The notes under the pieces: model-generated
Seen by the model: the letters and a program-made list of their open reading frames with translations, nothing else
Told to the model about the DNA's origin: nothing
Database searches by the model: none
Position numbers and translations under genes: made by a program
In this document: positions 1 to 64,000 of the stretch, piece after piece
Layout of the letters: each line of letters begins with the position of its first letter
How positions within the stretch are numbered: the stretch's first letter is position 1
Assembly (NCBI RefSeq): GCF_900107485.1
Contig: NZ_FNQE01000019.1
Coordinates: 1 to 64,000, forward strand
Direction: 5' to 3'
DNA length: 64,000 nucleotides
From: Proteiniborus ethanoligenes
GTDB taxonomy: Bacteria > Bacillota > Clostridia > Tissierellales > Proteiniboraceae

Positions 1-168
1 AATGTCTTTATCAGGAAATCGTAGGTAGGTCAAACGCAATGAGAACCAAATTTGCACGACTGGAGGGAGTGAACAAATTTGTGTTTCGAAACTGCTGAAA
101 ATAATCTGAATTAATTATACTTTTATATCAAATAATAATAGCTATAAAGGATGAAAGGGTGAGAAGCA
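1..168. other. Non-coding start of window with short inverted repeats
   Basis: No supported gene lies here. The stretch holds a short inverted repeat AAATTTG (48-54) / CAAATTT (74-80) around a loop containing GGAGGGAGTG, followed by the palindrome GTTTCGAAAC (83-92). Similar words (AAATTTATG...CATAAATTT around GAGCGAAGCGAG, and TTCGAAACAGCAG) occur in the long palindrome at 33559-33786, so this may be a diverged or partial copy of the same kind of intergenic element. The last bases carry the ribosome binding site of the next gene. Confidence 0.4.
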
Positions 169-879
169 TTGAATACTAGGTTGTTTATTATTGCAATAAC
201 GCCAGCAATATCCATAGCAGTTGCTGTATACTTAAGTGATAGATATGATAGAGAGCCCATTTCTCTATTAGCTAAAACATTTATATTTGGTGCATTGTCA
301 GTTATTCCCACTATAATTGTAGAAAGATTTCTCTCATCAATAAACATATTCTCAGGATTATTAGGAATAGCATTTACAGCATTTGTAGTTGCAGGCTTTA
401 CTGAAGAATTTTTTAAGAGGCTAGTAGTACTTAAGTTAATGTGTAAGGATAAGCATTTCGATGAAAAGCTAGATGGAATAGTATATGCTGTGTTCTCTGC
501 CTTAGGCTTTGCAACAGTGGAGAATATAATGTATGTAGTATTTAGATTTAGCTATAACCCGTATATAGGATTATATAGAGGAATTTTATCTGTGCCTGCG
601 CATGCTATTTTCGGAGTGACTATGGGCTATTATTTATCCTTAACTAAATTTGCATCAAATAAAGCAAGGGAAAGAGCAAATCATAGGAAGTCTTTATACA
701 TGCCTTTAATCTTGCATGGAACCTTTAATTTTATACTAATGGCTGGAATTCCCCAGTTTGGAATAGTATTAGCTCCTTTTGTAATATATTTGTGGATAAG
801 TAGCCAAAGAAAGTTAAACACATATATTTTTGACTCTCAATCAAGATTCGACAGATTAAACCTAGATGACGAAGAATAA
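169..879 (+). CDS. prsW: PrsW-family intramembrane metalloprotease
   Basis: The 236-residue protein is a polytopic membrane protein of the PrsW family. Members cleave membrane anti-sigma factors as the site-1 protease, releasing an ECF sigma factor after envelope stress. The family motifs are visible: EExxK at residues 79-83, an A-H-A motif with His145 in a membrane segment, and HGTFN with His183, which together are the expected metal-binding and catalytic residues. Translation starts at TTG 169, preceded by an AAAGGGTGAG ribosome binding site. No anti-sigma factor gene is adjacent, so its substrate is unknown. It could also act on other membrane proteins; the family call is firm, the role is inferred. 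Confidence 0.85.
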   Translation: MNTRLFIIAITPAISIAVAVYLSDRYDREPISLLAKTFIFGALSVIPTIIVERFLSSINIFSGLLGIAFTAFVVAGFTEEFFKRLVVLKLMCKDKHFDEKLDGIVYAVFSALGFATVENIMYVVFRFSYNPYIGLYRGILSVPAHAIFGVTMGYYLSLTKFASNKARERANHRKSLYMPLILHGTFNFILMAGIPQFGIVLAPFVIYLWISSQRKLNTYIFDSQSRFDRLNLDDEE

Positions 880-963
880 GATAAAAGAGTTATAGAAATA
901 ATTTTAGAAATAATATAGAATAGATAAAAAGATGTTTATTATTTCAAGGAGAGAATGATTCCA

Positions 964-2190
964 ATGAACAAAAAAAGGCTTACTTTAGGAATTATCATAG
1001 TACTATTCTTTATATCTTTATTATCCGCTGGCTATATTGGGGAGAAAATTAAATCTATACATAGGGATGATATTCTCGCTGGTGAAATTGAAGTAGAGGA
1101 TCCCAATTCTGAAGATTTAGAGACAATAGCTAAGGAAGAGGAAAAGCTTCCTTCAAACATAGAAGTTACAGTCACAGCAGTTGGGGATATAATGTTTCAT
1201 GCTCCTCAGATAAAAGGCGCTTATATACCTGAAAAAAAGGAGTATGATTTTAATTTTTCTTTTGAACATGTGAAGAAATATATAGAAGCTGCTGACCTAG
1301 CTATTGCAAACTTTGAAACTGTAACAGCTGGAGATGAATATGGCTATAGAGGGTACCCAATGTTCAACTCTCCCAAATCATCTATTGAAGCATTAAAAAA
1401 TGCTGGTTTTGATGTGCTCTCCACTGCAAATAATCATAGCCTAGATAAGGGAAAGAAAGGAATAACAAACACTATAGATAATATTAATGAATATGGGCTT
1501 AAAAATGTAGGAACTTATAAAGAGCCTACTGACCAAATATATATACATGATATAAAAGGTATTAAAGCAGCTATTCTAGCATATACATATGGTGTAAATG
1601 GACTAGAAAGCTTGCTAACACCAGAAGAACTTGGCTATATGGTAAATATAATTAGAGAAGAAAAAATAAAAGAGGATATAGCAAAAGCTAAAGAAAATAA
1701 TGTAGATGTGACGATTGTATGTATACATTGGGGAAATGAATATCAAAGACAACCATCAGAGTTTCAAACTGATTTAGCTAGCAAAATGTTTGAGTGGGGA
1801 GCCGATATTATACTAGGAAGCCATCCCCATGTAATTCAAAGGTCAGAAATGATAGAGCATAATGAAGATAAGAAATTCATAATATATTCAATGGGTAATT
1901 TTTTATCAAATCAAAGAAGAGAGACACTAAGCATTAATAACAGAAATTATACAGAGGATGGAGTCATAGTACAGCTAACTTTGGAGAAGGATTTTTCATT
2001 AGGAAAGACTATAGTAAAGGACGTGGACTATATCCCTACATGGGTTTATAGATATGGGGAAACTGGTGTGCAAAAGCATGTCATATTGCCTACAACTGAA
2101 TATTTAGAAGGAGATAGTAATAGCTTAAGCAAAGAGGTTATGAAGAAAATACAAGAGTCCTATAACAATACAATTAAACAAATGAACTAG
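964..2190 (+). CDS. CapA/YwtB-family metallophosphatase-like protein
   Basis: The protein (about 408 residues) has one N-terminal membrane anchor (residues about 5-25 from this start), a short acidic linker, and a CapA-type calcineurin-like domain. Motifs seen are VGDIMFH, NFET, ANNHSLDKG, IHWGNEY and GSHPHVIQ, the usual metal-ligand blocks of the family. CapA proteins belong to poly-gamma-glutamate capsule systems, but stand-alone copies are common in Clostridia and no other cap genes are nearby. The start is placed at ATG 964 because the AAGGAGAG at 946-953 is correctly spaced for it and too close to the in-frame ATG at 955. The stop codon lies inside the following terminator stem. Confidence 0.85.
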   Translation: MNKKRLTLGIIIVLFFISLLSAGYIGEKIKSIHRDDILAGEIEVEDPNSEDLETIAKEEEKLPSNIEVTVTAVGDIMFHAPQIKGAYIPEKKEYDFNFSFEHVKKYIEAADLAIANFETVTAGDEYGYRGYPMFNSPKSSIEALKNAGFDVLSTANNHSLDKGKKGITNTIDNINEYGLKNVGTYKEPTDQIYIHDIKGIKAAILAYTYGVNGLESLLTPEELGYMVNIIREEKIKEDIAKAKENNVDVTIVCIHWGNEYQRQPSEFQTDLASKMFEWGADIILGSHPHVIQRSEMIEHNEDKKFIIYSMGNFLSNQRRETLSINNRNYTEDGVIVQLTLEKDFSLGKTIVKDVDYIPTWVYRYGETGVQKHVILPTTEYLEGDSNSLSKEVMKKIQESYNNTIKQMN

Positions 2191-2217
2191 AGATATAAAA
2201 ACATCTCTAGTTTTTTT
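2187..2217 (+). terminator. Rho-independent terminator after the CapA-like gene
   Basis: An 8-bp perfect stem CTAGAGAT/ATCTCTAG (2187-2194 with 2203-2210) is followed by seven T residues. The stem overlaps the stop codon of the CapA-like gene. Confidence 0.9.
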
Positions 2218-2432
2218 CGATAAAGCATATTAGCAAATAAGGAAGACAAAATCAAGTGAGGATTTCTATGGAATACATGGAATGAATATGCATAAGCCCA
2301 ATAGGAAAAGCATAATGTAATTTTCTGCAAAAATTACTATTCTAGTCTTTATTCACTATTTAAATATAAGTATATTTATTATATAATTAAGAATAGGACT
2401 AATAGTTAAATATAATCTTTTGAGGTGCGACA

Positions 2433-3254
2433 ATGCAATATTTTACAAATTTATTTTTAAACATAAGATTTAGAGATGTTATAGATATTTTAATAGTTGC
2501 TTTTGCTTTTTATAAGCTGTTTATGCTCATAAGAGAAACTAGAGCAGAGCAGCTTATTAAAGGAATTGTAGTTTTGCTTGTGGCTACAAATCTAAGCGAA
2601 ATCTTAGAGCTATATACTGTATTTTGGATATTTGAAAAGACTATGACGGTTGGAGTTATTGCTCTTTTGATTGTATTTCAGCCAGAGCTTAGAAGGGCCT
2701 TAGAGCATATTGGTAGAACAAGGTTTTTTACTAAATCCTTTGCAGAGATAAAAGACGAAGACATAAACACATTGGCTGAGGAAATTGTAGAGGCTGCTGC
2801 ATCTCTTTCCAGACAGAAGATAGGTGCTCTTATAGTTTTTGAAAGAGAAACAGGGCTTAGTGAAGTTGTAGATACTGGCACTAGGATTAATGGTAAAGTA
2901 TCCAGCGGACTTTTAATAAATATTTTTATACCAAACACACCTCTTCATGATGGGGCAGTAATAATAAGGGAAGATATGATAAGAGCAGCGGGCTGTTTCC
3001 TACCATTAACTGATAATGCAAACCTAAGTAAGGATATAGGAACTAGACATAGGGCTGCCCTTGGAATAACTGAAAGATCTGATAGTGTTGCCATAATAGT
3101 TTCTGAAGAGACAGGAGTTATCTCTGTGGCAGAAAACGGCGTATTGACAAGATATTTAGACATAAAAGCACTAAGAGAGATATTAGTTAACATGTACAAG
3201 CCTAAGTCTCCAAAGACAAACTTTTTATCTAAATGGAGGGATAGGTATGAATAA
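2433..3254 (+). CDS. cdaA: Membrane-bound diadenylate cyclase CdaA
   Basis: CdaA makes cyclic di-AMP from two ATP. The 273-residue protein has three predicted N-terminal membrane helices (about residues 15-85), then a DAC domain with the diagnostic DGA (173-175) and RHR (205-207) motifs. Length and layout match CdaA (DacA) of Firmicutes. The ATG is preceded by GAGGTG. The gene overlaps the next one, cdaR, by 8 bases, so the two are co-transcribed and probably translationally coupled. In most Firmicutes cdaA-cdaR is followed by glmM; here a sigma-54 regulator follows, and glmM lies 20 kb away at 23294. Confidence 0.97.
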   Translation: MQYFTNLFLNIRFRDVIDILIVAFAFYKLFMLIRETRAEQLIKGIVVLLVATNLSEILELYTVFWIFEKTMTVGVIALLIVFQPELRRALEHIGRTRFFTKSFAEIKDEDINTLAEEIVEAAASLSRQKIGALIVFERETGLSEVVDTGTRINGKVSSGLLINIFIPNTPLHDGAVIIREDMIRAAGCFLPLTDNANLSKDIGTRHRAALGITERSDSVAIIVSEETGVISVAENGVLTRYLDIKALREILVNMYKPKSPKTNFLSKWRDRYE

Positions 3255-4464
3255 AGGAAAAAGAAATAATATTACTATAAAAATCGTATCTGTGTTGATA
3301 GCAGTTATTATGTGGTCATATGTAATGAGTGAGGTTAATCCAATACGAACTCAAGAGTTTCCTGGTATAAAAGTTAACTATTTAAATCAAAACTCATTAT
3401 CAGAGTCAGGACTTCAAATAATGGAGCCTATAGAAGCTACAATTTCGGTAAAGCTAACAGGTAGAATAAGTGATATTAAATCTATTAATCCAAATGATAT
3501 AATAGCACAAGTTGACTTATGGGGTTATTCTGAAGGCTTAAATAGGGTTCCTGTAGAAGTAAAGGTTCCTGAAAATGTTTCATTAGAATCCACTAATCCT
3601 AAATATATACAATTTAAGATGGACAGCATAATAACTAAGGAACATAAGGTGTTTTTAAGAACTACTGGAAAAACAGAAGATGGTTATACTCTTGGAGAAG
3701 AAGATATAAGACCTAGTACTGTACTGATAAAAGGTCCAAGAAGCTGGGTAAACCTAGTGTCTAAGTGTGTGGCTACAGTGGAGTTAACCAATATAACATC
3801 AGACATAAAGACTAGCGTGCCTATTAGAGCAGTAGATGATAGTGGAAATGAGGTTAGGGGAATAGAAAAAGAGCCTAACACAGTAGAAATAGGAATCGTA
3901 ATGCTTAGAACTAAAAACATATCAGTTGAACCCAGAATCAAAGGAGCACCTTTAGATGGATATGAAATTACAGATATCCAGATAAGCCCAGCTAATGTAA
4001 TGATAAAAGGGCGAGGCGAAATATTGAAAGATATTGAGTTCATAGAAACAGAGCCAATAGATGTTGAAGATATTAGTGCTTCAAAGGAAGTATCAGCAAA
4101 TATTGTACTACCCGAAGGTGTAGAGCTTATGGGTGGAGGTTCTAAAACATCAGTTAGTGTAAAAGTAGAAAAAATAGTTGAAAAAGATATAGAATTAAAT
4201 ACAAACAGGCTAACCTTTATTAATTTAAATACTAGATTATATATAGATAAAGAAAGCTTGCCAGAGACAATAACATTGACTGTTAGAGGAACGGAAAGCA
4301 TAATTACAGAGCTAGATGAGAGAGATGTTACATTCTATGTTGATTTATCAGGTCTAGAACTAGGAACCCATAATGTAAACATTAAGACTATAATTCCTGA
4401 TAATGTAGAGCTCATAAACATAAATCCTGACACTATTCAACTGAACATTAAAGATGAAGTTTAG
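3247..4464 (+). CDS. cdaR: CdaR, YbbR-domain regulator of CdaA
   Basis: This 405-residue protein has a single N-terminal membrane anchor (about residues 8-26) followed by several tandem YbbR-type beta repeats, each of roughly 80 residues, recognisable by recurring G-Y/L-(x)n-I-x-P-x-x-V-x-I-K-G patterns. CdaR binds and modulates the membrane cyclase CdaA. It begins inside the 3' end of cdaA. The next gene starts 22 bases downstream with its own strong ribosome binding site. The protein faces the outside of the membrane. A long antisense open frame under this gene has no supporting signals and is not called. Confidence 0.93.
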   Translation: MNKGKRNNITIKIVSVLIAVIMWSYVMSEVNPIRTQEFPGIKVNYLNQNSLSESGLQIMEPIEATISVKLTGRISDIKSINPNDIIAQVDLWGYSEGLNRVPVEVKVPENVSLESTNPKYIQFKMDSIITKEHKVFLRTTGKTEDGYTLGEEDIRPSTVLIKGPRSWVNLVSKCVATVELTNITSDIKTSVPIRAVDDSGNEVRGIEKEPNTVEIGIVMLRTKNISVEPRIKGAPLDGYEITDIQISPANVMIKGRGEILKDIEFIETEPIDVEDISASKEVSANIVLPEGVELMGGGSKTSVSVKVEKIVEKDIELNTNRLTFINLNTRLYIDKESLPETITLTVRGTESIITELDERDVTFYVDLSGLELGTHNVNIKTIIPDNVELININPDTIQLNIKDEV

Positions 4465-4485
4465 ACCTTTTTAAGGAGGATAAAT

Positions 4486-6210
4486 TTGAGAAAAGACCTT
4501 GAAGTAGTTCTAAATTCAACATATGATGCCATGCTTGCAATAGATAAGGATGGCATCATAACAATATTTAACAAAGCAGCTGAAAAGCTTACGGGGATAA
4601 AATCAGAGGATGCTCTAAATAAATTTGTTGTAGATGTAGTTCCAGATACAAGATTAATGCATGTAATCAGAACAGGTGAGCCTGAGCTTAATAAACAGCA
4701 GAAGCTAGGAGATATTATGATAATAACTAGCAGAATGCCTATTAAAGAAGAAAATGGCCAAATCATAGGTGCTGTTGCAATATTTAGAGATATAACAGAC
4801 TTTTTAGATTTAGCAGCCCAAATTACAAATTTAAAAGAGATACAAAGTATGCTTGAAGCCATTTTTCATGCAACTCAAGAGGCTATTTCAGTAGTAGACC
4901 AAAACGGAATAAACCTAATGATAAATCCTGCATATACAAAGGTAACAGGACTTAGAGAAAGTGATATTATAGGCAGACCTGCCTCTGCTGATATAGCAGA
5001 AGGGGAAAGCGTCCATATGAAAGTATTATCTACTAAAAAACCAGTAGAAAAAGCAAGACTTAAGGTTGGACCAAATAAAAGAGATATAATAGCAAACGCT
5101 GCTCCTATAATAGTAGACGGTGAGCTAAGGGGAAGTGTTGCTATACTAGATGATGTTTCTGAAATAATTAAGCTTACTAAGGAGCTAAAGGAAGCAAAGC
5201 AGATAATTAGAAAACTAGAAGCAAAATACACCTTTGACGATATTGTAGGCTACAATAAGCTTATAATTGCTGCCATTGAAAAGGCTAAAATAGCAGCTGA
5301 TACTCCTGCCACAGTAATATTAAGAGGTGAAAGCGGAACAGGAAAAGAGCTTTTTGCACATGCAATACACAATTTAAGCAAAAGAAAATTTAATCAATTT
5401 GTTAGAGTAAATTGTGCAGCCCTTAGCGAAAACCTTCTTGAAAGCGAACTGTTTGGCTATGAAGAAGGGGCTTTTACTGGTGCCAGAAAAGGCGGGAAAA
5501 TAGGACTCTTTGAGCAAGCAAGCGGAGGAACCATATTTTTAGACGAAATAGGAGACATAAGCTTAAGCACCCAGATAAAACTCCTAAGAGTATTGCAGGA
5601 AAAAGAGGTAGTTAGAGTTGGAGGAACAAAGCCAATAAGCATAGACGTGAGAATAATAGCAGCTACAAATATGAATCTAGAGGAAGCCATTAAGGATGGC
5701 AGATTTAGAGAGGATCTTTATTATAGGATAAATGTAATCCCAATAGTAATACCGGCATTAAGACAAAGGAAAGATGATATAAATATACTAGTTCATCATT
5801 TCATTAATATATTTAATCAAGAGTATGGTAGAAGTATATTGGACATTTCTGATTCTGCAATAGAAGCATTAAAAGGCTACGATTGGCCAGGTAATGTTAG
5901 AGAGCTAGAGAATATTATAGGAAGAAGCATTATCAATATGACTCATAACGAAAATATAATACAAGTAGCCCATTTACCCAAGCTAAATAGCAGATATGAA
6001 GGAGATAATCATGAGCTAGATTCATATATTAAGAGCAATAAGCAATATAGAGATATAACTCTTGAAGAGGCAAGTATAGAAGCAGAAAAGAGAGCCATTA
6101 TATCAGCACTGAATAAGTATAATAATAACAAAACTCAAGCAGCAAAGGTCTTAAACATTTCTATAAGAACACTTTATTATAAGATTGAAAAATATAATAT
6201 CCAAGCATAA
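4486..6210 (+). CDS. Sigma-54-dependent PAS regulator (BkdR-like enhancer-binding protein)
   Basis: The 574-residue activator has two PAS sensor domains (about 1-115 and 120-235), a short coiled linker, a sigma-54 AAA+ domain with Walker A GESGTGKE (281-288), the sigma-54 contact loop GAFTGA (328-333) and Walker B FLDE (351-354), and a C-terminal Fis-type helix-turn-helix (about 525-570). Translation starts at TTG 4486 behind AAGGAGGATAAA. It sits just upstream of three TGCAA-N4-TTGCA palindromes and a consensus -24/-12 promoter that precede the butyrate kinase/2-oxoacid oxidoreductase operon, so it most likely activates that operon, as BkdR-type regulators do for branched-chain 2-oxoacid genes. 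The PAS ligand is unknown. Confidence 0.92.
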
Positions 6211-6211
6211 G

Positions 6212-6266
6212 TGCAATTATTTGCAAACCACAGTACTTGCAAATAATTGCATGCAAAAAATTGCAA
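6212..6266 (+). promoter_or_regulatory. Three upstream activator-like palindromes
   Basis: Three copies of the dyad TGCAA-N4-TTGCA lie at 6212-6225, 6238-6251 and 6252-6265. The first two also form a larger inverted repeat (15-base arms, 10-base spacer). They start right after the stop of the sigma-54 activator gene and lie about 130-195 bases upstream of the GC of the -24/-12 promoter, the usual distance for enhancer sites bound by such activators. Binding is inferred. Confidence 0.75.
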
Positions 6267-6301
6267 AACATGTTAGCTTAGATAAAAAGGCACAAGATTT
6301 T

Positions 6302-6335
6302 AAAGGTATAAAATATATTTTATACCTTTTTATAT
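6302..6335 (+). terminator. Terminator of the sigma-54 activator gene
   Basis: A 12-bp perfect stem AAAGGTATAAAA/TTTTATACCTTT spans 6302-6329 and runs into a T-rich tail. It lies between the activator palindromes and the -24/-12 promoter, so the regulator and the metabolic operon are separate transcripts. Confidence 0.85.
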
Positions 6336-6392
6336 TGTGAATCCAACTCTACGGAGAAGGACGAAGGATATAAGATTTATATAGAAAAATAT

Positions 6393-6408
6393 TGGCACAA
6401 ATATTGCT
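6393..6408 (+). promoter_or_regulatory. Sigma-54 (-24/-12) promoter of the buk-ptb-vor operon
   Basis: TGGCAC-N5-TTGCT at 6393-6408 matches the sigma-54 consensus TGGCAC-N5-TTGCW completely, with GG at -24 and GC at -12 in correct spacing. It predicts a transcript start near 6419, about 30 bases ahead of the GTG start of the first buk gene. Confidence 0.92.
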
Positions 6409-6450
6409 ATAATATAATTATTAGGTAATACACCTTAAGGGGGAGATATT

Positions 6451-7542
6451 GTGGAAAGAAAATATATTTTAGTAATAAATCCAGGCTCTACATCAACGAA
6501 GGTGGCTATATTTAATGGCGAGGAAAAGGTTTTCACCAAAAACATAGTACATCCAAATAAAGATATTGAACACTATAATAATATTATTCATCAGTATGAT
6601 TACCGCCTAAATGTAATACTAGAATGGTTAAAGGAAGTAAATATTACACCAGATTTATTAAGGGCAGTTGTTGGACGAGGAGGTATGCTCAGACCTATGC
6701 CTGCTGGAACATATTTAGTTACTGATGCTATGGAAAAGGATTTAAAGGATGCTATAGGTGGAGAGCATGCATCAAATTTAGGAGGATTACTTGCTAGGGG
6801 AATCGCAGAAGAAGAGGGGATAAAGGCTTATATAGTAGATCCTGTGGCAGTCGACGAGATAAATGACATTGCTAGGATATCAGGTATGCCAGAAATACAG
6901 AGGAAATCACAGCTCCATGCATTGAATATAAAGGCAGTATCCCATAGATATGCTGCTGAACACAATATAGACCTGAAGAGCATTAACCTAATAGTTGCCC
7001 ATCTGGGTGGGGGAATTTCTGTAGCGCCTATAGAAAAAGGACGGATAATAGATGTAAATAATGCAAATGAAATGGGACCATTTTCTCCAGAAAGGACAGG
7101 AGGACTTCCTGTAGGAGATCTTGCAAAAATGTGCTATTCAGGAAAGTATACCATCAATGAAATGAAGATGAAGCTTAAGGGCAAGGGTGGTTTAGTAGCT
7201 TATCTTGGAACTAATGATGCTAAAGAAGTAGAGGAAAGGATTAAGGACGGAGATGAAAAAGCAAGGCTTATATACATGGCCATGGCATATGGAGTATCTA
7301 AAGAAATTGGAGCGATGTCTACAGCACTATATGGGAAAGTAGATGCAATAATACTAACAGGAGGATTAGCTCACTCAAAGCTGCTTACGGATAAAATTCA
7401 AAGCATGACAAGATTCATAGCGCCTGTAGTATTATATCCAGGAGAAGATGAGCTAGAAGCATTGAATCAAGGTGTACTTAGAGTATTGAAAGGACTAGAG
7501 ATAGAAAAAATATACGAAAACGAGGTGGATATTTATGATTAA
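6451..7542 (+). CDS. buk: Butyrate kinase (first copy)
   Basis: Butyrate kinase converts acyl-phosphate (butyryl- or branched-chain acyl-phosphate) plus ADP to the free acid and ATP. The 363-residue protein shows the acetokinase-family N-terminal phosphate motif [28 protein letters not shown] and the C-terminal LTGGLA block. Translation starts at GTG 6451 behind GGGGGAG. It overlaps ptb by 8 bases. It is the first gene of the sigma-54 operon. A second, clearly related copy lies on the other side of ptb at 8453, so the two may differ in chain-length or branch preference; which acid each one prefers cannot be read from sequence. Confidence 0.95.
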   Translation: MERKYILVINPGSTSTKVAIFNGEEKVFTKNIVHPNKDIEHYNNIIHQYDYRLNVILEWLKEVNITPDLLRAVVGRGGMLRPMPAGTYLVTDAMEKDLKDAIGGEHASNLGGLLARGIAEEEGIKAYIVDPVAVDEINDIARISGMPEIQRKSQLHALNIKAVSHRYAAEHNIDLKSINLIVAHLGGGISVAPIEKGRIIDVNNANEMGPFSPERTGGLPVGDLAKMCYSGKYTINEMKMKLKGKGGLVAYLGTNDAKEVEERIKDGDEKARLIYMAMAYGVSKEIGAMSTALYGKVDAIILTGGLAHSKLLTDKIQSMTRFIAPVVLYPGEDELEALNQGVLRVLKGLEIEKIYENEVDIYD

Positions 7543-8440
7543 AAGCTTTGAAGAGGTGTTACAATTAGCTAAAGCCCGTGGACCTAAAACTATAGCTGTG
7601 GCAGTTGCACAAGACAAGGAAGTACTTTTAGCAGTAAATGAAGCAAAGAACTTAGGAATAGCAGATGCAATCCTAGTGGGAGATAAGGAAGAAATTATCA
7701 AGATAGCCAACCATATTGCAATGGACTTAAAGGAGCTTCCAATTATAGATGTTAAGGATACTATAGAAGCCTCAAGAAAGGCAGTAGAACTCGTCAGCAC
7801 AGGTGAAGCACATATAGTAATGAAGGGTTTAGTTGATACCTCAATTATCCTTAAAGCAGTTTTAGATGAAGAAATTGGTCTTAGAACAGGCAACATATTA
7901 AGTCATGTTGCAGTATTTAATATAGATACATATCATAAGCTACTTTTAGTTACAGATGCTGCTATGAATATAGCTCCAGACATAAATCAAAAGAAGCAAA
8001 TCGTAGAAAATGCAGTATTCCTAGCACATTCTCTAGATATAGAGAATCCAAAGGTAGCAGTAATATGTGCAAAGGAAAAGGTAAATCCTAAAATGCCTGC
8101 AACAGTTGATGCAGACCAGCTTGTAGGGATGAATAACAAAGGAATTATAAGTGACTGCATGATAGGTGGCCCCTTTGCATTAGACAATGCAATATCAAGA
8201 GAAGCTGCATTTCACAAAGGTATAAGTCATCCTGTAGCAGGAGATGCTGATATTGTCCTTGCTCCAAATATAGAATCAGGAAACATACTGTATAAGGCTC
8301 TAGCATTTTTAGCAAAATCAAAAAATGCTGGTATTATAGTAGGAGCAAAGGCTCCAATAGTGCTTACATCAAGAGCAGACAATGATGAGGCAAAGCTAAA
8401 CTCCATAGCTTTAGGAGTGCTGATGGCATCAAAAAAATAA
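7535..8440 (+). CDS. ptb: Phosphate butyryltransferase
   Basis: Ptb exchanges the CoA of butyryl-CoA (or isobutyryl-/isovaleryl-CoA) for phosphate, giving the acyl-phosphate used by the flanking butyrate kinases. The 301-residue length and motifs (VMKGLVDTS, LSHVAVF, LLVTDAAMNIAP, GPFALDNA, GDADIVLAPN) fit the phosphate acetyl/butyryltransferase family. It overlaps the first buk by 8 bases and is followed after 12 bases by the second buk. The arrangement buk-ptb-buk, with 2-oxoacid oxidoreductase genes behind, points to energy conservation from amino-acid-derived acyl-CoAs. Confidence 0.95.
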   Translation: MIKSFEEVLQLAKARGPKTIAVAVAQDKEVLLAVNEAKNLGIADAILVGDKEEIIKIANHIAMDLKELPIIDVKDTIEASRKAVELVSTGEAHIVMKGLVDTSIILKAVLDEEIGLRTGNILSHVAVFNIDTYHKLLLVTDAAMNIAPDINQKKQIVENAVFLAHSLDIENPKVAVICAKEKVNPKMPATVDADQLVGMNNKGIISDCMIGGPFALDNAISREAAFHKGISHPVAGDADIVLAPNIESGNILYKALAFLAKSKNAGIIVGAKAPIVLTSRADNDEAKLNSIALGVLMASKK

Positions 8441-8452
8441 GGGGGAAGAAAA

Positions 8453-9529
8453 ATGACACAAGTATATAGACTTTTGGTTATAAACCCAGGCTCTACTTCT
8501 ACTAAAATTGCTATATTTGATAATGAAAAGCTTGTTCTAGAAGAAACCTTAAGACATTCCTGTGAGGAATTAGAAAAACACACTACAATATTTGACCAAT
8601 ACGAGTTTAGAAAAAATATAATTTTAGAAATATTAAATGAAAAAGGAATAAATATTACAAAGTTAAACGCTGTAGTAGGAAGAGGAGGCTTATTAAAGCC
8701 TATACAAGGAGGAACCTATAGAGTTAACGAAAAGATGCTAGATGATTTGAAAAAAGGTGTGCTTGGAGAGCATGCTTCAAACCTTGGGGGCGTTATAGCA
8801 AATGAGATTGCCTCCCAGCTAAATATTCCATCTTTCATAGTAGATCCAGTAGTGGTAGACGAAATGGAAGACATAGCCAGAGTTTCAGGGATGCCTGAGA
8901 TAGAGAGAAAAAGTATATTTCATGCTTTAAACCAAAAAGCTGTTGCTAGAAGATTTGCTAAGGAAAAGAGAAAAAGATATGAAGACATTAATCTAATAAT
9001 TGCTCACTTAGGTGGTGGAATTTCTGTAGGTGCTCATAGAAAAGGGAAAGTAATAGATGTGAACAATGCATTAGATGGAGAAGGACCATTTTCACCTGAA
9101 AGGAGTGGAGGCCTTCCAGTAGGAGATTTAATGAAGCTTTGCTATTCTGGGAAATACACATTAGATGAAATAAAGAAAAAAATAAAAGGTAATGGAGGAC
9201 TTGTAGCATATCTAGGAACAAATGATGGGAGAAAAGTAAGCAGTATGATTGAGGCAGGAGACCAAAGAGCTAAGCTAGTATATGAAGCAATGGCATATCA
9301 AATAAGTAAAGAAATAGGCAGCTTAAGCACAGTACTAGAAGGGGAAGTAGATGCAATTATATTAACAGGTGGAATAGCTTATGACAAAGAGTTTGTATCT
9401 TGGATTAAGGAAAGAGTAGAATTTATTTCAGAGGTTATAGTATATCCAGGAGAGGATGAGCTTATAGCATTAACTGAAGGAGGACTTAGGGTGCTAAGAG
9501 GAGAAGAAGAGGCTAAAGAGTACCTATAA
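8453..9529 (+). CDS. buk: Butyrate kinase (second copy)
   Basis: This 358-residue protein is a second butyrate kinase, with [10 protein letters not shown] at the N terminus, [18 protein letters not shown] and LTGGIA near the C terminus. It matches the copy at 6451 along its whole length but is clearly diverged, so it is an older duplication rather than a recent one. A GGGGGAAG ribosome binding site precedes the ATG. It lies in the same transcript, directly downstream of ptb. Retention of two kinases in one operon suggests separate substrates among butyrate, isobutyrate, isovalerate and 2-methylbutyrate; this is inference. Confidence 0.94.
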
Positions 9530-9547
9530 ACACAAAGGGTGATGAAA

Positions 9548-10222
9548 ATGTTAAATGACAATAGAATTAGAATCATAGTAGGACACTATGGCAGTGGTAA
9601 AACAGAATTTGCAGTAAATTATGCTGTTAAGCTGGCCAAATTAGGGAAAAAGGTAACTCTAGCTGATTTAGATGTGGTAAATCCATACTTTAGGAGCAGA
9701 GAAAAGGAAGAAGAGTTGGAAAGACTAGGAATCAAGGTTCTAGGAAGCTCTATTAAAGGAGGTGCTGTAGACGTACCTTCTGTGTCCGCAGAAGTTTATG
9801 GGCCATTACAGGACAATAGTGTAGAGGCCATATTAGACGTAGGAGGAGATCCGGCAGGAGCTAGAGCCTTAGGCAGATATTACAGCTATTTTGAAGAAGG
9901 AAAATATGATATGCTTTTTGTAGTCAATGCTAATAGACCTGAAACTCAAACACTAGATAATGTATTAAAATATATACGAGAAATCGAAGGAGCATCCAGA
10001 GTTAGAGTAACAGGGCTCATAAATAATACTCATTTACTAAAGAGTACTACAGTAGAGGATGTATTAGGGGGACAAAAGCTAATAGAAGAGGTATCTGATT
10101 TTTTAAATATACCCATAAAGTATGTATCAGCCTTAGAGCATGTGGCAAAAGATCTTCCACATGATATAAAAGGAGAAATATTTCCTATAAACTTATTCAT
10201 GCGAGAAGATTGGATGATATAG
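9548..10222 (+). CDS. P-loop ATPase of the 2-oxoacid oxidoreductase operon
   Basis: The roughly 224-residue protein has a ParA/MinD/CobQ-like nucleotide-binding fold: P-loop GHYGSGKTE near the N terminus, LADLDVVNPYF (switch I/Walker A' region) and ILDVGGDPAG. Such ATPases sit next to 2-oxoacid:ferredoxin oxidoreductase genes in many Clostridia; their role, perhaps in cofactor assembly, is not established. The start is placed at ATG 9548 because the AAAGGGTGAT overlaps the earlier in-frame GTG and ATG codons and is best spaced for this one. It lies 18 bases after buk; a 64-base gap with no clear promoter precedes the ferredoxin subunit. Confidence 0.85.
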   Translation: MLNDNRIRIIVGHYGSGKTEFAVNYAVKLAKLGKKVTLADLDVVNPYFRSREKEEELERLGIKVLGSSIKGGAVDVPSVSAEVYGPLQDNSVEAILDVGGDPAGARALGRYYSYFEEGKYDMLFVVNANRPETQTLDNVLKYIREIEGASRVRVTGLINNTHLLKSTTVEDVLGGQKLIEEVSDFLNIPIKYVSALEHVAKDLPHDIKGEIFPINLFMREDWMI

Positions 10223-10286
10223 TCTGATTTTTATCTCGTTAATTCTTAATCTTTAATTCTTAATTAAACCAAAGGGGGGGAGACAA

Positions 10287-10517
10287 ATGGCAAAGGCAAA
10301 AGGTAAGGTTACCTTTAATGAAGACAGATGCAAAGGCTGTGAGCTATGCACAACAGTATGTCCTACAAAAATCGTAGTGATGAATAAGGAAAAAATAAAC
10401 GTAAAGGGGTACCATCCAGCAACAGTAATCGAAATGGAAAAATGTATTGGATGTGCAAATTGTGCACTAATATGTCCAGATACAGTAATAACAGTAGAGA
10501 GAATAATGGTTGAATAA
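10287..10517 (+). CDS. 2-oxoacid:ferredoxin oxidoreductase, ferredoxin (delta) subunit
   Basis: The 76-residue protein carries two classic 4Fe-4S motifs, CKGCELCTTVCP and CIGCANCALICP, the dicluster ferredoxin layout of delta subunits of 2-oxoacid oxidoreductases. It passes electrons from the thiamine-diphosphate centre to free ferredoxin. It has a strong GGGGGGAG ribosome binding site and is followed after 20 bases by the alpha subunit. Gene order delta-alpha-beta-gamma matches known four-gene vor/kor clusters. Confidence 0.93.
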   Translation: MAKAKGKVTFNEDRCKGCELCTTVCPTKIVVMNKEKINVKGYHPATVIEMEKCIGCANCALICPDTVITVERIMVE

Positions 10518-10537
10518 CTTTAAAGGAGGGAGATTAA

Positions 10538-11599
10538 ATGTCTAAAGTCTTGATGAAAGGAAATGAGGCTATAGGTGCTGCTGCTATTAAAGCAGGATGT
10601 AAATATTTCTTTGGCTATCCTATTACGCCACAAAATGAGTTGCCTGAATACATGTCGAGAGAATTACCTAAAGTTGATGGAGTTTTTCTACAAGCTGAAA
10701 GTGAAATAGCTGCTATTAATATGGTTTATGGTGCAGCTGGAGCAGGAGCAAGGGTAATGACATCTTCTTCAAGCCCTGGAATCGCATTAAAACAAGAGGG
10801 AATATCATATACTGCTGGAGCTGAGCTTCCATGTGTAATAGTTAATATAGTAAGAGGAGGGCCAGGCTTAGGTGGTATACAGCCTGCTCAGTCTGATTAC
10901 TATCAGGCTACAAGAGGAGGAGGAAATGGGGATTATAGACATATAGTATATGCCCCAGCAAGCATTCAAGAAGCAGTAGATCTAGTTATGGAGGCTTTTG
11001 ACGTAGCAGATTATTATAGAAATCCTGTAATAGTCCTTGGTGATGGAATGATAGGTCAGATGATGGAACCGGTAGAATTTAAGGAGCCTGTGAAAAGAGA
11101 GCTACCTCCAAAGGATTGGGCAACAGTAGGAACAAAAGGAGAAAGAAAGCCTAATGTTATTAATTCATTATATATAGATCCTAAAGCGCTAGAGGATCAT
11201 GTTATAAAGCTAGAACAAAAATATGCTAAAATGAAGGAAAATGAAGTTAGATACGAAGAATACAACCTTGAAGATGCAGAAGTAGTTATAGTAGCTTATG
11301 GAACCACATCTAGAATAGCTAAAAATGCTATTGCAAAATGTACAGAGGAAGGAATAAAAGTAGGACTTATAAGACCAATTACATTGTGGCCATTCCCAGA
11401 TGCAGCATTTGATAAAATTACTGATAAAACTAAAGCAATCCTTACAGTAGAAATGAGTACAGGTCAAATGATAGATGATGTAAAAATAGCCATAAATGGA
11501 AGAAAGCCTGTTTATTTCTATGGCAGAACAGGTGGTATGGTACCTACTCCAAATGCTATCCTAGAAGAGATAAAGAAAATCGTTGGGGGTGACAAATAA
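10538..11599 (+). CDS. vorB: 2-oxoacid:ferredoxin oxidoreductase alpha subunit (VorB-like)
   Basis: The 353-residue subunit matches the alpha chain of 2-oxoacid (3-methyl-2-oxobutanoate or 2-oxoglutarate type) ferredoxin oxidoreductases: GNEAIGAAAIKAG, GYPITPQNELPE, QAESEIAAINM and SSSSPGIALKQEG are visible, followed by a C-terminal transketolase-like domain (VVAYGTTSRIAKNA). With the beta and gamma chains it oxidatively decarboxylates 2-oxoacids to acyl-CoA. The neighbouring buk and ptb genes favour branched-chain 2-oxoacids (VOR) over 2-oxoglutarate, but the substrate cannot be proved from sequence. Its TAA stop overlaps the ATG of the beta subunit (TAATG). Subunit letters vary between organisms. 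Confidence 0.9.
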   Translation: MSKVLMKGNEAIGAAAIKAGCKYFFGYPITPQNELPEYMSRELPKVDGVFLQAESEIAAINMVYGAAGAGARVMTSSSSPGIALKQEGISYTAGAELPCVIVNIVRGGPGLGGIQPAQSDYYQATRGGGNGDYRHIVYAPASIQEAVDLVMEAFDVADYYRNPVIVLGDGMIGQMMEPVEFKEPVKRELPPKDWATVGTKGERKPNVINSLYIDPKALEDHVIKLEQKYAKMKENEVRYEEYNLEDAEVVIVAYGTTSRIAKNAIAKCTEEGIKVGLIRPITLWPFPDAAFDKITDKTKAILTVEMSTGQMIDDVKIAINGRKPVYFYGRTGGMVPTPNAILEEIKKIVGGDK

Positions 11600-12345
11600 T
11601 GGCCATAGTATTTGAAAAAACTAAAGGACTTACAGATAAGCCTTTCCATTATTGCCCAGGCTGTACCCATGGTATTATTCATAGATTAGTAGGAGAAGTA
11701 TTAGAAGAGCTAGGAGTTTTAGGAGATACTATAGGGGTAGCACCTGTTGGCTGTGCAGTATTTGCATACGATTACTTTAATGTTGATATGCAAGAAGCAG
11801 CTCATGGTAGAGCGCCTGCTGTAGCTACAGGAATAAAAAGAGTACACCCAAATAAAGTTGTATTCACATATCAAGGAGACGGAGACTTAGCATCTATAGG
11901 AGCAGGTGAAATAGTGCATGCTGCCGTTAGAGGAGAAAAGATAACTACCATATTTGTAAATAACGCTATATATGGCATGACTGGGGGACAAATGGCTCCA
12001 ACTACATTAGTAGGACAAAAAGCAACTACAGCACCATATGGTAGAGATGAAAATCATGCAGGAAAACCAATTAGAATGGCAGAAATGCTAGCAACTATTG
12101 ACGGAGCAAAATTTGTAGAAAGAGTTTCAGTACATGATCCAGCCAATATTAGAAAGGCTAAAAAGGCTATAAAAAGTGCCTTTGAGCTTCAGCTATCAGG
12201 AAAGGGCTTCGGTATAGTAGAGGTTCTTTCAACATGTCCTACAAACTGGGGAACTACCCCAGTAGAAGCACTTAATTGGTTAAAAGAAAATATGATTCCA
12301 TATTTTCCACTAGGTAATTTAAGAAAACCTGAGGAGGTGGAGTAA
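11599..12345 (+). CDS. 2-oxoacid:ferredoxin oxidoreductase beta subunit (TPP-binding)
   Basis: This 248-residue chain binds thiamine diphosphate. It contains HYCPGCTHGI at the N terminus, the GDGD-type TPP/Mg motif QGDGDLASIG, and NNAIYGMTGGQ. It works with the alpha (10538) and gamma (12347) subunits. The start codon overlaps the stop of the alpha gene by one base, and the gamma gene begins 2 bases after its stop, indicating tight translational coupling. In the archaeal-style nomenclature matching VorB it would be VorA. Confidence 0.93.
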   Translation: MAIVFEKTKGLTDKPFHYCPGCTHGIIHRLVGEVLEELGVLGDTIGVAPVGCAVFAYDYFNVDMQEAAHGRAPAVATGIKRVHPNKVVFTYQGDGDLASIGAGEIVHAAVRGEKITTIFVNNAIYGMTGGQMAPTTLVGQKATTAPYGRDENHAGKPIRMAEMLATIDGAKFVERVSVHDPANIRKAKKAIKSAFELQLSGKGFGIVEVLSTCPTNWGTTPVEALNWLKENMIPYFPLGNLRKPEEVE

Positions 12346-12346
12346 A

Positions 12347-12892
12347 ATGGAAGAAAGATTAATAATAGCTGGTTTTGGTGGTCAAGGTGTTATGTCTATG
12401 GGACAGCTGCTCACATATTCAGGCATGATAGAAAATAAAAATGTTTCATGGCTTCCATCCTATGGTCCTGAAATGAGAGGTGGAACTGCAAACTGTAGCG
12501 TAATAGTTTCAGAGGACCTTATAGGCTCTCCTGTAGTTACAGAAGCATCTACAGCAATAGTAATGAATAAACCATCTCTAGATAAGTTTGAGAAGGATGT
12601 TATAGAAGGTGGAAATCTTCTAATAAATAGCTCACTAATAGATAATAAGGCTAAGAGACATGACTTAAAGGCATACTATATTCCTGCAAATGACATAGCA
12701 AACGAGCTAGGTGATAATAGGATAGCTAATATGGTTATGCTAGGGGCATACCTAGAACTTACCAAAGCAGTTGAAATAGAGTCAATTATTGAAGCCTTCA
12801 AAAAAGTATTTGGAGAATCGAAGACACATTTAATTCCAATGAATCAGCAGGCACTAGAAAAAGGAGCAGAAGCAGTTAGAGTACTACTGTAA
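12347..12892 (+). CDS. 2-oxoacid:ferredoxin oxidoreductase gamma subunit
   Basis: The 181-residue protein is the gamma-domain subunit, with the N-terminal GFGGQGVMSMG motif and SYGPEMRGGTANC, the CoA-binding domain region of 2-oxoacid oxidoreductases. It is the last gene of the operon started at 6451. GAGGTGGAG in the 3' end of the beta gene serves as ribosome binding site. No strong T-tailed terminator follows; a hairpin over the ribosome binding site of the next small gene comes instead. Confidence 0.92.
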   Translation: MEERLIIAGFGGQGVMSMGQLLTYSGMIENKNVSWLPSYGPEMRGGTANCSVIVSEDLIGSPVVTEASTAIVMNKPSLDKFEKDVIEGGNLLINSSLIDNKAKRHDLKAYYIPANDIANELGDNRIANMVMLGAYLELTKAVEIESIIEAFKKVFGESKTHLIPMNQQALEKGAEAVRVLL

Positions 12893-12901
12893 GAATAAAA
12901 A

Positions 12902-12949
12902 ACCTCCATATGGTAAAGATATCTATTAAATAGATCAAAAAATGGAGGT
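12902..12949 (+). promoter_or_regulatory. Hairpin that covers the next gene's Shine-Dalgarno site
   Basis: ACCTCCAT (12902-12909) pairs with ATGGAGGT (12942-12949), and inside it ATCTAT pairs with ATAGAT around 12921-12935. The 3' arm is itself the ribosome binding site of the small gene starting at 12956, so the folded RNA would block its translation. No T-tract follows, so it is unlikely to be a plain terminator. Confidence 0.6.
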
Positions 12950-12955
12950 ATTAGA

Positions 12956-13183
12956 ATGAAAGACATCTTAAAGTCACAATTAGAGTCCTATAAAAGAGAC
13001 AATAGTAAAAAAAGCAAACAAGCCATGCTATCTACTCTGAATGCCATGGTAGGGACAATGACAAATAATGACAGCTCAACATTAAATTCAATACAAACAG
13101 CTAAAAGTGCTTTAACAAGTAGCTCTAGCAATAAAAATGAGATAGTTCAATCAGTAGAAAATGTAATATCAAATCTAAGTTAA
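12956..13183 (+). CDS. Small Ser/Asn-rich protein of unknown function
   Basis: This 75-residue protein is not recognised. It has a basic, Lys-rich N-terminal third, then a Ser/Thr/Asn-rich stretch and a C-terminal hydrophobic/charged pattern; no membrane segment, signal peptide or cysteine is present. It has a strong ATGGAGGT ribosome binding site that is part of a predicted hairpin with a complementary arm 33 bases upstream, and its own terminator downstream. These features support a real gene, probably read from the upstream operon with conditional translation. Function is unknown. Confidence 0.65.
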   Translation: MKDILKSQLESYKRDNSKKSKQAMLSTLNAMVGTMTNNDSSTLNSIQTAKSALTSSSSNKNEIVQSVENVISNLS

Positions 13184-13216
13184 AATCATATAGTTTTATG
13201 TGATAAAGAATTACTT

Positions 13217-13268
13217 AAAAATCATGGATAAATATCAGTTTTCATACTGATTGCTCCATGATTTTTTT
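13217..13268 (+). terminator. Rho-independent terminator
   Basis: AAAATCATGGA pairs with TCCATGATTTT, enclosing a second small stem ATCAGT/ACTGAT, and is followed by a run of T residues ending at 13268. It closes the transcript of the small gene. Confidence 0.85.
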
Positions 13269-13354
13269 GTAAAATTATATAATAGGATTAATATGTGGAG
13301 GTTTTTAAAAATTATTATAGAATAAGGTATATAGCAAATAAAAGAGGTGGAGAA

Positions 13355-14317
13355 ATGAAAGAAATAAAATTTACAGACATAGATGGAATCAAAGTAGGCC
13401 ATGAACAAGATTTAGAAGCTGCTACAGGCTGCACTGTAATAATATGTGAAGAGGGAGCTACTGCAGGAGTAGATGTAAGAGGAGGCTCACCTGGAACTAG
13501 GGAGACAGATCTATTAAACCCTGTAAATATGATACAGCAAATACATGCAGTTATGCTATCAGGAGGCAGTGCCTTTGGATTAGACGCTGCATCTGGAGCT
13601 ATGAAATATTTAGAAGAAAAGAATATAGGCTTTGATGTTGGAGTAACCAAAGTTCCGATAGTTTGCTCAGCTGTGTTATTTGATTTAGTAGTGGGAGATC
13701 ATAGAGTAAGGCCAGATATGATTATGGGCTATAAAGCTTGCAGTAATGCCACTGACAAAGAATGCCTAAACGGAAGTATAGGGGCAGGGACAGGAGCTAC
13801 AATAGGCAAGCTTTTAGGTCTAGAAAGAGCCATGAAAGGTGGGCTAGGTAGCTTTGCACTACAGGTAGGAGATTTAAAGGTGGGAGCAATAGTAGCAGTA
13901 AACTGCCTAGGAGATGTTGTGGACCCAAAAACTGGGGAGATAATAGCAGGATTATTAAACGAAGACTTACATACATTTGCTGGAACAGAAAATTTAATGG
14001 CAGCACAATATGATAGCAAGAAAAACATATTTAGTGGAAATACGACAATAGGAGTAGTTGCAACTAATGGAAAATTTACAAAATCAGAAATCAATAAGAT
14101 AGCCTCTATGGCACACAATGGATATGCTAGAACCATGAGGCCAGCACATTCAATATTTGATGGAGACACTATATTTGCATTATCAACAGGAAGCGTTCAA
14201 GCAGATATTAGTACAGTAGGATTTTTAGCAGCTAGAGCTATGGAGCAAGCAGTTATAAATGGAATAAAAAATGCAGAGTCCTTGCAGGGAATAAAAGCAT
14301 ATACTGATACAAAATAA
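13355..14317 (+). CDS. P1 family peptidase (DmpA/S58-like)
   Basis: The roughly 320-residue protein belongs to the DmpA-type P1 peptidase family, N-terminal-nucleophile enzymes that self-cleave and often act as L-aminopeptidase/D-esterases or beta-peptidases. Seen blocks are GCTVI near the N terminus, DVRGGSPGTRE, LSGGSAFGLDAA, GSIGAGTGATIGK and STVGFLAAR. The start is set at ATG 13355 because GAGGTGG lies 5 bases before it; the longer in-frame GTG at 13295 lacks such a site. It stands alone between two terminators or hairpins. The substrate is unknown. A cytoplasmic location is suggested by the lack of a signal peptide. Confidence 0.88.
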   Translation: MKEIKFTDIDGIKVGHEQDLEAATGCTVIICEEGATAGVDVRGGSPGTRETDLLNPVNMIQQIHAVMLSGGSAFGLDAASGAMKYLEEKNIGFDVGVTKVPIVCSAVLFDLVVGDHRVRPDMIMGYKACSNATDKECLNGSIGAGTGATIGKLLGLERAMKGGLGSFALQVGDLKVGAIVAVNCLGDVVDPKTGEIIAGLLNEDLHTFAGTENLMAAQYDSKKNIFSGNTTIGVVATNGKFTKSEINKIASMAHNGYARTMRPAHSIFDGDTIFALSTGSVQADISTVGFLAARAMEQAVINGIKNAESLQGIKAYTDTK

Positions 14318-14364
14318 ATATTTATTCAAATCTAATAAACTATATCTATTATATTTACATTTTT

Positions 14365-14410
14365 TGTTTGTAGATAGACTTTAGTTATGTTATTATTAAA
14401 AATGGAATAA
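14365..14410 (+). repeat. 46-bp promoter repeat, copy upstream of glmS
   Basis: This 46-base segment matches 23225-23270, upstream of glmM, with a single mismatch (A at 14378 versus G at 23238). Weaker similarity continues about 12 bases downstream (ATTCATAGGGAG here, CTTATAGGGGAG at glmM). The repeat contains the promoter elements of both genes. Confidence 0.95.
14368..14396 (+). promoter_or_regulatory. Sigma-A promoter of glmS
   Basis: TTGTAG (14368-14373), a 17-base spacer and TATTAT (14391-14396), with TG one base upstream of the -10 (extended -10). It lies inside the 46-bp repeat shared with glmM and would start a leader of about 420 bases that carries the glmS ribozyme. Confidence 0.75.
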
Positions 14411-14440
14411 ATTCATAGGGAGTAAATCCTCCCTATGAAT
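14411..14440 (+). promoter_or_regulatory. Perfect 12-bp hairpin at the 5' end of the glmS leader
   Basis: ATTCATAGGGAG (14411-14422) pairs perfectly with CTCCCTATGAAT (14429-14440) around a 6-base loop. It starts just after the predicted transcript start. No T-tract follows, so it may be a 5' stabilising stem or protein site rather than a terminator. Its left arm resembles the glmM ribosome binding site region. Confidence 0.6.
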
Positions 14441-14504
14441 TGCCAAATATTTTCACTAGTATTAGCTTTTAAATCTTATTACTAAAGTAAAGGTGGTGTT
14501 GCTT

Positions 14505-14528
14505 ATGATACATGAAAGTAAAAACTAA
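14505..14528 (+). CDS. Seven-codon leader ORF before the glmS ribozyme
   Basis: An ATG at 14505 with a strong AAAGGTGGTG ribosome binding site opens the mini-ORF MIHESKN, ending in TAA at 14526-14528. The stop is only 7 bases from the predicted ribozyme cleavage site. The strong ribosome binding site has no other start codon to serve, so translation of this mini-ORF is plausible; no function is known. Confidence 0.45.
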   Translation: MIHESKN

Positions 14529-14534
14529 ATATTA

Positions 14535-14670
14535 AGCGCCAGAGCTCAATATTTTGAGTTGACGAGGACATGGTTTATCGAAAATTCGGCGGATGCCATG
14601 CGGTGCAGCTACCATCGTTAGTAGTCCTACAAATACCACAAGTGATTGTGGAGACAAAAGGATTAAGTAG
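14535..14670 (+). ncRNA. glmS ribozyme (glucosamine-6-phosphate-activated self-cleaving riboswitch)
   Basis: The leader of glmS contains the diagnostic core: AGCGCCAGAGCT at the 5' end, TTGACGAGGACATGG, TTTATCGAAAATTCGGCGG, ATGCCATGCGGTGCAGCT, and a 3' part with the CCACAAGTGATTGTGG stem and GGAGACAAAAGG. Cleavage is expected between 14535 and 14536, just 5' of GCGCC. In this class glucosamine-6-phosphate acts as cofactor, and cleavage leads to decay of the glmS mRNA, giving feedback control. Two more hairpins (AAACTCATT/AATGGGTTT at 14675-14696 and ATGCTC/GAGCAT at 14704-14722) lie between the ribozyme and the glmS start. The 3' boundary is approximate. Confidence 0.97.
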
Positions 14671-14823
14671 ATATAAACTCATTAAAAAATGGGTTTGTTT
14701 GCCATGCTCAAAAACAGAGCATAAATGTATATTAATACTTTAATGATTTAACTTAAATGTAAGTGGATTTAAATGCTGATAGTGATAATAATATAGATAA
14801 AAATATTGAAGAAGGTGATATAT

Positions 14824-16650
14824 ATGTGTGGAATAGTTGGATATATAGGAGATAAACAGGCTACTGATATACTTATTGAAGGACTTGAAAAGCTTGAGTA
14901 TAGAGGATACGATTCTGCAGGAGTTGCAGTATTAAACAATAGTAGAATGCATTTAAGAAAGTATAAAGGCAGATTAAACATATTGAAAGAAAAGATTGAA
15001 GAAAATCCAATAGAAGGAGTAGTAGGTATTGGGCATACTAGATGGGCAACTCATGGTGAGCCTTCAGATGTTAATTCTCACCCCCATAAAAGCAGTGATA
15101 ATAAGATTGCAGTAGTTCATAACGGCATCATAGAAAACTATGCTGAAATTAAGGAAGGACTACAAGAAAAGGGATATAGCTTTGTATCCCAGACAGATAC
15201 AGAGGTTATAACTCACTTGTTAGATTATAATTATAAGGACGATATTTTAGAGGCAGTAAAGAAGACAATTCCCATGCTTGAAGGAGCATATGCACTAGGA
15301 ATAATTCATAGTGATTATCCAAATATGATGATAGCCGTTAGAAAGGATAGTCCACTAATAGTAGGCATAGGGGAAGATGAAAATTTCATAGCTTCGGATA
15401 TACCTGCAATATTAAAGCATACAAGAAATATATATATATTAGAAGAAGGAGAAATGGCAGTAATAAAAAAAGACAGTATAAAGCTTATGACAATAGATGG
15501 AGCACCAGTAGAAAAACAAGTATATAGAGTAACATGGGATGTAGAGGCAGCAGAAAAAGGTGGATATGAACACTTTATGTTAAAAGAAATATATGAGCAG
15601 CCAAAGGCTATTAAGGATACATTATTGCCAAGACTGAGAAAGTCTGATGAAATAAAGCTAGATAGCATAAAAATAACTGTGGGAAATATAGAAAATCTGA
15701 AGAGAATATATATAATTGCATGTGGTACAGCTTATCATGCAGGACTTCTTGGCAAAGACATGATAGAAAAACACACTAAAATACCAGTAATAGCAGAAAT
15801 AGCATCTGAATTCAGATATAGTGAGCCCCTTATAGACAAAGAAACATTGATGATAGTAGTAAGCCAGTCTGGTGAAACAGCAGATACGTTAGCTGCCCTT
15901 AGATTAGCAAAGGAAAAGGGTGCAAGGGTCATAGCAGTAACCAATGTAGTAGGAAGTACAATATCTAGAGAAGCAGATGATGTGTTTTATACATGGGCAG
16001 GTCCAGAGATTGCAGTAGCCTCCACAAAGGCATATACTACCCAGATAGTATCCCTTGCATTGATAGCATTAGACATAGCTATAAAAAAGGGTAGTATTTC
16101 AAATGAAAAATATAAACTAATACTAGAGGAGCTTAAGTCTATTCCATCAAAGATAGAAAAAGTGTTAGAAGATTCGGAGGAAATAGAGAAGCTTGCAGAT
16201 ATCCTATGTAAAAAAGAGAATATTTTTTTCATAGGAAGAGGGATAGACTATCATGTGTCTAGAGAAGGCTCACTAAAGCTCAAGGAAATATCCTATATAC
16301 ATTCAGAGGCAATGGCAGCAGGAGAGCTAAAGCATGGTACATTAGCACTCATACAAAAAGACACTCCAATAATAGCTTTAGTAACACAGGATAAGCTATA
16401 TGACAAAACAGTAAGTAATATAAAAGAAGTAAAAGCAAGGGGGGCATATGTAATAGCAGTAGCAAAAGAAGGAAATACTGACATAGAGAAGTCAGTAGAT
16501 AATGTAATATATATTCCAGAGATAATAGACGAAATATCCTCATTAGTAAGTATAATTCCCCTACAACTATTATCATACTATGTAGCATACAAAAGAGGCT
16601 GTGATATAGATAAACCAAAAAATTTGGCAAAAAGTGTAACGGTAGAATAG
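14824..16650 (+). CDS. glmS: Glutamine--fructose-6-phosphate aminotransferase
   Basis: GlmS makes glucosamine-6-phosphate from fructose-6-phosphate and glutamine, the first step of amino-sugar and peptidoglycan precursor synthesis. The 608-residue protein starts with MCGIVGYIG, whose Cys is the N-terminal nucleophile of the glutaminase domain, followed by HTRWATHG, HNGIIENY and two SIS isomerase domains (SQSGETADT, GRGIDY, C-terminal KPKNLAKSVTVE). The start is ATG 14824, not the upstream in-frame ATG at 14806, because the Cys must be residue 2 and AAGGTGAT lies just ahead. Expression is controlled by the ribozyme in the leader. Confidence 0.98.
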   Translation: MCGIVGYIGDKQATDILIEGLEKLEYRGYDSAGVAVLNNSRMHLRKYKGRLNILKEKIEENPIEGVVGIGHTRWATHGEPSDVNSHPHKSSDNKIAVVHNGIIENYAEIKEGLQEKGYSFVSQTDTEVITHLLDYNYKDDILEAVKKTIPMLEGAYALGIIHSDYPNMMIAVRKDSPLIVGIGEDENFIASDIPAILKHTRNIYILEEGEMAVIKKDSIKLMTIDGAPVEKQVYRVTWDVEAAEKGGYEHFMLKEIYEQPKAIKDTLLPRLRKSDEIKLDSIKITVGNIENLKRIYIIACGTAYHAGLLGKDMIEKHTKIPVIAEIASEFRYSEPLIDKETLMIVVSQSGETADTLAALRLAKEKGARVIAVTNVVGSTISREADDVFYTWAGPEIAVASTKAYTTQIVSLALIALDIAIKKGSISNEKYKLILEELKSIPSKIEKVLEDSEEIEKLADILCKKENIFFIGRGIDYHVSREGSLKLKEISYIHSEAMAAGELKHGTLALIQKDTPIIALVTQDKLYDKTVSNIKEVKARGAYVIAVAKEGNTDIEKSVDNVIYIPEIIDEISSLVSIIPLQLLSYYVAYKRGCDIDKPKNLAKSVTVE

Positions 16651-16659
16651 ATTTTGTCG

Positions 16660-16695
16660 AGAAAAGGTGGATTTTATTCCTCCTTTTCTTTTTTT
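16660..16695 (+). terminator. Rho-independent terminator after glmS
   Basis: AGAAAAGG(T)GGA pairs with TCC(T)CCTTTTCT around a short loop and is followed by a T-tract. Confidence 0.9.
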
Positions 16696-16755
16696 CTCTA
16701 ATATTTAAGAAATATAAATTTAAAAATCTTATTTATCTAAACACTTTGCAAATTA

Positions 16756-16764
16756 TGGTATAAT
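16756..16764 (+). promoter_or_regulatory. Extended -10 promoter of the TPR regulator gene
   Basis: TGGTATAAT at 16756-16764 is a consensus extended -10 (TGN-TATAAT). No good -35 is present at 17 bases. It predicts a start near 16771, about 100 bases before the ATG of the regulator. Confidence 0.55.
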
Positions 16765-16873
16765 ACAGACAGGATTATCCATTATGCTTTGAAGCCATAA
16801 AAAACTTAAATAATGAAGAAATAAGATGAAGATAACAATTATTAATAGAAAATTATTAGAATTGGAGGTTACC

Positions 16874-18070
16874 ATGGATAAATCTAGAAAATTAGCTGGA
16901 AGTCTAATAAAGTATCATAGGGAAAGACTTGGAATTACCCAGAAAGAGCTATGCAGTGGTATATGCGTAGTTTCTCATTTAAGTAAGATCGAGAACAATA
17001 AGGTAGACTCAAGCCCACAAATTATTCAAGAATTATTTCAAAAATTAGGTATGAATTATTATGATGATGAAGATTTTATTAAAAAAAATCAATATAATTT
17101 TGAAAAGTTTTATTCTAATATCAACTATCATAGGAAGACAGACAGTATAGTTGAAGAAATTATAAAAGAGAAAGATAGACTTATTAATAGTCCTTTAATC
17201 ATAGATTATCTTTTAGTTGAAGCCTATTCTGATATCAACAAACATAACAATATAAAAAGACTTTCTGAACTAGAAATCTACATGAACACACAGCAAATAG
17301 GTTGGTTCTATATAGTAAAAGCTTGGAATTGTGGTAAAAGCAAAGAGGATAATGTTAGAGAGTTACTCTCTAGAAGCTATGCATTATTAAGAAACAGTTA
17401 TTCATTATTAACATTGATGAGTCTTGAATTAGGAGAAGGAAATTTTTACAAGGCTATAGAATTAGGCTCTGAGACTATAAGTCTAGCACTAATTGAAGGC
17501 AATGTGATGGCAATAGCCAATGTTAACTTGCTTATAGGCAACTGCTATGCTGCACAAAATTTACCAGATTTAATGTTGCCTTATTATGAAAGAGCTAAGA
17601 ATATTCTTTTTGAATTAGACAGGCAGGATTTAATCGCAGCTATTAATTATAATATTGGAGCTACTTTTTTTGAGAGTGGTCAGCATGAAAAGGCCTTATA
17701 TTATTTAGAAAAATCACATGACAAAAGATCAATGGAGGATTATTCTGCATTTCTTTTATATCATAAATTAGGCTTAGTGCATTTGAGATTAGATAGCAAT
17801 AATAAGGCTAAAGATTATATCGAGAAAGCAAAAGAAAAGTTGAACCTATTATCGGAAGACTATGATGTTAATTCTCTCATGATAGAAGTAGCTGAATTAC
17901 AGCTAGAAAATGGTTATTTGGATAATCCAGTTTATTTAGAGAAATTGGAGAAGCTATGCAGGATATTAAATGTTCAACATCCTAAAGGATTTTATCTTTT
18001 TCACAAAAGGATGTTAGAGCAAGTATATTGTCACTTAAGGCAATACAAAAAAGCTTACCTTCTTAAATAA
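16874..18070 (+). CDS. XRE-type HTH regulator with TPR repeats (RRNPP-like)
   Basis: The roughly 398-residue protein has an N-terminal XRE helix-turn-helix (about 8-60; ITQKELCSGICVVSHLSKIE) followed by alpha-helical TPR-like repeats to the C terminus (for example NYNIGATFFESGQHEKALYYLEKS). This is the architecture of the RRNPP regulators, which sense short peptides, and of related efflux or toxin regulators. The start is ATG 16874 behind TTGGAGGT; the longer frame from 16826 has no ribosome binding site. It is followed by an MFS exporter gene on the same strand with its own promoter, suggesting it controls that gene. No pheromone-like small ORF was recognised beside it. Confidence 0.82.
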   Translation: MDKSRKLAGSLIKYHRERLGITQKELCSGICVVSHLSKIENNKVDSSPQIIQELFQKLGMNYYDDEDFIKKNQYNFEKFYSNINYHRKTDSIVEEIIKEKDRLINSPLIIDYLLVEAYSDINKHNNIKRLSELEIYMNTQQIGWFYIVKAWNCGKSKEDNVRELLSRSYALLRNSYSLLTLMSLELGEGNFYKAIELGSETISLALIEGNVMAIANVNLLIGNCYAAQNLPDLMLPYYERAKNILFELDRQDLIAAINYNIGATFFESGQHEKALYYLEKSHDKRSMEDYSAFLLYHKLGLVHLRLDSNNKAKDYIEKAKEKLNLLSEDYDVNSLMIEVAELQLENGYLDNPVYLEKLEKLCRILNVQHPKGFYLFHKRMLEQVYCHLRQYKKAYLLK

Positions 18071-18141
18071 GTTTCCTAGCAAAACATAAAAACTGCTATT
18101 AAATATGATTGTTAACCATAATATTTCCCAAAATTAAAAGA

Positions 18142-18170
18142 TTGAACTAGTTTTAGCAAGGTGGTACAAT
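18142..18170 (+). promoter_or_regulatory. Sigma-A promoter of the MFS gene
   Basis: TTGAAC (18142-18147), a 17-base spacer and TACAAT (18165-18170) form a good sigma-A promoter, 36 bases before the MFS start codon. Confidence 0.7.
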
Positions 18171-18206
18171 TAATTCAGCAAATATGTATTTCAAGGAGCT
18201 GGAAAA

Positions 18207-19442
18207 ATGAAAAGAGAAAATGTGTGGTCTAAGGACTTTACACTAATCACCATAGGTACGATTATATCTGCCATAGCTGGTCAAACCATTAACCTTCCAA
18301 TGAGCCTTATGGTATTTGACGAAACTGGATCTACTTTATTGTCCGCATTTCTATTCATTGCGGGGATGATTCCTAGTGTTATATTACCTATATTAATCGC
18401 TCCATTTATAGACAGATATCCAAAAAAGAAAATTATAGTAGGCTTAGACTATCTTATGGGGCTTTTATTTCTGCTGATTGCTTATATTGTCAATATTACA
18501 GGATTTCAATACTCCCTTTATCTACTTTTTAGCCTAATAACAGGATTTATCAGTACCATTTATCATTTGACATATCAAGCTTGGTTTCCTGATTTAATAC
18601 CTGTGGGTTTTGAGCAACAGGGCTATGCAGTTTCATCCTCCATATATCCTACTGTTATGATTGTTATGTCGCCTGTTGCAGCTTATTTATATAAAACATT
18701 TTCAATAAGTATATTGTTTATAATTATAGGCATACTTACAATTCTAGCAGCAACCTTTGAGGTTTTTATAGCTAATATACATAATGGCCAAAAGGATGGC
18801 AAGCTTGATTTTAAACAATACAAAGCCGATATCCTAGGAGGATTCAGTTTTTTGAAAGAAGAAAAAGGAATAAGAAACATATATACTTATATGAGTATAA
18901 CAAATGGAACAGCTACTGGATTACATTTAATGGTGCAGGCCTATTTTCAGACTGTTAGCTTTTTAACAGTTACCATGCTTGCATTTCTAAAGAGCGCAGA
19001 AACAGTAGGTAGAATTATTGGGGGAGCAGTCCAATACAAAGTGGACGTACCTCCAAAGAAACGATATGGGATTACTAAATTTGTATATATTTTTTATGAA
19101 ACTATGGATATTATTTTATTATTTATTCCTTACCCATTTATGATAGTAAACCGCTTCTTATGTGGTGTTTTAGGTATGACATCAGCAACACTACGTGAAA
19201 CCAGTGTCCAATCCTATTTGCCAAGTAATATGCGGGCAAAAGTCAATGCTGTATTTAATGTATTTATGGCTTCATCTATAATCCTGTTTCAAATTTTAAC
19301 TGGATTTTTAGGCGATATGATTGGATATAGAAAGACTGCAGTTATATTAGCTGGAATTTCTTTAATCTCTATATTTATTTTTATTATAGTTCCTTCTGCT
19401 GAGAATAGCAAAGTATATGAAGCAACCAGAGCAAAAATTTAA
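18207..19442 (+). CDS. MFS transporter (macrolide-efflux/enterobactin-exporter-like)
   Basis: The 411-residue protein has the 12-helix pattern of the major facilitator superfamily, with the A-like loop motif DRYPKKKIIVGLD between helices 2 and 3. Its N terminus (IISAIAGQTINLPMSLMVFDETGST) is typical of the MFS_3/EntS/MefA-like exporter group, so drug or natural-product export is likely. CAAGGAG precedes the ATG. It follows the TPR regulator gene and has its own promoter, so it may be the target of that regulator. The exported compound cannot be named. Confidence 0.85.
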   Translation: MKRENVWSKDFTLITIGTIISAIAGQTINLPMSLMVFDETGSTLLSAFLFIAGMIPSVILPILIAPFIDRYPKKKIIVGLDYLMGLLFLLIAYIVNITGFQYSLYLLFSLITGFISTIYHLTYQAWFPDLIPVGFEQQGYAVSSSIYPTVMIVMSPVAAYLYKTFSISILFIIIGILTILAATFEVFIANIHNGQKDGKLDFKQYKADILGGFSFLKEEKGIRNIYTYMSITNGTATGLHLMVQAYFQTVSFLTVTMLAFLKSAETVGRIIGGAVQYKVDVPPKKRYGITKFVYIFYETMDIILLFIPYPFMIVNRFLCGVLGMTSATLRETSVQSYLPSNMRAKVNAVFNVFMASSIILFQILTGFLGDMIGYRKTAVILAGISLISIFIFIIVPSAENSKVYEATRAKI

Positions 19443-19485
19443 AGCTGTATATTTATGAGAAAGAATTAAATAGACTTGAAATTAA

Positions 19486-19512
19486 ATGAGTTAGGGGCAG
19501 ACCCTAACTCAT
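19486..19512. terminator. Hairpin between convergent genes
   Basis: ATGAGTTAGGG pairs perfectly with CCCTAACTCAT (11 bp) around GCAGA. It lies between the MFS gene and the minus-strand nuclease gene, whose stop codon is in the stem, so it can serve both directions. The T-tails are weak. Confidence 0.65.
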
Positions 19513-20471
19513 AAATATATGACCATTTCTTCAGGTAAGGAATTAATTTCAGAGTACAATATATCTCTAAAATCTATATTGGCTTTTTCATTTCTATCGA
19601 GAGAATTAGAGAGGCTCAGGTTTTTACCGGCATTAATGAAATTTTCAATATCTTTCTCTTTTAAAACGGGAAAAGTAGATTTAGACAAAATCTCTCCCTT
19701 AGATACAAAAAATAATTTATAGCCAGTATCTATAGGCATCTTTAATAGTATATCTTTAAAGAACATCGTTTTATAGCCATATAGCCCAGTTTTTAAATAA
19801 TTAAAACCATAAATCATATCCCTATAAATAGAAGCAGTTACATATTGAAGCTTAGAAGCTGCTTCTTTCATTTTATCCTCTAGCCTGTTAATAAATAAAA
19901 CCATACTCTTATCATAGAGAAAAATTTCTTGTAATGAGTTTTTATTTTCTTCAAATAATTTCCTATTCATAGTAATTGGAATAAGATTGTATTGGAAATC
20001 ATACCCTTCATGGGTTTTAATTACTGGGTATATGTTTTTTAAAGAATTAAGTAGCTCCAATAAGAAAAATTTTCTCCTGAAAGGACCAAAGCTATTTTCT
20101 TCTCTTTTGCTTATCATAGATAAGGATTTATGAATATTATAATCCTCAACCTTTATATATGCATATCGCTCATCATTTTTAAGCTGAGTATTAAACATAG
20201 GCTTTATTTTCTTAATTAATTCACATTCTAACAATACTGCTTCTAAGTGAGTGTCTGTAACTATATATTCAATATCATTAATGAAGGATATCATTTTTTC
20301 TACCTTACTCCATTTAGGCTTTTTTACAAAGTAAGACTTAACCCTATTTCTAAGAGAGATACTCTTACCAATATAGATAATTCTTCCATTAAGGTCTAGC
20401 ATTTCATAAACACCTGGCTGAGCTGGAATCGTGTTTATTTTTTCTAATAAATCTTTAGAAATCTTATTCAT
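19509..20471 (-). CDS. GIY-YIG nuclease related to the UvrC/Cho N-terminal half
   Basis: The 320-residue protein begins with a GIY-YIG domain of UvrC type (PGVYEMLDLNGRIIYIGKSISLRNRVKSY split over residues about 19-48) and a UVR-like helical segment near the middle (KMKEAASKLQY). It lacks the RNase H-like endonuclease V and HhH domains of full UvrC, so it resembles the single-incision Cho nuclease rather than UvrC. A role in DNA repair is likely but unproven. AAGGTGA precedes the ATG. Its 3' end meets the MFS gene; the neighbour upstream (20545) is an unrelated transporter. Confidence 0.82.
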   Translation of the reverse strand: MNKISKDLLEKINTIPAQPGVYEMLDLNGRIIYIGKSISLRNRVKSYFVKKPKWSKVEKMISFINDIEYIVTDTHLEAVLLECELIKKIKPMFNTQLKNDERYAYIKVEDYNIHKSLSMISKREENSFGPFRRKFFLLELLNSLKNIYPVIKTHEGYDFQYNLIPITMNRKLFEENKNSLQEIFLYDKSMVLFINRLEDKMKEAASKLQYVTASIYRDMIYGFNYLKTGLYGYKTMFFKDILLKMPIDTGYKLFFVSKGEILSKSTFPVLKEKDIENFINAGKNLSLSNSLDRNEKANIDFRDILYSEINSLPEEMVIYL

Positions 20472-20544
20472 TGGTTCACCTTATCCTTAGTTATCACCTA
20501 TTTATATTAATATAAAAACAATTAAAGAGTATAGGTTTTTATTT

Positions 20545-21606
20545 TTAACTAAGCCTTTCATCTAAATACAGCTTAAATTGAAAGATATATTTAATAAGCA
20601 CCTTGATAGTTCCAGTTATAGGTACGCCTAATATCATACCAAGTATCCCAAAAATGTTTCCAAATAATAATACTGAAAATATAACACTTAAGGGGTGTAG
20701 TCCAACACTATGTGACATAATTTGTGGAGATAAAAATGTGGATTCAATTTGTTGAACTACAATTATTAACACTATTACCCAAATAGTAGTCATAGGGCTG
20801 TTCATTAGAGATAGTATAACTGGCATTATTCCACCGATCCAAGGACCAAAATAGGGAATAATATTTGTTAGGCCAGCAACTAAGCCAATAGTTAGTGCAT
20901 AGGGCACACCTAATATTTTACAGCCTAATCCTGTCAAGAAGCCTACAAAAGCAGCAACTATCAGCTGTCCTCTTATAAAACCTCCTAAGACTTTATCGAT
21001 TTCACCTGCGATTTCTTTAAGCTTTTCACTAAACCTTTCTGGTATAGCTTCCATAATAAGCTTAATAAACTTATCCTTATCCTTAAGATAGTAAAAGGTT
21101 ATTATGGGAGTCATAACTATATCTAACAAGCCACTTGTTGATGAAATAAGTATTGATAAAAACCTAGTTAGTCCTTGCTTTATAGATGTAGAGATTTGAT
21201 CTAATTGAGAATCAATATTAAAAAAATCATAATATTTTTGGAAAGAGATAAAAAAATCCCCCGTTTTTATATTATTTACTGTATTTTCTATAAACTTAAA
21301 AATATTTGGAATATCTGAAATCAAAACAGAAATATCACTTACTAGCCTAGGAATGAATGACATAAAAAGTACAAAAACTATTAAAAAAATCGTTAAAAAA
21401 ATGAGAAGAATAGCTATGCTTCTTTTAAATCCTTTTTTCTCAATCCAATTGACTAATGGATTTAAAATATATGCAAATACTAATGCATATAAAAAAGGAT
21501 TTATAACATCCGCTATATTTTTTCTAATAAAAAATAAGCCTAATATTATTACTGCAAACAAACCAATATCAAAGGCTAATTTATAATGTTTTTTATTTAT
21601 ATCCAT
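20545..21606 (-). CDS. AI-2E family transporter (PerM/YtvI-like membrane protein)
   Basis: The 353-residue protein has about eight membrane segments and the AI-2E/UPF0118 signatures: FAYILNPLVNWIEKKG, GLTNIIPYFGPWIGGIMP and a C-terminal VPITGTIKV. Members include YtvI-like permeases and Na+/H+ or autoinducer exporters, and annotation as an autoinducer-2 exporter is often wrong. The ATG has AAAGGAG ahead of it. It is transcribed away from glnA; the 214-base gap between them holds the glnA promoter. Function beyond membrane transport is not assignable. Confidence 0.85.
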   Translation of the reverse strand: MDINKKHYKLAFDIGLFAVIILGLFFIRKNIADVINPFLYALVFAYILNPLVNWIEKKGFKRSIAILLIFLTIFLIVFVLFMSFIPRLVSDISVLISDIPNIFKFIENTVNNIKTGDFFISFQKYYDFFNIDSQLDQISTSIKQGLTRFLSILISSTSGLLDIVMTPIITFYYLKDKDKFIKLIMEAIPERFSEKLKEIAGEIDKVLGGFIRGQLIVAAFVGFLTGLGCKILGVPYALTIGLVAGLTNIIPYFGPWIGGIMPVILSLMNSPMTTIWVIVLIIVVQQIESTFLSPQIMSHSVGLHPLSVIFSVLLFGNIFGILGMILGVPITGTIKVLIKYIFQFKLYLDERLS

Positions 21607-21750
21607 CTTTGAACTCCTTTAGAGGTAATTTATTAAATTTTACCATAAATAAATGTAAATGAGAATAGAAAAAGAAAAATAACGAAAAAGCATTCACATA
21701 TCAGCTGTTGTGTAGCCTAATAGTGTCCAGATTAATATTTAAAAAAGTTT

Positions 21751-21779
21751 TTGTTATATTTAAATGAATAATGTATAAT
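21751..21779 (+). promoter_or_regulatory. Sigma-A promoter of glnA
   Basis: TTGTTA (21751-21756), a 17-base spacer and TATAAT (21774-21779), about 42 bases before the glnA start codon. Confidence 0.8.
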
Positions 21780-21820
21780 GTATTATATAATTTTATTCTA
21801 TACAAAAGGAGCGCTGTCTC

Positions 21821-23173
21821 ATGATAAAATCCTTAGCTAACAGAGATGAACAAATTGAATTTATTAAAAAAACCATAAAAGAAAAAAATGTTAGGTTTAT
21901 TATTTTACAAATTGCCGATATTCTCGGCTCGGCAAAAAGCATGGCATTACCTATAACTCAGATAGATAAAATTCTTAACAATGAGGTTATGTTTGATGGC
22001 TCTTCTATTGATGGTTTTGCACGTATTGAAGAGTCAGATATGTATCTTAATCCAGACTTATCTACCTTTATAATTTTACCCTGGAAGACTCATAATGGTT
22101 ATACAAATGCTAGAATGATTTGTGACGTATATATGCCTAATGGGAAGCCCTTTAAAGGATGTCCTAGATATGTGCTTAAAAAAGCCCTTGAAAAGGCTTC
22201 GAGTATGGGATTTGATTTTTTTGTTGGTCCTGAGCCTGAATTTTATATGTTTAATGTAGATGAAAAAGGAAGCCCAGTATTAGAAAATAATGATAAAGCA
22301 GCATATTTTGATATGGCACCTATGGATAGAGGTGAAGATGTTAGAGAGGCTATTACTATCGCTTTAGAAGGCTTCGGCTTTGAAGTTGAGGCTGCTCATC
22401 ATGAATGCGGGCCAGGTCAGCATGAAATAGACTTTAAATATGCAGATGCACTAACTACTGCTGACAATATTATGACCTTTAGATATGTTGTAAAAAAGGT
22501 TGCAGATGACTTCGGATTATTTGCTAGCTTTATGCCAAAGCCCGTAGAAGGAATTGCAGGTTCTGGCATGCATCTTAACATGTCTTTGTTTAAAAATGGA
22601 CAAAATATATTCTTTGATGAAAACAAGGAGAATGGATTAAGTGACGAAGCAATGTACTTTATTGGAGGTATATTAAAGCATATCAAAGGCTTTACTGCAA
22701 TTACAAACCCTTTAGTAAATTCCTATAAAAGGTTAGTTAGTGGATTTGAAGCACCAGTAAATATAGCTTGGTCGGAAAAAAACAGGAGTCCTCTTATAAG
22801 AATACCTGCAAAAAGAGGCTTAAGCACAAGAGTTGAGCTTAGAAATCCAGACCCTTCATGCAATCCTTATTTAGCCTTAGCAACGGCTCTAACTGCTGGT
22901 CTTGATGGAATAAAGAACAAAATATACCCACCAGAGCCTGTGAATAAAAACATTTATGAAATGTGCCTAGAGGAAAGACAGGAAAACCATATTGAAGCTT
23001 TGCCAAAGAGCCTATATGAATCTATACTAGAATTATCTAAAAATGAAATAATTAAAGATGCCTTGGGAAGTCATGTAACAGATAAATTTATCTCTGCTAA
23101 GCTAGGAGAGTGGGAAAATTATATTACCAAAGTGCACAAATGGGAGATAGAACAATATTTAAGAGCATACTAA
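21821..23173 (+). CDS. glnA: Glutamine synthetase, type I (alpha)
   Basis: Glutamine synthetase joins ammonia to glutamate using ATP. The 450-residue protein has the type I signatures FDGSSIDGF, GPEPEFYMF, AAHHECGPGQHEID, KPVEGIAGSGMHLNMS and NSYKRLVSGFEAP, and RVELRNPDPSCNPYLALA. Its length is that of the GSI-alpha form of Firmicutes, which is controlled by feedback and protein partners rather than adenylylation. AAAGGAG lies 9 bases before the ATG. It is a single-gene transcript with its own promoter and a downstream hairpin; no glnR is adjacent. The product also feeds the glutamine-using enzymes GlmS and AsnB in this window. Confidence 0.97.
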   Translation: MIKSLANRDEQIEFIKKTIKEKNVRFIILQIADILGSAKSMALPITQIDKILNNEVMFDGSSIDGFARIEESDMYLNPDLSTFIILPWKTHNGYTNARMICDVYMPNGKPFKGCPRYVLKKALEKASSMGFDFFVGPEPEFYMFNVDEKGSPVLENNDKAAYFDMAPMDRGEDVREAITIALEGFGFEVEAAHHECGPGQHEIDFKYADALTTADNIMTFRYVVKKVADDFGLFASFMPKPVEGIAGSGMHLNMSLFKNGQNIFFDENKENGLSDEAMYFIGGILKHIKGFTAITNPLVNSYKRLVSGFEAPVNIAWSEKNRSPLIRIPAKRGLSTRVELRNPDPSCNPYLALATALTAGLDGIKNKIYPPEPVNKNIYEMCLEERQENHIEALPKSLYESILELSKNEIIKDALGSHVTDKFISAKLGEWENYITKVHKWEIEQYLRAY

Positions 23174-23182
23174 TAAAAACAC

Positions 23183-23218
23183 ACATGCTGTGAATAATTT
23201 ATATTCATAGCATGTTTT
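23183..23218 (+). terminator. Terminator after glnA
   Basis: ACATGCT(G)TGAAT pairs with ATTCA(T)AGCATGT (23183-23195 with 23203-23215), followed by a short T-rich tail. Confidence 0.7.
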
Positions 23219-23224
23219 AGATTC

Positions 23225-23270
23225 TGTTTGTAGATAGGCTTTAGTTATGTTATTATTAAAAATGGAATAA
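23225..23270 (+). repeat. 46-bp promoter repeat, copy upstream of glmM
   Basis: Second copy of the repeat at 14365-14410, with one mismatch. It ends 23 bases before the glmM start codon and includes the glmM promoter. Confidence 0.95.
23228..23256 (+). promoter_or_regulatory. Sigma-A promoter of glmM
   Basis: TTGTAG (23228-23233), a 17-base spacer and TATTAT (23251-23256) with an upstream TG. It is the same promoter sequence as that of glmS; here the leader is only about 30 bases and has no ribozyme. Confidence 0.75.
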
Positions 23271-23293
23271 CTTATAGGGGAGGTTGCATTTTT

Positions 23294-24640
23294 ATGGGAA
23301 GACTTTTTGGAACAGATGGAGTTAGGGGAATCGCTAATAAGGACCTGACCTCAGAGCTTGCATTTAAAATAGGAAGAGCAGGAGCTTATGTATTAGCTAA
23401 AAATAAAAAAGACGTAAAAATAGTTGTGGGAATGGACACTAGAATATCTGGAGATATGCTAGAGGCTGCATTAGTATCGGGTATATGCTCAGTAGGTGCA
23501 GATGTAATATCCGTGGGCATAGTGCCAACACCAGCAGTAGCCTATTTGACAAGAGCACTAAATGCAGAAGCAGGAGTAGTCATCTCTGCATCTCATAATC
23601 CTGTAGAGTACAATGGAATAAAAATTTTTAGCGGTACTGGTCATAAGCTTAATGATGAAGTAGAGGAAGAAATAGAGAGCTATATTTTAGACGATATAGA
23701 AGTACCATTAAATCCTACAGGGGGAGAAGTGGGCAAGAGAATTATTATTGATGATGGAGTAAAACGATATACTGATTATATAAGAAAAAGCATAAGCGTA
23801 GATTTTAAAGGTATAAAGGTTGCAATGGATTGTGGGAACGGAGCTGTGTATAAGGCTGCACCTGAGCTTATTAAAGACTTAGGGGCAGAGGTAGAGGTCA
23901 TACACAATAACCCAAATGGAGTAAATATAAATGTAAACTGCGGCTCAACAAAGCCAGAGGAAGTTCAAAAGCTTGTATTAGATACAAAAGCAGACATAGG
24001 TCTATCTTTTGATGGTGATGCAGATAGACTGATAGCTGTAGATGAAAAAGGGAATATAGTTGACGGCGATCATATAATGGCTATATGTGGACTGCATTTA
24101 AAAGAAAAAGGCATGTTAAAACAAGACACTATAGTAGCCACAATAATGAGCAATTTAGGCTTAGATATTTGCTTGAAGGAAGAGCATATAGGACTAATCA
24201 AAACTAAAGTAGGAGATAGATACGTTATAGAGGAAATGCTTAAAGGAGGTTATTCTTTAGGTGGAGAACAATCAGGCCATGTAATATTTCTTGATTATAA
24301 TACTACAGGAGATGGATTGCTAACAGCATTACAGCTTATTGCAGCAATCAAAGAAAGAGGAGAAAAGCTTTCTAAGCTAGCTGGAATAATGACATCTTTG
24401 CCTCAAATTCTTATAAATGCAAAAGTTAGCAATGAGAATAAAAATGCATACCTGGAGGATGAGATTATAAAAGAAGAAATTAGGAAGCTAGAAGAAAAAT
24501 TTCACGGAGAAGGAAGAGTGCTTATTAGACCTTCAGGAACAGAGCCACTAGTACGTGTTATGATAGAAGGAAAAGATCAAGAAGAAATAACATTAATGGC
24601 TAAAAACCTAGCAAACATTATAGAAGAAAGATTAAATTAA
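23294..24640 (+). CDS. glmM: Phosphoglucosamine mutase
   Basis: GlmM converts glucosamine-6-phosphate, the GlmS product, to glucosamine-1-phosphate for UDP-GlcNAc synthesis. The 448-residue protein shows [14 protein letters not shown] at the N terminus, the catalytic phosphoserine loop [13 protein letters not shown] near residue 100, metal motif DGDADR, and the C-terminal phosphate-binding [19 protein letters not shown] precedes the ATG. In many Firmicutes it is the third gene after cdaA-cdaR; here it stands alone behind its own promoter, which is a near-identical copy of the glmS promoter 8.9 kb upstream. Confidence 0.98.
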
Positions 24641-24759
24641 TACTGAAAGATTTAACAAAAAGTCTAATAGTAGAAAATACAGGCTATTTCCTGGGAAATA
24701 GTGTCGAATCACGATTAACTTAGGAAATAGAAAAATAACAAAAGAAAAACAGCTAGGTA

Positions 24760-24802
24760 AAACTCCGTAGGGTAATTATACACAAGCCTTTACGGGGTTT
24801 TT
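24760..24802 (+). terminator. Terminator after glmM
   Basis: AAACTCCGTA (24760-24769) pairs with TACGGGGTTT (24791-24800) and runs into TTTTT. About 60 bases upstream lies an extra small palindrome, CTATTTCC-TG-GGAAATAG (24684-24701), of unknown role. Confidence 0.75.
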
Positions 24803-24834
24803 GTACAATATACGGTTTTAAGGAGGCTGACAAA

Positions 24835-25950
24835 ATGAATGGACCAAACATAAGAAGAACAAATAGAAGAACACAAAGAAAAAAAGCAAGAAGAAGGCTT
24901 TTGAGATTTATATATTCAACGATAGTTTTAGCATTACTTATTTTTGCAGGGGTTAAGACTATAAACCTTATAAAAAACATTGGAGTTCCCCAAATTGCAA
25001 AAGATATAATAAAAAAACAACAAGGAAGAATAACTATATTGAATCTAGATAGGGATACTGAGCTTCCTATAAAAAACAATAAATATAGAATAACTAAATT
25101 AGATTCTGGCGAAATAGTCCAGATTATATCTACTGATAAAAATGGCATAGCTACTTCAATGCTACTTGATTATGGTAGTAAATATGAGGTAAAGTGGATT
25201 GAGTCCAACCCTAATTATCCAATTAGAGAAGAAGTCTTTATACTAGAAATAGACCAAGAAAATCATGAAATTATTATTGAGAGTAAAATGCATGATTATA
25301 TTAAGCAGGTACATCATACAGAGGAGGGTGAGCTAGTAGTAGATGAAGTGTTTATTGAAGTGCCTACCATTATGCAGCTACCTGAGCTTCCAAATGGTTG
25401 TGAGATTACTTCACTAACTGCTGTTCTTAACTATAAAGGCTATAATGCTGAAAAAACAGAAATGGCAGACACATATTTGCCTAAAGAGCCTTTTTATCGT
25501 AAGGATGAAAAATTGTTTGGTGCAAATCCATATGTGGCTTATGCAGGAGACCCTAGAGAAAAGCATGGTTTTTTTTCCTATGCTCCTCCTATTGTGGAAG
25601 CAGCAAATCATTTTTTAGACAAGATTAAAGGAGAGGAAAAGCCTATAGATATAAGCGGCAGCACACGAGAGGAGATTATTAAATATTTAGAGCAAGGTAT
25701 CCCAGTAGTGATCTGGGTAACTCTTGATTTAAGCAAGCCTATAAAAACCTACTCATGGCATTTAAGCGATACTGGTGAAAAAGTAGATATGCCTATTAAT
25801 TTACACTGCGTTGTGCTTAATGGCTATGCAGGGGATAATGTTCATGTAATGAATCCATTAGAAGGGCAGGTCATATATAATGCAGATGCTTTTTTCCAAA
25901 GCTACGTTGAGTTGGGCAGTCATGCTATGACTTTAGACGGTTTAAAATAA
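24835..25950 (+). CDS. Membrane-anchored C39-like peptidase with Cna-B-like domain
   Basis: The 371-residue protein has a very basic cytoplasmic start (about 1-25), one membrane helix (about 26-46), a SpaA/Cna-B-type beta domain (about 60-130; TILNLDRDTELPIKNN...KNGIATSMLLDYG) and a C39_2-type papain-like domain with catalytic Cys in NGCEITSL and His in NLHCVVLNGY. It is probably an extracellular, membrane-attached cysteine peptidase or amidase. AAGGAGG precedes the ATG. It is monocistronic, ending in a strong two-way terminator. The substrate is unknown; peptidoglycan peptides or surface proteins are both possible. Confidence 0.83.
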   Translation: MNGPNIRRTNRRTQRKKARRRLLRFIYSTIVLALLIFAGVKTINLIKNIGVPQIAKDIIKKQQGRITILNLDRDTELPIKNNKYRITKLDSGEIVQIISTDKNGIATSMLLDYGSKYEVKWIESNPNYPIREEVFILEIDQENHEIIIESKMHDYIKQVHHTEEGELVVDEVFIEVPTIMQLPELPNGCEITSLTAVLNYKGYNAEKTEMADTYLPKEPFYRKDEKLFGANPYVAYAGDPREKHGFFSYAPPIVEAANHFLDKIKGEEKPIDISGSTREEIIKYLEQGIPVVIWVTLDLSKPIKTYSWHLSDTGEKVDMPINLHCVVLNGYAGDNVHVMNPLEGQVIYNADAFFQSYVELGSHAMTLDGLK

Positions 25951-25962
25951 TATACTAGAACA

Positions 25963-26014
25963 AATAAATGCTCTTTTCTGGATATGGCATTATATCTAGA
26001 AAAGAGCATTTATT
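25963..26014. terminator. Two-way terminator between convergent genes
   Basis: A 23-base arm (25963-25985) pairs with 25992-26014 with only one G-U pair, around GGCATT. It separates the C39-like peptidase gene from the minus-strand dlt-like operon and has T-rich or A-rich tails suited to both directions. Confidence 0.9.
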
Positions 26015-26038
26015 ATTAGATAATTATTCAAACATTGT

Positions 26039-26584
26039 TTACTCAGGAACTGCAGTATATTCAATTGAAGTTACTTCATTGTTTTCAATTAGAAATGAGA
26101 TTTTAGATTTATTTAGCTCATATGTATATAAGCCTAATTCCTCTGTATAATTATCTCCATAGGCTTTTAGAACATCATCTAAACTAGAATATAGATATAT
26201 ACCTTCTTTTGTTCCAACACTATCATCTAGAAATATAACGGCAGCAACATAATCTGTTCCATCAGCTTCATATGTATAGAGCTCAAAGCCACTATAAGTA
26301 TAGACTTTTTCCATACCTTGAAACGCACAGCTTTCAGCTTCGAAATAATCCATATTATCTCCTAAGCTTTCTAAAATTGGTGCAGCTTCTTTATGCATAG
26401 GGATAGCAACACCCTTGTACTCAAACACATAGCCTTCACTTTTTGCTTCCTGAATATCATTTGCTTCTTGAACATCTGCTGCAGCACTACTATCTTCAGG
26501 GCTTACAGAGGTGTTTTCTCTTCCATTACTACATCCTACTAACAACAATATTAATAGTATTAATACTATACTTAGCTTTTTCAT
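26039..26584 (-). CDS. Lipoprotein of unknown function in the dlt-like operon
   Basis: The 181-residue protein has a signal peptide ending in a lipobox (LLLVGC, Cys18), then a Ser/Ala/Glu-rich linker and a compact domain with many Tyr, Asp and Glu residues (for example YTYSGFELYTYEADGTDY). It is therefore an outer-face lipoprotein. It is the last gene of the six-gene minus-strand operon and follows the SGNH-like gene after 59 bases, with AGGAG ahead of the ATG. The family is not recognised by name. A role as accessory factor for the envelope modification made by the operon is inferred from position only. Confidence 0.75.
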   Translation of the reverse strand: MKKLSIVLILLILLLVGCSNGRENTSVSPEDSSAAADVQEANDIQEAKSEGYVFEYKGVAIPMHKEAAPILESLGDNMDYFEAESCAFQGMEKVYTYSGFELYTYEADGTDYVAAVIFLDDSVGTKEGIYLYSSLDDVLKAYGDNYTEELGLYTYELNKSKISFLIENNEVTSIEYTAVPE

Positions 26585-26643
26585 TTCATATCTCCTCTCA
26601 ATAAAACCAAATATAATTATTTAATTACAATTAAAATAATTAT

Positions 26644-27714
26644 TTATGGTGCTCTCCCACCAAAGTTTTTAAGGTATCCGTATTCTTCCAAATCCTTATA
26701 TTGATTTTCTTTCATCTGGTAATAAAAATCAGCTTTTTCTGCCCATATTGCATTGAGCTGTTCATCATTTCTCCTATCTTCTAATTCATATGCTTCCTTT
26801 AATATGTTGCCAAAATATACAGAAAGCTTTTCTGCACCAGTTATATTTAAGTGTAGTCCAGCATCATATGTATCCTGGTTAAAGTCAATTCCCACTTCAT
26901 CAATTAGCTCAAGGAAATTAATGTACATGAGTCCATGTTTTTCTGCATATTCTTCCATCTGAACTTCCCATTCATCATACCAATAGGGATATAAGCTAGG
27001 AGCCTTAATTAGTATTAGCTCAATATCATTAGTCTTACATAATTCTACCATACGATCAAGATAATAATAAGCATTTTCTCCAAATTGATAATTAGGTAGC
27101 TTTTTTCCTTTAGGAATAGATTCAACTGCTTTAACATCTACTCGCATAAGGTAGCCATTGTGAGATATTTTGTCCTTATTAAACAAGTACTTGAAATCTT
27201 CAGCTTTTAGCTCATCCCATCTAGAATGATATCTTAATATTGGGAAAACATACTCTATTAAGTTCTCCTCTTCCATCATAGATGCATTGATGGATTTTAA
27301 TTTTGAAGAGGATAATTTCATCCCATCTAAAGTCATTCGGTTATATGCTTCTTTTTGAGGCTCATTATATTTCATAGATAATATATTAAAAACAACTACC
27401 TTTGGCTTTTCATACTTTAATGTTTCTTCTAATAGATAATAGGATTGCCATATTAACTGTTGAGCACTACCACGAATATAGCTAGTAATACCATAGTTTT
27501 CCCATAATGTAATTGGAGAAAAATTATCATAGACCTCACAATCTCCTATAAAAACCACATCATGAGTTGTTTTTTCCGTGTAATATTCTTCTATTAAAGC
27601 TCCCTCTAATATTTCAGACATATATTTAGGCATAAATAATCGCTGTAACAGATAAAGACTTCCAACAAAAAAACATACTAGGATTAAACCAATTATTAAT
27701 TTCTTTTTCCTCAT
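26644..27714 (-). CDS. DltD-like SGNH-fold protein with Cys in place of the nucleophilic Ser
   Basis: The 356-residue protein has one N-terminal membrane anchor (about 6-26) and an extracellular SGNH-like domain. The block I motif reads FIGDCEVYDNF, so the usual Ser of GDS is Cys59; the C-terminal D-x3-H pair is present as Asp284 and His288. It follows the MBOAT gene by 9 bases and takes the position DltD holds in dlt operons, where DltD helps transfer D-alanyl groups. It may be the last acyl transferase or hydrolase of the pathway. Whether Cys59 is an active nucleophile is unknown. Confidence 0.75.
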   Translation of the reverse strand: MRKKKLIIGLILVCFFVGSLYLLQRLFMPKYMSEILEGALIEEYYTEKTTHDVVFIGDCEVYDNFSPITLWENYGITSYIRGSAQQLIWQSYYLLEETLKYEKPKVVVFNILSMKYNEPQKEAYNRMTLDGMKLSSSKLKSINASMMEEENLIEYVFPILRYHSRWDELKAEDFKYLFNKDKISHNGYLMRVDVKAVESIPKGKKLPNYQFGENAYYYLDRMVELCKTNDIELILIKAPSLYPYWYDEWEVQMEEYAEKHGLMYINFLELIDEVGIDFNQDTYDAGLHLNITGAEKLSVYFGNILKEAYELEDRRNDEQLNAIWAEKADFYYQMKENQYKDLEEYGYLKNFGGRAP

Positions 27715-27723
27715 AACATCCTC

Positions 27724-29316
27724 CTAGAACTGATTATAAATAAATTGACTTGAGTCGTAGCCTACTCCATAAGCCCCTACTACAAGAATAGAAATAAATA
27801 GGGCGTAGTATACTAAATAACGGACTAAATGAGGTTTTTCAGCAAGCTTACACCTTACACTTCCACTTCTTTGAATTAAACTTACAGTAAGCAGGATAAC
27901 AAGACTAGCTAGGAGAAGGGCGTAGTCAGCTATTCCTAAACCAAGATTCATTAATTTACCACTAAATATTTCACTAATATTAAATTTAGTGAACATAGTT
28001 CCAAACATTCTAAATGCTGTGGGAACATCTCTATAGCAATCTAAAAGCCTTAATGAACTCATTAAAAGCACTGTACGAATAACCTGGAACAAACGGAATG
28101 CAAAGGTATGCATTACATTAAATTTATTGTGAAACCATCCATAGAATGGCTCAAGTTCTTGAGAAACAATGATAACGAGACAATTCATAAGACCCCATAC
28201 AACGAAGTTCCAGTGTGCTCCATGCCAAATCCCTGTAATAAACCAAACAACTATAGTTGAAATATATACTGGTACTCGTTTTCCCATAGCATCTCCAAGC
28301 TTACGTCTAGAGGATTTAGATAATTCTAGCATGGGCTTAGATACAGAAATAGGGTAGAAAACATACTCACGAAACCAAGAACCTAAAGAGATGTGCCATC
28401 TTCTCCAATATTCCACTATGGATTTAGAGAAATAAGGTCTCTCAAAGTTTTCTTTTACTTTAATGCCTAATACTTCAGCAATACCAATAGTAATATCAAT
28501 ACCACCTGTAAAGTCTGCATAAAGCTGAAAAGCGTAGAAGAGCATACCTACTAATACAAAAACTCCATCATATATTTCAGGGTTTCTAATGATTGTATTT
28601 ACTGCTACTAAAATACGGTCTGCGATTACTAGCTTTTTAAAATATCCCCACAAAATTCTTTGAAGACCAAAGCTGATATTTCTAGAGCTATATTCATGTT
28701 CTCCTAAAAGAGTTTGTGACAACTCGTCAAATCTACTAATAGGTCCTTGAACTAGCTGCGGGAAAAATGAAACAAATAAGCCAAGTTTAAAAAGATTTTT
28801 TTCGGGAGGATATTTTCCTCTATATACATCTATAATATATCCCATAGTTTGAAAGGTATAAAAAGATATACCCATTGGCAGTGCTAGGTTCAAGAAAGAA
28901 AGCTGTTTCTCACTGCCCAAGGCTTGTACTATAAAGTTTATATTAGCAATGGTAAAATTAGCATATTTTACTACAGCTAAAACTCCAAAGTTTAGGAATA
29001 AGCAAAATAAAAGCCACTTCCATTGTATGGATTTTATGGATGCTCTATATTCTTTCTTTTCTTCTCTAGATAATTCGTTTTTATATTTAGCTAAATATTC
29101 TGATTGAGTTTTATGTAAATTGCCGATTTTAATACTTACAACATAGGTGGAAACCGTTGTTAGCAAAATATATAATAAGTATTTTACCCCTGCAAAAGAA
29201 TAGAACAAGTAGCTTGCACCAAGTAGTAACATCCATTGAAATTTCTTAGGTATTATATAATAAATTAGGAATAATAAAGATATAAATATTATAAAGCTAT
29301 ACGATGTAAAAAGCAT
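27724..29316 (-). CDS. MBOAT family O-acyltransferase (DltB/AlgI-like)
   Basis: The 530-residue protein is a multi-pass MBOAT enzyme. It shows MGISFYTFQTMGYIIDVYRG, the family Asn/Asp-rich region with WRRWHISLGSWFREYV, and the catalytic-His block TGIWHGAHWNFVVWG. MBOAT proteins of dlt-like and alg-like systems pass acyl or aminoacyl groups across the membrane to extracellular polymers. Here the donor is expected to be the carrier protein encoded just upstream at 29329-29559. GGGGGAG precedes the ATG. It is longer than typical DltB (about 400 residues) and closer in size to AlgI/PatA-type members, so the cargo could be something other than D-alanine. Confidence 0.88.
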   Translation of the reverse strand: MLFTSYSFIIFISLLFLIYYIIPKKFQWMLLLGASYLFYSFAGVKYLLYILLTTVSTYVVSIKIGNLHKTQSEYLAKYKNELSREEKKEYRASIKSIQWKWLLFCLFLNFGVLAVVKYANFTIANINFIVQALGSEKQLSFLNLALPMGISFYTFQTMGYIIDVYRGKYPPEKNLFKLGLFVSFFPQLVQGPISRFDELSQTLLGEHEYSSRNISFGLQRILWGYFKKLVIADRILVAVNTIIRNPEIYDGVFVLVGMLFYAFQLYADFTGGIDITIGIAEVLGIKVKENFERPYFSKSIVEYWRRWHISLGSWFREYVFYPISVSKPMLELSKSSRRKLGDAMGKRVPVYISTIVVWFITGIWHGAHWNFVVWGLMNCLVIIVSQELEPFYGWFHNKFNVMHTFAFRLFQVIRTVLLMSSLRLLDCYRDVPTAFRMFGTMFTKFNISEIFSGKLMNLGLGIADYALLLASLVILLTVSLIQRSGSVRCKLAEKPHLVRYLVYYALFISILVVGAYGVGYDSSQFIYNQF

Positions 29317-29328
29317 ATACTCCCCCTA

Positions 29329-29559
29329 TTAATATTCATCTGATAAACGTTCAATCAATGCATATAAAGCTTTAGCAGAGTTAAAATTTTCAGGTATTAT
29401 TTCTTCGGCAGGTATAGCCACATCAAATTCACTATTAATTTCAGATATAATTGCTATAATATCAAATGAATCTAAAATATTAGAATCAATTAATGTATCA
29501 CAATTTTCAAAATCAACATCAGGATGTAGCTCTTCTAAAATTTCTAATAGTGTTTCCAT
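29329..29559 (-). CDS. Acyl/peptidyl carrier protein (DltC-like)
   Basis: The 76-residue acidic helical protein has the phosphopantetheine site ILDSFDI, with Ser31 as attachment residue. It matches carrier proteins of the DltC size class. It lies 2 bases after the adenylation enzyme gene and 12 bases before the MBOAT gene, with AAAGGAGAG as ribosome binding site. It should carry the activated acyl group as a thioester from the adenylation enzyme to the membrane acyltransferase. Confidence 0.88.
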   Translation of the reverse strand: METLLEILEELHPDVDFENCDTLIDSNILDSFDIIAIISEINSEFDVAIPAEEIIPENFNSAKALYALIERLSDEY

Positions 29560-29561
29560 GT

Positions 29562-31085
29562 TTATCTCTCTCCTTTTTTTGTGTTTGCATATTCTTTTAA
29601 GTATACTCTATTGATTTTACCATTTGCAGTTAAGGGCATAGTCTCTAAAGCTTCAATATGATTAGGAACCATATATCTAGGTAGCCTATTCTTTAAATTA
29701 GTAGCTATATCCTTTGTACTTACATCACCTACATAAAAAAGAACAATTCTTTTTTTATCTTCGTTGTAAATACAGCAGGCACTTTTTACACCTTCTATCA
29801 TATTTACACTAACTTCAATTTCACCAAGCTCGATACGATGACCCATATGTTTAATCTGATAATCCTTACGTGAAACAAAAACTAATTCTCCTCTACCGTT
29901 ATACCTTCCAATATCACCAGTGCGGTATATAATCTCTGGATATAAATCATTTAAAGGATTTTGTACAAATACCTCACTAGTTTTGTCAAAGGCCTTATAA
30001 TAGCCCAATGTAAGGGAGGAGCCTCTGACGCAAATTTCTCCAGGCTCTCCATGAGGAGGTACTTTGTTGTTCTCATCTAATAGGATAATCTCTGTATTTT
30101 TAAATGGCTTTCCAACTGGAAGCACCTCGTCGTCCTCAAAGTCTCTTTCAACCTTAAAATAACAGCATACTCCTGTAGTTTCTGTAGGCCCATATAGGTT
30201 TACAAATTTTGCATTTGGTAGTGTTTTTCTCCAAATATTTAACTGCTTCATGGGAAATACTTCTCCAGCAAAAGCAATGGTATGTACATATTGAGGTATT
30301 ATTCTATCAAAAGTCTTAAAGGCAGATATCATAGTCAGAGCTGAAACTACCCAGCATACAGTATTGATCTTATGCTCATTTAAAAATTCAACTAATTTAA
30401 TTGGAAACATGAAAAGGCCTTTAGGTATTATGTAGGTTGTTGCTCCAAACTTTAAAGTAGGATACAGCTCTTTTAAGCATGCATCAAAATACAAGGGACT
30501 TTGATTGCCAAATACCGTGCTCTCATTGAATTCTAGTACATCAGATAAGCTTTCGATGTAATCAATAACTGAACGATGACACGCAACAACTCCCTTTGGT
30601 ATACCAGTTGATCCTGAGGTAAACACCACATATATAGGATCAATATCAAGAGAGGCTTCACGGATGCCCTCTATGACCTTTTCATCAATGCTTGTCTCTA
30701 CTATATTATCATATAAGTATATGTCTCCATTGTATTCAAAGGTTTCTACAACCTTTTTAGAAGCTTCATCACAAATAATAGCCTTTGGATTTAGGCTCTT
30801 TAATATTAGCTCAATACGAAAGCGTGGCATTTCTTCATCAATAGGTACATAATAGTTGCCACTATAAACTACTCCAAAAAAAGATACTATGGTTTTAGGA
30901 TGCCTGTCCATAAAAACTACAACAGGCTGTTTATAAATTCCTTCCTTGTTTAAAAAGGTACCAATAGCTCTTCCCAGGTCATAAACCTGTTTAAAATTAA
31001 AACTATTTTCTCCATTTGAAAAAGCAATCTTATCAGGTACACGCTTTACAGTATGCTCCAAATATTCTAAAACATTGTTCTGCAT
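29562..31085 (-). CDS. Amino-acid adenylation enzyme (DltA-like)
   Basis: The 507-residue stand-alone A-domain has the core motifs TSGSTGIPKG (156-165), FDACLKE with the substrate-pocket Asp201, NLYGPTETTG, YRTGD and the C-terminal NGKINR with catalytic Lys. Asp201 is the residue that normally binds the substrate amino group, so an amino acid rather than a fatty or aryl acid is the likely substrate. It should load the carrier protein encoded next (29329). DltA activates D-alanine; motif spacing is compatible, but specificity is not proven. AAGGAGAGG precedes the ATG; it follows the transglutaminase-like gene after 44 bases. Confidence 0.87.
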   Translation of the reverse strand: MQNNVLEYLEHTVKRVPDKIAFSNGENSFNFKQVYDLGRAIGTFLNKEGIYKQPVVVFMDRHPKTIVSFFGVVYSGNYYVPIDEEMPRFRIELILKSLNPKAIICDEASKKVVETFEYNGDIYLYDNIVETSIDEKVIEGIREASLDIDPIYVVFTSGSTGIPKGVVACHRSVIDYIESLSDVLEFNESTVFGNQSPLYFDACLKELYPTLKFGATTYIIPKGLFMFPIKLVEFLNEHKINTVCWVVSALTMISAFKTFDRIIPQYVHTIAFAGEVFPMKQLNIWRKTLPNAKFVNLYGPTETTGVCCYFKVERDFEDDEVLPVGKPFKNTEIILLDENNKVPPHGEPGEICVRGSSLTLGYYKAFDKTSEVFVQNPLNDLYPEIIYRTGDIGRYNGRGELVFVSRKDYQIKHMGHRIELGEIEVSVNMIEGVKSACCIYNEDKKRIVLFYVGDVSTKDIATNLKNRLPRYMVPNHIEALETMPLTANGKINRVYLKEYANTKKGER

Positions 31086-31129
31086 AATTACCTCTCCTTG
31101 TTATGTGATTATTTTTGCCAATAACTATG

Positions 31130-32359
31130 CTACTCTAATGGGGTTGTTGGTGTTGCAGGATATTTAGTTTTATCAAAATTATAATAGTTCTTGTTTATTT
31201 TTGTATACTCTTCTACCTCTTCATCTGTACGCAAAAAGCAAACATATGGGTATTTTTTATGGTGAGGACATGTGTCAAAATGATACCAGCCATCCTCATA
31301 ATAAACTAAGTTCCAATAATGTGTGCCATCCACTCTAATGACAACCATATTTTCAAAGCCAGCTCTTGTTAATAATTCTCTTGCAGTTGCATAGTAGGTA
31401 AAGCAATCTCCAGAGCCTTTTTTAATTCCTTGAATAGCTCCCTGCATCCAATCTGATTTATCTGAATAGCCTGTATAGGTAATACGTTTTTTTATCCATT
31501 GGAAAATTTCCCAAAGCTTTTCCTTATCAGTCATATCCTCATTGATGATACTAGCAAGTACATCATCAGCCAATTTATGCAGCTCTTCTGGATCTACATA
31601 GTTTTGTGGCTTTTCCCTTACTGTAAATGTGACTGTTTCAGTTGAAGTGTTTCCAGCAGTATCAGTTGCACTATAGGAAACAGTATAAGAGCCTTCTTTT
31701 TTTAAGTTAACGGCACTGCTATCTACTATTAGCTCTAAATTTTCGTCTCTATTATCTGTGACAGATACATCTTTTCTATAGGAAACCTTTTCACCTATGT
31801 AAACGGTTTGGTCAGTGGCACCTATAATCTTAGGTGGTTCAGTGTCTTCCCTTATAGTAAGTGAAGACTCCAGCTCTGATTTATTTCCACTTGTATCTTC
31901 TAAAACTATTAATATTTTTTGTACTCCAGCCTTACTAAAATCAGGCTGCTCTTTAAAATATACCTTAACATCTGTAACGTCAAAGATGTTCTCTACAAAC
32001 TCTTTAGCTTCTATTATCTCATTGGTCCAGATTTCATGATGAACTACCTCTCCTGCTGGGGCTATTGTATCTATGATGTTAAGCGTAGAACTATATGTTT
32101 TTCTTCCGATTTTTATTTCTACATCATATACTCCAGGTAAAGAAGTGTTGATTTCTTTTACATCTGAGACAAAGGTTCCTGACTTTTTTTCGTCTTTTAT
32201 AAAAGCAGAAGCCTCTGGTATATCAGTTCCTGCTTCAACTTCTATCGATTCATATAACTTATTTGAAGGAAACATTCCAACAAAAAATACAGAAACTATT
32301 ATAACTATAGATATAATATAAATAAGCTTTTTATTAATGCTTTTTTTCACCGAACACAT
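31130..32359 (-). CDS. Membrane-anchored protein with Ig-like repeats and a transglutaminase-like domain
   Basis: The roughly 409-residue protein starts at ATG 32359, behind AAAGGTGGGAG; the earlier in-frame ATG at 32389 has no suitable site. It has one N-terminal membrane helix, two to three Ig-like (DUF5011-type) repeats, including VTDNRDENLELIVD...GSYTVSYSATDTAGN, and a C-terminal transglutaminase-core domain with the triad Cys in GSGDCFTYY, His in GTHYWNLV and Asp in HFDTCP. It is the first gene of the dlt-like operon. An extracellular protease or cross-linking role toward the cell wall is likely; its link to the acylation genes is by operon only. Confidence 0.83.
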   Translation of the reverse strand: MCSVKKSINKKLIYIISIVIIVSVFFVGMFPSNKLYESIEVEAGTDIPEASAFIKDEKKSGTFVSDVKEINTSLPGVYDVEIKIGRKTYSSTLNIIDTIAPAGEVVHHEIWTNEIIEAKEFVENIFDVTDVKVYFKEQPDFSKAGVQKILIVLEDTSGNKSELESSLTIREDTEPPKIIGATDQTVYIGEKVSYRKDVSVTDNRDENLELIVDSSAVNLKKEGSYTVSYSATDTAGNTSTETVTFTVREKPQNYVDPEELHKLADDVLASIINEDMTDKEKLWEIFQWIKKRITYTGYSDKSDWMQGAIQGIKKGSGDCFTYYATARELLTRAGFENMVVIRVDGTHYWNLVYYEDGWYHFDTCPHHKKYPYVCFLRTDEEVEEYTKINKNYYNFDKTKYPATPTTPLE

Positions 32360-32424
32360 ATAAAAACTCCCACCTTTTATCATAGACATTAAAAATCTGT
32401 GGAAATATGAAAGTCTTATGACTA

Positions 32425-32455
32425 ATTATAGAAAAATTCCACAATATTTGACCAA
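32425..32455 (-). promoter_or_regulatory. Possible promoter of the dlt-like operon
   Basis: On the minus strand, TATAAT (32430-32425) is preceded at a wide 19-base spacing by TTGGTC (32455-32450). The -10 is consensus, the -35 and spacing are weak. The rest of the 344-base gap up to the racemase stop (32360-32703) holds only the racemase terminator and AT-rich sequence. Confidence 0.4.
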
Positions 32456-32617
32456 TTATTTAACTCCATATCTATTTAATATTAATTGTTAACAGGGCCA
32501 TTGTCAATAATATGTAGGTAAGATTAATTATGGACTTTTAGGAAACATATTTCTAAACTAGTTCAAAATCTCATAGTTCCTAGGTCCTACTAGAAAAAGC
32601 ATATAATATGTGCGCAC

Positions 32618-32669
32618 AAAAAGTATTGCCAAAATTATAAGCCTATTTCCAGTCTTATAATCTTGGCAA
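32618..32669 (-). terminator. Terminator of the racemase gene
   Basis: TTGCCAA(A)ATTATAAG (32626-32641) pairs with CTTATAAT(C)TTGGCAA (32654-32669); on the minus strand the stem is followed by TTTTT. Confidence 0.85.
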
Positions 32670-32703
32670 ATAAAAATTGTACCATCTATTAAATCTACGA
32701 ATA

Positions 32704-33411
32704 TTATATAGAGTCTTTTACTGCTGAAACTGATTTTTTTGCCATAAGAGTTAGTGGGTCTATTAAGGGGATATCTATATCAGCCTGGTCTAATACTATA
32801 CTTATTTCAGTACATCCTGATATAATAGCCTCAGCACCTCTTTCCTTTAATCTATGAACAATTTCTGATAGATAGGTTTTAATCTTACCAGATCTATTGC
32901 CAGCTTTTACTCCTTCTTCACCATAAATAACCTTCATAACAAGCTCTTCTTGTTCTTCATCAGTGGGAATGATAATGTCCTTGTTTTCTAGCATTTTTTG
33001 AAAGAGATTTGTCTTAATAGTTCCTGAAGTTGCAATGACACCAATTTTATTAATACTCTTATGCTCTTTATCTATATGTTCCTTAGTTATTTGCAAAGCA
33101 TTCAATATAGGAACACTTATCTCTTTTTGTATATCATCAAAGAAATAATGGGAAGTTATACAGGGTATTATTACAAAGTCTACTCCGGCATTTTCCAAAT
33201 TAACTGCTGTTTTGATTAATTCTGGAACAGGGCTATTTGTCCCCTTTAAAATAGCACTTGTACGATCAGGTATTTTAGGGTTATTATCAATTATTATTCT
33301 AATATGCTCATTGTCAGATTTGGCATTGGTTAAGCTTATTATTCTTTGGAATAAAACACATGTTGCATCTGGTCCCATGCCGCCTAGTATACCAATTATT
33401 TTTTCCTTCAA
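32704..33411 (-). CDS. Aspartate/glutamate racemase family protein
   Basis: The 235-residue protein belongs to the two-cysteine, cofactor-independent racemase family: GILGGMGPDAT at the N terminus, first catalytic Cys in IIPCITSH and second in SGCTEIS. It would interconvert L- and D-aspartate or glutamate. The start is TTG 33411 behind GGAGTGAG. It is monocistronic with a strong terminator. It is not MurI-like in its first cysteine block and fits the broader aspartate-racemase branch. Nearby genes at 35412-40012 look like a peptidoglycan module with an ATP-grasp ligase, for which it could supply D-aspartate. Confidence 0.85.
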   Translation of the reverse strand: MKEKIIGILGGMGPDATCVLFQRIISLTNAKSDNEHIRIIIDNNPKIPDRTSAILKGTNSPVPELIKTAVNLENAGVDFVIIPCITSHYFFDDIQKEISVPILNALQITKEHIDKEHKSINKIGVIATSGTIKTNLFQKMLENKDIIIPTDEEQEELVMKVIYGEEGVKAGNRSGKIKTYLSEIVHRLKERGAEAIISGCTEISIVLDQADIDIPLIDPLTLMAKKSVSAVKDSI

Positions 33412-33558
33412 TTATCTCACTCCAATTTTTACGTAGTATAGATTAAGTCTAGTAAACTATTAATAAAAAAACACTTTAAATATTTTTGTTCAATAAATTA
33501 ATTTATATCATAGATTTATAGTTTTGTCTTTATTATTTAGAAATTTTCGAATTATAAT

Positions 33559-33786
33559 TATAGATAACCAACATGATAATAAAAAATACTAAGTGAGTGC
33601 ATTTGCAGAATATGGCTATAACTCCCAATGAATGAAGATGAAAAATCCGTTAAGAAATTTATGTGTTTGAGCGAAGCGAGTTCATAAATTTTAGGATTTT
33701 ACATCTGAATGAATTGTAGGAGTTATCCATGTTCGAAACAGCAGGAACGTGTATTTTTTATTATGTTTTCATGTTGGTTACCTATA
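33559..33786. repeat. 228-bp imperfect palindrome (long hairpin element)
   Basis: The outer arms TATAG-TAACCAACATG (33559-33575) and CATGTTGGTTA-CTATA (33770-33786) pair with one mismatch. Further in, ATAATAAAAAATAC pairs with GTATTTTTTATTAT, and an inner block beginning ATAACTCC (about 33617) pairs with one ending GGAGTTAT (about 33725), including ATGAATGAAGATG/CATCTGAATGAATT and AAATTTATG/CATAAATTT. The loop contains GAGCGAAGCGAG. It sits in a 716-base gene-free stretch (33412-34127). It resembles a non-coding mobile (MITE-like) element or a large RNA hairpin; no ORF is inside. Confidence 0.85.
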
Positions 33787-33945
33787 TATAAAAATTAATC
33801 TAAATGAAGAGAAGAGCGGAGAAATAGATTTTTATATAAGACCTAAGTAGGAAAAAAACAGCACCATTCTTTGTCAATTCTAAAAAAACGACTCTAACTA
33901 TTGAAAAATAGGGGTTATAACTATGACGAAGCTTGTCATAGCATA

Positions 33946-33974
33946 TTGTAATATTTGTATAATTGTATTATAAT
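33946..33974 (+). promoter_or_regulatory. Sigma-A promoter of the small gene at 34128
   Basis: TTGTAA (33946-33951), 17-base spacer, TATAAT (33969-33974). A perfect small palindrome CTATGAC/GTCATAG (33921-33941) sits just before the -35 and could be an operator. The resulting leader is about 145 bases, and ATGGACA near its start can pair with TGTCCAT about 75 bases later. Confidence 0.65.
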
Positions 33975-34127
33975 AAATTAAATATGGACTATGGACAAAC
34001 CACTGAGATATAGGTTGTAAAGACAAAATCTAAAGAAAAATTTTACATATATATTTGTTAAACTTTTAATACGTTATATAGATATGTCCATTTTAAGGAA
34101 ACTAAATATTAGATGAGGGGAAGTTAA

Positions 34128-34334
34128 ATGACGATAAAAGAAATTGAAAGCTTTGAAAAATTTTTAGCTGATGCTTTTAGCGATGGAGTAGTTTTTAGAG
34201 AACTAAGGCTATCAAATGAAGAGATAGAATATTTTAAAGTAACATATCCAAAAGTAAGCTTAAACAAAATCCAAGAAAGTAGCTGTGCAGATGGTAAGAT
34301 ATGGGTTGAGGTTAGACTTCATAATTTTGTTTAG
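34128..34334 (+). CDS. Small acidic protein of unknown function
   Basis: The 68-residue protein is not recognised. It is rich in Glu, Phe and Lys and shows no membrane segment, signal peptide or known motif; the pattern suggests a compact alpha/beta fold. It has a good ribosome binding site (GAGGGGAAG) and a promoter with a structured leader, which support a real gene. The MotB-like gene follows after 107 bases and may be on the same transcript. Confidence 0.6.
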   Translation: MTIKEIESFEKFLADAFSDGVVFRELRLSNEEIEYFKVTYPKVSLNKIQESSCADGKIWVEVRLHNFV

Positions 34335-34441
34335 GACAAGCATTTATTAAGAACTGTTGCAGTAAAGTCTAGGATTTATATGTATTTATAGAAGCCTAGA
34401 ATGCTAAAAATAAAGGGTAATCTAAAGGGGCGATTGGAACA

Positions 34442-35176
34442 ATGAGAAGAACAAGGAATAATTCTGAAGAAAAAAAGGGTGCACCGGAATGGATGACTAC
34501 TTATGGAGATATGGTAACACTCCTACTTTGTTTTTTTGTTCTTTTGTTTTCTTTTTCTGAAATTGATGCTCAAAAATTCAAAATGATTATGAGTTCTTTT
34601 CAAGGATCACTTGGAGTATTAGAATCTGGGAAAACTATTAAACCTAATGACTTTGTTCTAGATTCTAAAACAGAAGGTTTAGGTTCTATTGAAGAATTGG
34701 AGAATATAGCAAAGGACTTGGGAGAGTATCTTAAAGGAAAGGGATTCAGTGAGCAGGTTAGTATTGAATATAATGAACGATATGTAAAGCTAAACTTTTT
34801 AGATGGAGTTCTATTTGATCCTGGAAAAGCAGTATTGAAAGATGAGGCAATTCAAGTTTTAGATGCTGTTGGAGTTAAACTTTTAGAGTATGAAAATAAT
34901 AGAATAAAGGTTGAAGGGCATACAGATACAGTACCTATGAAATCTTTTCAGTATCCTAACAATTGGTACCTTTCAGCAGCTAGAGCTATTACTGTAGCGG
35001 AATACTATATCAATGAAAAAGGATTTGATCCTAAACGATTGTCAGCAGAAGGATTTGGAGAATATTCTCCAATTGCTACAAACGATACAGCAGAGGGAAG
35101 GACGAAAAACAGAAGAATAGAAATAAAGATTCTAAATAGTATATATGATGAAAAAAACCCTTATGACGGAGACTAA
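34442..35176 (+). CDS. MotB/OmpA-family membrane protein
   Basis: The 244-residue protein has the MotB layout: short basic N terminus, PEWMTTYGDMVTLLLCFFVLLFS membrane segment split here as residues about 17-40 with the proton-path Asp in YGDM, a linker, and a C-terminal OmpA-like peptidoglycan-binding domain (VEGHTDTVP, NWYLSAARA, GFGEYSP, NRRIEI). In flagellar motors MotB pairs with MotA, but no motA or other flagellar gene is adjacent. It may work with a distant MotA-type protein or serve another cell-wall-linked ion-driven complex. GGGGCGATT acts as ribosome binding site. Confidence 0.85.
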   Translation: MRRTRNNSEEKKGAPEWMTTYGDMVTLLLCFFVLLFSFSEIDAQKFKMIMSSFQGSLGVLESGKTIKPNDFVLDSKTEGLGSIEELENIAKDLGEYLKGKGFSEQVSIEYNERYVKLNFLDGVLFDPGKAVLKDEAIQVLDAVGVKLLEYENNRIKVEGHTDTVPMKSFQYPNNWYLSAARAITVAEYYINEKGFDPKRLSAEGFGEYSPIATNDTAEGRTKNRRIEIKILNSIYDEKNPYDGD

Positions 35177-35204
35177 GAGTTTATCTAAATAGATAGCAGA
35201 AAAC

Positions 35205-35240
35205 TTATATATGCTTATTCTTATGAATAGGCATATATAA
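35205..35240 (+). terminator. Hairpin after the MotB-like gene
   Basis: A 16-base arm (35205-35220) pairs with 35225-35240 with one mismatch around TTAT. There is no T-tract, so termination may be partial. Confidence 0.5.
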
Positions 35241-35411
35241 TGATGGCAAAAATATAAAAACAAATTCATAAGCTTTCCGTAAAAAACAAGAATACCTATG
35301 GACTTAATTCTTGCCATTAAAACTGTATAAACCTATGTTTTTTTGTTTTAATATAGAGAAAAATTAATGCTATTATAAATGTAACTATAAATGAAATAGG
35401 AAGGTGTCAGT

Positions 35412-36602
35412 ATGAAGAATAAAGCAATAGTTTTAGGAACGAACTATTATATCGCACTTAGTACAATTCGTTGTTTGGGAATAAATGGTGTGCCTGTAGT
35501 AGCTATAGATTACTCTAATAAGGATACCTATGCTGCTAAGTCAAAATACCTTTCAGAAAGGTTAATATCACCACATTATAAAAATGATACAAAAGGATTT
35601 ATCCAATTTTTAATCGATTATGCAAAAAAACAAGATTGTCCTCCTGTGCTTATACCTTGTCATGACTTGCAGGTAGAGGTAATAGATGAGCATTTAGAAG
35701 AGCTTAAAAAGTATTTTCTTATACCTCAAACTGAGCCAGGTTTATATACAAAGCTTATGGACAAAGGTTCACTGCACAAAATAGCTAAGGAAATGGGAGT
35801 AGCAGTGCCAGAAACTGTTAGAGTAGATGAAGAAAACTTTCTAGAAAAAGTTGAAAATATACTTAAATATCCCTGTATAGTTAAGCCAGTAGATTCTCCA
35901 TCTTTTGTAGCTCAATTCAGAAGAAAGCTATTTAAGGTTCACAATAGGGAAGAGTTAGAGGATGCTCTAAGCAGAGCTAAAAGTGCAGGTTTAGAGGTTA
36001 TTGTTCAAAGAATTATTCCTGGTTTTGATGATCATATGTATACCTTTGATGCATACTTGAATCAGGAAGGCAAAGTAACACATTGGTCTACCTGTCAAAA
36101 ATATAGACAATTTCCTATAAACTTTGGTGCCTCTGTATATACTGGCCACAAGTACGTTCCAGAGCTTTATGAAATTGGAGCAAGGTTTTTTGAGGAACTA
36201 AAATATAAAGGCTTTGCAGAGATAGAATTTAAAAAAGATGCTGAAACAGGACAGTTTTATTTGATAGAGGTAAATGCTAGAATAACAAACTTTAATAACT
36301 TATTATATAAGCTTGGACTAAATATGCCCTATATTACTTATAGAGAATTGACTGGGTCACCATTAGAGCCAAAATCATTTAAAGAGGATATAAATTTAGT
36401 GTTCTGGTATGCTTATGAGGATTTATTAGCCATTAGAGATTATATTAAAACAGGACAACTTACCTTAGGAGAAGTACTGAAATCACTCCTTAAGCCTAAG
36501 GCATATGCAATATGGGATTGGAAGGATCCTATGCCAGCCCTTGCATTTAGCAAAATAATATTAGATAAAGTGTTTAGAAAAATTTTCAAAACTAAAGATT
36601 AA
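35412..36602 (+). CDS. ATP-grasp carboxylate-amine ligase, possibly D-aspartate ligase-like
   Basis: The 396-residue protein is an ATP-grasp ligase: N-terminal pre-ATP domain (KAIVLGTNYYIALSTIRCLG), CIVKPVDSPSF as the ATP-binding Lys block, VQRIIPGFDDHMYTFDAY and the metal-binding EIEFKKD...LIEVNARITN. It forms a three-gene unit with a Mur ligase (36637) and an AsnB-type amidotransferase (38165). Stand-alone ATP-grasp proteins of this form include D-aspartate ligases that add a side residue to peptidoglycan stem peptides; an Asp/Glu racemase gene lies 2 kb away. The function is inferred from context. AGGAAGGTG precedes the ATG. Confidence 0.8.
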   Translation: MKNKAIVLGTNYYIALSTIRCLGINGVPVVAIDYSNKDTYAAKSKYLSERLISPHYKNDTKGFIQFLIDYAKKQDCPPVLIPCHDLQVEVIDEHLEELKKYFLIPQTEPGLYTKLMDKGSLHKIAKEMGVAVPETVRVDEENFLEKVENILKYPCIVKPVDSPSFVAQFRRKLFKVHNREELEDALSRAKSAGLEVIVQRIIPGFDDHMYTFDAYLNQEGKVTHWSTCQKYRQFPINFGASVYTGHKYVPELYEIGARFFEELKYKGFAEIEFKKDAETGQFYLIEVNARITNFNNLLYKLGLNMPYITYRELTGSPLEPKSFKEDINLVFWYAYEDLLAIRDYIKTGQLTLGEVLKSLLKPKAYAIWDWKDPMPALAFSKIILDKVFRKIFKTKD

Positions 36603-36636
36603 ATTTATGTATCCCTCGAGGAGGAGTTGATATTAA

Positions 36637-38121
36637 ATGCTTTTAACCAGAGTAATTAAGGAGCTTGATTATATTAAAGTTGCAGGAGAATTAGATATAG
36701 AAATTAGCAGTATAGCCTATGACTCTAGAGAAGTAGTAGATAAAAGTGTTTTTGTAGCCATTTCGGGATTTTCAGTAGACGGGCATGATTTTATCCAAAA
36801 AGCTATTGAAAATGGAGCAAAAACAATAATTTTAGAAAAAGATGTAAGCATAGATGCGGATAATATTACCATCCTAAAGGTTGAGGATTCAAGAAAAGCA
36901 TTAGCTAAAATATCATCTAATTATTATGATAATCCTACCGAAAAAATCAATATGATAGGCATAACTGGAACAAATGGTAAAACATCAACATCATTTTTGA
37001 TTAAATCAATATTTGAGCATTCTAATAGATCTATTGGTCTAATCGGAACTATTGGAACTATCATAGATAACAAATTGACACAGAATAAAAACACTACTCC
37101 AGAATCTCTTAATTTACAGCAGCAGTTTTCAGAAATGGTAAGTGTTAACACTGAAAATTGTATTATGGAAGTTTCATCACATGCCCTAAGCCTTAATAGA
37201 GTAGCATCATGTAATTTTAACACAAGCATATTTACTAACCTCTCGCCAGACCATTTAGAGCTACACAATAGCATGGAAGAATATTTTCATGCTAAGGCTA
37301 AGCTATTTAAAATGACAAATAACTATAATATAGTAAATACTGATGATGAATATGGTAAGCGTTTAGTAGAAGAGCTAAAGGAATTAAAGGCTAAAACAGT
37401 AACCTATGGAATTGGAGAGGGAGCAGATATTTATGCAACAGATATCCGCTATTATGCAGAATCTACAAGATATACTGCAAATACACCAAAGGGAAGCATA
37501 AAGATTAAAATAAACTTTCCAGGAGAAATTTATGTATATAACAGCTTAGCAGCAGTAGCCTGCGCTTACTGCAATGATATAGAGCTTAAGGATATTCAAA
37601 AAGGAATTGAACTAGTAAAGGATATAAAAGGAAGATTTGAAATAGTCTATAAGGATAAAGATTTTAAAGTAATTGTTGATTTTGCCCATACAGAGGATGG
37701 CTTAGAGAAAGCTCTAAGGGCTATTAAGCCTTTTACAAAAGGTAGACTTATTTTAGTCTTTGGTGTTTACGCAGCACCTGGAGAAAAAGGAAGTGCTAAG
37801 CGTAGAGGAATGGGTATGGTAGCAGCTAAGTATTCTGATATTGCTATTGTAACATCAGATAATCCTAAGGATCAGGACCCTAATCTTATTATAAAAGAAA
37901 TAGTAGAAGCAATGAAAGAGCATAGCGAAAATTATATAGCTATTGTTGATAGGGAAGAAGCTATAAAACATGCTATCCAAATAAGCAATAAAGACGATAT
38001 TATATTTATTGCTGGGAAAGGACATGAAACCTCACAAAAAATAGGGAAAGTAGAAGTACCTTTCAATGAAACTGAAATTGTTACACAAATCATAAAGAAT
38101 AGTATTAAAAAAATCAGTTAA
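36637..38121 (+). CDS. MurE-like Mur ligase with altered motifs
   Basis: The 494-residue protein has the full three-domain Mur ligase layout: ATP loop GTNGKT (111-116), TTPESLNLQ substrate block, MEVSSHAL, DHLELH and the Lys in HAKAKLF (about 220). The amino-acid selection motif, DNPR in DAP-adding MurE, reads DNPK (408-411), and the usual GCGGDRD segment reads GVYAAPGEKGSAKR (376-389). It is thus a divergent MurE, probably a second copy beside a housekeeping one elsewhere. It sits between an ATP-grasp ligase and an AsnB homologue and likely acts on peptidoglycan precursors or a related peptide. CGAGGAGGAG precedes the ATG. Confidence 0.83.
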   Translation: MLLTRVIKELDYIKVAGELDIEISSIAYDSREVVDKSVFVAISGFSVDGHDFIQKAIENGAKTIILEKDVSIDADNITILKVEDSRKALAKISSNYYDNPTEKINMIGITGTNGKTSTSFLIKSIFEHSNRSIGLIGTIGTIIDNKLTQNKNTTPESLNLQQQFSEMVSVNTENCIMEVSSHALSLNRVASCNFNTSIFTNLSPDHLELHNSMEEYFHAKAKLFKMTNNYNIVNTDDEYGKRLVEELKELKAKTVTYGIGEGADIYATDIRYYAESTRYTANTPKGSIKIKINFPGEIYVYNSLAAVACAYCNDIELKDIQKGIELVKDIKGRFEIVYKDKDFKVIVDFAHTEDGLEKALRAIKPFTKGRLILVFGVYAAPGEKGSAKRRGMGMVAAKYSDIAIVTSDNPKDQDPNLIIKEIVEAMKEHSENYIAIVDREEAIKHAIQISNKDDIIFIAGKGHETSQKIGKVEVPFNETEIVTQIIKNSIKKIS

Positions 38122-38164
38122 TTTAATATGCAGGATGCTTATATATGAAAGAAAGGTGATAAAA

Positions 38165-40012
38165 ATGTGTGGTTTTGTCGGTTTTGCAAATGCTAAATTA
38201 GATATAGACAAAGAAAAAGTAATTAAGGATATGGCTGATACTATAATCCACAGAGGACCTGACAGTGAAGGATATTTTACGGATAATAATGTTACCTTTG
38301 GATTTAGACGTCTTCAGATAATTGACTTATCTGAAGAAGCAAGTCAACCAATGTATAACGAGGATAAAACTTGTGTAATGGTTTTTAATGGAGAGATTTA
38401 TAATTATCAGGAGCTAAGGCGTGAACTCCAAGAAAAAGGGCATATTTTTAAAAGCAATACAGACAGTGAGGTTATTATACATGCTTATGAAGAGTACGGT
38501 ATAGAACTGTTAGGTAAAATAAGAGGCATGTTTGCATTTTCTATATGGGATATGAAAAAAGAAACCATGTTTCTTGCAAGAGATTTTTTTGGTATAAAGC
38601 CATTATATTACACAAACAATACTTTAGACAATTCATTTATTTTCGGCTCCGAGATAAAATCATTTTTAAAACAACCTGCATTTATAAAAGAATTAAATGA
38701 AGATGCACTACGTCCTTATCTTACTTTTCAATATTCTGTACTTGATGAGACATTTTTTAAGGGTGTGTACAAGCTTAAACCAGCACATTATATGATTTAT
38801 AAAGAAGGTAAAACAGAAATAAAGCCTTACTGGGATCCAATGTATAAGGAAAAGGAAAATAGCCTAGAGTTTTATGTTCAGAGGATAAAAGACACCGTAA
38901 AAGAGTCTGTAAAATATCATAGAATTAGTGATGTAGAGGTAGGTTCTTTCCTATCTGGGGGTGTTGATTCAAGCTACATAACCTCCTTACTGATGCCTAG
39001 CAAGACCTTTTCAGTAGGCTTCAAGGATTATGAAGATATATTTAATGAAACAAATTTAGCTAAGGATTTGTCAGATATTTTAAATATAGAGAATCATAGA
39101 AGGTTTATATCAGCTGAGGAATCCTTTGAGGCATTAGAAGCTATACAATATCATATGGATGAGCCTCAATCTAATCCATCAGTTGTGCCACTATATTTTT
39201 TATCTAAGCTAGCAAGTGAGCATGTAACTGTTGTATTGTCAGGTGAGGGTGCAGATGAAATATTTGGAGGCTATTCCTGGTACGAGACTACACCTACTAT
39301 GAAGAAGTATAAAAAAATACCCTATATTATCAGACGGCCAGTCTCATTAATGAGCAAGGCTTTACCTCAAAACAGAATAACTAGCTTCTTAACTAAAGGC
39401 GGACAAAAAGTAGAAGAATGGTTTATTGGTCAGGCTAAGGTTTTTGATGAAGAACACGCATTGAGAGTACTAAAGGCCAAATACAAAAATGGACCATCTG
39501 TCCATAGTATTACAAAAGAAGTCTATGATAAAGTTAAGGACCAAGATGATGTTACTAAAATGCAGTATATTGATATGAATTTATGGATGCCAGGAGATAT
39601 TCTTCTGAAGGCTGATAAAATGAGCTTAGCTCATTCAATTGAGCTTAGGGTTCCATTTTTAGATAAGGAGGTTATGTCTTTAGCATCCCAAATTCCTACA
39701 AGATATCGAGTTAATGAGAAAAACAGCAAGTATGCATTAAGAATTGCTGCAAAGGAAACATTACCAGAGGAGTGGGCAAACAGGACTAAGGTAGGATTTC
39801 CAGTGCCTATAAGACATTGGCTTCGTGAAGAAAAATATTATAACATTGTAAAAAACATGTTTAAGTCAGATGTAGCAGAAGAATTTTTCGATACAGAGGA
39901 GCTTACTAGAATTATTGACGAACATTATACAGGAAAAAGAAATTATGCTAGACAGATTTGGACAGTATATGTTTTTCTTGTATGGTATAAGAAGTATTTT
40001 ATAGAATTATAA
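38165..40012 (+). CDS. asnB: Asparagine synthetase B-type glutamine amidotransferase
   Basis: The 615-residue protein starts MCGFVGF, whose Cys2 is the glutaminase nucleophile, followed by IHRGPDSEG, FNGEIYNYQELR and the C-terminal synthetase domain with pyrophosphate loop FLSGGVDSS and LSGEGADEIFGGY. The start is ATG 38165 behind AAAGGTGAT, since Cys must be residue 2; the longer frame from 38135 adds 10 residues. AsnB proteins make asparagine, and some family members instead amidate peptidoglycan residues (meso-DAP in Bacillus subtilis, D-Asp in lactococci). Its place after ATP-grasp and MurE-like genes supports the cell-wall option; this is inference. Confidence 0.9.
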   Translation: MCGFVGFANAKLDIDKEKVIKDMADTIIHRGPDSEGYFTDNNVTFGFRRLQIIDLSEEASQPMYNEDKTCVMVFNGEIYNYQELRRELQEKGHIFKSNTDSEVIIHAYEEYGIELLGKIRGMFAFSIWDMKKETMFLARDFFGIKPLYYTNNTLDNSFIFGSEIKSFLKQPAFIKELNEDALRPYLTFQYSVLDETFFKGVYKLKPAHYMIYKEGKTEIKPYWDPMYKEKENSLEFYVQRIKDTVKESVKYHRISDVEVGSFLSGGVDSSYITSLLMPSKTFSVGFKDYEDIFNETNLAKDLSDILNIENHRRFISAEESFEALEAIQYHMDEPQSNPSVVPLYFLSKLASEHVTVVLSGEGADEIFGGYSWYETTPTMKKYKKIPYIIRRPVSLMSKALPQNRITSFLTKGGQKVEEWFIGQAKVFDEEHALRVLKAKYKNGPSVHSITKEVYDKVKDQDDVTKMQYIDMNLWMPGDILLKADKMSLAHSIELRVPFLDKEVMSLASQIPTRYRVNEKNSKYALRIAAKETLPEEWANRTKVGFPVPIRHWLREEKYYNIVKNMFKSDVAEEFFDTEELTRIIDEHYTGKRNYARQIWTVYVFLVWYKKYFIEL

Positions 40013-40129
40013 TAAAATAATTAAGCTGTGTAAGAATTCATATTTTATTATTCCAGAGCCATATAATAAACATATCTAAAGCTATTTTTTCTAAAGTGCT
40101 AGTCTAAACAATTGTAAGGAGGGTGTAAT

Positions 40130-40450
40130 ATGATAATAACCACAACACCAAGTGTAGAAGGCAGAAGAATCAAAGAATATAAGGGTATAGTTTTTGGAGA
40201 AGTAATTTCAGGAGTGGATTTTATAAAGGATTTTGCTGCTGGACTTACAAACTTTTTTGGAGGACGTTCTCAGTCCTATGAAGGAGAGCTTATAAAGGCT
40301 AGGGAAGATGCTCTAAGAGAATTAGAAATGAGAGCCGCTTCAATGGGATGCAATGCTGTAGTCGGAGTAGATATTGACTATGAGGTACTAGGCCAAGGTG
40401 GAAACATGCTTATGGTTACTGCTTCAGGAACAGCAGTAGTTATTGAGTAG
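40130..40450 (+). CDS. YbjQ/UPF0145 family protein
   Basis: The 106-residue protein matches the YbjQ (UPF0145, heavy-metal-binding-domain) family: N-terminal [49 protein letters not shown] and a C-terminal [10 protein letters not shown]. Members form oligomeric rings; the biological role is not settled, and metal binding is a family label without proof. AAGGAGGGTG precedes the ATG. It is monocistronic, ending at a strong two-way terminator. Confidence 0.88.
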
Positions 40451-40460
40451 ATACTCATAA

Positions 40461-40499
40461 TAAAACAGCCAGTAATATTCAAAATTACTGGCTGTTTTA
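40461..40499. terminator. Two-way terminator
   Basis: A perfect 16-bp stem TAAAACAGCCAGTAAT/ATTACTGGCTGTTTTA with a 7-base loop lies between the convergent YbjQ and CotF-like genes; A- and T-rich ends serve both directions. Confidence 0.92.
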
Positions 40500-40515
40500 A
40501 ATCCTTTTCAATATT

Positions 40516-40983
40516 TTACTGAGGATTGTACATTCCTTTGCTTTGCATGTAATTAAAAATACTCTCCCCATGCTGCTGTTCTTCCTTCTGGATATGATTT
40601 AATGCTTGACGAATATTTGAGTCTCTAAACTCGAATATTGCTGTGTCGTAGGTTCCAGAAACATATTTTTCTGTGGACAGAAGATCTGTACAAAGATCCG
40701 AATCATTTTGGTTAACCATCCCACTTTTTGCGGATGATTGAGTTTGCATATATGTAGCACTTTGGTTGCTTTGCTGCTGATTAGTACTAGGAACCTGACT
40801 GCTAAGGATTTGATTAATAGTATTTAGGTGCTGCTCTTCCTGCTTAGCATGAGATTCAAACAGCTGCTTTAGCTGAGGATCCTGAGCCTGAGCTGCATAA
40901 TTGTTATATTTTTTAATACATAATTCTTCGTGACTTTTTTGATCCTCTAATAGATACTTTTCTTTTTGAGTTAAACTCATCAT
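40516..40983 (-). CDS. CotF-family spore coat protein (ferritin-like)
   Basis: The 155-residue protein has two ferritin-like helical halves (LLEDQKSHEELCIKKYNNYA..., DLLSTEKYVSGTYDTAIFEF...) joined by a Gln/Ser-rich linker, the pattern of the Coat F domain family found in spore coats of Firmicutes. The C-terminal NHIQKEEQQHGE block is typical. AGGAGGTGG precedes the ATG pair at the start. A spore-forming lifestyle is implied. The next minus-strand gene upstream, uvsE, is also a gene often tied to spore UV resistance. Confidence 0.85.
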   Translation of the reverse strand: MMSLTQKEKYLLEDQKSHEELCIKKYNNYAAQAQDPQLKQLFESHAKQEEQHLNTINQILSSQVPSTNQQQSNQSATYMQTQSSAKSGMVNQNDSDLCTDLLSTEKYVSGTYDTAIFEFRDSNIRQALNHIQKEEQQHGESIFNYMQSKGMYNPQ

Positions 40984-41064
40984 AAATCCACCTCCTAGCT
41001 TTAGGATTTACAATAAGCATATAAATATTCTATAAAAAGATTTTTTAATTATTATTTTATTTAT

Positions 41065-42342
41065 TTAGATTTCAGTACTATGGAACACATGATAGAAATA
41101 GTAGCTATTGATTATATAAGAAATATTATATTTTATACCTAGCTTATATAAAAATTTTCTAAGGGTGCTTATTTTACTCTGATCTTGCTCATATACAGAG
41201 ATTAGACTATTTAGTTTTTCTTTTTCTTGCTGAGTAGAGATTTGCTTAAAGTAACCCCATATATGATAAATGCTATTTAATTCTTCTTTTGTATTAGGAA
41301 GAATATTTAGTCCTTTTTCGATTAGATTGTAAAATGCAATAGCAGATATATTTTCTTTATCCTTTAAAAGCTCTCTAATCTGGAGATATGTATTTTGAGA
41401 GCGACTAAGTATAAGGTATTTATACCTAGACCATTCTCTTTCTAAGAAAGCTACTGGAACGCTATGACTTATGGAATAAGAACACTTTAAAGCAGAAATA
41501 TTTTTATCTTTAACCTCAAGCATAATATCTGGACTTACTTCTTTGATTGAATTGTAATAGTCTAGGAATTGAGGCAAAGATATGGTAGTTGAATGAGAGC
41601 CTTGTCTTCCCTCTAAACTTTGTTGCGAATAATGAATTTTTTGTCTCCCATCCTTTTCTATCCAAGTCCTCCTGCATATTTTAATCCATTCAAGATCGTC
41701 AAGCTCTTTTTCAGGCTTATTGATACTGTGATGCAAATTGTCAAAAACTACTGGAATATCTAAGGCAGTACCTATATCCAGAACTTCTTCAATATTAAAG
41801 CATTTTTCATCATTTTCAATAACAAGCCTTTCTTTAATATTTGGGCTTAGAGAACAATAATTTTGAATAAATCTTTTTATAGACTCATTCTTACTGTCGT
41901 AAACTCCACCTATGTGAAGAATTATTTTATTAGCACTATCCATGCCTAAAGCATCTAGAAAAAGAGTATGGTATTCTAAATCCTTTATAGCATTTGTTAC
42001 TACTTGGCTCTTTGGAGAGTTTAAAATAGTATATTGGCCTGGGTGCATGGATACTCTTATATTAGAATTTTTTATTTTTGAACCTATATAATTAAGAAAA
42101 TCTTTGTATTCATTCCACCATTCTAATCTGTTTATAGGATGGGAGCCAAAGGGAATAATATCAGAGCTAATTCTAAATAGCTTAATACCGTTTTCAATGT
42201 TATAATCTATCATTTTGTCTAAAGTATTTAAATTCATCTCAATTATTTTTCTTAAATTTTCTGGGGTAGCATTCTTCAATGTACAGCCTTTGATCCTGTA
42301 AATATCAGAGCCGATTATTTGACATGCATAGCCTATAGACAT
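41065..42342 (-). CDS. uvsE: UV DNA damage endonuclease
   Basis: UvsE (UVDE) nicks DNA 5' of UV photoproducts in an excision route separate from UvrABC. The 425-residue protein has a TIM-barrel core with the family blocks GYACQIIG, FRISSDIIPFGSH, SMHPGQYTILNSP, ILHIGGVYDSK, LVIENDEK, VVFDNLHH and MLEVKDK, which supply the metal ligands His, Glu and Asp. The C-terminal roughly 110 residues extend beyond the core. It is common in spore formers. A weak GGGTG ribosome binding site precedes the ATG. It lies 82 bases upstream of the coat protein gene, so the two may be co-transcribed. Confidence 0.93.
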   Translation of the reverse strand: MSIGYACQIIGSDIYRIKGCTLKNATPENLRKIIEMNLNTLDKMIDYNIENGIKLFRISSDIIPFGSHPINRLEWWNEYKDFLNYIGSKIKNSNIRVSMHPGQYTILNSPKSQVVTNAIKDLEYHTLFLDALGMDSANKIILHIGGVYDSKNESIKRFIQNYCSLSPNIKERLVIENDEKCFNIEEVLDIGTALDIPVVFDNLHHSINKPEKELDDLEWIKICRRTWIEKDGRQKIHYSQQSLEGRQGSHSTTISLPQFLDYYNSIKEVSPDIMLEVKDKNISALKCSYSISHSVPVAFLEREWSRYKYLILSRSQNTYLQIRELLKDKENISAIAFYNLIEKGLNILPNTKEELNSIYHIWGYFKQISTQQEKEKLNSLISVYEQDQSKISTLRKFLYKLGIKYNISYIINSYYFYHVFHSTEI

Positions 42343-42479
42343 ATATAATTACACCCTTCCATATTTAATGATGATATAAGAGATTGTACACTAATCAAAA
42401 TAGACTAATCAACTATTTTGAAGAAAAACTTTATATGAAATGATAGAGAGGAAATATAAAGGAGTATTTAGTATAAGAA

Positions 42480-43259
42480 CTAAATATTTTCAAAAGAACC
42501 ATCTTCTATTAGTACATTATATAGAAAGCTATTAAATATTTTTTTAGCTTCTTCTAAATTACTTGCTTCTGTGAAGATCAAACCGGATAAGAAAACAGTG
42601 AAAAAATTAGCAATAGAAACAGGATTCAGACTATTTTTAAAAACACCTTTTTGTTTTCCAATTTTAATTAATGATGTAAAAAAGCTTATTCTCATATCTA
42701 TGATTTGACTAAACCATTTCTGCATTTTTGTATTATTTATATAGTTATACTTGCTAATCATTATCAGGGCATTAATATGTTTGTTTTGAGGATTACATAA
42801 ATAGTCTACATATTCCTCAATTGCCTTTATGGGATTCTTAGCAGTCTGTATAATCGAACTCATGAGTTTTTTTTGTTTGTTGATTTCATACCTTATACAG
42901 CTTTCCCATAGTTCTCTTTTACTAGAAAAATAGTTGTATATAGTAGTCCTATTTATGCCTACTAAATTTGCGATATTATCCATATTGATTTCTTTAAGAC
43001 CATATATAGAAATTGCTTCTATTGCTTTAATTATAATTAAATCCCTTGTTCCTGAAACAAATAAACCATCTGTAGCAGAGAAACTGTTTAGATGGTTTAT
43101 TAAATCTTCCTTAGACAAAAAATAGTTATAGAATGTAGATTTACTAATATTACATCTTTGAACAATATTACTTATAGTTAGTGCATCTTCACCATCAGCC
43201 TTTAATATTTCTTTTGCACAAGAAAGTATTTTCTGACGATATATATATTCTTTATCCAT
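42480..43259 (-). CDS. Transcriptional regulator with two tandem TetR-type DNA-binding domains
   Basis: The roughly 259-residue protein has two TetR helix-turn-helix units in a row: about 8-56 (ILSCAKEILKADG...ISKSTFYNYFLSKEDL) and about 73-120 (IIIKAIEAISIYG...INRTTIYNYFSSKREL). They are followed by a helical ligand/dimer domain. Most TetR proteins have only one such unit. The start is ATG 43259, correctly spaced from GGAGTGA; an in-frame TTG lies 6 bases earlier. It is monocistronic. The 12-bp palindrome TATAGTACTATA in the upstream gap (43499-43510) is a possible operator. The regulated genes are not known. Confidence 0.85.
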   Translation of the reverse strand: MDKEYIYRQKILSCAKEILKADGEDALTISNIVQRCNISKSTFYNYFLSKEDLINHLNSFSATDGLFVSGTRDLIIIKAIEAISIYGLKEINMDNIANLVGINRTTIYNYFSSKRELWESCIRYEINKQKKLMSSIIQTAKNPIKAIEEYVDYLCNPQNKHINALIMISKYNYINNTKMQKWFSQIIDMRISFFTSLIKIGKQKGVFKNSLNPVSIANFFTVFLSGLIFTEASNLEEAKKIFNSFLYNVLIEDGSFENI

Positions 43260-43453
43260 TAACAATCACTCCATTATTTAGTATGTATTTTCATTACCCA
43301 TTTTGAAAAGACAGCTTACAAGTGTTATACTAGTACGGCTGATATTTTTAAAATATGCTCTAGGTTATGAAATGTTATTATCCAATGAGGTGAAGCTAAA
43401 AAATAGTTAAGATTAATTTAACAAATATAGTGCCTTTATCATAGCATAAAATG

Positions 43454-43482
43454 TTGACAAAAATGGAAATTGGTACTATAAT
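43454..43482 (+). promoter_or_regulatory. Perfect consensus sigma-A promoter of a candidate small RNA
   Basis: TTGACA (43454-43459), exactly 17 bases, TATAAT (43477-43482): an exact sigma-A consensus promoter. Transcript start is expected near 43489, just before the 12-bp palindrome TATAGTACTATA (43499-43510). Confidence 0.88.
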
Positions 43483-43488
43483 AGGACG

Positions 43489-43678
43489 TGGTGTCGTATA
43501 TAGTACTATACTGTTATATGAAAAATATCCTCATTTATTCAAATTTAAATTAAGAGAATATTTTTTTAAGAGATGTACATAAAATCACAGGTCTAGAGAA
43601 AGCACAAATAAAACTATTCTATTAATAAATACTTTGTAAATATACCGTGGTTTTTATGAAACCATGGTTTTTGTTTTA
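43489..43678 (+). ncRNA. Candidate small RNA of about 190 nt
   Basis: The segment runs from the predicted start of a perfect sigma-A promoter to a T-tailed terminator and contains no ORF longer than about 10 codons (an ATG at 43515-43517 opens a 10-codon frame without a clear ribosome binding site). Known classes (6S, SRP, tmRNA, RNase P, riboswitches) were not recognised. The promoter-terminator pair with no gene in between is the reason for the call. The rest of the gap (43266-43453) shows only AT-rich sequence and no gene. Confidence 0.55.
43644..43678 (+). terminator. Terminator of the candidate small RNA
   Basis: ACCGTGGTTT (43644-43653) pairs with AAACCATGGT (43659-43668) with one mismatch around TTATG and is followed by TTTTGTTTT. 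It precedes the chemoreceptor gene, so it does not belong to any called protein gene. Confidence 0.85.
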
Positions 43679-43747
43679 TCAATACATTTGACTTAAAACA
43701 AATTGACTTAGAGTAGCATTATACTAACAAAAAAAGGGGGAAAATAA

Positions 43748-45448
43748 ATGAAAATTACAGTAGCTAAAAAGATTCTATTTGGCTTCGGAGCATTGGTAAT
43801 TATTATTATCGGTATTGGCTTGCTAGGAATATACGAATTGTATAACATGAATGACATGTTAAATAGTATGTATGAAGTAGAGTTACAAGGTATATCCAGC
43901 ATCAAAGAAGCACAGGTAAACTTAATTACAGCACATAGAGCGGAAAAAAACTTAATATTATCTCAGGACCTTAAGGAACAAGCAAATCATACTGAAAACA
44001 TAAGAGAGTATAGTAAACGATTTGAAGAAGCCATGAAAAAATTCGAGGGAACTATTGCTCTTGATGATATAAGACAAAAATCTGTAGAGATAAATAGACT
44101 GTGGGAAGAAGCTAAGCCAGTACAGGAAAGGATTATTCAGCTTAATTCACAGGGTAAATATGATGAGGCTTTTAAATTATCAGGACAAAATAGAGAGATT
44201 TTTGACAAAATAGAGGAATACATAGAACTCATTGCAACTCAAAAAGATGAGCAAGCATTAAAAGCATATAATGATAGTGATGCAATATTTAATTATACTA
44301 CAAAAACTGTTGTTATTATATTAATAGTATGTATTATAATTAGCATTGGTGCAGCATTTATTATTTCAAGGTTAATATCTAAGCCTATTGTAGCTATTGC
44401 AAAGTCTGCTGAAGAAATAGCTAATGGGGATTTAACAGTTGAATCTATTAGAGTAAAAAATAATGATGAAATTGGGGAATTAGCAAAATCCTTTAACACA
44501 ATGGCTGACAGCTTAAGAGATATGATAATGAAAATAGGCCATGCTTCCCAAAGTGTGGCTGCTTATAGTCAGGAGCTCTCTGCCTCCTCTGAGGAAACAT
44601 CTGCTGCAACTGAGCAGGTAGCAAAAACTATTACTGAATTATCAAATGGAGCCATATCCCAATCTGAAGAACTAGAATCCGTAAGCTCACATTTAGGACA
44701 GATTTCTGCTACTATACAACAAACTGCTGCTAACACTGAAACTGTTGTAAATGAAAGCATGAAGGCTTCCGATGCTGCAAACAGGGGAGTAATAGAAGTT
44801 GAAAATGCTGTAAATAAAATAGAAAGAGTTAAAGAAGTTTCTATGGAGACTGCTAATGTGATTAACGCCTTAGGAGAACAATCAGAGCAGATTGGACAAA
44901 TAATAGATGTAATTAAGAGCATAGCAGATCAAACTAACTTATTAGCACTAAATGCAGCAATAGAAGCTGCAAGAGCGGGAGAGCAGGGTAGAGGCTTTGC
45001 AGTTGTAGCTGATGAGGTAAGAAAATTAGCAGAAGAGTCCTCTGCTTCTACTCAGCAAATTGAAAAACTAATACATAATATTCAAAATGAGACTAACAAA
45101 GCTATAGATGTTATTGAGGCTGGAAGTCAAGAGATTTATGAGGGAGTAGAAGCAGTTAATAAGGCTGGAGACTCTTTTAAAATCATTGTTGAAGAAATTG
45201 ATATTGTAGTAGAACAAATAGAGGGCATAAGCGTAGCCACACAGCAAATTGCCTCAGGTAGCAATGAAATTGTTAGATCCGTAGATAGTATTGCAGCCAT
45301 ATCTCAGCAAACAGCAGCATCTAGTCAAGAAGTAACCGCTGCATCGGAAGAGCAAACTGCTGCTATGGAAGAGGTTGCAAGCTCTGCTCAAGAACTAGCA
45401 AGTTTAGCAGAGGAATTACAAGAAATAATTTCTAGGTTTAACTATTAA
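43748..45448 (+). CDS. Methyl-accepting chemotaxis protein
   Basis: The 566-residue receptor has an N-terminal membrane helix (about 8-30), a four-helix-bundle (4HB_MCP) periplasm-side sensor domain (about 31-180), a second membrane helix (about 185-210), a HAMP domain (about 212-265; [22 protein letters not shown]) and a long coiled-coil signalling domain with the conserved hairpin tip [32 protein letters not shown] in part and [21 protein letters not shown] precedes the ATG. The ligand is unknown. It is monocistronic; no che or flagellar genes are adjacent. Confidence 0.95.
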
Positions 45449-45460
45449 GGGTGTAGGTTC

Positions 45461-46084
45461 TTATACTAATTTTAAAATAGCTAAAGCTATCAATATTACT
45501 CCAGATAGCCAGGATAAATCAACCTTAATAGTATTAACTAGCCTTCTACCAATAAATAATCCAGAAACTACAGATATGATGCCAGCTAGAAAAGAAAGTA
45601 GGATTGTGAAGATATAATCTATATCCCCTAGGCTGTTTGCAAATCCTACGGCTAAGGAATCAATAGAAAGAGCTACTGCAAGATACAAAGCTTCCTTTGA
45701 ATTAAGATTTTTAGAATCGTCAAAATCTGCTTTAGTTTCATCTAGATAAATATCAAGAATAAGGTGTAAATTTAAAAGCCTTAGCTTAATTCTTTTATTT
45801 GAAGAAGGGTTTTTCTTTAGATAGGTTTTAATTAAGCCTTCAAATAAATAGTACACACCTAATAAAAGGAGTATTACAAAACTTATTGATATAGCAATTT
45901 TGCCAGGTATAATGTTTCTTACAATAGAACCTAAAAAAAGAGATACAGCAAGTAGACCTGAACAGATAGTACTTATAATAGAAATAGACAAAAATGGTAT
46001 TTTTATTCTATTTGTTCCATAGGCAACACTAGCCACAAATGCATCTAAAGATAATACAAATACTAATAACAAGGTTTCTAGCAA
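45461..46084 (-). CDS. ytaF: YtaF-like sporulation membrane protein (MntP-related)
   Basis: The roughly 207-residue protein has six membrane helices in two repeated halves, each with a conserved Asp motif (LSLDAFVASVAYG near the N terminus and LSIDSLAVGFAN in the second half), as in the MntP/YtaF family. YtaF proteins are linked to sporulation; MntP relatives export manganese. The start is put at TTG 46084, 9 bases after AAGGAGG; the longer frame from 46141 would place 19 hydrophilic residues in front and lacks a good site. The 3' end faces the chemoreceptor gene, 12 bases away. Confidence 0.8.
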   Translation of the reverse strand: MLETLLLVFVLSLDAFVASVAYGTNRIKIPFLSISIISTICSGLLAVSLFLGSIVRNIIPGKIAISISFVILLLLGVYYLFEGLIKTYLKKNPSSNKRIKLRLLNLHLILDIYLDETKADFDDSKNLNSKEALYLAVALSIDSLAVGFANSLGDIDYIFTILLSFLAGIISVVSGLFIGRRLVNTIKVDLSWLSGVILIALAILKLV

Positions 46085-46221
46085 ATAATATCGCCTCCTT
46101 GAATTTAAGGAACTATTAGCATTGTATTCTCTTAGTAGCAAATTGTTACAAGGTAAAATTGATATTTGAAGTCTTTCAGAAATAAGATTTATTTATTGAA
46201 ATGAAATAATACGAAGAAAAA

Positions 46222-46278
46222 AAGGATATGCTTTGAAAACTAACATTAAGTGAGAACTAGTTTTCAAAGCATATCCTT
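46222..46278 (-). terminator. Terminator of the XRE regulator gene
   Basis: A perfect 21-base inverted repeat (46222-46242 and 46258-46278) with a 15-base loop overlaps the stop of the XRE gene; on the minus strand it is followed by seven T residues. Confidence 0.92.
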
Positions 46279-46647
46279 AAATATTTTTATACACTTTGTA
46301 AGCTTTTCAATATAATTTATTGATAGATTGTCTACCTCATAAAAAAGCTCCTCTAGAGCTTCTTTTTTGTTTAGATAGTAGCTAGAATTATCCTCATTAA
46401 TTCTAGTGTTTTTTTTGTTAAGATCACGTTCGAAGGAGTTTCTAATATTAGTGGCACCCAAGAGGTAGTCCACAGATACATTAAAAAATTGAGAGATTTT
46501 AAGGATAAGGTGTGGATCATTAGGAAACCTTGTTCCCTTCTCATAATTGCTAACTGACTGCCTACTTATACTTAAGAATTTTGCTAATTCATTTTGAGTA
46601 AGATCGATTTCTTCTCTTAAAAGCCTTAAACGTTCTGGGAAACTCAT
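46264..46647 (-). CDS. XRE-family HTH regulator
   Basis: The 127-residue protein starts MSFPERLRLLREE and has an N-terminal XRE/Cro helix-turn-helix (about 4-58; LTQNELAKFLSISRQSVSNYEKG) followed by VDYLLGAT and a C-terminal helical tail. The start is ATG 46647 because AGAGGTGATTTT lies right before it. A small gene of unknown function (46720) is divergently transcribed 72 bases away, so the regulator may control it as well as itself. The role is otherwise unknown. Confidence 0.85.
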   Translation of the reverse strand: MSFPERLRLLREEIDLTQNELAKFLSISRQSVSNYEKGTRFPNDPHLILKISQFFNVSVDYLLGATNIRNSFERDLNKKNTRINEDNSSYYLNKKEALEELFYEVDNLSINYIEKLTKCIKIFKDML

Positions 46648-46719
46648 AAAATCACCTCTTAAATATCCTAACACAAAACTAATTGTACTGATTTATTATG
46701 CTGCAAAAAGAAGAAATAT

Positions 46720-46983
46720 ATGATACAATATATACAAATGGAGACAAATAAAAGAAAAAAGGGGAATGAACTATTTAAAAATGTAATTAAAAGACTAGAA
46801 GACAAGGCTCCAGAGGGGAATAGGGAGTTCGCAGAAATTACATATGATGAATTAAAGGATGCTCTAGATGAAATAGCTAAAGATTTAGTCTATAATTATT
46901 TAATATTTGAAAAGGAGGTAAGTTTTGATATTTTTTTGTCGAATTTAAAGATATATTTATATATCATTAAAAACAGACTATGA
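46720..46983 (+). CDS. Small charged protein divergent from the XRE regulator
   Basis: The 87-residue protein is not recognised. It is rich in Lys, Glu and Asp with a hydrophobic C-terminal segment (IFLSNLKIYLYIIKN). An in-frame ATG at 46738 is an alternative start; neither start has a strong ribosome binding site, which lowers confidence. Coding is supported by the amino-acid pattern and by the hairpin GGCTACC/GGTAGCC (47010-47030) shortly downstream, which may act as terminator. Its location beside a divergent XRE regulator suggests co-regulation. Confidence 0.5.
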   Translation: MIQYIQMETNKRKKGNELFKNVIKRLEDKAPEGNREFAEITYDELKDALDEIAKDLVYNYLIFEKEVSFDIFLSNLKIYLYIIKNRL

Positions 46984-47150
46984 TTTATTAAGTTTATTAT
47001 ATTAAACTAGGCTACCGAAAATTGGTAGCCCTTATAATGAACAAGTTTTGAGCTTATAGAAATACTAAACTAAAAGATACTGACATAAACAACTTATGTA
47101 GTATAATAAATGTTCCCGTCTAATATTTTTTGTATTAGTTACTATAATTC

Positions 47151-47179
47151 TTGCAATGATAGGTAAAAAGTCCTATAAT
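47151..47179 (+). promoter_or_regulatory. Sigma-A promoter of the first GGDEF gene
   Basis: TTGCAA (47151-47156), 17-base spacer, TATAAT (47174-47179), about 98 bases before the ATG at 47277. Confidence 0.72.
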
Positions 47180-47276
47180 CTATATATTGAAGTTGGGACA
47201 GCAGACTAGTTTTGGACATTAGGTATTAAAACTTCATTGACGCATGAAATGCCATAATAATGAGGTGAAGGTTCAA

Positions 47277-48596
47277 ATGCATACATCTAATATGAATAAG
47301 TATTATAGAAAACATTTTTTCGTTTTAATGATTATTTGGCTTATATCTCTATTTTCATTATCAATATTTTCCTATTATAAATTTAGCTCTGATCTAAAAA
47401 ATGAGCTAGGAAATCAGGCAATGCTTATAGCTATAGATATTGCTGAAAGGCTAAGTATAGAGGAAAAAGAAATAGATAGACTTTTATCCTTAGACTTTAA
47501 CCAATTGCTTAAGGATAATATAAATATTGAATTTGAAAAAAAAGCTCGTGCTGTAATGAATTATTCAAATATAAAATACATATATTTTGTTTCTCCTATT
47601 GATGATTCGAGAGTAAAGTATGTAGTAGAAGAAGGGGAGGAGGGCATATATAGCAGTCCAGCAGGCACTCCATTAAATATTGTATATTTGTTAGATGCAG
47701 TAGAGAGCCAGGAAACAAGATTGAAGGATACAAATGGTAGTTGGTATGTGGATAAGGATAGATACACTGTTAGAACTGAGAGATTAAAAAAAGCCATCAC
47801 ATATGATCGTCCTTCTTATTATATTAATGCAGATCAATGGGGCTCATATATTACCGGCTATGCTCATGTGTATACAGAAGATGGAAAAGACTTAGGATTA
47901 ATAGGAGTAGATATTATACTAGACAAATATCAGGCTTCTATTAAGAAATATTTAATTATTATTAGTGGATTTGTTTTTACAAACATAGGCATAGGTATAT
48001 TTGCTATAATTCTAATATTTACAGTTAAAAAGTCAGAGGAACAGATTTATGAAAAGACTGTATTATCATGTACAGACGAACTTACTTCAATATTAAACCG
48101 AAGAGGCTTTATAGAATTACTTGAAGAAGAATTACAAAAAAGCATTAAAGATAAGAGACAAATTTCCCTGCTGCTACTAGATGTTGATTATTTTAAGGAG
48201 TTTAACGATGCATATGGTCATTTAGCTGGAGATGATGCTTTAAGAAAAATAGCGACCTTACTAAAAGAAAAGGCCAATGAATATGAAGGATTTGCGGGAC
48301 GCTATGGTGGAGATGAGTTTGCTATTTTGCTTCCTGACATAGATAGGGAAAAAGCAGAGGAAGTAGCAAACACTATAGTAAATGAAATAGGAGAGTTGTA
48401 TAAAGTAGAGTCTTCTCAAAGGGGAATTCCTTTTAATACAGTAAGCATAGGAGTAACAAGCTTTGTTCCGGAGGAGGAAGTTACCATACAAACCTTAATT
48501 GACTATGCAGACACTGCACTTTATAAATCAAAAAGATATGGGCGCAATAGAGCATATGTTTTAGAAAAAAGTCCGTTGTGTAGTACAAAAGAGTAA
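47277..48596 (+). CDS. Membrane diguanylate cyclase with extracellular sensor domain
   Basis: The roughly 439-residue protein has a membrane helix at about 12-35, a roughly 180-residue extracellular sensor domain of dCache/PAS-like type (YIYFVSPIDDSRVKYVVEEGEE...), a second membrane helix (about 225-250) and a GGDEF domain with DELTSILNRRGF and the active site motif YGGDEFA. It should make cyclic di-GMP in response to an outside signal. The start is ATG 47277 behind GAGGTGAAGG; the longer frame from 47244 lacks one. It has its own promoter. No degenerate EAL domain is attached. Confidence 0.9.
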   Translation: MHTSNMNKYYRKHFFVLMIIWLISLFSLSIFSYYKFSSDLKNELGNQAMLIAIDIAERLSIEEKEIDRLLSLDFNQLLKDNINIEFEKKARAVMNYSNIKYIYFVSPIDDSRVKYVVEEGEEGIYSSPAGTPLNIVYLLDAVESQETRLKDTNGSWYVDKDRYTVRTERLKKAITYDRPSYYINADQWGSYITGYAHVYTEDGKDLGLIGVDIILDKYQASIKKYLIIISGFVFTNIGIGIFAIILIFTVKKSEEQIYEKTVLSCTDELTSILNRRGFIELLEEELQKSIKDKRQISLLLLDVDYFKEFNDAYGHLAGDDALRKIATLLKEKANEYEGFAGRYGGDEFAILLPDIDREKAEEVANTIVNEIGELYKVESSQRGIPFNTVSIGVTSFVPEEEVTIQTLIDYADTALYKSKRYGRNRAYVLEKSPLCSTKE

Positions 48597-48777
48597 AATA
48601 AGAGGAAAAGCATAGAATAGCTACAACAAAAGCTTTCGTGATTGTGCTTTTAAGTAAAATTTTCATATTCTTAATAAAAAATATGTTGTTTTATAAAGGA
48701 ATTTTGATAAAAATGTAGAAAAATAATAAAGGTAAGATAGAATAACTGACGAAAACTATTTATAAGGGGGAATTGTT

Positions 48778-49362
48778 ATGAAATCACTTAAAGGTACAAA
48801 AACTGCTGAAAATCTTATGAAAGCCTTTGCTGGAGAATCTCAAGCTAGAAACAGATATACTTATTATGCTTCTGTTGCAAAAAAAGAAGGCTATGTTCAA
48901 ATTTCAAATTTATTTTTAGAAACAGCCGATAACGAGAAGGAGCATGCAAAGAGATTTTTTAAATTCCTTAAGGAAAGCTTAGAAGGTGAAATGGTAGAGA
49001 TTAACGCATCCTATCCTGTAGGATTGTCAGATACTAAAGCAAATTTATTGTCAGCTGCAAATGGGGAAAATGAAGAATGGACCGAGCTTTACCCTCATTT
49101 TGCTAATGTAGCAGAGGAAGAAGGCTTCCCAGCTGTAGCAGTAGCATTTAGAAAAATAGCAGAAGTAGAAAAACATCATGAGGCTAGATATAGAAAGCTA
49201 TTAGACAATATAGAAAAAGACCAAGTATTTAAGAAGGATACAGTTAAGCAATGGAAGTGCAATAACTGTGGCTATATCCATACTGGGGAAGAAGCACCAG
49301 ATATGTGTCCTGCGTGTATTCACCCAAAGGATCACTTTGAGGTATTTGTAGAAGCTTATTAA
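48778..49362 (+). CDS. rbr: Rubrerythrin
   Basis: Rubrerythrin reduces hydrogen peroxide in anaerobes. The 194-residue protein has an N-terminal diiron four-helix domain with the Glu/His ligands ([28 protein letters not shown]) and a C-terminal rubredoxin domain with the Cys pairs CNNC and CPAC. Length and order fit classical rubrerythrin. A GGGGGAA ribosome binding site precedes the ATG. A flavodiiron protein gene follows at 49508, and a second one at 56712, so the region is rich in oxygen/peroxide/NO defence. Confidence 0.97.
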
Positions 49363-49507
49363 TAAAATGTAGAGCTAATAAAACTGTAGATTATCGTAAT
49401 TGATATCTACAGTTTTTATCATATAATTAAAATAATGTTTAGATTAAATAAAGATGATGAATAAATATAGTGTTAATATACTATATAAAACTTACAGGAG
49501 GAAATCT

Positions 49508-50725
49508 ATGAGCTATAAAATAACAGAAGGGGTCACTTGGGTAGGGAAGATACATCCTGATTTTGGACAGGTATTTGGGAAAAAGCTGTCTACAAAAATA
49601 GGGACTACATATAATTCTTTTTTAATAAAAGATGAAAAAAATGTGTTAATAGATACTGTATGGAGTCCATTAGGGAAAGAGTTTGTATCTGATTTAAAGA
49701 AAGAAATTGATTTAAAAGAAATTGACTATATAGTTATTACTCATGGCGAGCTAGATCATAGTGGTGCATTAGAAGATTTAATGGAGGAAATTCCCCATAC
49801 TCCAATATTCTGTACAGGGGCATCTATATGCTCATTAAAGGGACAATTCCATAAGGACTGGAACTTTATTCAGGTAAAGACTGGAGATGAACTAATTATT
49901 GGAGAAAGAAAATTGATTTTTTATGAATCTAAAATGCTCCATTGGCCTGATAGTATGTTTGTTTACATGACAAAAGATAATATCTTATTTAGTACAGATG
50001 TTTTTGGACAAAACTATTCTGCACATGAAAGCTTGTTGTTTGACGATTGCTTAGACGGGGAAGAATTGTACCAAAGGGCATTAAAGGTTTATGTAAATCT
50101 TTTTGCATCTTATAACAAAATAGTTAATAAAAAAATTGAAGAGCTAAAAAACTTAAACCTAGATATTAAAATAATATGTCCCAGCCATGGAGTCACCTGG
50201 AGAAGCAATCCATGGTATATTATAGATAAATATGCACAGTGGTCTAATGATTATGAGGAAAACCAAATAACTATAGCTTATGAAACCTTGCGTGGAAGTA
50301 CAGAGAAAATGGCTCAATATATAGAGGAAGGTATAAAGCAAGTGTGGAGTGAGATTAAAGTCAAATTATGCAATTTAGCCCACATGGATAATAGCGATAT
50401 CATTGTTGAGATATTTAAATCAAAGGCAGTTTTACTAGGGTCGCCTACTATGAATAACGGAATATTTCCTTCTATAGCTGGACTTATAGAGCTAATAAAG
50501 GGAACCAAGCTAAAGGACAAACATTATTCTGCTTTTGGAAGCTATGGCTGGAGTGGTGAATCAGTAGGTCAGATTATTGAAGATTTCAAAAGATATAATT
50601 TTAGAGTAATAGACGAAGGAATCAAACAGCTATGGGCTCCTGATGAGGATGCTAAAAATAGATGCATAGAGTTCGGAAAAAGCTTTGCCAATAAAATTAA
50701 AGACAGTGATAAAAAAGAAATATAA
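49508..50725 (+). CDS. Flavodiiron protein (FprA type), copy 1
   Basis: A-type flavoproteins reduce O2 to water or NO to N2O. The 405-residue protein has a beta-lactamase-like diiron domain with the ligand set His79, Glu81, Asp83, His84 (HGELDHSG), His in LHWPDSMF, Asp in FSTDVFG and His in CPSHGVTW, then a flavodoxin domain (IAYETLRGSTEKMA, GSPTMNNG, GSYGWSGES). The start is ATG 49508 behind ACAGGAGGAAA; the longer frame from 49454 lacks a site. All seven metal ligands are present. It is a clear paralogue of the gene at 56712. Confidence 0.95.
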   Translation: MSYKITEGVTWVGKIHPDFGQVFGKKLSTKIGTTYNSFLIKDEKNVLIDTVWSPLGKEFVSDLKKEIDLKEIDYIVITHGELDHSGALEDLMEEIPHTPIFCTGASICSLKGQFHKDWNFIQVKTGDELIIGERKLIFYESKMLHWPDSMFVYMTKDNILFSTDVFGQNYSAHESLLFDDCLDGEELYQRALKVYVNLFASYNKIVNKKIEELKNLNLDIKIICPSHGVTWRSNPWYIIDKYAQWSNDYEENQITIAYETLRGSTEKMAQYIEEGIKQVWSEIKVKLCNLAHMDNSDIIVEIFKSKAVLLGSPTMNNGIFPSIAGLIELIKGTKLKDKHYSAFGSYGWSGESVGQIIEDFKRYNFRVIDEGIKQLWAPDEDAKNRCIEFGKSFANKIKDSDKKEI

Positions 50726-50806
50726 ATTGGAACTTTTCGTGAATAACTTCGTCAAACTATTGTAAATACTTTAAACATACATAGTTAATCAGGAAGGAGA
50801 ATTCAA

Positions 50807-51757
50807 ATGAAAAGACGAGTTAAAATGATAGGAACATTAACTTTAGCATTAGTAATGGCTTCACCTTTAACACCAATCTATGCTTCAACAGCGGAGGAAA
50901 CTAATTTTCTTGTGAGAGATCATATTGCCTTAGAAGAAATATCAAACCTAAAGGATGAAAAGATGAATTATTTAAGCTATGAGGGTGTTGTCAAAGAAAT
51001 AAGAACAAATGGAGTTTATCTATCTGTTTCATTAGAAAATGAAGGAGAAATTACAGCTGTATTTAATATTTTTGATGATACTCCTATTGTAGATCAAGCA
51101 TCAAAAGAAGCCTTAAAAGGCCCTGAATTAAAAAATGGTCAAAAAATTATAGGATACTATAGAAAAGACATGCCGATGCTAATGATATATCCACCTATGA
51201 TAAGTCCAGATTTAGTCATAGTAAAGGACCAGGAGGATAAGGACTTTATTAAATATTCATATTTTAATGAAGAGCTAGTAAGCGAGGATAATTTTCTTAA
51301 GCTAAATGTTTCTGATGAAACAATAATTACAGATCAATATGGAGAAAAGCTAGGCGTAGAAGACTTATATAATAAAGATTTAGTAGTATTTTATTCAGCT
51401 ACAACTAAGAGCATTCCAGCCCAGACAAATCCAAGCAAAATCATAATACTTAGTAAAAAATCAAGCGAAAGCTCAGAGTTTATAGACATTGACGAAGTAA
51501 TTAAGGCTGAAAGCTATAAAGAAGATGGTATCACAATGATTCCTTTAAGAAAAATAGCAGAGGCTTTAGAGTATAAAGTAGAGTGGAATAATGAAAGCAG
51601 AAGTGTTTTATTAACAAGAGGCAATAGCTCATTTACAATTAGTATAGGTCAAGAAAAGTTTGGATATAACAAGAGCATAGGGGTGTTTGAAAAAGCTCCT
51701 GTGATCAAGGATGGAAAAACCTATGTACCACAATCCTTTATGGAAAATTTGAAATAA
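50807..51757 (+). CDS. Secreted protein with C-terminal copper amine oxidase-like domain
   Basis: The 316-residue protein has a signal peptide (about 1-27, cleavage after IYASTA region), a roughly 190-residue middle domain with the pattern of the clostridial secreted domain that begins YEGVVKEIRTNGVYLSVS, and a C-terminal stalk domain of the copper-amine-oxidase N-terminal-like family (MIPLRKIAEALEYKVEWNNESRSVLLTRG). This domain is a common wall-protein module in Clostridia and does not imply oxidase activity. The domain ends rather abruptly at VPQSFMENLK. AAGGAGA precedes the ATG. Function unknown. Confidence 0.78.
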   Translation: MKRRVKMIGTLTLALVMASPLTPIYASTAEETNFLVRDHIALEEISNLKDEKMNYLSYEGVVKEIRTNGVYLSVSLENEGEITAVFNIFDDTPIVDQASKEALKGPELKNGQKIIGYYRKDMPMLMIYPPMISPDLVIVKDQEDKDFIKYSYFNEELVSEDNFLKLNVSDETIITDQYGEKLGVEDLYNKDLVVFYSATTKSIPAQTNPSKIIILSKKSSESSEFIDIDEVIKAESYKEDGITMIPLRKIAEALEYKVEWNNESRSVLLTRGNSSFTISIGQEKFGYNKSIGVFEKAPVIKDGKTYVPQSFMENLK

Positions 51758-51784
51758 ATCGGTTCATATAATATAAATGTAATT

Positions 51785-51846
51785 AACCCTTAGATTTACT
51801 GTGCAACTCTAGGTAAGATGTAAATCTAAGGGTTTTATTTTGTTTT
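51785..51846 (+). terminator. Rho-independent terminator
   Basis: A perfect 15-bp stem AACCCTTAGATTTAC/GTAAATCTAAGGGTT (51785-51799 with 51820-51834) with a T-rich tail. Confidence 0.92.
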
Positions 51847-51875
51847 CAAAGTAAATGTTTAATCTAAACTAAAAA

Positions 51876-51884
51876 TGGTATAAT
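51876..51884 (+). promoter_or_regulatory. Extended -10 promoter of the TraX-like gene
   Basis: TGGTATAAT (51876-51884), consensus extended -10, without a good -35; start expected near 51891, close to the ATG at 51929. Confidence 0.55.
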
Positions 51885-51928
51885 ATCCTTGACATATGTT
51901 TAACATTAAAAACAACAAGGGTGATTGT

Positions 51929-52633
51929 ATGAATATAAAAATATTCAATGGTTTTCAGTTGAAAATTATAATGGCTGCCCTAATGCTATTAGACCATATT
52001 GCTCAGTTTATACCCAATATGCCTATTTGGTTTCATTATTTGGGCAGAATTGTAGCTCCTATTTTTTTCTTTATTCTTGTTGAGGGTTTTATACATACAA
52101 GCGATAGGAAAAAGTATATGAATAGACTTTTTTTATGGGGATTTATTATGTATGGAGGATCAAGATTATTAGAGCTTATTCTACCCTACGAAGCAAGTAT
52201 TCCAAACAATATTTTCTTGTCTTTAGGACTTTGCTTTACCCTACTATACCTTATAGACCTCATAAAAGAAGATGATGGAAGAAATAAAACTAAACTCAAA
52301 ATTTACGCAGTGCTAACTGCTGCCATATCATTGTTCACAGAGGCTTCTTATTTAGGTATAGGCATGGTGCTTATTTTTTATTATTATAGAGAAAAGAAGT
52401 TAGCTCTTTCTATAGGGTATATTGTTTTGTCCAGTATATTCATAATAGGAGACTTTTCCTATGAAAATATTTTTTTAATAAACTATCAATGGATGATGGT
52501 GTTTTCATTACCATTTATACTTACGTACAATGGCGAAAGAGGCAAAAGCCTAAAATACTTTTTCTATGTATTTTACCCTATACATATTTGGGTATTATAT
52601 ATTATAGGGTATTTTCTACATAATACATATTGA
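51929..52633 (+). CDS. TraX family membrane protein
   Basis: The roughly 234-residue protein has about eight hydrophobic segments and the TraX signatures: FNGFQLKIIMAALMLLDHIA, HYLGRIVAPIFFFILVEGF, and the C-terminal FYVFYPIHIWVLY. TraX was named as the F-pilin acetylase, but chromosomal copies in Firmicutes are unlinked to conjugation and their acyl substrate is unknown. The start is ATG 51929 behind AAGGGTGAT rather than the in-frame ATG at 51896. No pilus genes are nearby. Confidence 0.87.
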   Translation: MNIKIFNGFQLKIIMAALMLLDHIAQFIPNMPIWFHYLGRIVAPIFFFILVEGFIHTSDRKKYMNRLFLWGFIMYGGSRLLELILPYEASIPNNIFLSLGLCFTLLYLIDLIKEDDGRNKTKLKIYAVLTAAISLFTEASYLGIGMVLIFYYYREKKLALSIGYIVLSSIFIIGDFSYENIFLINYQWMMVFSLPFILTYNGERGKSLKYFFYVFYPIHIWVLYIIGYFLHNTY

Positions 52634-52672
52634 AAATGTTAAGGGAATTTATATAATGAAAGGAAGTTTAAG

Positions 52673-53563
52673 ATGGACAAGACTATAGCACTGGAAGAGC
52701 TGCAACTTCATCTGGATTTTTTTAAGAAAATGTATCAAGTAGTGAGGATAGTAGATCCCACTACGAAAAAAGTATTAAACTATAATGATAAATCCATAGA
52801 ATATACGGATGGAATTTGTTATTCTTATTGGGAAAATGATAGCATGTGTGAAAATTGTGTATCTATGAGAGCGTTTTTTAGCAAGGATACGGTATATAAG
52901 CTAGAATACCTATCTGATAAGGTATATATGATTACGGCCATACCTATAAGGTCGACGGATGGCTTAGTTATTTTAGAGCTATTAAAAGATGTAACTCATA
53001 CTATGCTTATAGATACAGAGGATAATGAAAAGGCACATAATATTAAGAGCTATATATCAAACATGAATGATATGGTAGTTAAAGATCCTTTAACAGGTCT
53101 ATATAATAGAAGATTTATAGATGAAAGACTTCCAGTGGATATTATTCAAAGCCTCTTAAACGAAAAGCCATTATCCATTATAATGACGGATATAGATCAG
53201 TTTAAAGCTATAAACGATGAGCTTGGACATATAGAAGGAGATTCTAAAATTAAACAATACGGAGAGATATTGAAAAGTTCCATTAGACTAGAGAATGATT
53301 GGGTGGCTAGATATGGTGGAGATGAATTTTTAATATGCCTAAACAATACAGACAACGATACGGCATATTCAATAGCAGAAAGAATAAGAAAGAAAATAGA
53401 AAGGGACATGTCTTTAAATAAACATGGGAATATAAATATTACTGGTTCCTTTGGAATATGCACTATGTATAAAGAAGAAATGACTGCTGAGGACATGATG
53501 AAAACAGCTGATAATAACCTGTTTATAGCTAAGGAAAAAGGAAAAAATATAGTCATAAGATAA
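52673..53563 (+). CDS. Cytoplasmic diguanylate cyclase with Cys-containing sensor domain
   Basis: The 296-residue protein has an N-terminal PAS-like domain (about 1-120) with three closely placed cysteines, in CYSYWENDSMCENC, and a C-terminal GGDEF domain (about 135-296) with KDPLTGLYNRRF and the intact active site YGGDEFL. The R-x-x-D inhibitory site is not obvious. The cysteine cluster suggests metal, redox or thiol sensing feeding into cyclic di-GMP synthesis. It has no membrane helix. GAAAGGAAG precedes the ATG. A hairpin follows, and the amidohydrolase gene comes next. Confidence 0.87.
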   Translation: MDKTIALEELQLHLDFFKKMYQVVRIVDPTTKKVLNYNDKSIEYTDGICYSYWENDSMCENCVSMRAFFSKDTVYKLEYLSDKVYMITAIPIRSTDGLVILELLKDVTHTMLIDTEDNEKAHNIKSYISNMNDMVVKDPLTGLYNRRFIDERLPVDIIQSLLNEKPLSIIMTDIDQFKAINDELGHIEGDSKIKQYGEILKSSIRLENDWVARYGGDEFLICLNNTDNDTAYSIAERIRKKIERDMSLNKHGNINITGSFGICTMYKEEMTAEDMMKTADNNLFIAKEKGKNIVIR

Positions 53564-53593
53564 AGCATGGATTTAATAATAATCCATGCTTTA
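53561..53593 (+). terminator. Hairpin after the second GGDEF gene
   Basis: TAAAGCATGGATT pairs with AATCCATGCTTTA (53561-53573 with 53581-53593); the stop codon lies in the stem. The T-tail is short, so termination may be incomplete. Confidence 0.65.
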
Positions 53594-53627
53594 TAATAAT
53601 AAAGAAAAGAATATTGGGGGAGATAGG

Positions 53628-55253
53628 GTGGATTTAATATTAATTAATGGGAAGATTCATACAATGGATTTATCTATACCAGAGGCAGAGGCTGTTGCAG
53701 TTAATGGAAATAAAATATATAAAGTTGGGAGCAATGCCGAAATACTATCCTTAAAAGATGAAAATACAAGAGCTATAGATTTAAAGGGAAGAGTTTTAGT
53801 GCCAGGCTTTAACGATAGCCATATGCATTTATTAGGCTTTGGGTACTTTTTAAACATGGTAGACTTAAGCCATTGTAAATCAATAGAAGAAATAATCCAA
53901 AAAACTAAGGAGTTTATAGAGACAAAAACCATAGAAAAGGGTTCATGGGTACGTGGCAGAGGATGGAACCATGATTATTTTGAGAGAGAAAATAGATTTC
54001 CCACTAGATATGATTTAGATAAAATATCTACTGAACATCCTATAGTATTGACTAGGGCATGTGGTCATATTTGTGTTGCCAATAGTAAAGCTATTGAAAT
54101 ATCAGGATTAAGTAATGAAACAGACCAGGTAGAAGGAGGATACTTTGACACAGATGAACCAGGAAATCCCCTAGGTATATTTAGAGAAAATGCCCTAGAT
54201 TTAATATATAAGCCAATACCAAGTCCAGAGCCCTATGAGGTAAAGGAAATGATTAAAGGAGCAATGGCATACGCAAATGCAAAGGGGCTTACTTCTGTGC
54301 AAAGTGATGACTTTGGCTCTATCCCTGGTTATAGTTTTAAGGAAGTCATTGAAATATACAATGAATTGAAGGAAAAAGGAGAACTAACAGTTAGAGTTTA
54401 TGAACAATGCTTATTACCTACTGCTGAAATGCTTAATGAATTTATAAAGCAAGGATATACTACAGGTTACGGAGACGAAATGTTTAAAATAGGCCCATTA
54501 AAGCTCCTTGGAGATGGTTCTCTAGGGGCTAGGACTGCTGCGTTATGTCAGCCTTATACAGATGATTTTTCTACTGCAGGTATACTTGTATTTACCCAAG
54601 ATGAATTAGATGAATTAGTAGCAAAGGCTCATGACAATGGAATGCAGGTGGCTCTTCATGCTATAGGCGACAAGACAATGTATATGGCCTTCAATGCAAT
54701 AGAAAAAGCCTTAAAAGGGAGACCAAATCCAGACCATAGACATGGCATAGTACATTGCCAAATTACAGATGAAGAATTAATTAACAAATTTAAGGCTCTA
54801 AAAGCAATTGCCTATATACAGCCGATTTTCCTTCATTATGACATGCATATAGTGGAGAACAGATTAGGAGTAGAGAGAGCAAGGAAAACTTATGCATTTA
54901 AATCTATGGTGGATAGAGGTGTTCATGTAGCTTTAGGTACAGATTGTCCTGTGGAACCATTAGATGTTATGCCTTCTATATATTGTGCAGTAACTAGAAA
55001 GGATTTAAAAGGATTTCCAAAGAGGGGCTGGCTACCAGAGGAAAGTTTAACGGTAGAAGAGGCCCTATATGGCTATACAATGGGAAGTGCCTATGCTTCA
55101 TTTGAAGAAAATATTAAAGGCTCTATTACAGAGGGAAAGCTTGCAGACATGGTTGTATTGTCTGAAGACATATTCAGTATCCTTCCAGATAAAATAAAGG
55201 ACATAGCAGTTGAAATGACTATTCTAGGTGGAGAAATTGTTTACGAAAGATAA
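53628..55253 (+). CDS. Amidohydrolase (YtcJ-like)
   Basis: The roughly 541-residue metal-dependent hydrolase starts at GTG 53628, behind GGGGGAGATAG; the longer frame from 53586 begins inside the upstream terminator. It shows the N-terminal composite beta domain (DLILINGKIHTMD), the metal-ligand motif DSHMHLLG, GWNHDYF, ALHAIGDKT and the C-terminal LGTDCPVEP...KGSITEGKLADMVVL. YtcJ-type members hydrolyse amides or exoenzyme substrates of mostly unknown identity. It is monocistronic or read partly from upstream. The substrate cannot be named. Confidence 0.9.
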   Translation: MDLILINGKIHTMDLSIPEAEAVAVNGNKIYKVGSNAEILSLKDENTRAIDLKGRVLVPGFNDSHMHLLGFGYFLNMVDLSHCKSIEEIIQKTKEFIETKTIEKGSWVRGRGWNHDYFERENRFPTRYDLDKISTEHPIVLTRACGHICVANSKAIEISGLSNETDQVEGGYFDTDEPGNPLGIFRENALDLIYKPIPSPEPYEVKEMIKGAMAYANAKGLTSVQSDDFGSIPGYSFKEVIEIYNELKEKGELTVRVYEQCLLPTAEMLNEFIKQGYTTGYGDEMFKIGPLKLLGDGSLGARTAALCQPYTDDFSTAGILVFTQDELDELVAKAHDNGMQVALHAIGDKTMYMAFNAIEKALKGRPNPDHRHGIVHCQITDEELINKFKALKAIAYIQPIFLHYDMHIVENRLGVERARKTYAFKSMVDRGVHVALGTDCPVEPLDVMPSIYCAVTRKDLKGFPKRGWLPEESLTVEEALYGYTMGSAYASFEENIKGSITEGKLADMVVLSEDIFSILPDKIKDIAVEMTILGGEIVYER

Positions 55254-55351
55254 GATGATTAAATTATTGCTTTTAGTATCCTTAGCTATTTAGAAATTAT
55301 ATTTATCCTGAATGGTTAAGGATTTTTCCATTTCATGTATATATAATAATC

Positions 55352-55379
55352 TTGACTTTATTAATAACCATGGTACAAT
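55352..55379 (+). promoter_or_regulatory. Sigma-A promoter of the split permease operon
   Basis: TTGACT (55352-55357), 16-base spacer, TACAAT (55374-55379) with TG upstream (extended -10). The -10 overlaps a perfect inverted repeat that looks like a repressor site. Confidence 0.75.
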
Positions 55380-55401
55380 TATACCTATGGGGGGTATAAT
55401 T
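55377..55401 (+). promoter_or_regulatory. CsoR/CstR-like operator
   Basis: A perfect inverted repeat, AATTATACC - TATGGGG - GGTATAATT (9-bp arms, 7-base centre with a G-run), lies on the -10 and the expected transcript start. The ATACC...GGGGTAT form with a G-tract is the known operator shape of the CsoR/CstR/FrmR repressor family (copper, persulfide or formaldehyde sensors). No such repressor gene is in this window. Confidence 0.65.
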
Positions 55402-55465
55402 AATATGAATATAAATTTAGATGATAATATAAAGAAATACACAAATAATTTTGAAAGGAGACAAT

Positions 55466-55945
55466 ATGTTTACAAAAGCTTTATACGTACTAGCAATTTT
55501 TTTAACTGTTTTTTCCTTTGTAAAGGATAAGAAAAAGACAAAGATTGCTTTAAAAAAAGCATGGAAATCCTTCGAGAGCATATTACCTCAATTTTTGGCT
55601 ATTCTTATTTTAATCGGCATAATGCTTGCAGTTTTAAGTCCAGAAACTATATCAAAGCTATTAGGCTCAGGGTCAGGAATAATCGGTATGCTGGGAGCAG
55701 GACTCATAGGCTCTATTACCTTAATACCTGCTTTTGTTGCATTTCCACTAACAGCAGCCTTGTATAATAATGGTGCAGGAATAACTCAAGTGGCAGTGTT
55801 TGTATCTACCCTCATGATGGTAGGAGTTGCAACTATGCCACTAGAAATGAAGTATTTTGGCAAGGCAGGTACTATTACAAGAAATTTACTTGCATTTATT
55901 CTATCCTTTGTAGTCGCAGGTATAATGGGGGCGATATTAGCATGA
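55466..55945 (+). CDS. Permease half-protein, COG0701/YraQ-like, first subunit
   Basis: The roughly 159-residue protein has four to five membrane helices and blocks SFESILPQFLAILILIGIML and GLIGSITLIPAFVAFPLTAALYNNG, with PLEMKYFGKA near the end. It resembles one half of the predicted permeases of the YraQ/ArsP type, here split into two genes. The start is ATG 55466 behind GAAAGGAGA. The stop overlaps the start of the second half (ATGA), so the two are coupled and probably form one transporter. The substrate is unknown; the CsoR/CstR-like operator hints at sulfur species or metals. Confidence 0.72.
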   Translation: MFTKALYVLAIFLTVFSFVKDKKKTKIALKKAWKSFESILPQFLAILILIGIMLAVLSPETISKLLGSGSGIIGMLGAGLIGSITLIPAFVAFPLTAALYNNGAGITQVAVFVSTLMMVGVATMPLEMKYFGKAGTITRNLLAFILSFVVAGIMGAILA

Positions 55946-56478
55946 AAAAGCTTATTAGCAGATATAAGTTTTTCTTAGTATTACTAGCAGTGAATACTGT
56001 CATATTATTTATTTATCCTAGTATTGGAAAATCGTCACTAGAAATAACTAAGAAAAATATTATTGAGATGATTTCTATAATACCACCAATTTTCATATTA
56101 TTAGGCTTACTAGATGTGTGGGTAGAAAAAGAAACTATGATGAAGTTTATGGGGCCCAATTCAGGCATAACTGGAATACTTATCTCATTTCTTTTGGGCT
56201 CAGTAGCAGCAGGACCCTTATATGCAGCCTTCCCTGTAGCTGGAACCTTGCTTAAAAAAGGCAGCAAGCTATCTAATGTACTCATATTTATAGGTTCTTG
56301 GTCTACAACTAAAATCCCACTGCTTCTATTTGAAGCTTCATCAATGGGATTGAATTTTATGCTTTTAAGGTTTGCTTTAAATTTGCCTGTAATAGCGGCT
56401 ATAGCCATAATAACTGAAAAAACTCTAAGCTCTAAAGAAAAAGAAGACATGTATAACAGGGCGGCATTACTAGAATAA
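55942..56478 (+). CDS. Permease half-protein, COG0701/YraQ-like, second subunit
   Basis: The 178-residue protein has about five membrane helices. Blocks MGPNSGITGILISFLLGS, AAGPLYAAFPVAGTLLKKG and SWSTTKIPLLLFEAS mirror the G-x-P-FP-AG pattern of the first half, so the two genes look like an internal-repeat permease cut into two chains. It begins 4 bases inside the first gene and ends at a strong terminator. The function is inferred as for its partner; arsenical, metal or sulfur-compound export are the main options. Confidence 0.72.
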   Translation: MKKLISRYKFFLVLLAVNTVILFIYPSIGKSSLEITKKNIIEMISIIPPIFILLGLLDVWVEKETMMKFMGPNSGITGILISFLLGSVAAGPLYAAFPVAGTLLKKGSKLSNVLIFIGSWSTTKIPLLLFEASSMGLNFMLLRFALNLPVIAAIAIITEKTLSSKEKEDMYNRAALLE

Positions 56479-56497
56479 CAAAATGTTATTGTGAATA

Positions 56498-56570
56498 TAA
56501 TCTAAGGAACTCCTAGTTTTAAGGAATAAAATTCTGTAAATAGGAGTTTGTTAGATTATTTTTGTTTTTT
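56498..56570 (+). terminator. Terminator of the split permease operon
   Basis: TAATCTAA-GG-AACTCCTA (56498-56515) pairs with TAGGAGTT-TG-TTAGATTA (56541-56558) and is followed by a long T-rich tract. Confidence 0.9.
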
Positions 56571-56711
56571 GGGGTATATAAAAAATATGTTAAAATAATT
56601 ATAAGTGTTCTAAAATTAAATCTTAATATATAATTGGATTACAAGTAATCTAGATGAAGGCATAGTTTTAGGATAACTTATATTATGATTATTAATATTA
56701 GGAGGTAGAAG

Positions 56712-57899
56712 ATGGGGAGAAAAATTAGTGAAAAAGTAACTTGGGTAGGGAAAATTGACTGGGAACTTAGAAGCTTTCACGGAGAAGAACTATCAACTCA
56801 CAAAGGCTCATCCTATAATTCGTATTTAGTTCGTGATAAGAAAACAGTACTCATTGATACTGTTTGGCAACCCTTTACAAAAGAATTTATTGATAACTTA
56901 AAGAAGGAAATAGACTTAAATCAAATTGACTATATTATCGCAAACCATGCAGAAATAGACCATAGTGGAGCTTTGCCAGAGCTAATGAAGGAAATACCAA
57001 ATACTCCTATTTATTGTACAGCAAACGGAATTAAATCACTTAAGGGACATTATCATCAGGATTGGAACTTTGTTGAAGTAAAAACTGGTGATGAACTAGA
57101 TATAGGGGACAGCAAGCTTATATTTGTAGAGGCTAGAATGCTTCATTGGCCAGATAGTATGTTTGTTTATATGACAGGCGAAAACATACTGTTTAGTAAT
57201 GATGCTTTTGGACAGCATTTTGCATCAGAGCATCTGTTTAACGATTTAGTAGATCAATCAGAGCTATACAATGAAGCAATAAAATATTATGCTAATATAT
57301 TAACACCATTTAGCCTTTTAGTGACTAAGAAAATAGAAGAAGTTCTTAGCTTTAACCTTCCAGTAAATATGATATGTACTAGTCATGGTATAATATGGAG
57401 AGATAATCCAGTTCAAATTGTTGAGAAATACTTAGAATGGGCAAATGCTTATCAAGAGAATCAAATAACTATTTTATATGATACTATGTGGGATGGAACA
57501 AGAAGAATGGCTGAGGCAATAGCAGAGGGAATACAGTCAGTGGATAAGGAGGTTACTTTAAAACTATTTAATGCTTCTAAAACTGACAAGAATGATTTAA
57601 TTACAGAAATATTTAAATCAAAGGCTATTTTAGTAGGTTCTTCTACTGTAAATAAAGGCATAATGCATGGGACAGCTGGTATTCTTGAAATGATAAAAGG
57701 CTTAGGCTTTAAAAACAAAAAGGCTGCCGCTTTTGGCTGCTATGGATGGAGTGGAGAGTCTGTAAAGATAATTAATGATAAGCTTAATGAAGGTAAATTC
57801 GAAGTAGTAAATGAAGGTATTAAAGAATTGTGGAATCCAACTCCAGAAGCAATAGAAAGAAGTATAGAATTTGGTAAGGAATTTGCTCTAAAGCTATAA
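56712..57899 (+). CDS. Flavodiiron protein (FprA type), copy 2
   Basis: The 395-residue protein is the second flavodiiron protein of the window. Diiron ligands His79, Glu81, Asp83, His84 (HAEIDHSG), His in LHWPDSMF, Asp in FSNDAFG and His in CTSHGIIW are present, followed by a flavodoxin domain (ILYDTMWDGTRRMA, GSSTVNKG, GCYGWSGES). It aligns along its length with the copy at 49508 but is diverged. AGGAGG precedes the ATG. Having two copies, one near rubrerythrin, suggests separate O2 and NO roles or separate control; this is inference. Confidence 0.95.
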   Translation: MGRKISEKVTWVGKIDWELRSFHGEELSTHKGSSYNSYLVRDKKTVLIDTVWQPFTKEFIDNLKKEIDLNQIDYIIANHAEIDHSGALPELMKEIPNTPIYCTANGIKSLKGHYHQDWNFVEVKTGDELDIGDSKLIFVEARMLHWPDSMFVYMTGENILFSNDAFGQHFASEHLFNDLVDQSELYNEAIKYYANILTPFSLLVTKKIEEVLSFNLPVNMICTSHGIIWRDNPVQIVEKYLEWANAYQENQITILYDTMWDGTRRMAEAIAEGIQSVDKEVTLKLFNASKTDKNDLITEIFKSKAILVGSSTVNKGIMHGTAGILEMIKGLGFKNKKAAAFGCYGWSGESVKIINDKLNEGKFEVVNEGIKELWNPTPEAIERSIEFGKEFALKL

Positions 57900-57905
57900 T
57901 ACTAT

Positions 57906-57943
57906 TTAATAAGCCCTGACATGTAAATGTTAGGGCTTATTAA
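57906..57943. terminator. Two-way terminator
   Basis: TTAATAAGCCCT(G)ACAT pairs with ATGT(T)AGGGCTTATTAA around GTAA, between convergent genes. Confidence 0.9.
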
Positions 57944-57952
57944 GAACAAGGG

Positions 57953-58477
57953 CTATTCTTTAAAAGGTACACCATAAGACTTAATCATACTTAACAGCTC
58001 ATCTAAAATGGAGTCCCTATTATCCTTATTAACATCTACAACTAGTACATCTTTCCTTGATCTGATGCTGCTAATGAACTGGCAATCATGCTTCTTTAAT
58101 ACTCCTAATATAAATCTATCACTGTCAAGCAAACTGTGTACATATGATGTAAATTGAATTATATTATCTTCCATAAATCCTAGCTCATCTAGGATTATTA
58201 CATCTGCCTTGCTTAAGCTTTTTTCCAATATAGATATAATACAATATCTAAATGAATCCTCATAAATTTCTTTATGGCCATTAGCCATATGAATTTTCGC
58301 AAAGATACATCTTTCTGTATCATCCAGTAGTGATTTTGCAGTGAATATTTTCTTGCCATTAACAATTTCTCTGTCAGTTGAATATCCACCTACAGAACAA
58401 TTAAGTTTGTCTATAATTTTATTAATTATGGTTGTTTTTCCTATTCCTATTTCTCCAGTTATAAATAAGTTGGACAT
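57953..58477 (-). CDS. THEP1-family nucleoside-triphosphatase
   Basis: The 174-residue protein has P-loop GEIGIGKTT at the N terminus, a GGYST block after the first strand and Walker B VIILDELGFME, typical of the NTPase_1/THEP1 family. These P-loop proteins hydrolyse NTPs in vitro; their cell role is not settled, though they often sit near molybdenum or metal-cofactor genes. AAAGGAATG precedes the ATG. It is monocistronic and faces the flavodiiron gene. The 264-base gap upstream (58478-58741) holds only AT-rich sequence. Confidence 0.85.
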   Translation of the reverse strand: MSNLFITGEIGIGKTTIINKIIDKLNCSVGGYSTDREIVNGKKIFTAKSLLDDTERCIFAKIHMANGHKEIYEDSFRYCIISILEKSLSKADVIILDELGFMEDNIIQFTSYVHSLLDSDRFILGVLKKHDCQFISSIRSRKDVLVVDVNKDNRDSILDELLSMIKSYGVPFKE

Positions 58478-58741
58478 AAAAATTCATTCCTTTCTTAGGG
58501 CTAAGGCAAGGGAGTCGTATATAAAAAGTATAATGCAATTAGCCTATAACTTCAATATATTAGGCTTAAAATGAAAAGTTATTTTACAAGATTAAGTATG
58601 GATAGGGTTGAGGAAATGTTTAAAAAATGTTCCTTCAGTAGCCTGATACTATTCTTTATTATATTCTTCTGGTATTATAGCCTCTTGTTATGGTATTATA
58701 GCAAGTGTAACTATTATTTATTTATAGACTAAGGAGATTTT

Positions 58742-59599
58742 ATGTTTGTAAACAAGAACGTGGCAAATTTTAAATCAGTGTGCATTATAATTATAGTGCT
58801 TATATTATTAGTATTTTTCTATTTACAAAACAATTGGATTTCAAAGACTAGACATAAGATTAGTTTTCAAAAATTACCTAAAAATTATCATGGACTAAAA
58901 ATTGTTCATATATCAGATTTACATAACAAGTCATTTGGTAAAGAACAGGAGTATTTAATAAGTCAAATAAACAAAGAAAATCCTAATATTATAGTAATAA
59001 CGGGTGACTTAATAGATAGTAGACGATATAATGAATATATAGCTATGAAATTTATTGAAGAAGCAGTTAAAATTGCCCCAGTATATTATGTAACTGGTAA
59101 TCATGAAATACGCTCAGGTAGTTTTGAAGATTTAGAAAAAAAACTTGTTGATACAGGTGTGAAAGTCTTAAGAAATAGTTGGGAAAAGCTGGATATAAAT
59201 GGGGAGAGTATTTTCATAGTAGGTATTGATGATCCTCACTCCCTGGAAAAAAACAAAAGCTCTAGATTAACAAAAGAGTACTTAGATATAGCTACAAAAG
59301 GACTAGATGCTCAGGGCTTTAAAATACTTTTAGCACATAGGCCTGAAAAGATACACATATATGCTGAGGATGGCTTTGATTTAGTATTTAGTGGTCATGC
59401 TCATGGTGGACAGTTTAGATTTCCTTTTCTAGGGGGATTTGTAGTGCCTAATCAAGGCTTTTTCCCCAAGTACACATCTGGTAAACACATAGTTGACCAT
59501 ACTATGATTATAATAAGCAGAGGACTAGGAAACAGTATAATACCCCAGCGTGTTTTTAACAGACCAGAAATTGTAATTACAGAATTGTTAGCAGAGTAA
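58742..59599 (+). CDS. Membrane-anchored metallophosphoesterase (YkuE-like)
   Basis: The 285-residue protein has an N-terminal membrane helix (about 10-28) and a calcineurin-like domain with all metal blocks: HISDLHN, VITGDLID, YVTGNHE, LLAHRPE and FSGHAHGGQ. This is the YkuE/LpxH-related group of membrane phosphoesterases. Its substrate may be a lipid-linked phosphate, but this is not shown. AAGGAG precedes the ATG. It ends 94 bases before the mgtE leader ORF. Confidence 0.9.
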   Translation: MFVNKNVANFKSVCIIIIVLILLVFFYLQNNWISKTRHKISFQKLPKNYHGLKIVHISDLHNKSFGKEQEYLISQINKENPNIIVITGDLIDSRRYNEYIAMKFIEEAVKIAPVYYVTGNHEIRSGSFEDLEKKLVDTGVKVLRNSWEKLDINGESIFIVGIDDPHSLEKNKSSRLTKEYLDIATKGLDAQGFKILLAHRPEKIHIYAEDGFDLVFSGHAHGGQFRFPFLGGFVVPNQGFFPKYTSGKHIVDHTMIIISRGLGNSIIPQRVFNRPEIVITELLAE

Positions 59600-59693
59600 T
59601 TCATTTAATATGAGCTAGTGACTTAAGCAAGATTATCCTTTAAACAGTAAGGGTTTTATAGCAGTTTAATATAACGAAGAATGAGGTGATAAA

Positions 59694-59837
59694 ATGGATG
59701 CAGACCCGCATGGGAATAGTTTTTCAAGAAAAATTAATAATAATGTAGAGGAAGGCACCTTTTTATCACTGATTATGTGCTCCTCTACTATAGAAGGAGG
59801 AGAAATAAAATATGGAAAAGGTTTTAGAACTAATTAA
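59694..59837 (+). CDS. Leader ORF of mgtE (MgtL-like, acidic/proline start)
   Basis: A 47-codon frame begins at ATG 59694 behind a good GAGGTGAT site and starts MDADPHG; it ends at 59837, 26 bases inside mgtE, in another frame. It runs through the hairpin at 59745-59788 and the mgtE ribosome binding site. In enteric bacteria the mgtA leader peptide MgtL starts with an acidic/proline run (EPDP) that makes ribosomes fall off when Mg2+ is low. The DADP start ahead of a magnesium transporter gene is a striking parallel, though the proteins are unrelated. Translation and function are unproven. Confidence 0.55.
   Translation: MDADPHGNSFSRKINNNVEEGTFLSLIMCSSTIEGGEIKYGKGFRTN
59745..59802 (+). promoter_or_regulatory. 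Alternative hairpins around the mgtE Shine-Dalgarno site
   Basis: Fold 1: GTAGAGGA (59745-59752) pairs with TCCTCTAC (59781-59788), extended by GCAC/GTGC, leaving the mgtE site AAGGAGGAG free. Fold 2: CTCCTC (59780-59785) pairs with GAGGAG (59797-59802), hiding it. The two folds use the same CTCCTC bases and exclude each other. Ribosome position on the leader ORF could choose between them. Confidence 0.55.
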
Positions 59838-61143
59838 GGAAAACAAGCTTATTCAAGCAAGAAATCAATTAAAAGATATGAATGTAGTAGATATAGCACA
59901 GCTATTAGACGAAACAAGTCAGGAAAAAATGCTTATAATCTTCCGAATTCTACCTAAGGATATTTCAGCAGACGTGTTTTCTTACTTATCATCAGAGCAG
60001 CAAAGGTATATTATCGAATCCATAACTGACAAAGAGATAAAAACTATCATTGACGAATTATTCTTTGATGATACCATAGACTTCTTAGAGGAGCTGCCAG
60101 CAAATGTTGTAAAAAAAGTAATTAAGCATACTGATGAAAATACAAGAGCATTGATAAATCAGTTTTTGAAGTATCCTGAAAATTCAGCTGGTAGTATTAT
60201 GACCATAGAATATGTAGATTTGAAAAAGGAAATGACAGTAAAGGCTGCCCTAGAGCATATTAAGAAGACTGCCATAGATAAGGAAACTATAAACACCTGT
60301 TATGTTATGGATAAAAACAGAAGACTAGAAGGAGTACTTTCAATAAGGCAGTTAATTTTAAATGATGAAGATACTATTATAAAAGATATTATGGATACAA
60401 ATGTAATATATGTTCATACACTTGAAGACCAAGAGTATGTAGCTGATACTTTTAGAAAATACGACTTTATTTCTATGCCAGTAGTAGATAACGAAAATAG
60501 ACTTGTAGGGATAATCACTATTGATGATATAGTAGACATTATTGAGCAGGAGAACACGGAAGACTTTCAAAAGATGGCTGCTATGGCTCCATCAGAAGAG
60601 GAATATCTAAAGACAAATGTATTCTCTTTAGCTAAGCACAGAGTAGTATGGCTTTTAGTTCTTATGATTTCTGCTACATTCACTGGAAATATTATAAGAA
60701 AATTTGATGAAGTACTTCAGTCAGTTGTAGTTTTAGCCGCATTCATTCCTATGCTTATGGATACAGGAGGAAACGCTGGTTCACAATCCTCCACATTAAT
60801 CATACGTGGTTTAGCTTTAGGAGAAATAGAAACAAAGGATGTTTTTAAAGTTATATGGAAAGAGCTTAGAGTCAGTCTTGTAGTAGGTATAGTCCTAGCC
60901 CTTGTAAACTTTTTACGAATTTATTATCTTGAAAAAACAGATATATATATATCCTTAGCAATATGTATTAGCTTGTTTTTTACTGTTATATTAGCCAAAG
61001 TTGTAGGAGGAATATTGCCAATAGTTGCAAAAAAAGTTAAGCTAGACCCTGCTATTATGGCTAGTCCACTAATAACAACTATAGTTGATGCCTTAGCACT
61101 TTTAATATACTTTTCAGCTGCTACAACATTACTAGGACTTTAA
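59812..61143 (+). CDS. mgtE: Magnesium transporter MgtE
   Basis: MgtE is a Mg2+-gated Mg2+ channel. The 443-residue protein has the N-terminal superhelical MgtE_N domain (about 1-130), a pair of CBS domains (about 130-260; MTIEYVDL, MPVVDNENRLVGIITIDDIVDIIEQE) and five membrane helices with the conserved pore-region blocks RVVWLLVLMISATFTG, MDTGGNAGSQSSTLIIRGLALG and DPAIMASPLITTIVDALALLIYF. The ATG at 59812 has AAGGAGGAG ahead of it. A 47-codon leader ORF and competing hairpins precede it. No M-box riboswitch was recognised. Confidence 0.95.
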   Translation: MEKVLELIKENKLIQARNQLKDMNVVDIAQLLDETSQEKMLIIFRILPKDISADVFSYLSSEQQRYIIESITDKEIKTIIDELFFDDTIDFLEELPANVVKKVIKHTDENTRALINQFLKYPENSAGSIMTIEYVDLKKEMTVKAALEHIKKTAIDKETINTCYVMDKNRRLEGVLSIRQLILNDEDTIIKDIMDTNVIYVHTLEDQEYVADTFRKYDFISMPVVDNENRLVGIITIDDIVDIIEQENTEDFQKMAAMAPSEEEYLKTNVFSLAKHRVVWLLVLMISATFTGNIIRKFDEVLQSVVVLAAFIPMLMDTGGNAGSQSSTLIIRGLALGEIETKDVFKVIWKELRVSLVVGIVLALVNFLRIYYLEKTDIYISLAICISLFFTVILAKVVGGILPIVAKKVKLDPAIMASPLITTIVDALALLIYFSAATTLLGL

Positions 61144-61183
61144 AAAATGAGACTCCCTTTATCTGTAAGGGAGTCTCATTTTT
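61144..61183 (+). terminator. Terminator after mgtE
   Basis: AATGAGACTCCCTT pairs perfectly with AAGGGAGTCTCATT (61146-61159 with 61167-61180), followed by TTT and flanked by A-rich sequence upstream. Confidence 0.92.
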
Positions 61184-61522
61184 CGTGGAAGGCATAGAGA
61201 TATGGGAGTAATCCCCTATACAATTAATGGCAAAACATAAAAATAAAAAGGCTAAATTAGTATGAAGGGAGTTAAATTTATAACAAAGTCTGGAAAAAAG
61301 TTTACAGAATCTTTAGAGAGTTTCTTTACTATTAGAATAAACAATGATATCATATTATGTGTTTAAAAAGGACAAAAATAATAGGGAAATATGGCTAAAT
61401 AGCAAGAATATGAGAAACAATATGGAAAAATTTATTCGTAATTATGCAAAAAATAAATTTTAATTGAAAAGACTTTATTAAATTAATAACAAACATAAAT
61501 ATATCTGAGAGGAGTGTTACAA
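61184..61522. other. Gene-poor gap with one possible small ORF
   Basis: This 339-base stretch is AT-rich. It has one 34-codon frame (ATG 61262 to TAA 61366; MKGVKFITKSGKKFTESLES then a hydrophobic end) with only a weak ribosome binding site, so it is not called as a gene. The 3' part should contain the promoter of the hydrogenase-type operon, but no clear sigma-A match was found. The ribosome binding site AGAGGAG of the next gene is at 61508-61514. Confidence 0.5.
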
Positions 61523-62047
61523 ATGCAATGCTGTTGTAAAGAGAAGGATCTTAATAGGGCAAACACTTTAAACATTGATTTAGACAAGCTAAAACCCACA
61601 ATTGAGCAGTACAAAGGTACAAGAGGAAGTTTAATTAGCATCTTACAAAAGGCACAAGACATTTATGGTTATTTACCTGTAGAAGTACTCAACTATATTG
61701 CAAAAGAAACAGGAGTGAAACCAGCTAAGGTTCATGGAGTAGTTACATTTTACACCCAATTCAGATTAAATCCTGTCGGAAAATATCTAATAATGCTTTG
61801 CCAAGGAACTGCATGTCATGTTAATGGTTCAAAGGCCATTGAAGAGGCTATTTATGAAGAGCTTGGCATAAAAGAAGGAGAAACAACAGAGGACAATATT
61901 TTTACTCTTAACAATGTTGCTTGCCTTGGATGCTGTAGCTTATCTCCAGTAATGATGATAAATGGAGAAACATATGGAGAATTGACACCCAAAAAAGCTA
62001 AAGAGATTCTAAAAGAAATTAAAAATAACGAAAATAAGGAGGCCTAG
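61523..62047 (+). CDS. NuoE/HydC-like [2Fe-2S] subunit
   Basis: The roughly 174-residue protein matches the 24-kDa (NuoE) family: helical N-terminal half (LISILQKAQDIYGYLPVEVLNYIAKE in part, VHGVVTFYTQF) and a thioredoxin-like [2Fe-2S] half with ligands in CQGTACHVNG and NVACLGCCSLSP. It is the small subunit of NAD(P)-linked, often electron-bifurcating, hydrogenases or formate dehydrogenases. The start is ATG 61523 behind AGAGGAG rather than the GTG at 61514. An extra Cys-rich start, MQCCCKEK, is unusual. It is followed by the NuoF-like gene after 2 bases. Confidence 0.93.
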   Translation: MQCCCKEKDLNRANTLNIDLDKLKPTIEQYKGTRGSLISILQKAQDIYGYLPVEVLNYIAKETGVKPAKVHGVVTFYTQFRLNPVGKYLIMLCQGTACHVNGSKAIEEAIYEELGIKEGETTEDNIFTLNNVACLGCCSLSPVMMINGETYGELTPKKAKEILKEIKNNENKEA

Positions 62048-62049
62048 TT

Positions 62050-63804
62050 ATGAAAATAGTTGTTGGACAGGGTAGCTGTGGTATAGCCGCTGGTGCTAAT
62101 AAAGTCTATGCTGCTTTAGAAAGTGCACTTAAGCTATTAAATACAGATACAGAGCTTACACTAACAGGGTGCGTTGGAACATGTTATCTTGAACCTATAG
62201 TAGATGTCATAGATGAAGAAGGTATTAAAACAACTTATGTTAAGGTAACTCCTGAAATGGCTCCTGAGATAGTAGAAAAGCATATAAAGGAAAAAAATAA
62301 AATTGATGATTATATAATAAGCCAAAGCGATAAAAGTGGCATAGACAGCCAGAAGAGAATTGCTCTTAGAAACTGCGGGATAATAAATCCTGAATGCATA
62401 GATGAATATATACAGAATGGCGGATACAAAGGCTTAGAAAAATGCTTAAAGGAATTAGGACCGGAGGGGATAATTGAGGAGATTAAGGTATCAGGCCTTA
62501 GGGGAAGAGGAGGCGCAGGCTTTCCAACATGGTTTAAATGGAATGCTGCACTAGGAAGTAAAGATACTCCAAAGTATGTAGTATGTAATGCTGATGAGGG
62601 AGACCCAGGAGCATTTATGGATAGAAGTATTCTAGAAGGAGATCCACACAGCTTAATTGAAGGGATGATAATAGCAGGCTATGCTATAGGGGCAAATGAA
62701 GGTGTAGTTTATGTAAGGGCTGAATATCCATTAGCTATTATAAGACTACAAGAGGCCATAGATGAAGCAGAAAAAAGAGGATATCTAGGAAGCAATATTC
62801 TTGGATTAGATAGGTTTGATTTTAATTTAAGGATAAAAGCAGGAGCAGGAGCATTTGTATGTGGTGAGGAAACAGCTCTTATTGCTTCCTTAGAGGGAGA
62901 AAGAGGAATGCCAAGATTAAAGCCTCCTTTCCCAGCACAAAAAGGTTACTGGAACAAGCCTACAAACATAAATAATGTTGAAACCTTTGCTAATGTTCCT
63001 TGGATTATAGCTAACGGGGGACAAGCCTTTGCTGCTATAGGAACAGAAAATAGCAAAGGCACAAAGGTATTTGCACTGACTGGAAAAATAAATAAGGGAG
63101 GGTTAGTGGAGGTACCAATGGGAACTCCAATTAGAGATATAATTTTTGATATTGGTGGAGGAATAAAAGATGGTAAAACCATGAAGGCTGTTCAAATGGG
63201 GGGGCCTTCTGGTGGTTGTATACCTGAGCATTTGCTAGATACTCCAGTCGATTATGATTCAATAACTAAAACGGGAGCTATAATGGGTTCAGGTGGCATG
63301 GTTGTAATGGATGAAACTACTTGCATGGTGGATATGGCAAGATTTTTCCTTGATTTTACTCGTAAAGAATCCTGTGGTAAGTGCATCCATTGTAGAATAG
63401 GTACAAAGAGAATGCTTGAGATACTTACTAGAATATGTGAAGGAGAAGGAAAGGATGGAGATATAGAGCTTCTTGAAGAATTAGGTCACGAAATAAAAGC
63501 TGGTTCACTATGCGGTCTTGGACAAACGGCTCCAAATCCTGTCTTAAGTACACTAAGATATTTTAGAGAAGAGTATGAAAAGCATATTTACGATAAGAAA
63601 TGCCCTGCAAAGCAATGTACAAATCTATTAACATATTCTATTTTAGAGGACAAATGTATAGGCTGTGGATTGTGTAAGAGAAACTGTCCAGTAGGGGCAA
63701 TAGATGGTGAGGTTAAAAAGGTTCATGTAATTAATAATGAGCTATGTATAAAATGTGGTAAATGCTATGAAGTTTGCCGTTTCGAAGCAGTTCTAGTAGA
63801 TTAG
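62050..63804 (+). CDS. NuoF/HydB-like flavoprotein subunit
   Basis: The 584-residue subunit has an N-terminal thioredoxin-like [2Fe-2S] domain (about 1-95; CGIAAGANK, LTGCVGTCYLEP), the NuoF core with NADH-binding GLRGRGGAGFPTW and FMN-binding AGAGAFVCGEETALIASLEG, the [4Fe-4S] SCGKCIHCRIGTKRM site, and a C-terminal dicluster ferredoxin (CIGCGLCKRNCP, CIKCGKCYEVCR). This layout is that of the beta subunit of bifurcating [FeFe]-hydrogenases and NADP-reducing hydrogenase HndC. Together with the next gene it links NAD(H) and ferredoxin. Confidence 0.94.
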   Translation: MKIVVGQGSCGIAAGANKVYAALESALKLLNTDTELTLTGCVGTCYLEPIVDVIDEEGIKTTYVKVTPEMAPEIVEKHIKEKNKIDDYIISQSDKSGIDSQKRIALRNCGIINPECIDEYIQNGGYKGLEKCLKELGPEGIIEEIKVSGLRGRGGAGFPTWFKWNAALGSKDTPKYVVCNADEGDPGAFMDRSILEGDPHSLIEGMIIAGYAIGANEGVVYVRAEYPLAIIRLQEAIDEAEKRGYLGSNILGLDRFDFNLRIKAGAGAFVCGEETALIASLEGERGMPRLKPPFPAQKGYWNKPTNINNVETFANVPWIIANGGQAFAAIGTENSKGTKVFALTGKINKGGLVEVPMGTPIRDIIFDIGGGIKDGKTMKAVQMGGPSGGCIPEHLLDTPVDYDSITKTGAIMGSGGMVVMDETTCMVDMARFFLDFTRKESCGKCIHCRIGTKRMLEILTRICEGEGKDGDIELLEELGHEIKAGSLCGLGQTAPNPVLSTLRYFREEYEKHIYDKKCPAKQCTNLLTYSILEDKCIGCGLCKRNCPVGAIDGEVKKVHVINNELCIKCGKCYEVCRFEAVLVD

Positions 63805-63819
63805 AAGGGGGGTAAATAA

Positions 63820-64000
63820 ATGTCAATGATTAGATTAAATATAAATGGTAAAGAAGTAACAGGTTTTAAAGGTCAGACAATACTTGAGGTGGCGAGAGAA
63901 AATGGCATAGAAATACCTACCCTATGCCACGATGAAAGAACTAAGACCTATGGAGCTTGTGGTCTTTGTGTAGTTGAAGTTGAAGGAATACCTAAGCTAT
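63820..64000 (+). CDS. HydA/NuoG-type iron-sulfur subunit, N-terminal part (cut by window end)
   Basis: The frame opens at ATG 63820 behind AAGGGGGG and is still open at the window edge. The first 60 residues form a plant-type [2Fe-2S] ferredoxin domain (MSMIRLNINGKEVTGFKGQ, then LCHDERTKTYGACGLC). In this operon order it is most likely the catalytic [FeFe]-hydrogenase subunit (HydA/HndD); a formate dehydrogenase or NuoG-type alpha subunit is also possible, since the H-cluster region is outside the window. Confidence 0.85.
   Translation, partial: MSMIRLNINGKEVTGFKGQTILEVARENGIEIPTLCHDERTKTYGACGLCVVEVEGIPKL

Follow-up and report, generated by a model that had tools for sequence, protein, structure and literature searches.

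The mgtE gene of Proteiniborus ethanoligenes is preceded by a short open reading frame (ORF) with an acidic/proline start and by three helices, one of which covers the mgtE Shine-Dalgarno (SD) site. Comparison with relatives in Bacillota reveals that the peptide start, the open frame and all three helices are under selection, and that the leader is associated with Mg2+ transporters and M-boxes. We consider it probable that the leader is a translational attenuator, in which a leader peptide senses low Mg2+ via the ribosome.

The leader and its helices in Proteiniborus ethanoligenes

The window, i.e., the whole stretch of DNA that was analyzed, comprises 64,000 nt of contig NZ_FNQE01000019.1, and the leader, its helices and the neighboring genes are all on the + strand. 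The leader appears in the ORF list at 59694–59837 (47 codons, MDADPHGNSF...). Its SD site, GAGGTGA at 59683–59689, is identified by sequence, pairing and conservation, and supplies segment 1, the 5′ strand of helix P1. The leader alignment gives the start as M-D-x-[G/D/E]-P, represented in the window by MDADPHG (59694–59714), which is the proposed ribosome-faltering element. The mgtE gene (59812–61143), with the SD site AGGAGG at 59795–59800, encodes a Mg2+ transporter/channel with Pfam domains MgtE_N, CBS and MgtE, and the best solved relative of its product is PDB 2YVX (E 9e-89). A first-pass annotation had described the 47-codon ORF with its ribosome-binding site (RBS) and MDADPHG start, a 12-bp hairpin, the motif CTCCTC (59780–59785) and the overlap of the ORF into mgtE, all of which are found where it placed them. 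It had seen no M-box, and none (RF00380, gathering score) is present in the window or in the whole 3.16-Mb genome. Rfam matches within the leader (E up to 10) were at chance level only, and the leader had no match in plasmid records. The sole Rfam match within the window is a glmS ribozyme/riboswitch at 14524–14676 (+; RF00234, 110 bits).

A metallophosphoesterase-like gene (58742–59599), recognized by its GDLID, GNHE and GHAHGG motifs only, lies 5′ of the leader and adjoins leader and mgtE in two sister species of the same genus as well (L003 and L004). The leader and mgtE are probably co-transcribed with this gene, because in both sister species the leader RBS begins ~10 nt past the stop codon of the upstream gene, which probably places the leader within an operon. 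Directly 3′ of mgtE is a strong hairpin followed by a T run (61147–61182, TGAGACTCCCTT...AAGGGAGTCTCA), likely the terminator of the transcript.

Helix P1 (1:2; 59681–59776) is supported by folding, covariation and a partner-swap test. Segment 1, made up of the leader RBS and start codon, here base-pairs with an anti-RBS in the loop of P2; in the window, 59685–59694 pairs with 59761–59770, and 59681–59684 with 59773–59776. The anti-RBS lies ~45–75 nt 3′ of the leader start, and the duplex has a mean energy of −20 kcal/mol (z about −4). Helix P2 (2:3; 59745–59788), with the same three kinds of support, pairs GTAGAGGA (59745–59752) with TCCTCTAC (59781–59788), and GCAC (59755–59758) with GTGC (59777–59780). 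Helix P3 (3:4; 59780–59802), supported by folding and the swap test, joins the 3′ arm of P2 to the mgtE SD site by pairing CTCCTCT (59780–59786) with GGAGGAG (59796–59802), and thereby excludes P2. P2 and P3 are the two mutually exclusive hairpins of the first-pass annotation, and both are conserved in relatives; P1, which is the strongest helix and ties the leader RBS and start codon to 59761–59776, was absent from that account. P2 was also considered as an intrinsic terminator and dismissed, there being no U run 3′ of it.

The region folds better than shuffled sequence (z −2.8, single sequence). Two things kept RNAalifold from giving a useful structure on a MAFFT alignment of the leaders (A1): some nucleotides belong to both P1 and P2, and P2 was out of register in the divergent rows. 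Pairs were instead counted explicitly on a cleaner alignment (A2), alongside energy-based swap tests. In A2, P1 and P2 were 93% paired, with double-sided changes at 10 of 18 pairs. These values were reached by 0–1 of 500 shuffles, and slid controls were 34–61% paired. In the swap test (5000 permutations), the segments of each leader were paired with the partner from another leader and the pairing energies compared. Own partners paired more strongly than swapped ones for P1 (−19.6 vs. −14.0 kcal/mol), P2 (−11.7 vs. −8.2) and P3 (−8.9 vs. −7.6), and none of the 5000 permutations matched the observed value for any helix. P1 was partner-specific in 18 distant leaders too. P3 is the weakest helix: its median rank in the swap test was only 0.37, its form differs between lineages, and in one large group it depends on G-U pairs.

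Distribution, peptide conservation and link to Mg2+ transport

As an unbiased set we collected 30 MgtE loci, the window included, by protein search alone and then read the upstream DNA. A short ORF with a strong RBS and the start M-[D/E]-x-x-P is present in 27 of the 30 (window counted), beginning ~95–140 nt (about 110 nt) ahead of mgtE. The MDADPHG of the window corresponds to MDSDPYG in two species of the same genus. The first-pass annotation had pointed to related Clostridia as the place to look for a conserved acidic/proline ORF start and covarying hairpins, and there both were found.

A DNA-pattern scan of ~85,000 species genomes returned 85 matches to the leader. Thirty of these are followed by mgtE and come from Tissierellia, other Clostridia and one Haloplasmataceae bin; the remainder, including those outside Bacillota, were set aside as chance, no non-Bacillota match preceding mgtE. 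The set was widened with two covariance models, R1 (built without the window) and R2. At the level of the order they matched leaders in 59 of 249 genomes, at that of the class in 40 of 391 and at that of the phylum in 14 of 398; mgtE lies downstream in all 59 loci read from the order and class searches. R1 scores the window leader at 28.1 bits (E 7e-4 in 369 kb), and this smaller search recovers the window genome, which R1 does not do under strict whole-genome filters. Two covariance matches on the opposite strand (L018, L021) were left out as reflections of the near-palindromic P1. The leader and hairpins of the window are thus more than chance, because the fold beats shuffled sequence, the ORF start and helices are conserved and covary, and a model finds the window.

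Several loci depart from the simple arrangement. Tandem mgtE copies each have their own leader match in two genomes (L197 in G226, L198 in G417), and a second mgtE copy with an interrupted frame (G008:C1:2174469-2175893) still has an intact leader (113 bits). Two leaders are degenerate and have no Pro5 (L005, MESDDLHR; L013, MDIDRSSDYG); their genomes (G051 and G042) carry an M-box elsewhere.

Peptide statistics were computed on 79 distinct leader starts. For many of these the search itself, by DNA pattern or covariance model, favored such starts, and the DNA-pattern leaders are biased to MDSGP, so that the protein-found set is the safer evidence. Residue 2 is acidic in all 79 (D in 77, E in two). 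Residue 5 is P in 77 and residue 7 in 58; residue 3 is S in 64 and residue 6 is L in 63. Residue 4 is G in 56 and D or E in 13, the window among the latter. The consensus is MDSGPLP, compared to MDADPHG in the window, and other variants include MDPDP and MDPEP. Third codon positions vary across the leader starts, and pN/pS is 0.33 for codons 2–7 vs. 1.14 for codons 8–15. These comparisons indicate that codons 2–7 are kept as peptide, not just as DNA, and that codons 8–15 are under no amino-acid constraint. The frame is open through the anti-RBS (segment 2) in 78 of 79 leaders, compared to 17 ± 4 expected from shuffles; this is what an attenuator requires, namely that a ribosome be able to traverse segment 2. 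Length is ~24–54 aa, and the end of the ORF varies from −48 to +59 relative to the mgtE start, with about half of the ORFs stopping 8–20 nt before mgtE. Ending inside mgtE is therefore true of the window but is not a conserved trait (in L003 and L004 the ORF stops within the hairpin loop), and the overlap in the window is incidental because the ORF end is not fixed.

The leader is also found ahead of a second type of transporter gene. A Mg2+ transporter of the NRAMP family has been described (PMC8806188). In another class, a leader (MDSGPY...) precedes genes for a PRC/MgtE_N/CBS protein and an NRAMP protein. The best solved relative of the latter is 7QIA (E 6e-109), with a lead of about 80 orders of magnitude in E-value, which we take to be the transporter of that description. 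Operons with a PRC/MgtE_N/CBS gene and an NRAMP-related gene follow the leader at L190, L191, L192, L193 and L200–L204, with an M-box upstream of the leader at L190, L191, L200 and L201. The PRC/MgtE_N/CBS protein is possibly a regulatory subunit of the NRAMP transporter.

A scan of 60 leader stretches found an M-box upstream of the leader in 35, NRAMP-type operons included (two stretches are repeat extracts of one locus each). Conversely, 28 of 40 checked genomes of the window's order, that of the window included, have no M-box match. In three loci (L010, L105, L159) an M-box is followed by the leader within ~55–70 nt, at L010 with a terminator-like hairpin and T run between them; this order suggests transcriptional and translational control by Mg2+ in series. 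Genomic context thus ties the leader to Mg2+ transport, through MgtE nearly always and NRAMP-type operons otherwise, often with an M-box upstream.

Proposed mechanism and alternatives

Folding was computed for the free RNA and with a ribosome placed on it. The free window RNA forms P1 and P3, with an accessibility of the mgtE SD site of 0.18. With a ribosome held on codons 1–11, P2 forms and accessibility rises to 0.33–0.48; with the ribosome on segment 2, P3 forms and the value returns to 0.18. In two species of the same genus, accessibility rises from 0.17 to 0.68 and 0.60. The arrangement in which stems 1:2 and 3:4 exclude stem 2:3, segment 4 being the transporter SD site, is thus reproduced by computation (covariation, partner swaps and constrained folds), with P3 weak in some groups.

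We infer that the leader is translated, that the ribosome falters at low Mg2+ and that MgtE increases as a result. In the ribosome-free leader, P1 and P3 would hide both the leader RBS and the mgtE SD site, as computed. At low Mg2+, by analogy to MgtL, for which this has been shown, and to MgtQ, for which it has been proposed, a ribosome on M-D-A-D-P would be destabilized or slowed at the first codons. Such a ribosome would block pairing of segment 1 while staying out of segment 2, so that P2 could form; P3 would then be impossible, the mgtE SD site exposed and MgtE made. At high Mg2+, the ribosome would traverse segment 2 and melt P2, P3 would close over the mgtE SD site, and MgtE would be switched off. 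Several points count against this explanation: P3 is weak, the DNA-pattern leaders are a biased sample, the computed gain in accessibility in the window is moderate, the commonest form of the start, MDSGPLP, contains a single acidic residue where MgtL has more, and the sequence does not fix the sign of full leader translation, which might mean repression or coupling. Strict termination-reinitiation coupling was downgraded given the range of ORF ends.

The same stems could also serve a signal other than Mg2+ acting on the ribosome. If RNA alone were the sensor, high Mg2+ would stabilize P1, perhaps with a pseudoknot to P2, and shut the leader RBS; at low Mg2+, translation of the leader would open mgtE by coupling, and the peptide would need only an open frame. 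P1 is indeed long, and no helix is better conserved; the anti-RBS occupies the loop of P2, leaving 0–2 nt between (the topology of a pseudoknot), and the stops 8–20 nt before mgtE in about half of the leaders would suit coupling. Yet this leaves the restriction of amino-acid selection to codons 2–7 unexplained, and the spread of the stops means that the coupling geometry is not conserved, so that we regard an RNA-only sensor as unlikely. We give slightly less credence to a same-stem attenuator that responds to the supply of proline or the activity of EF-P (charged tRNA-Pro, as for mgtP). Control through proline codons is known for enteric mgtL and mgtP (PMC8092293, PMC11552253), and here Pro5 is as conserved as Asp2 and Pro7 is common. 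However, the consensus has no PP run, many leaders (MDADPHG of the window among them) have a single proline in the start, the equal conservation of Asp2 is less well explained, and the linkage is to the M-box and two types of Mg2+ transporter.

Other readings dispense with a switch in cis. A small protein acting in trans on MgtE or metal homeostasis has a parallel in the conserved small ORF under M-box control in mycobacteria (PMC12810186), but a conserved stretch confined to codons 2–7, followed by unconstrained codons and variable length, makes such a protein very improbable here. That a functionless ORF and hairpins arose by chance might be argued from the modest z-score of the single-sequence fold, and is refuted by the conservation and by all comparative tests; we attach almost no weight to it. 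We return to a ribosome-based attenuator as the best explanation.

Comparison with known systems

MgtL, MgtQ and CorL all come from enterobacteria, and the present leader shows no evident sequence relation to them. To our knowledge, ribosome-based sensing of Mg2+ by leader peptides is known only from enterobacteria. We found no Gram-positive counterpart in open-access full text, in which the variant appears undescribed, a description in a subscription journal being possible. On balance, we favor the view that M-D-x-x-P leaders form an unnamed, Bacillota-wide class of ribosome-based Mg2+ sensors that arose independently of MgtL and MgtQ, controls MgtE as well as unrelated NRAMP-related transporters, often acts in series with an M-box, and is free of one in many Tissierellales. 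If so, acidic/proline nascent chains would be a general cellular means of reading Mg2+ (MDPDP, MDPEP and MDADP here vs. MEPDP), a translational layer would lie on top of M-box-controlled genes, and the leader would be a likely regulator of mgtE where the M-box is missing. The roughly one hundred natural variants would also offer a set for defining short peptides that destabilize Gram-positive ribosomes.

The nearest logic appears to be the translational attenuation of MgtQ. In Salmonella mgtQ-mgtB, mutants show that stems 1:2 and 3:4 hide the mgtB RBS and 2:3 frees it, and Asp2 and Glu5 of MgtQ promote mgtB translation (PMC8092293). Like MgtQ, the present leader is a short ORF with its own strong SD site and Asp2, directly ahead of a Mg2+ transporter gene inside an operon, with the same exclusive stems and a presumed control of translation. 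The leader does not belong to the MgtQ family proper, an 8-aa ORF between mgtC and mgtB: it has 47 codons ahead of mgtE (~24–54 aa in relatives), its segment 1, which in MgtQ lies in the ORF, consists of the leader RBS together with the start codon, what follows it is mgtE or an NRAMP-type operon, the hosts are Bacillota, and no sequence relation was seen. MgtL shares the acidic/proline start (M-E-P-D-P in E. coli vs. M-D-A-D-P here and M-D-P-D-P or M-D-P-E-P in relatives) and the position in the leader of a Mg2+ importer gene, and ribosomes leave E. coli MgtL at EPDP when Mg2+ is low (PMC8934632, PMC11282234). It differs in acting through Rho-dependent transcription termination, in its structures and in its gene, mgtA, which encodes a P-type ATPase (PMC8934632, PMC11282234, PMC11552253); preceding mgtE, the present leader lies outside the MgtL family proper. 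The earlier interpretation of a Gram-positive counterpart of MgtL is thus partly supported by these comparisons: the start and hairpins are conserved and linked to Mg2+ transport, but the logic seems closer to MgtQ, and P1 had been missed.

Three further systems share some traits. The M-box (RF00380) is likewise a Mg2+-linked 5′ leader of mgtE in Bacillota and stands in tandem upstream in many relatives, but it is an aptamer that binds Mg2+ directly, and is missing from the window genome. The mgtE motif, a riboswitch candidate of Thioalkalivibrio, is a structured RNA that includes the mgtE SD site, but is confined to one proteobacterial genus, with no leader ORF reported (PMC11109978). The closest to a Gram-positive counterpart in the literature searched is uORF2/Rv1805A of Mycobacterium tuberculosis, a small, conserved ORF with an M-box on one side and a Mg2+-stress operon on the other. 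Its N-terminus is conserved, with proline at position 7; it is reported as mycobacteria-specific and of unknown function, and precedes another gene (PMC12810186). The present leaders suggest a fresh reading of this M-box-controlled mycobacterial uORF.
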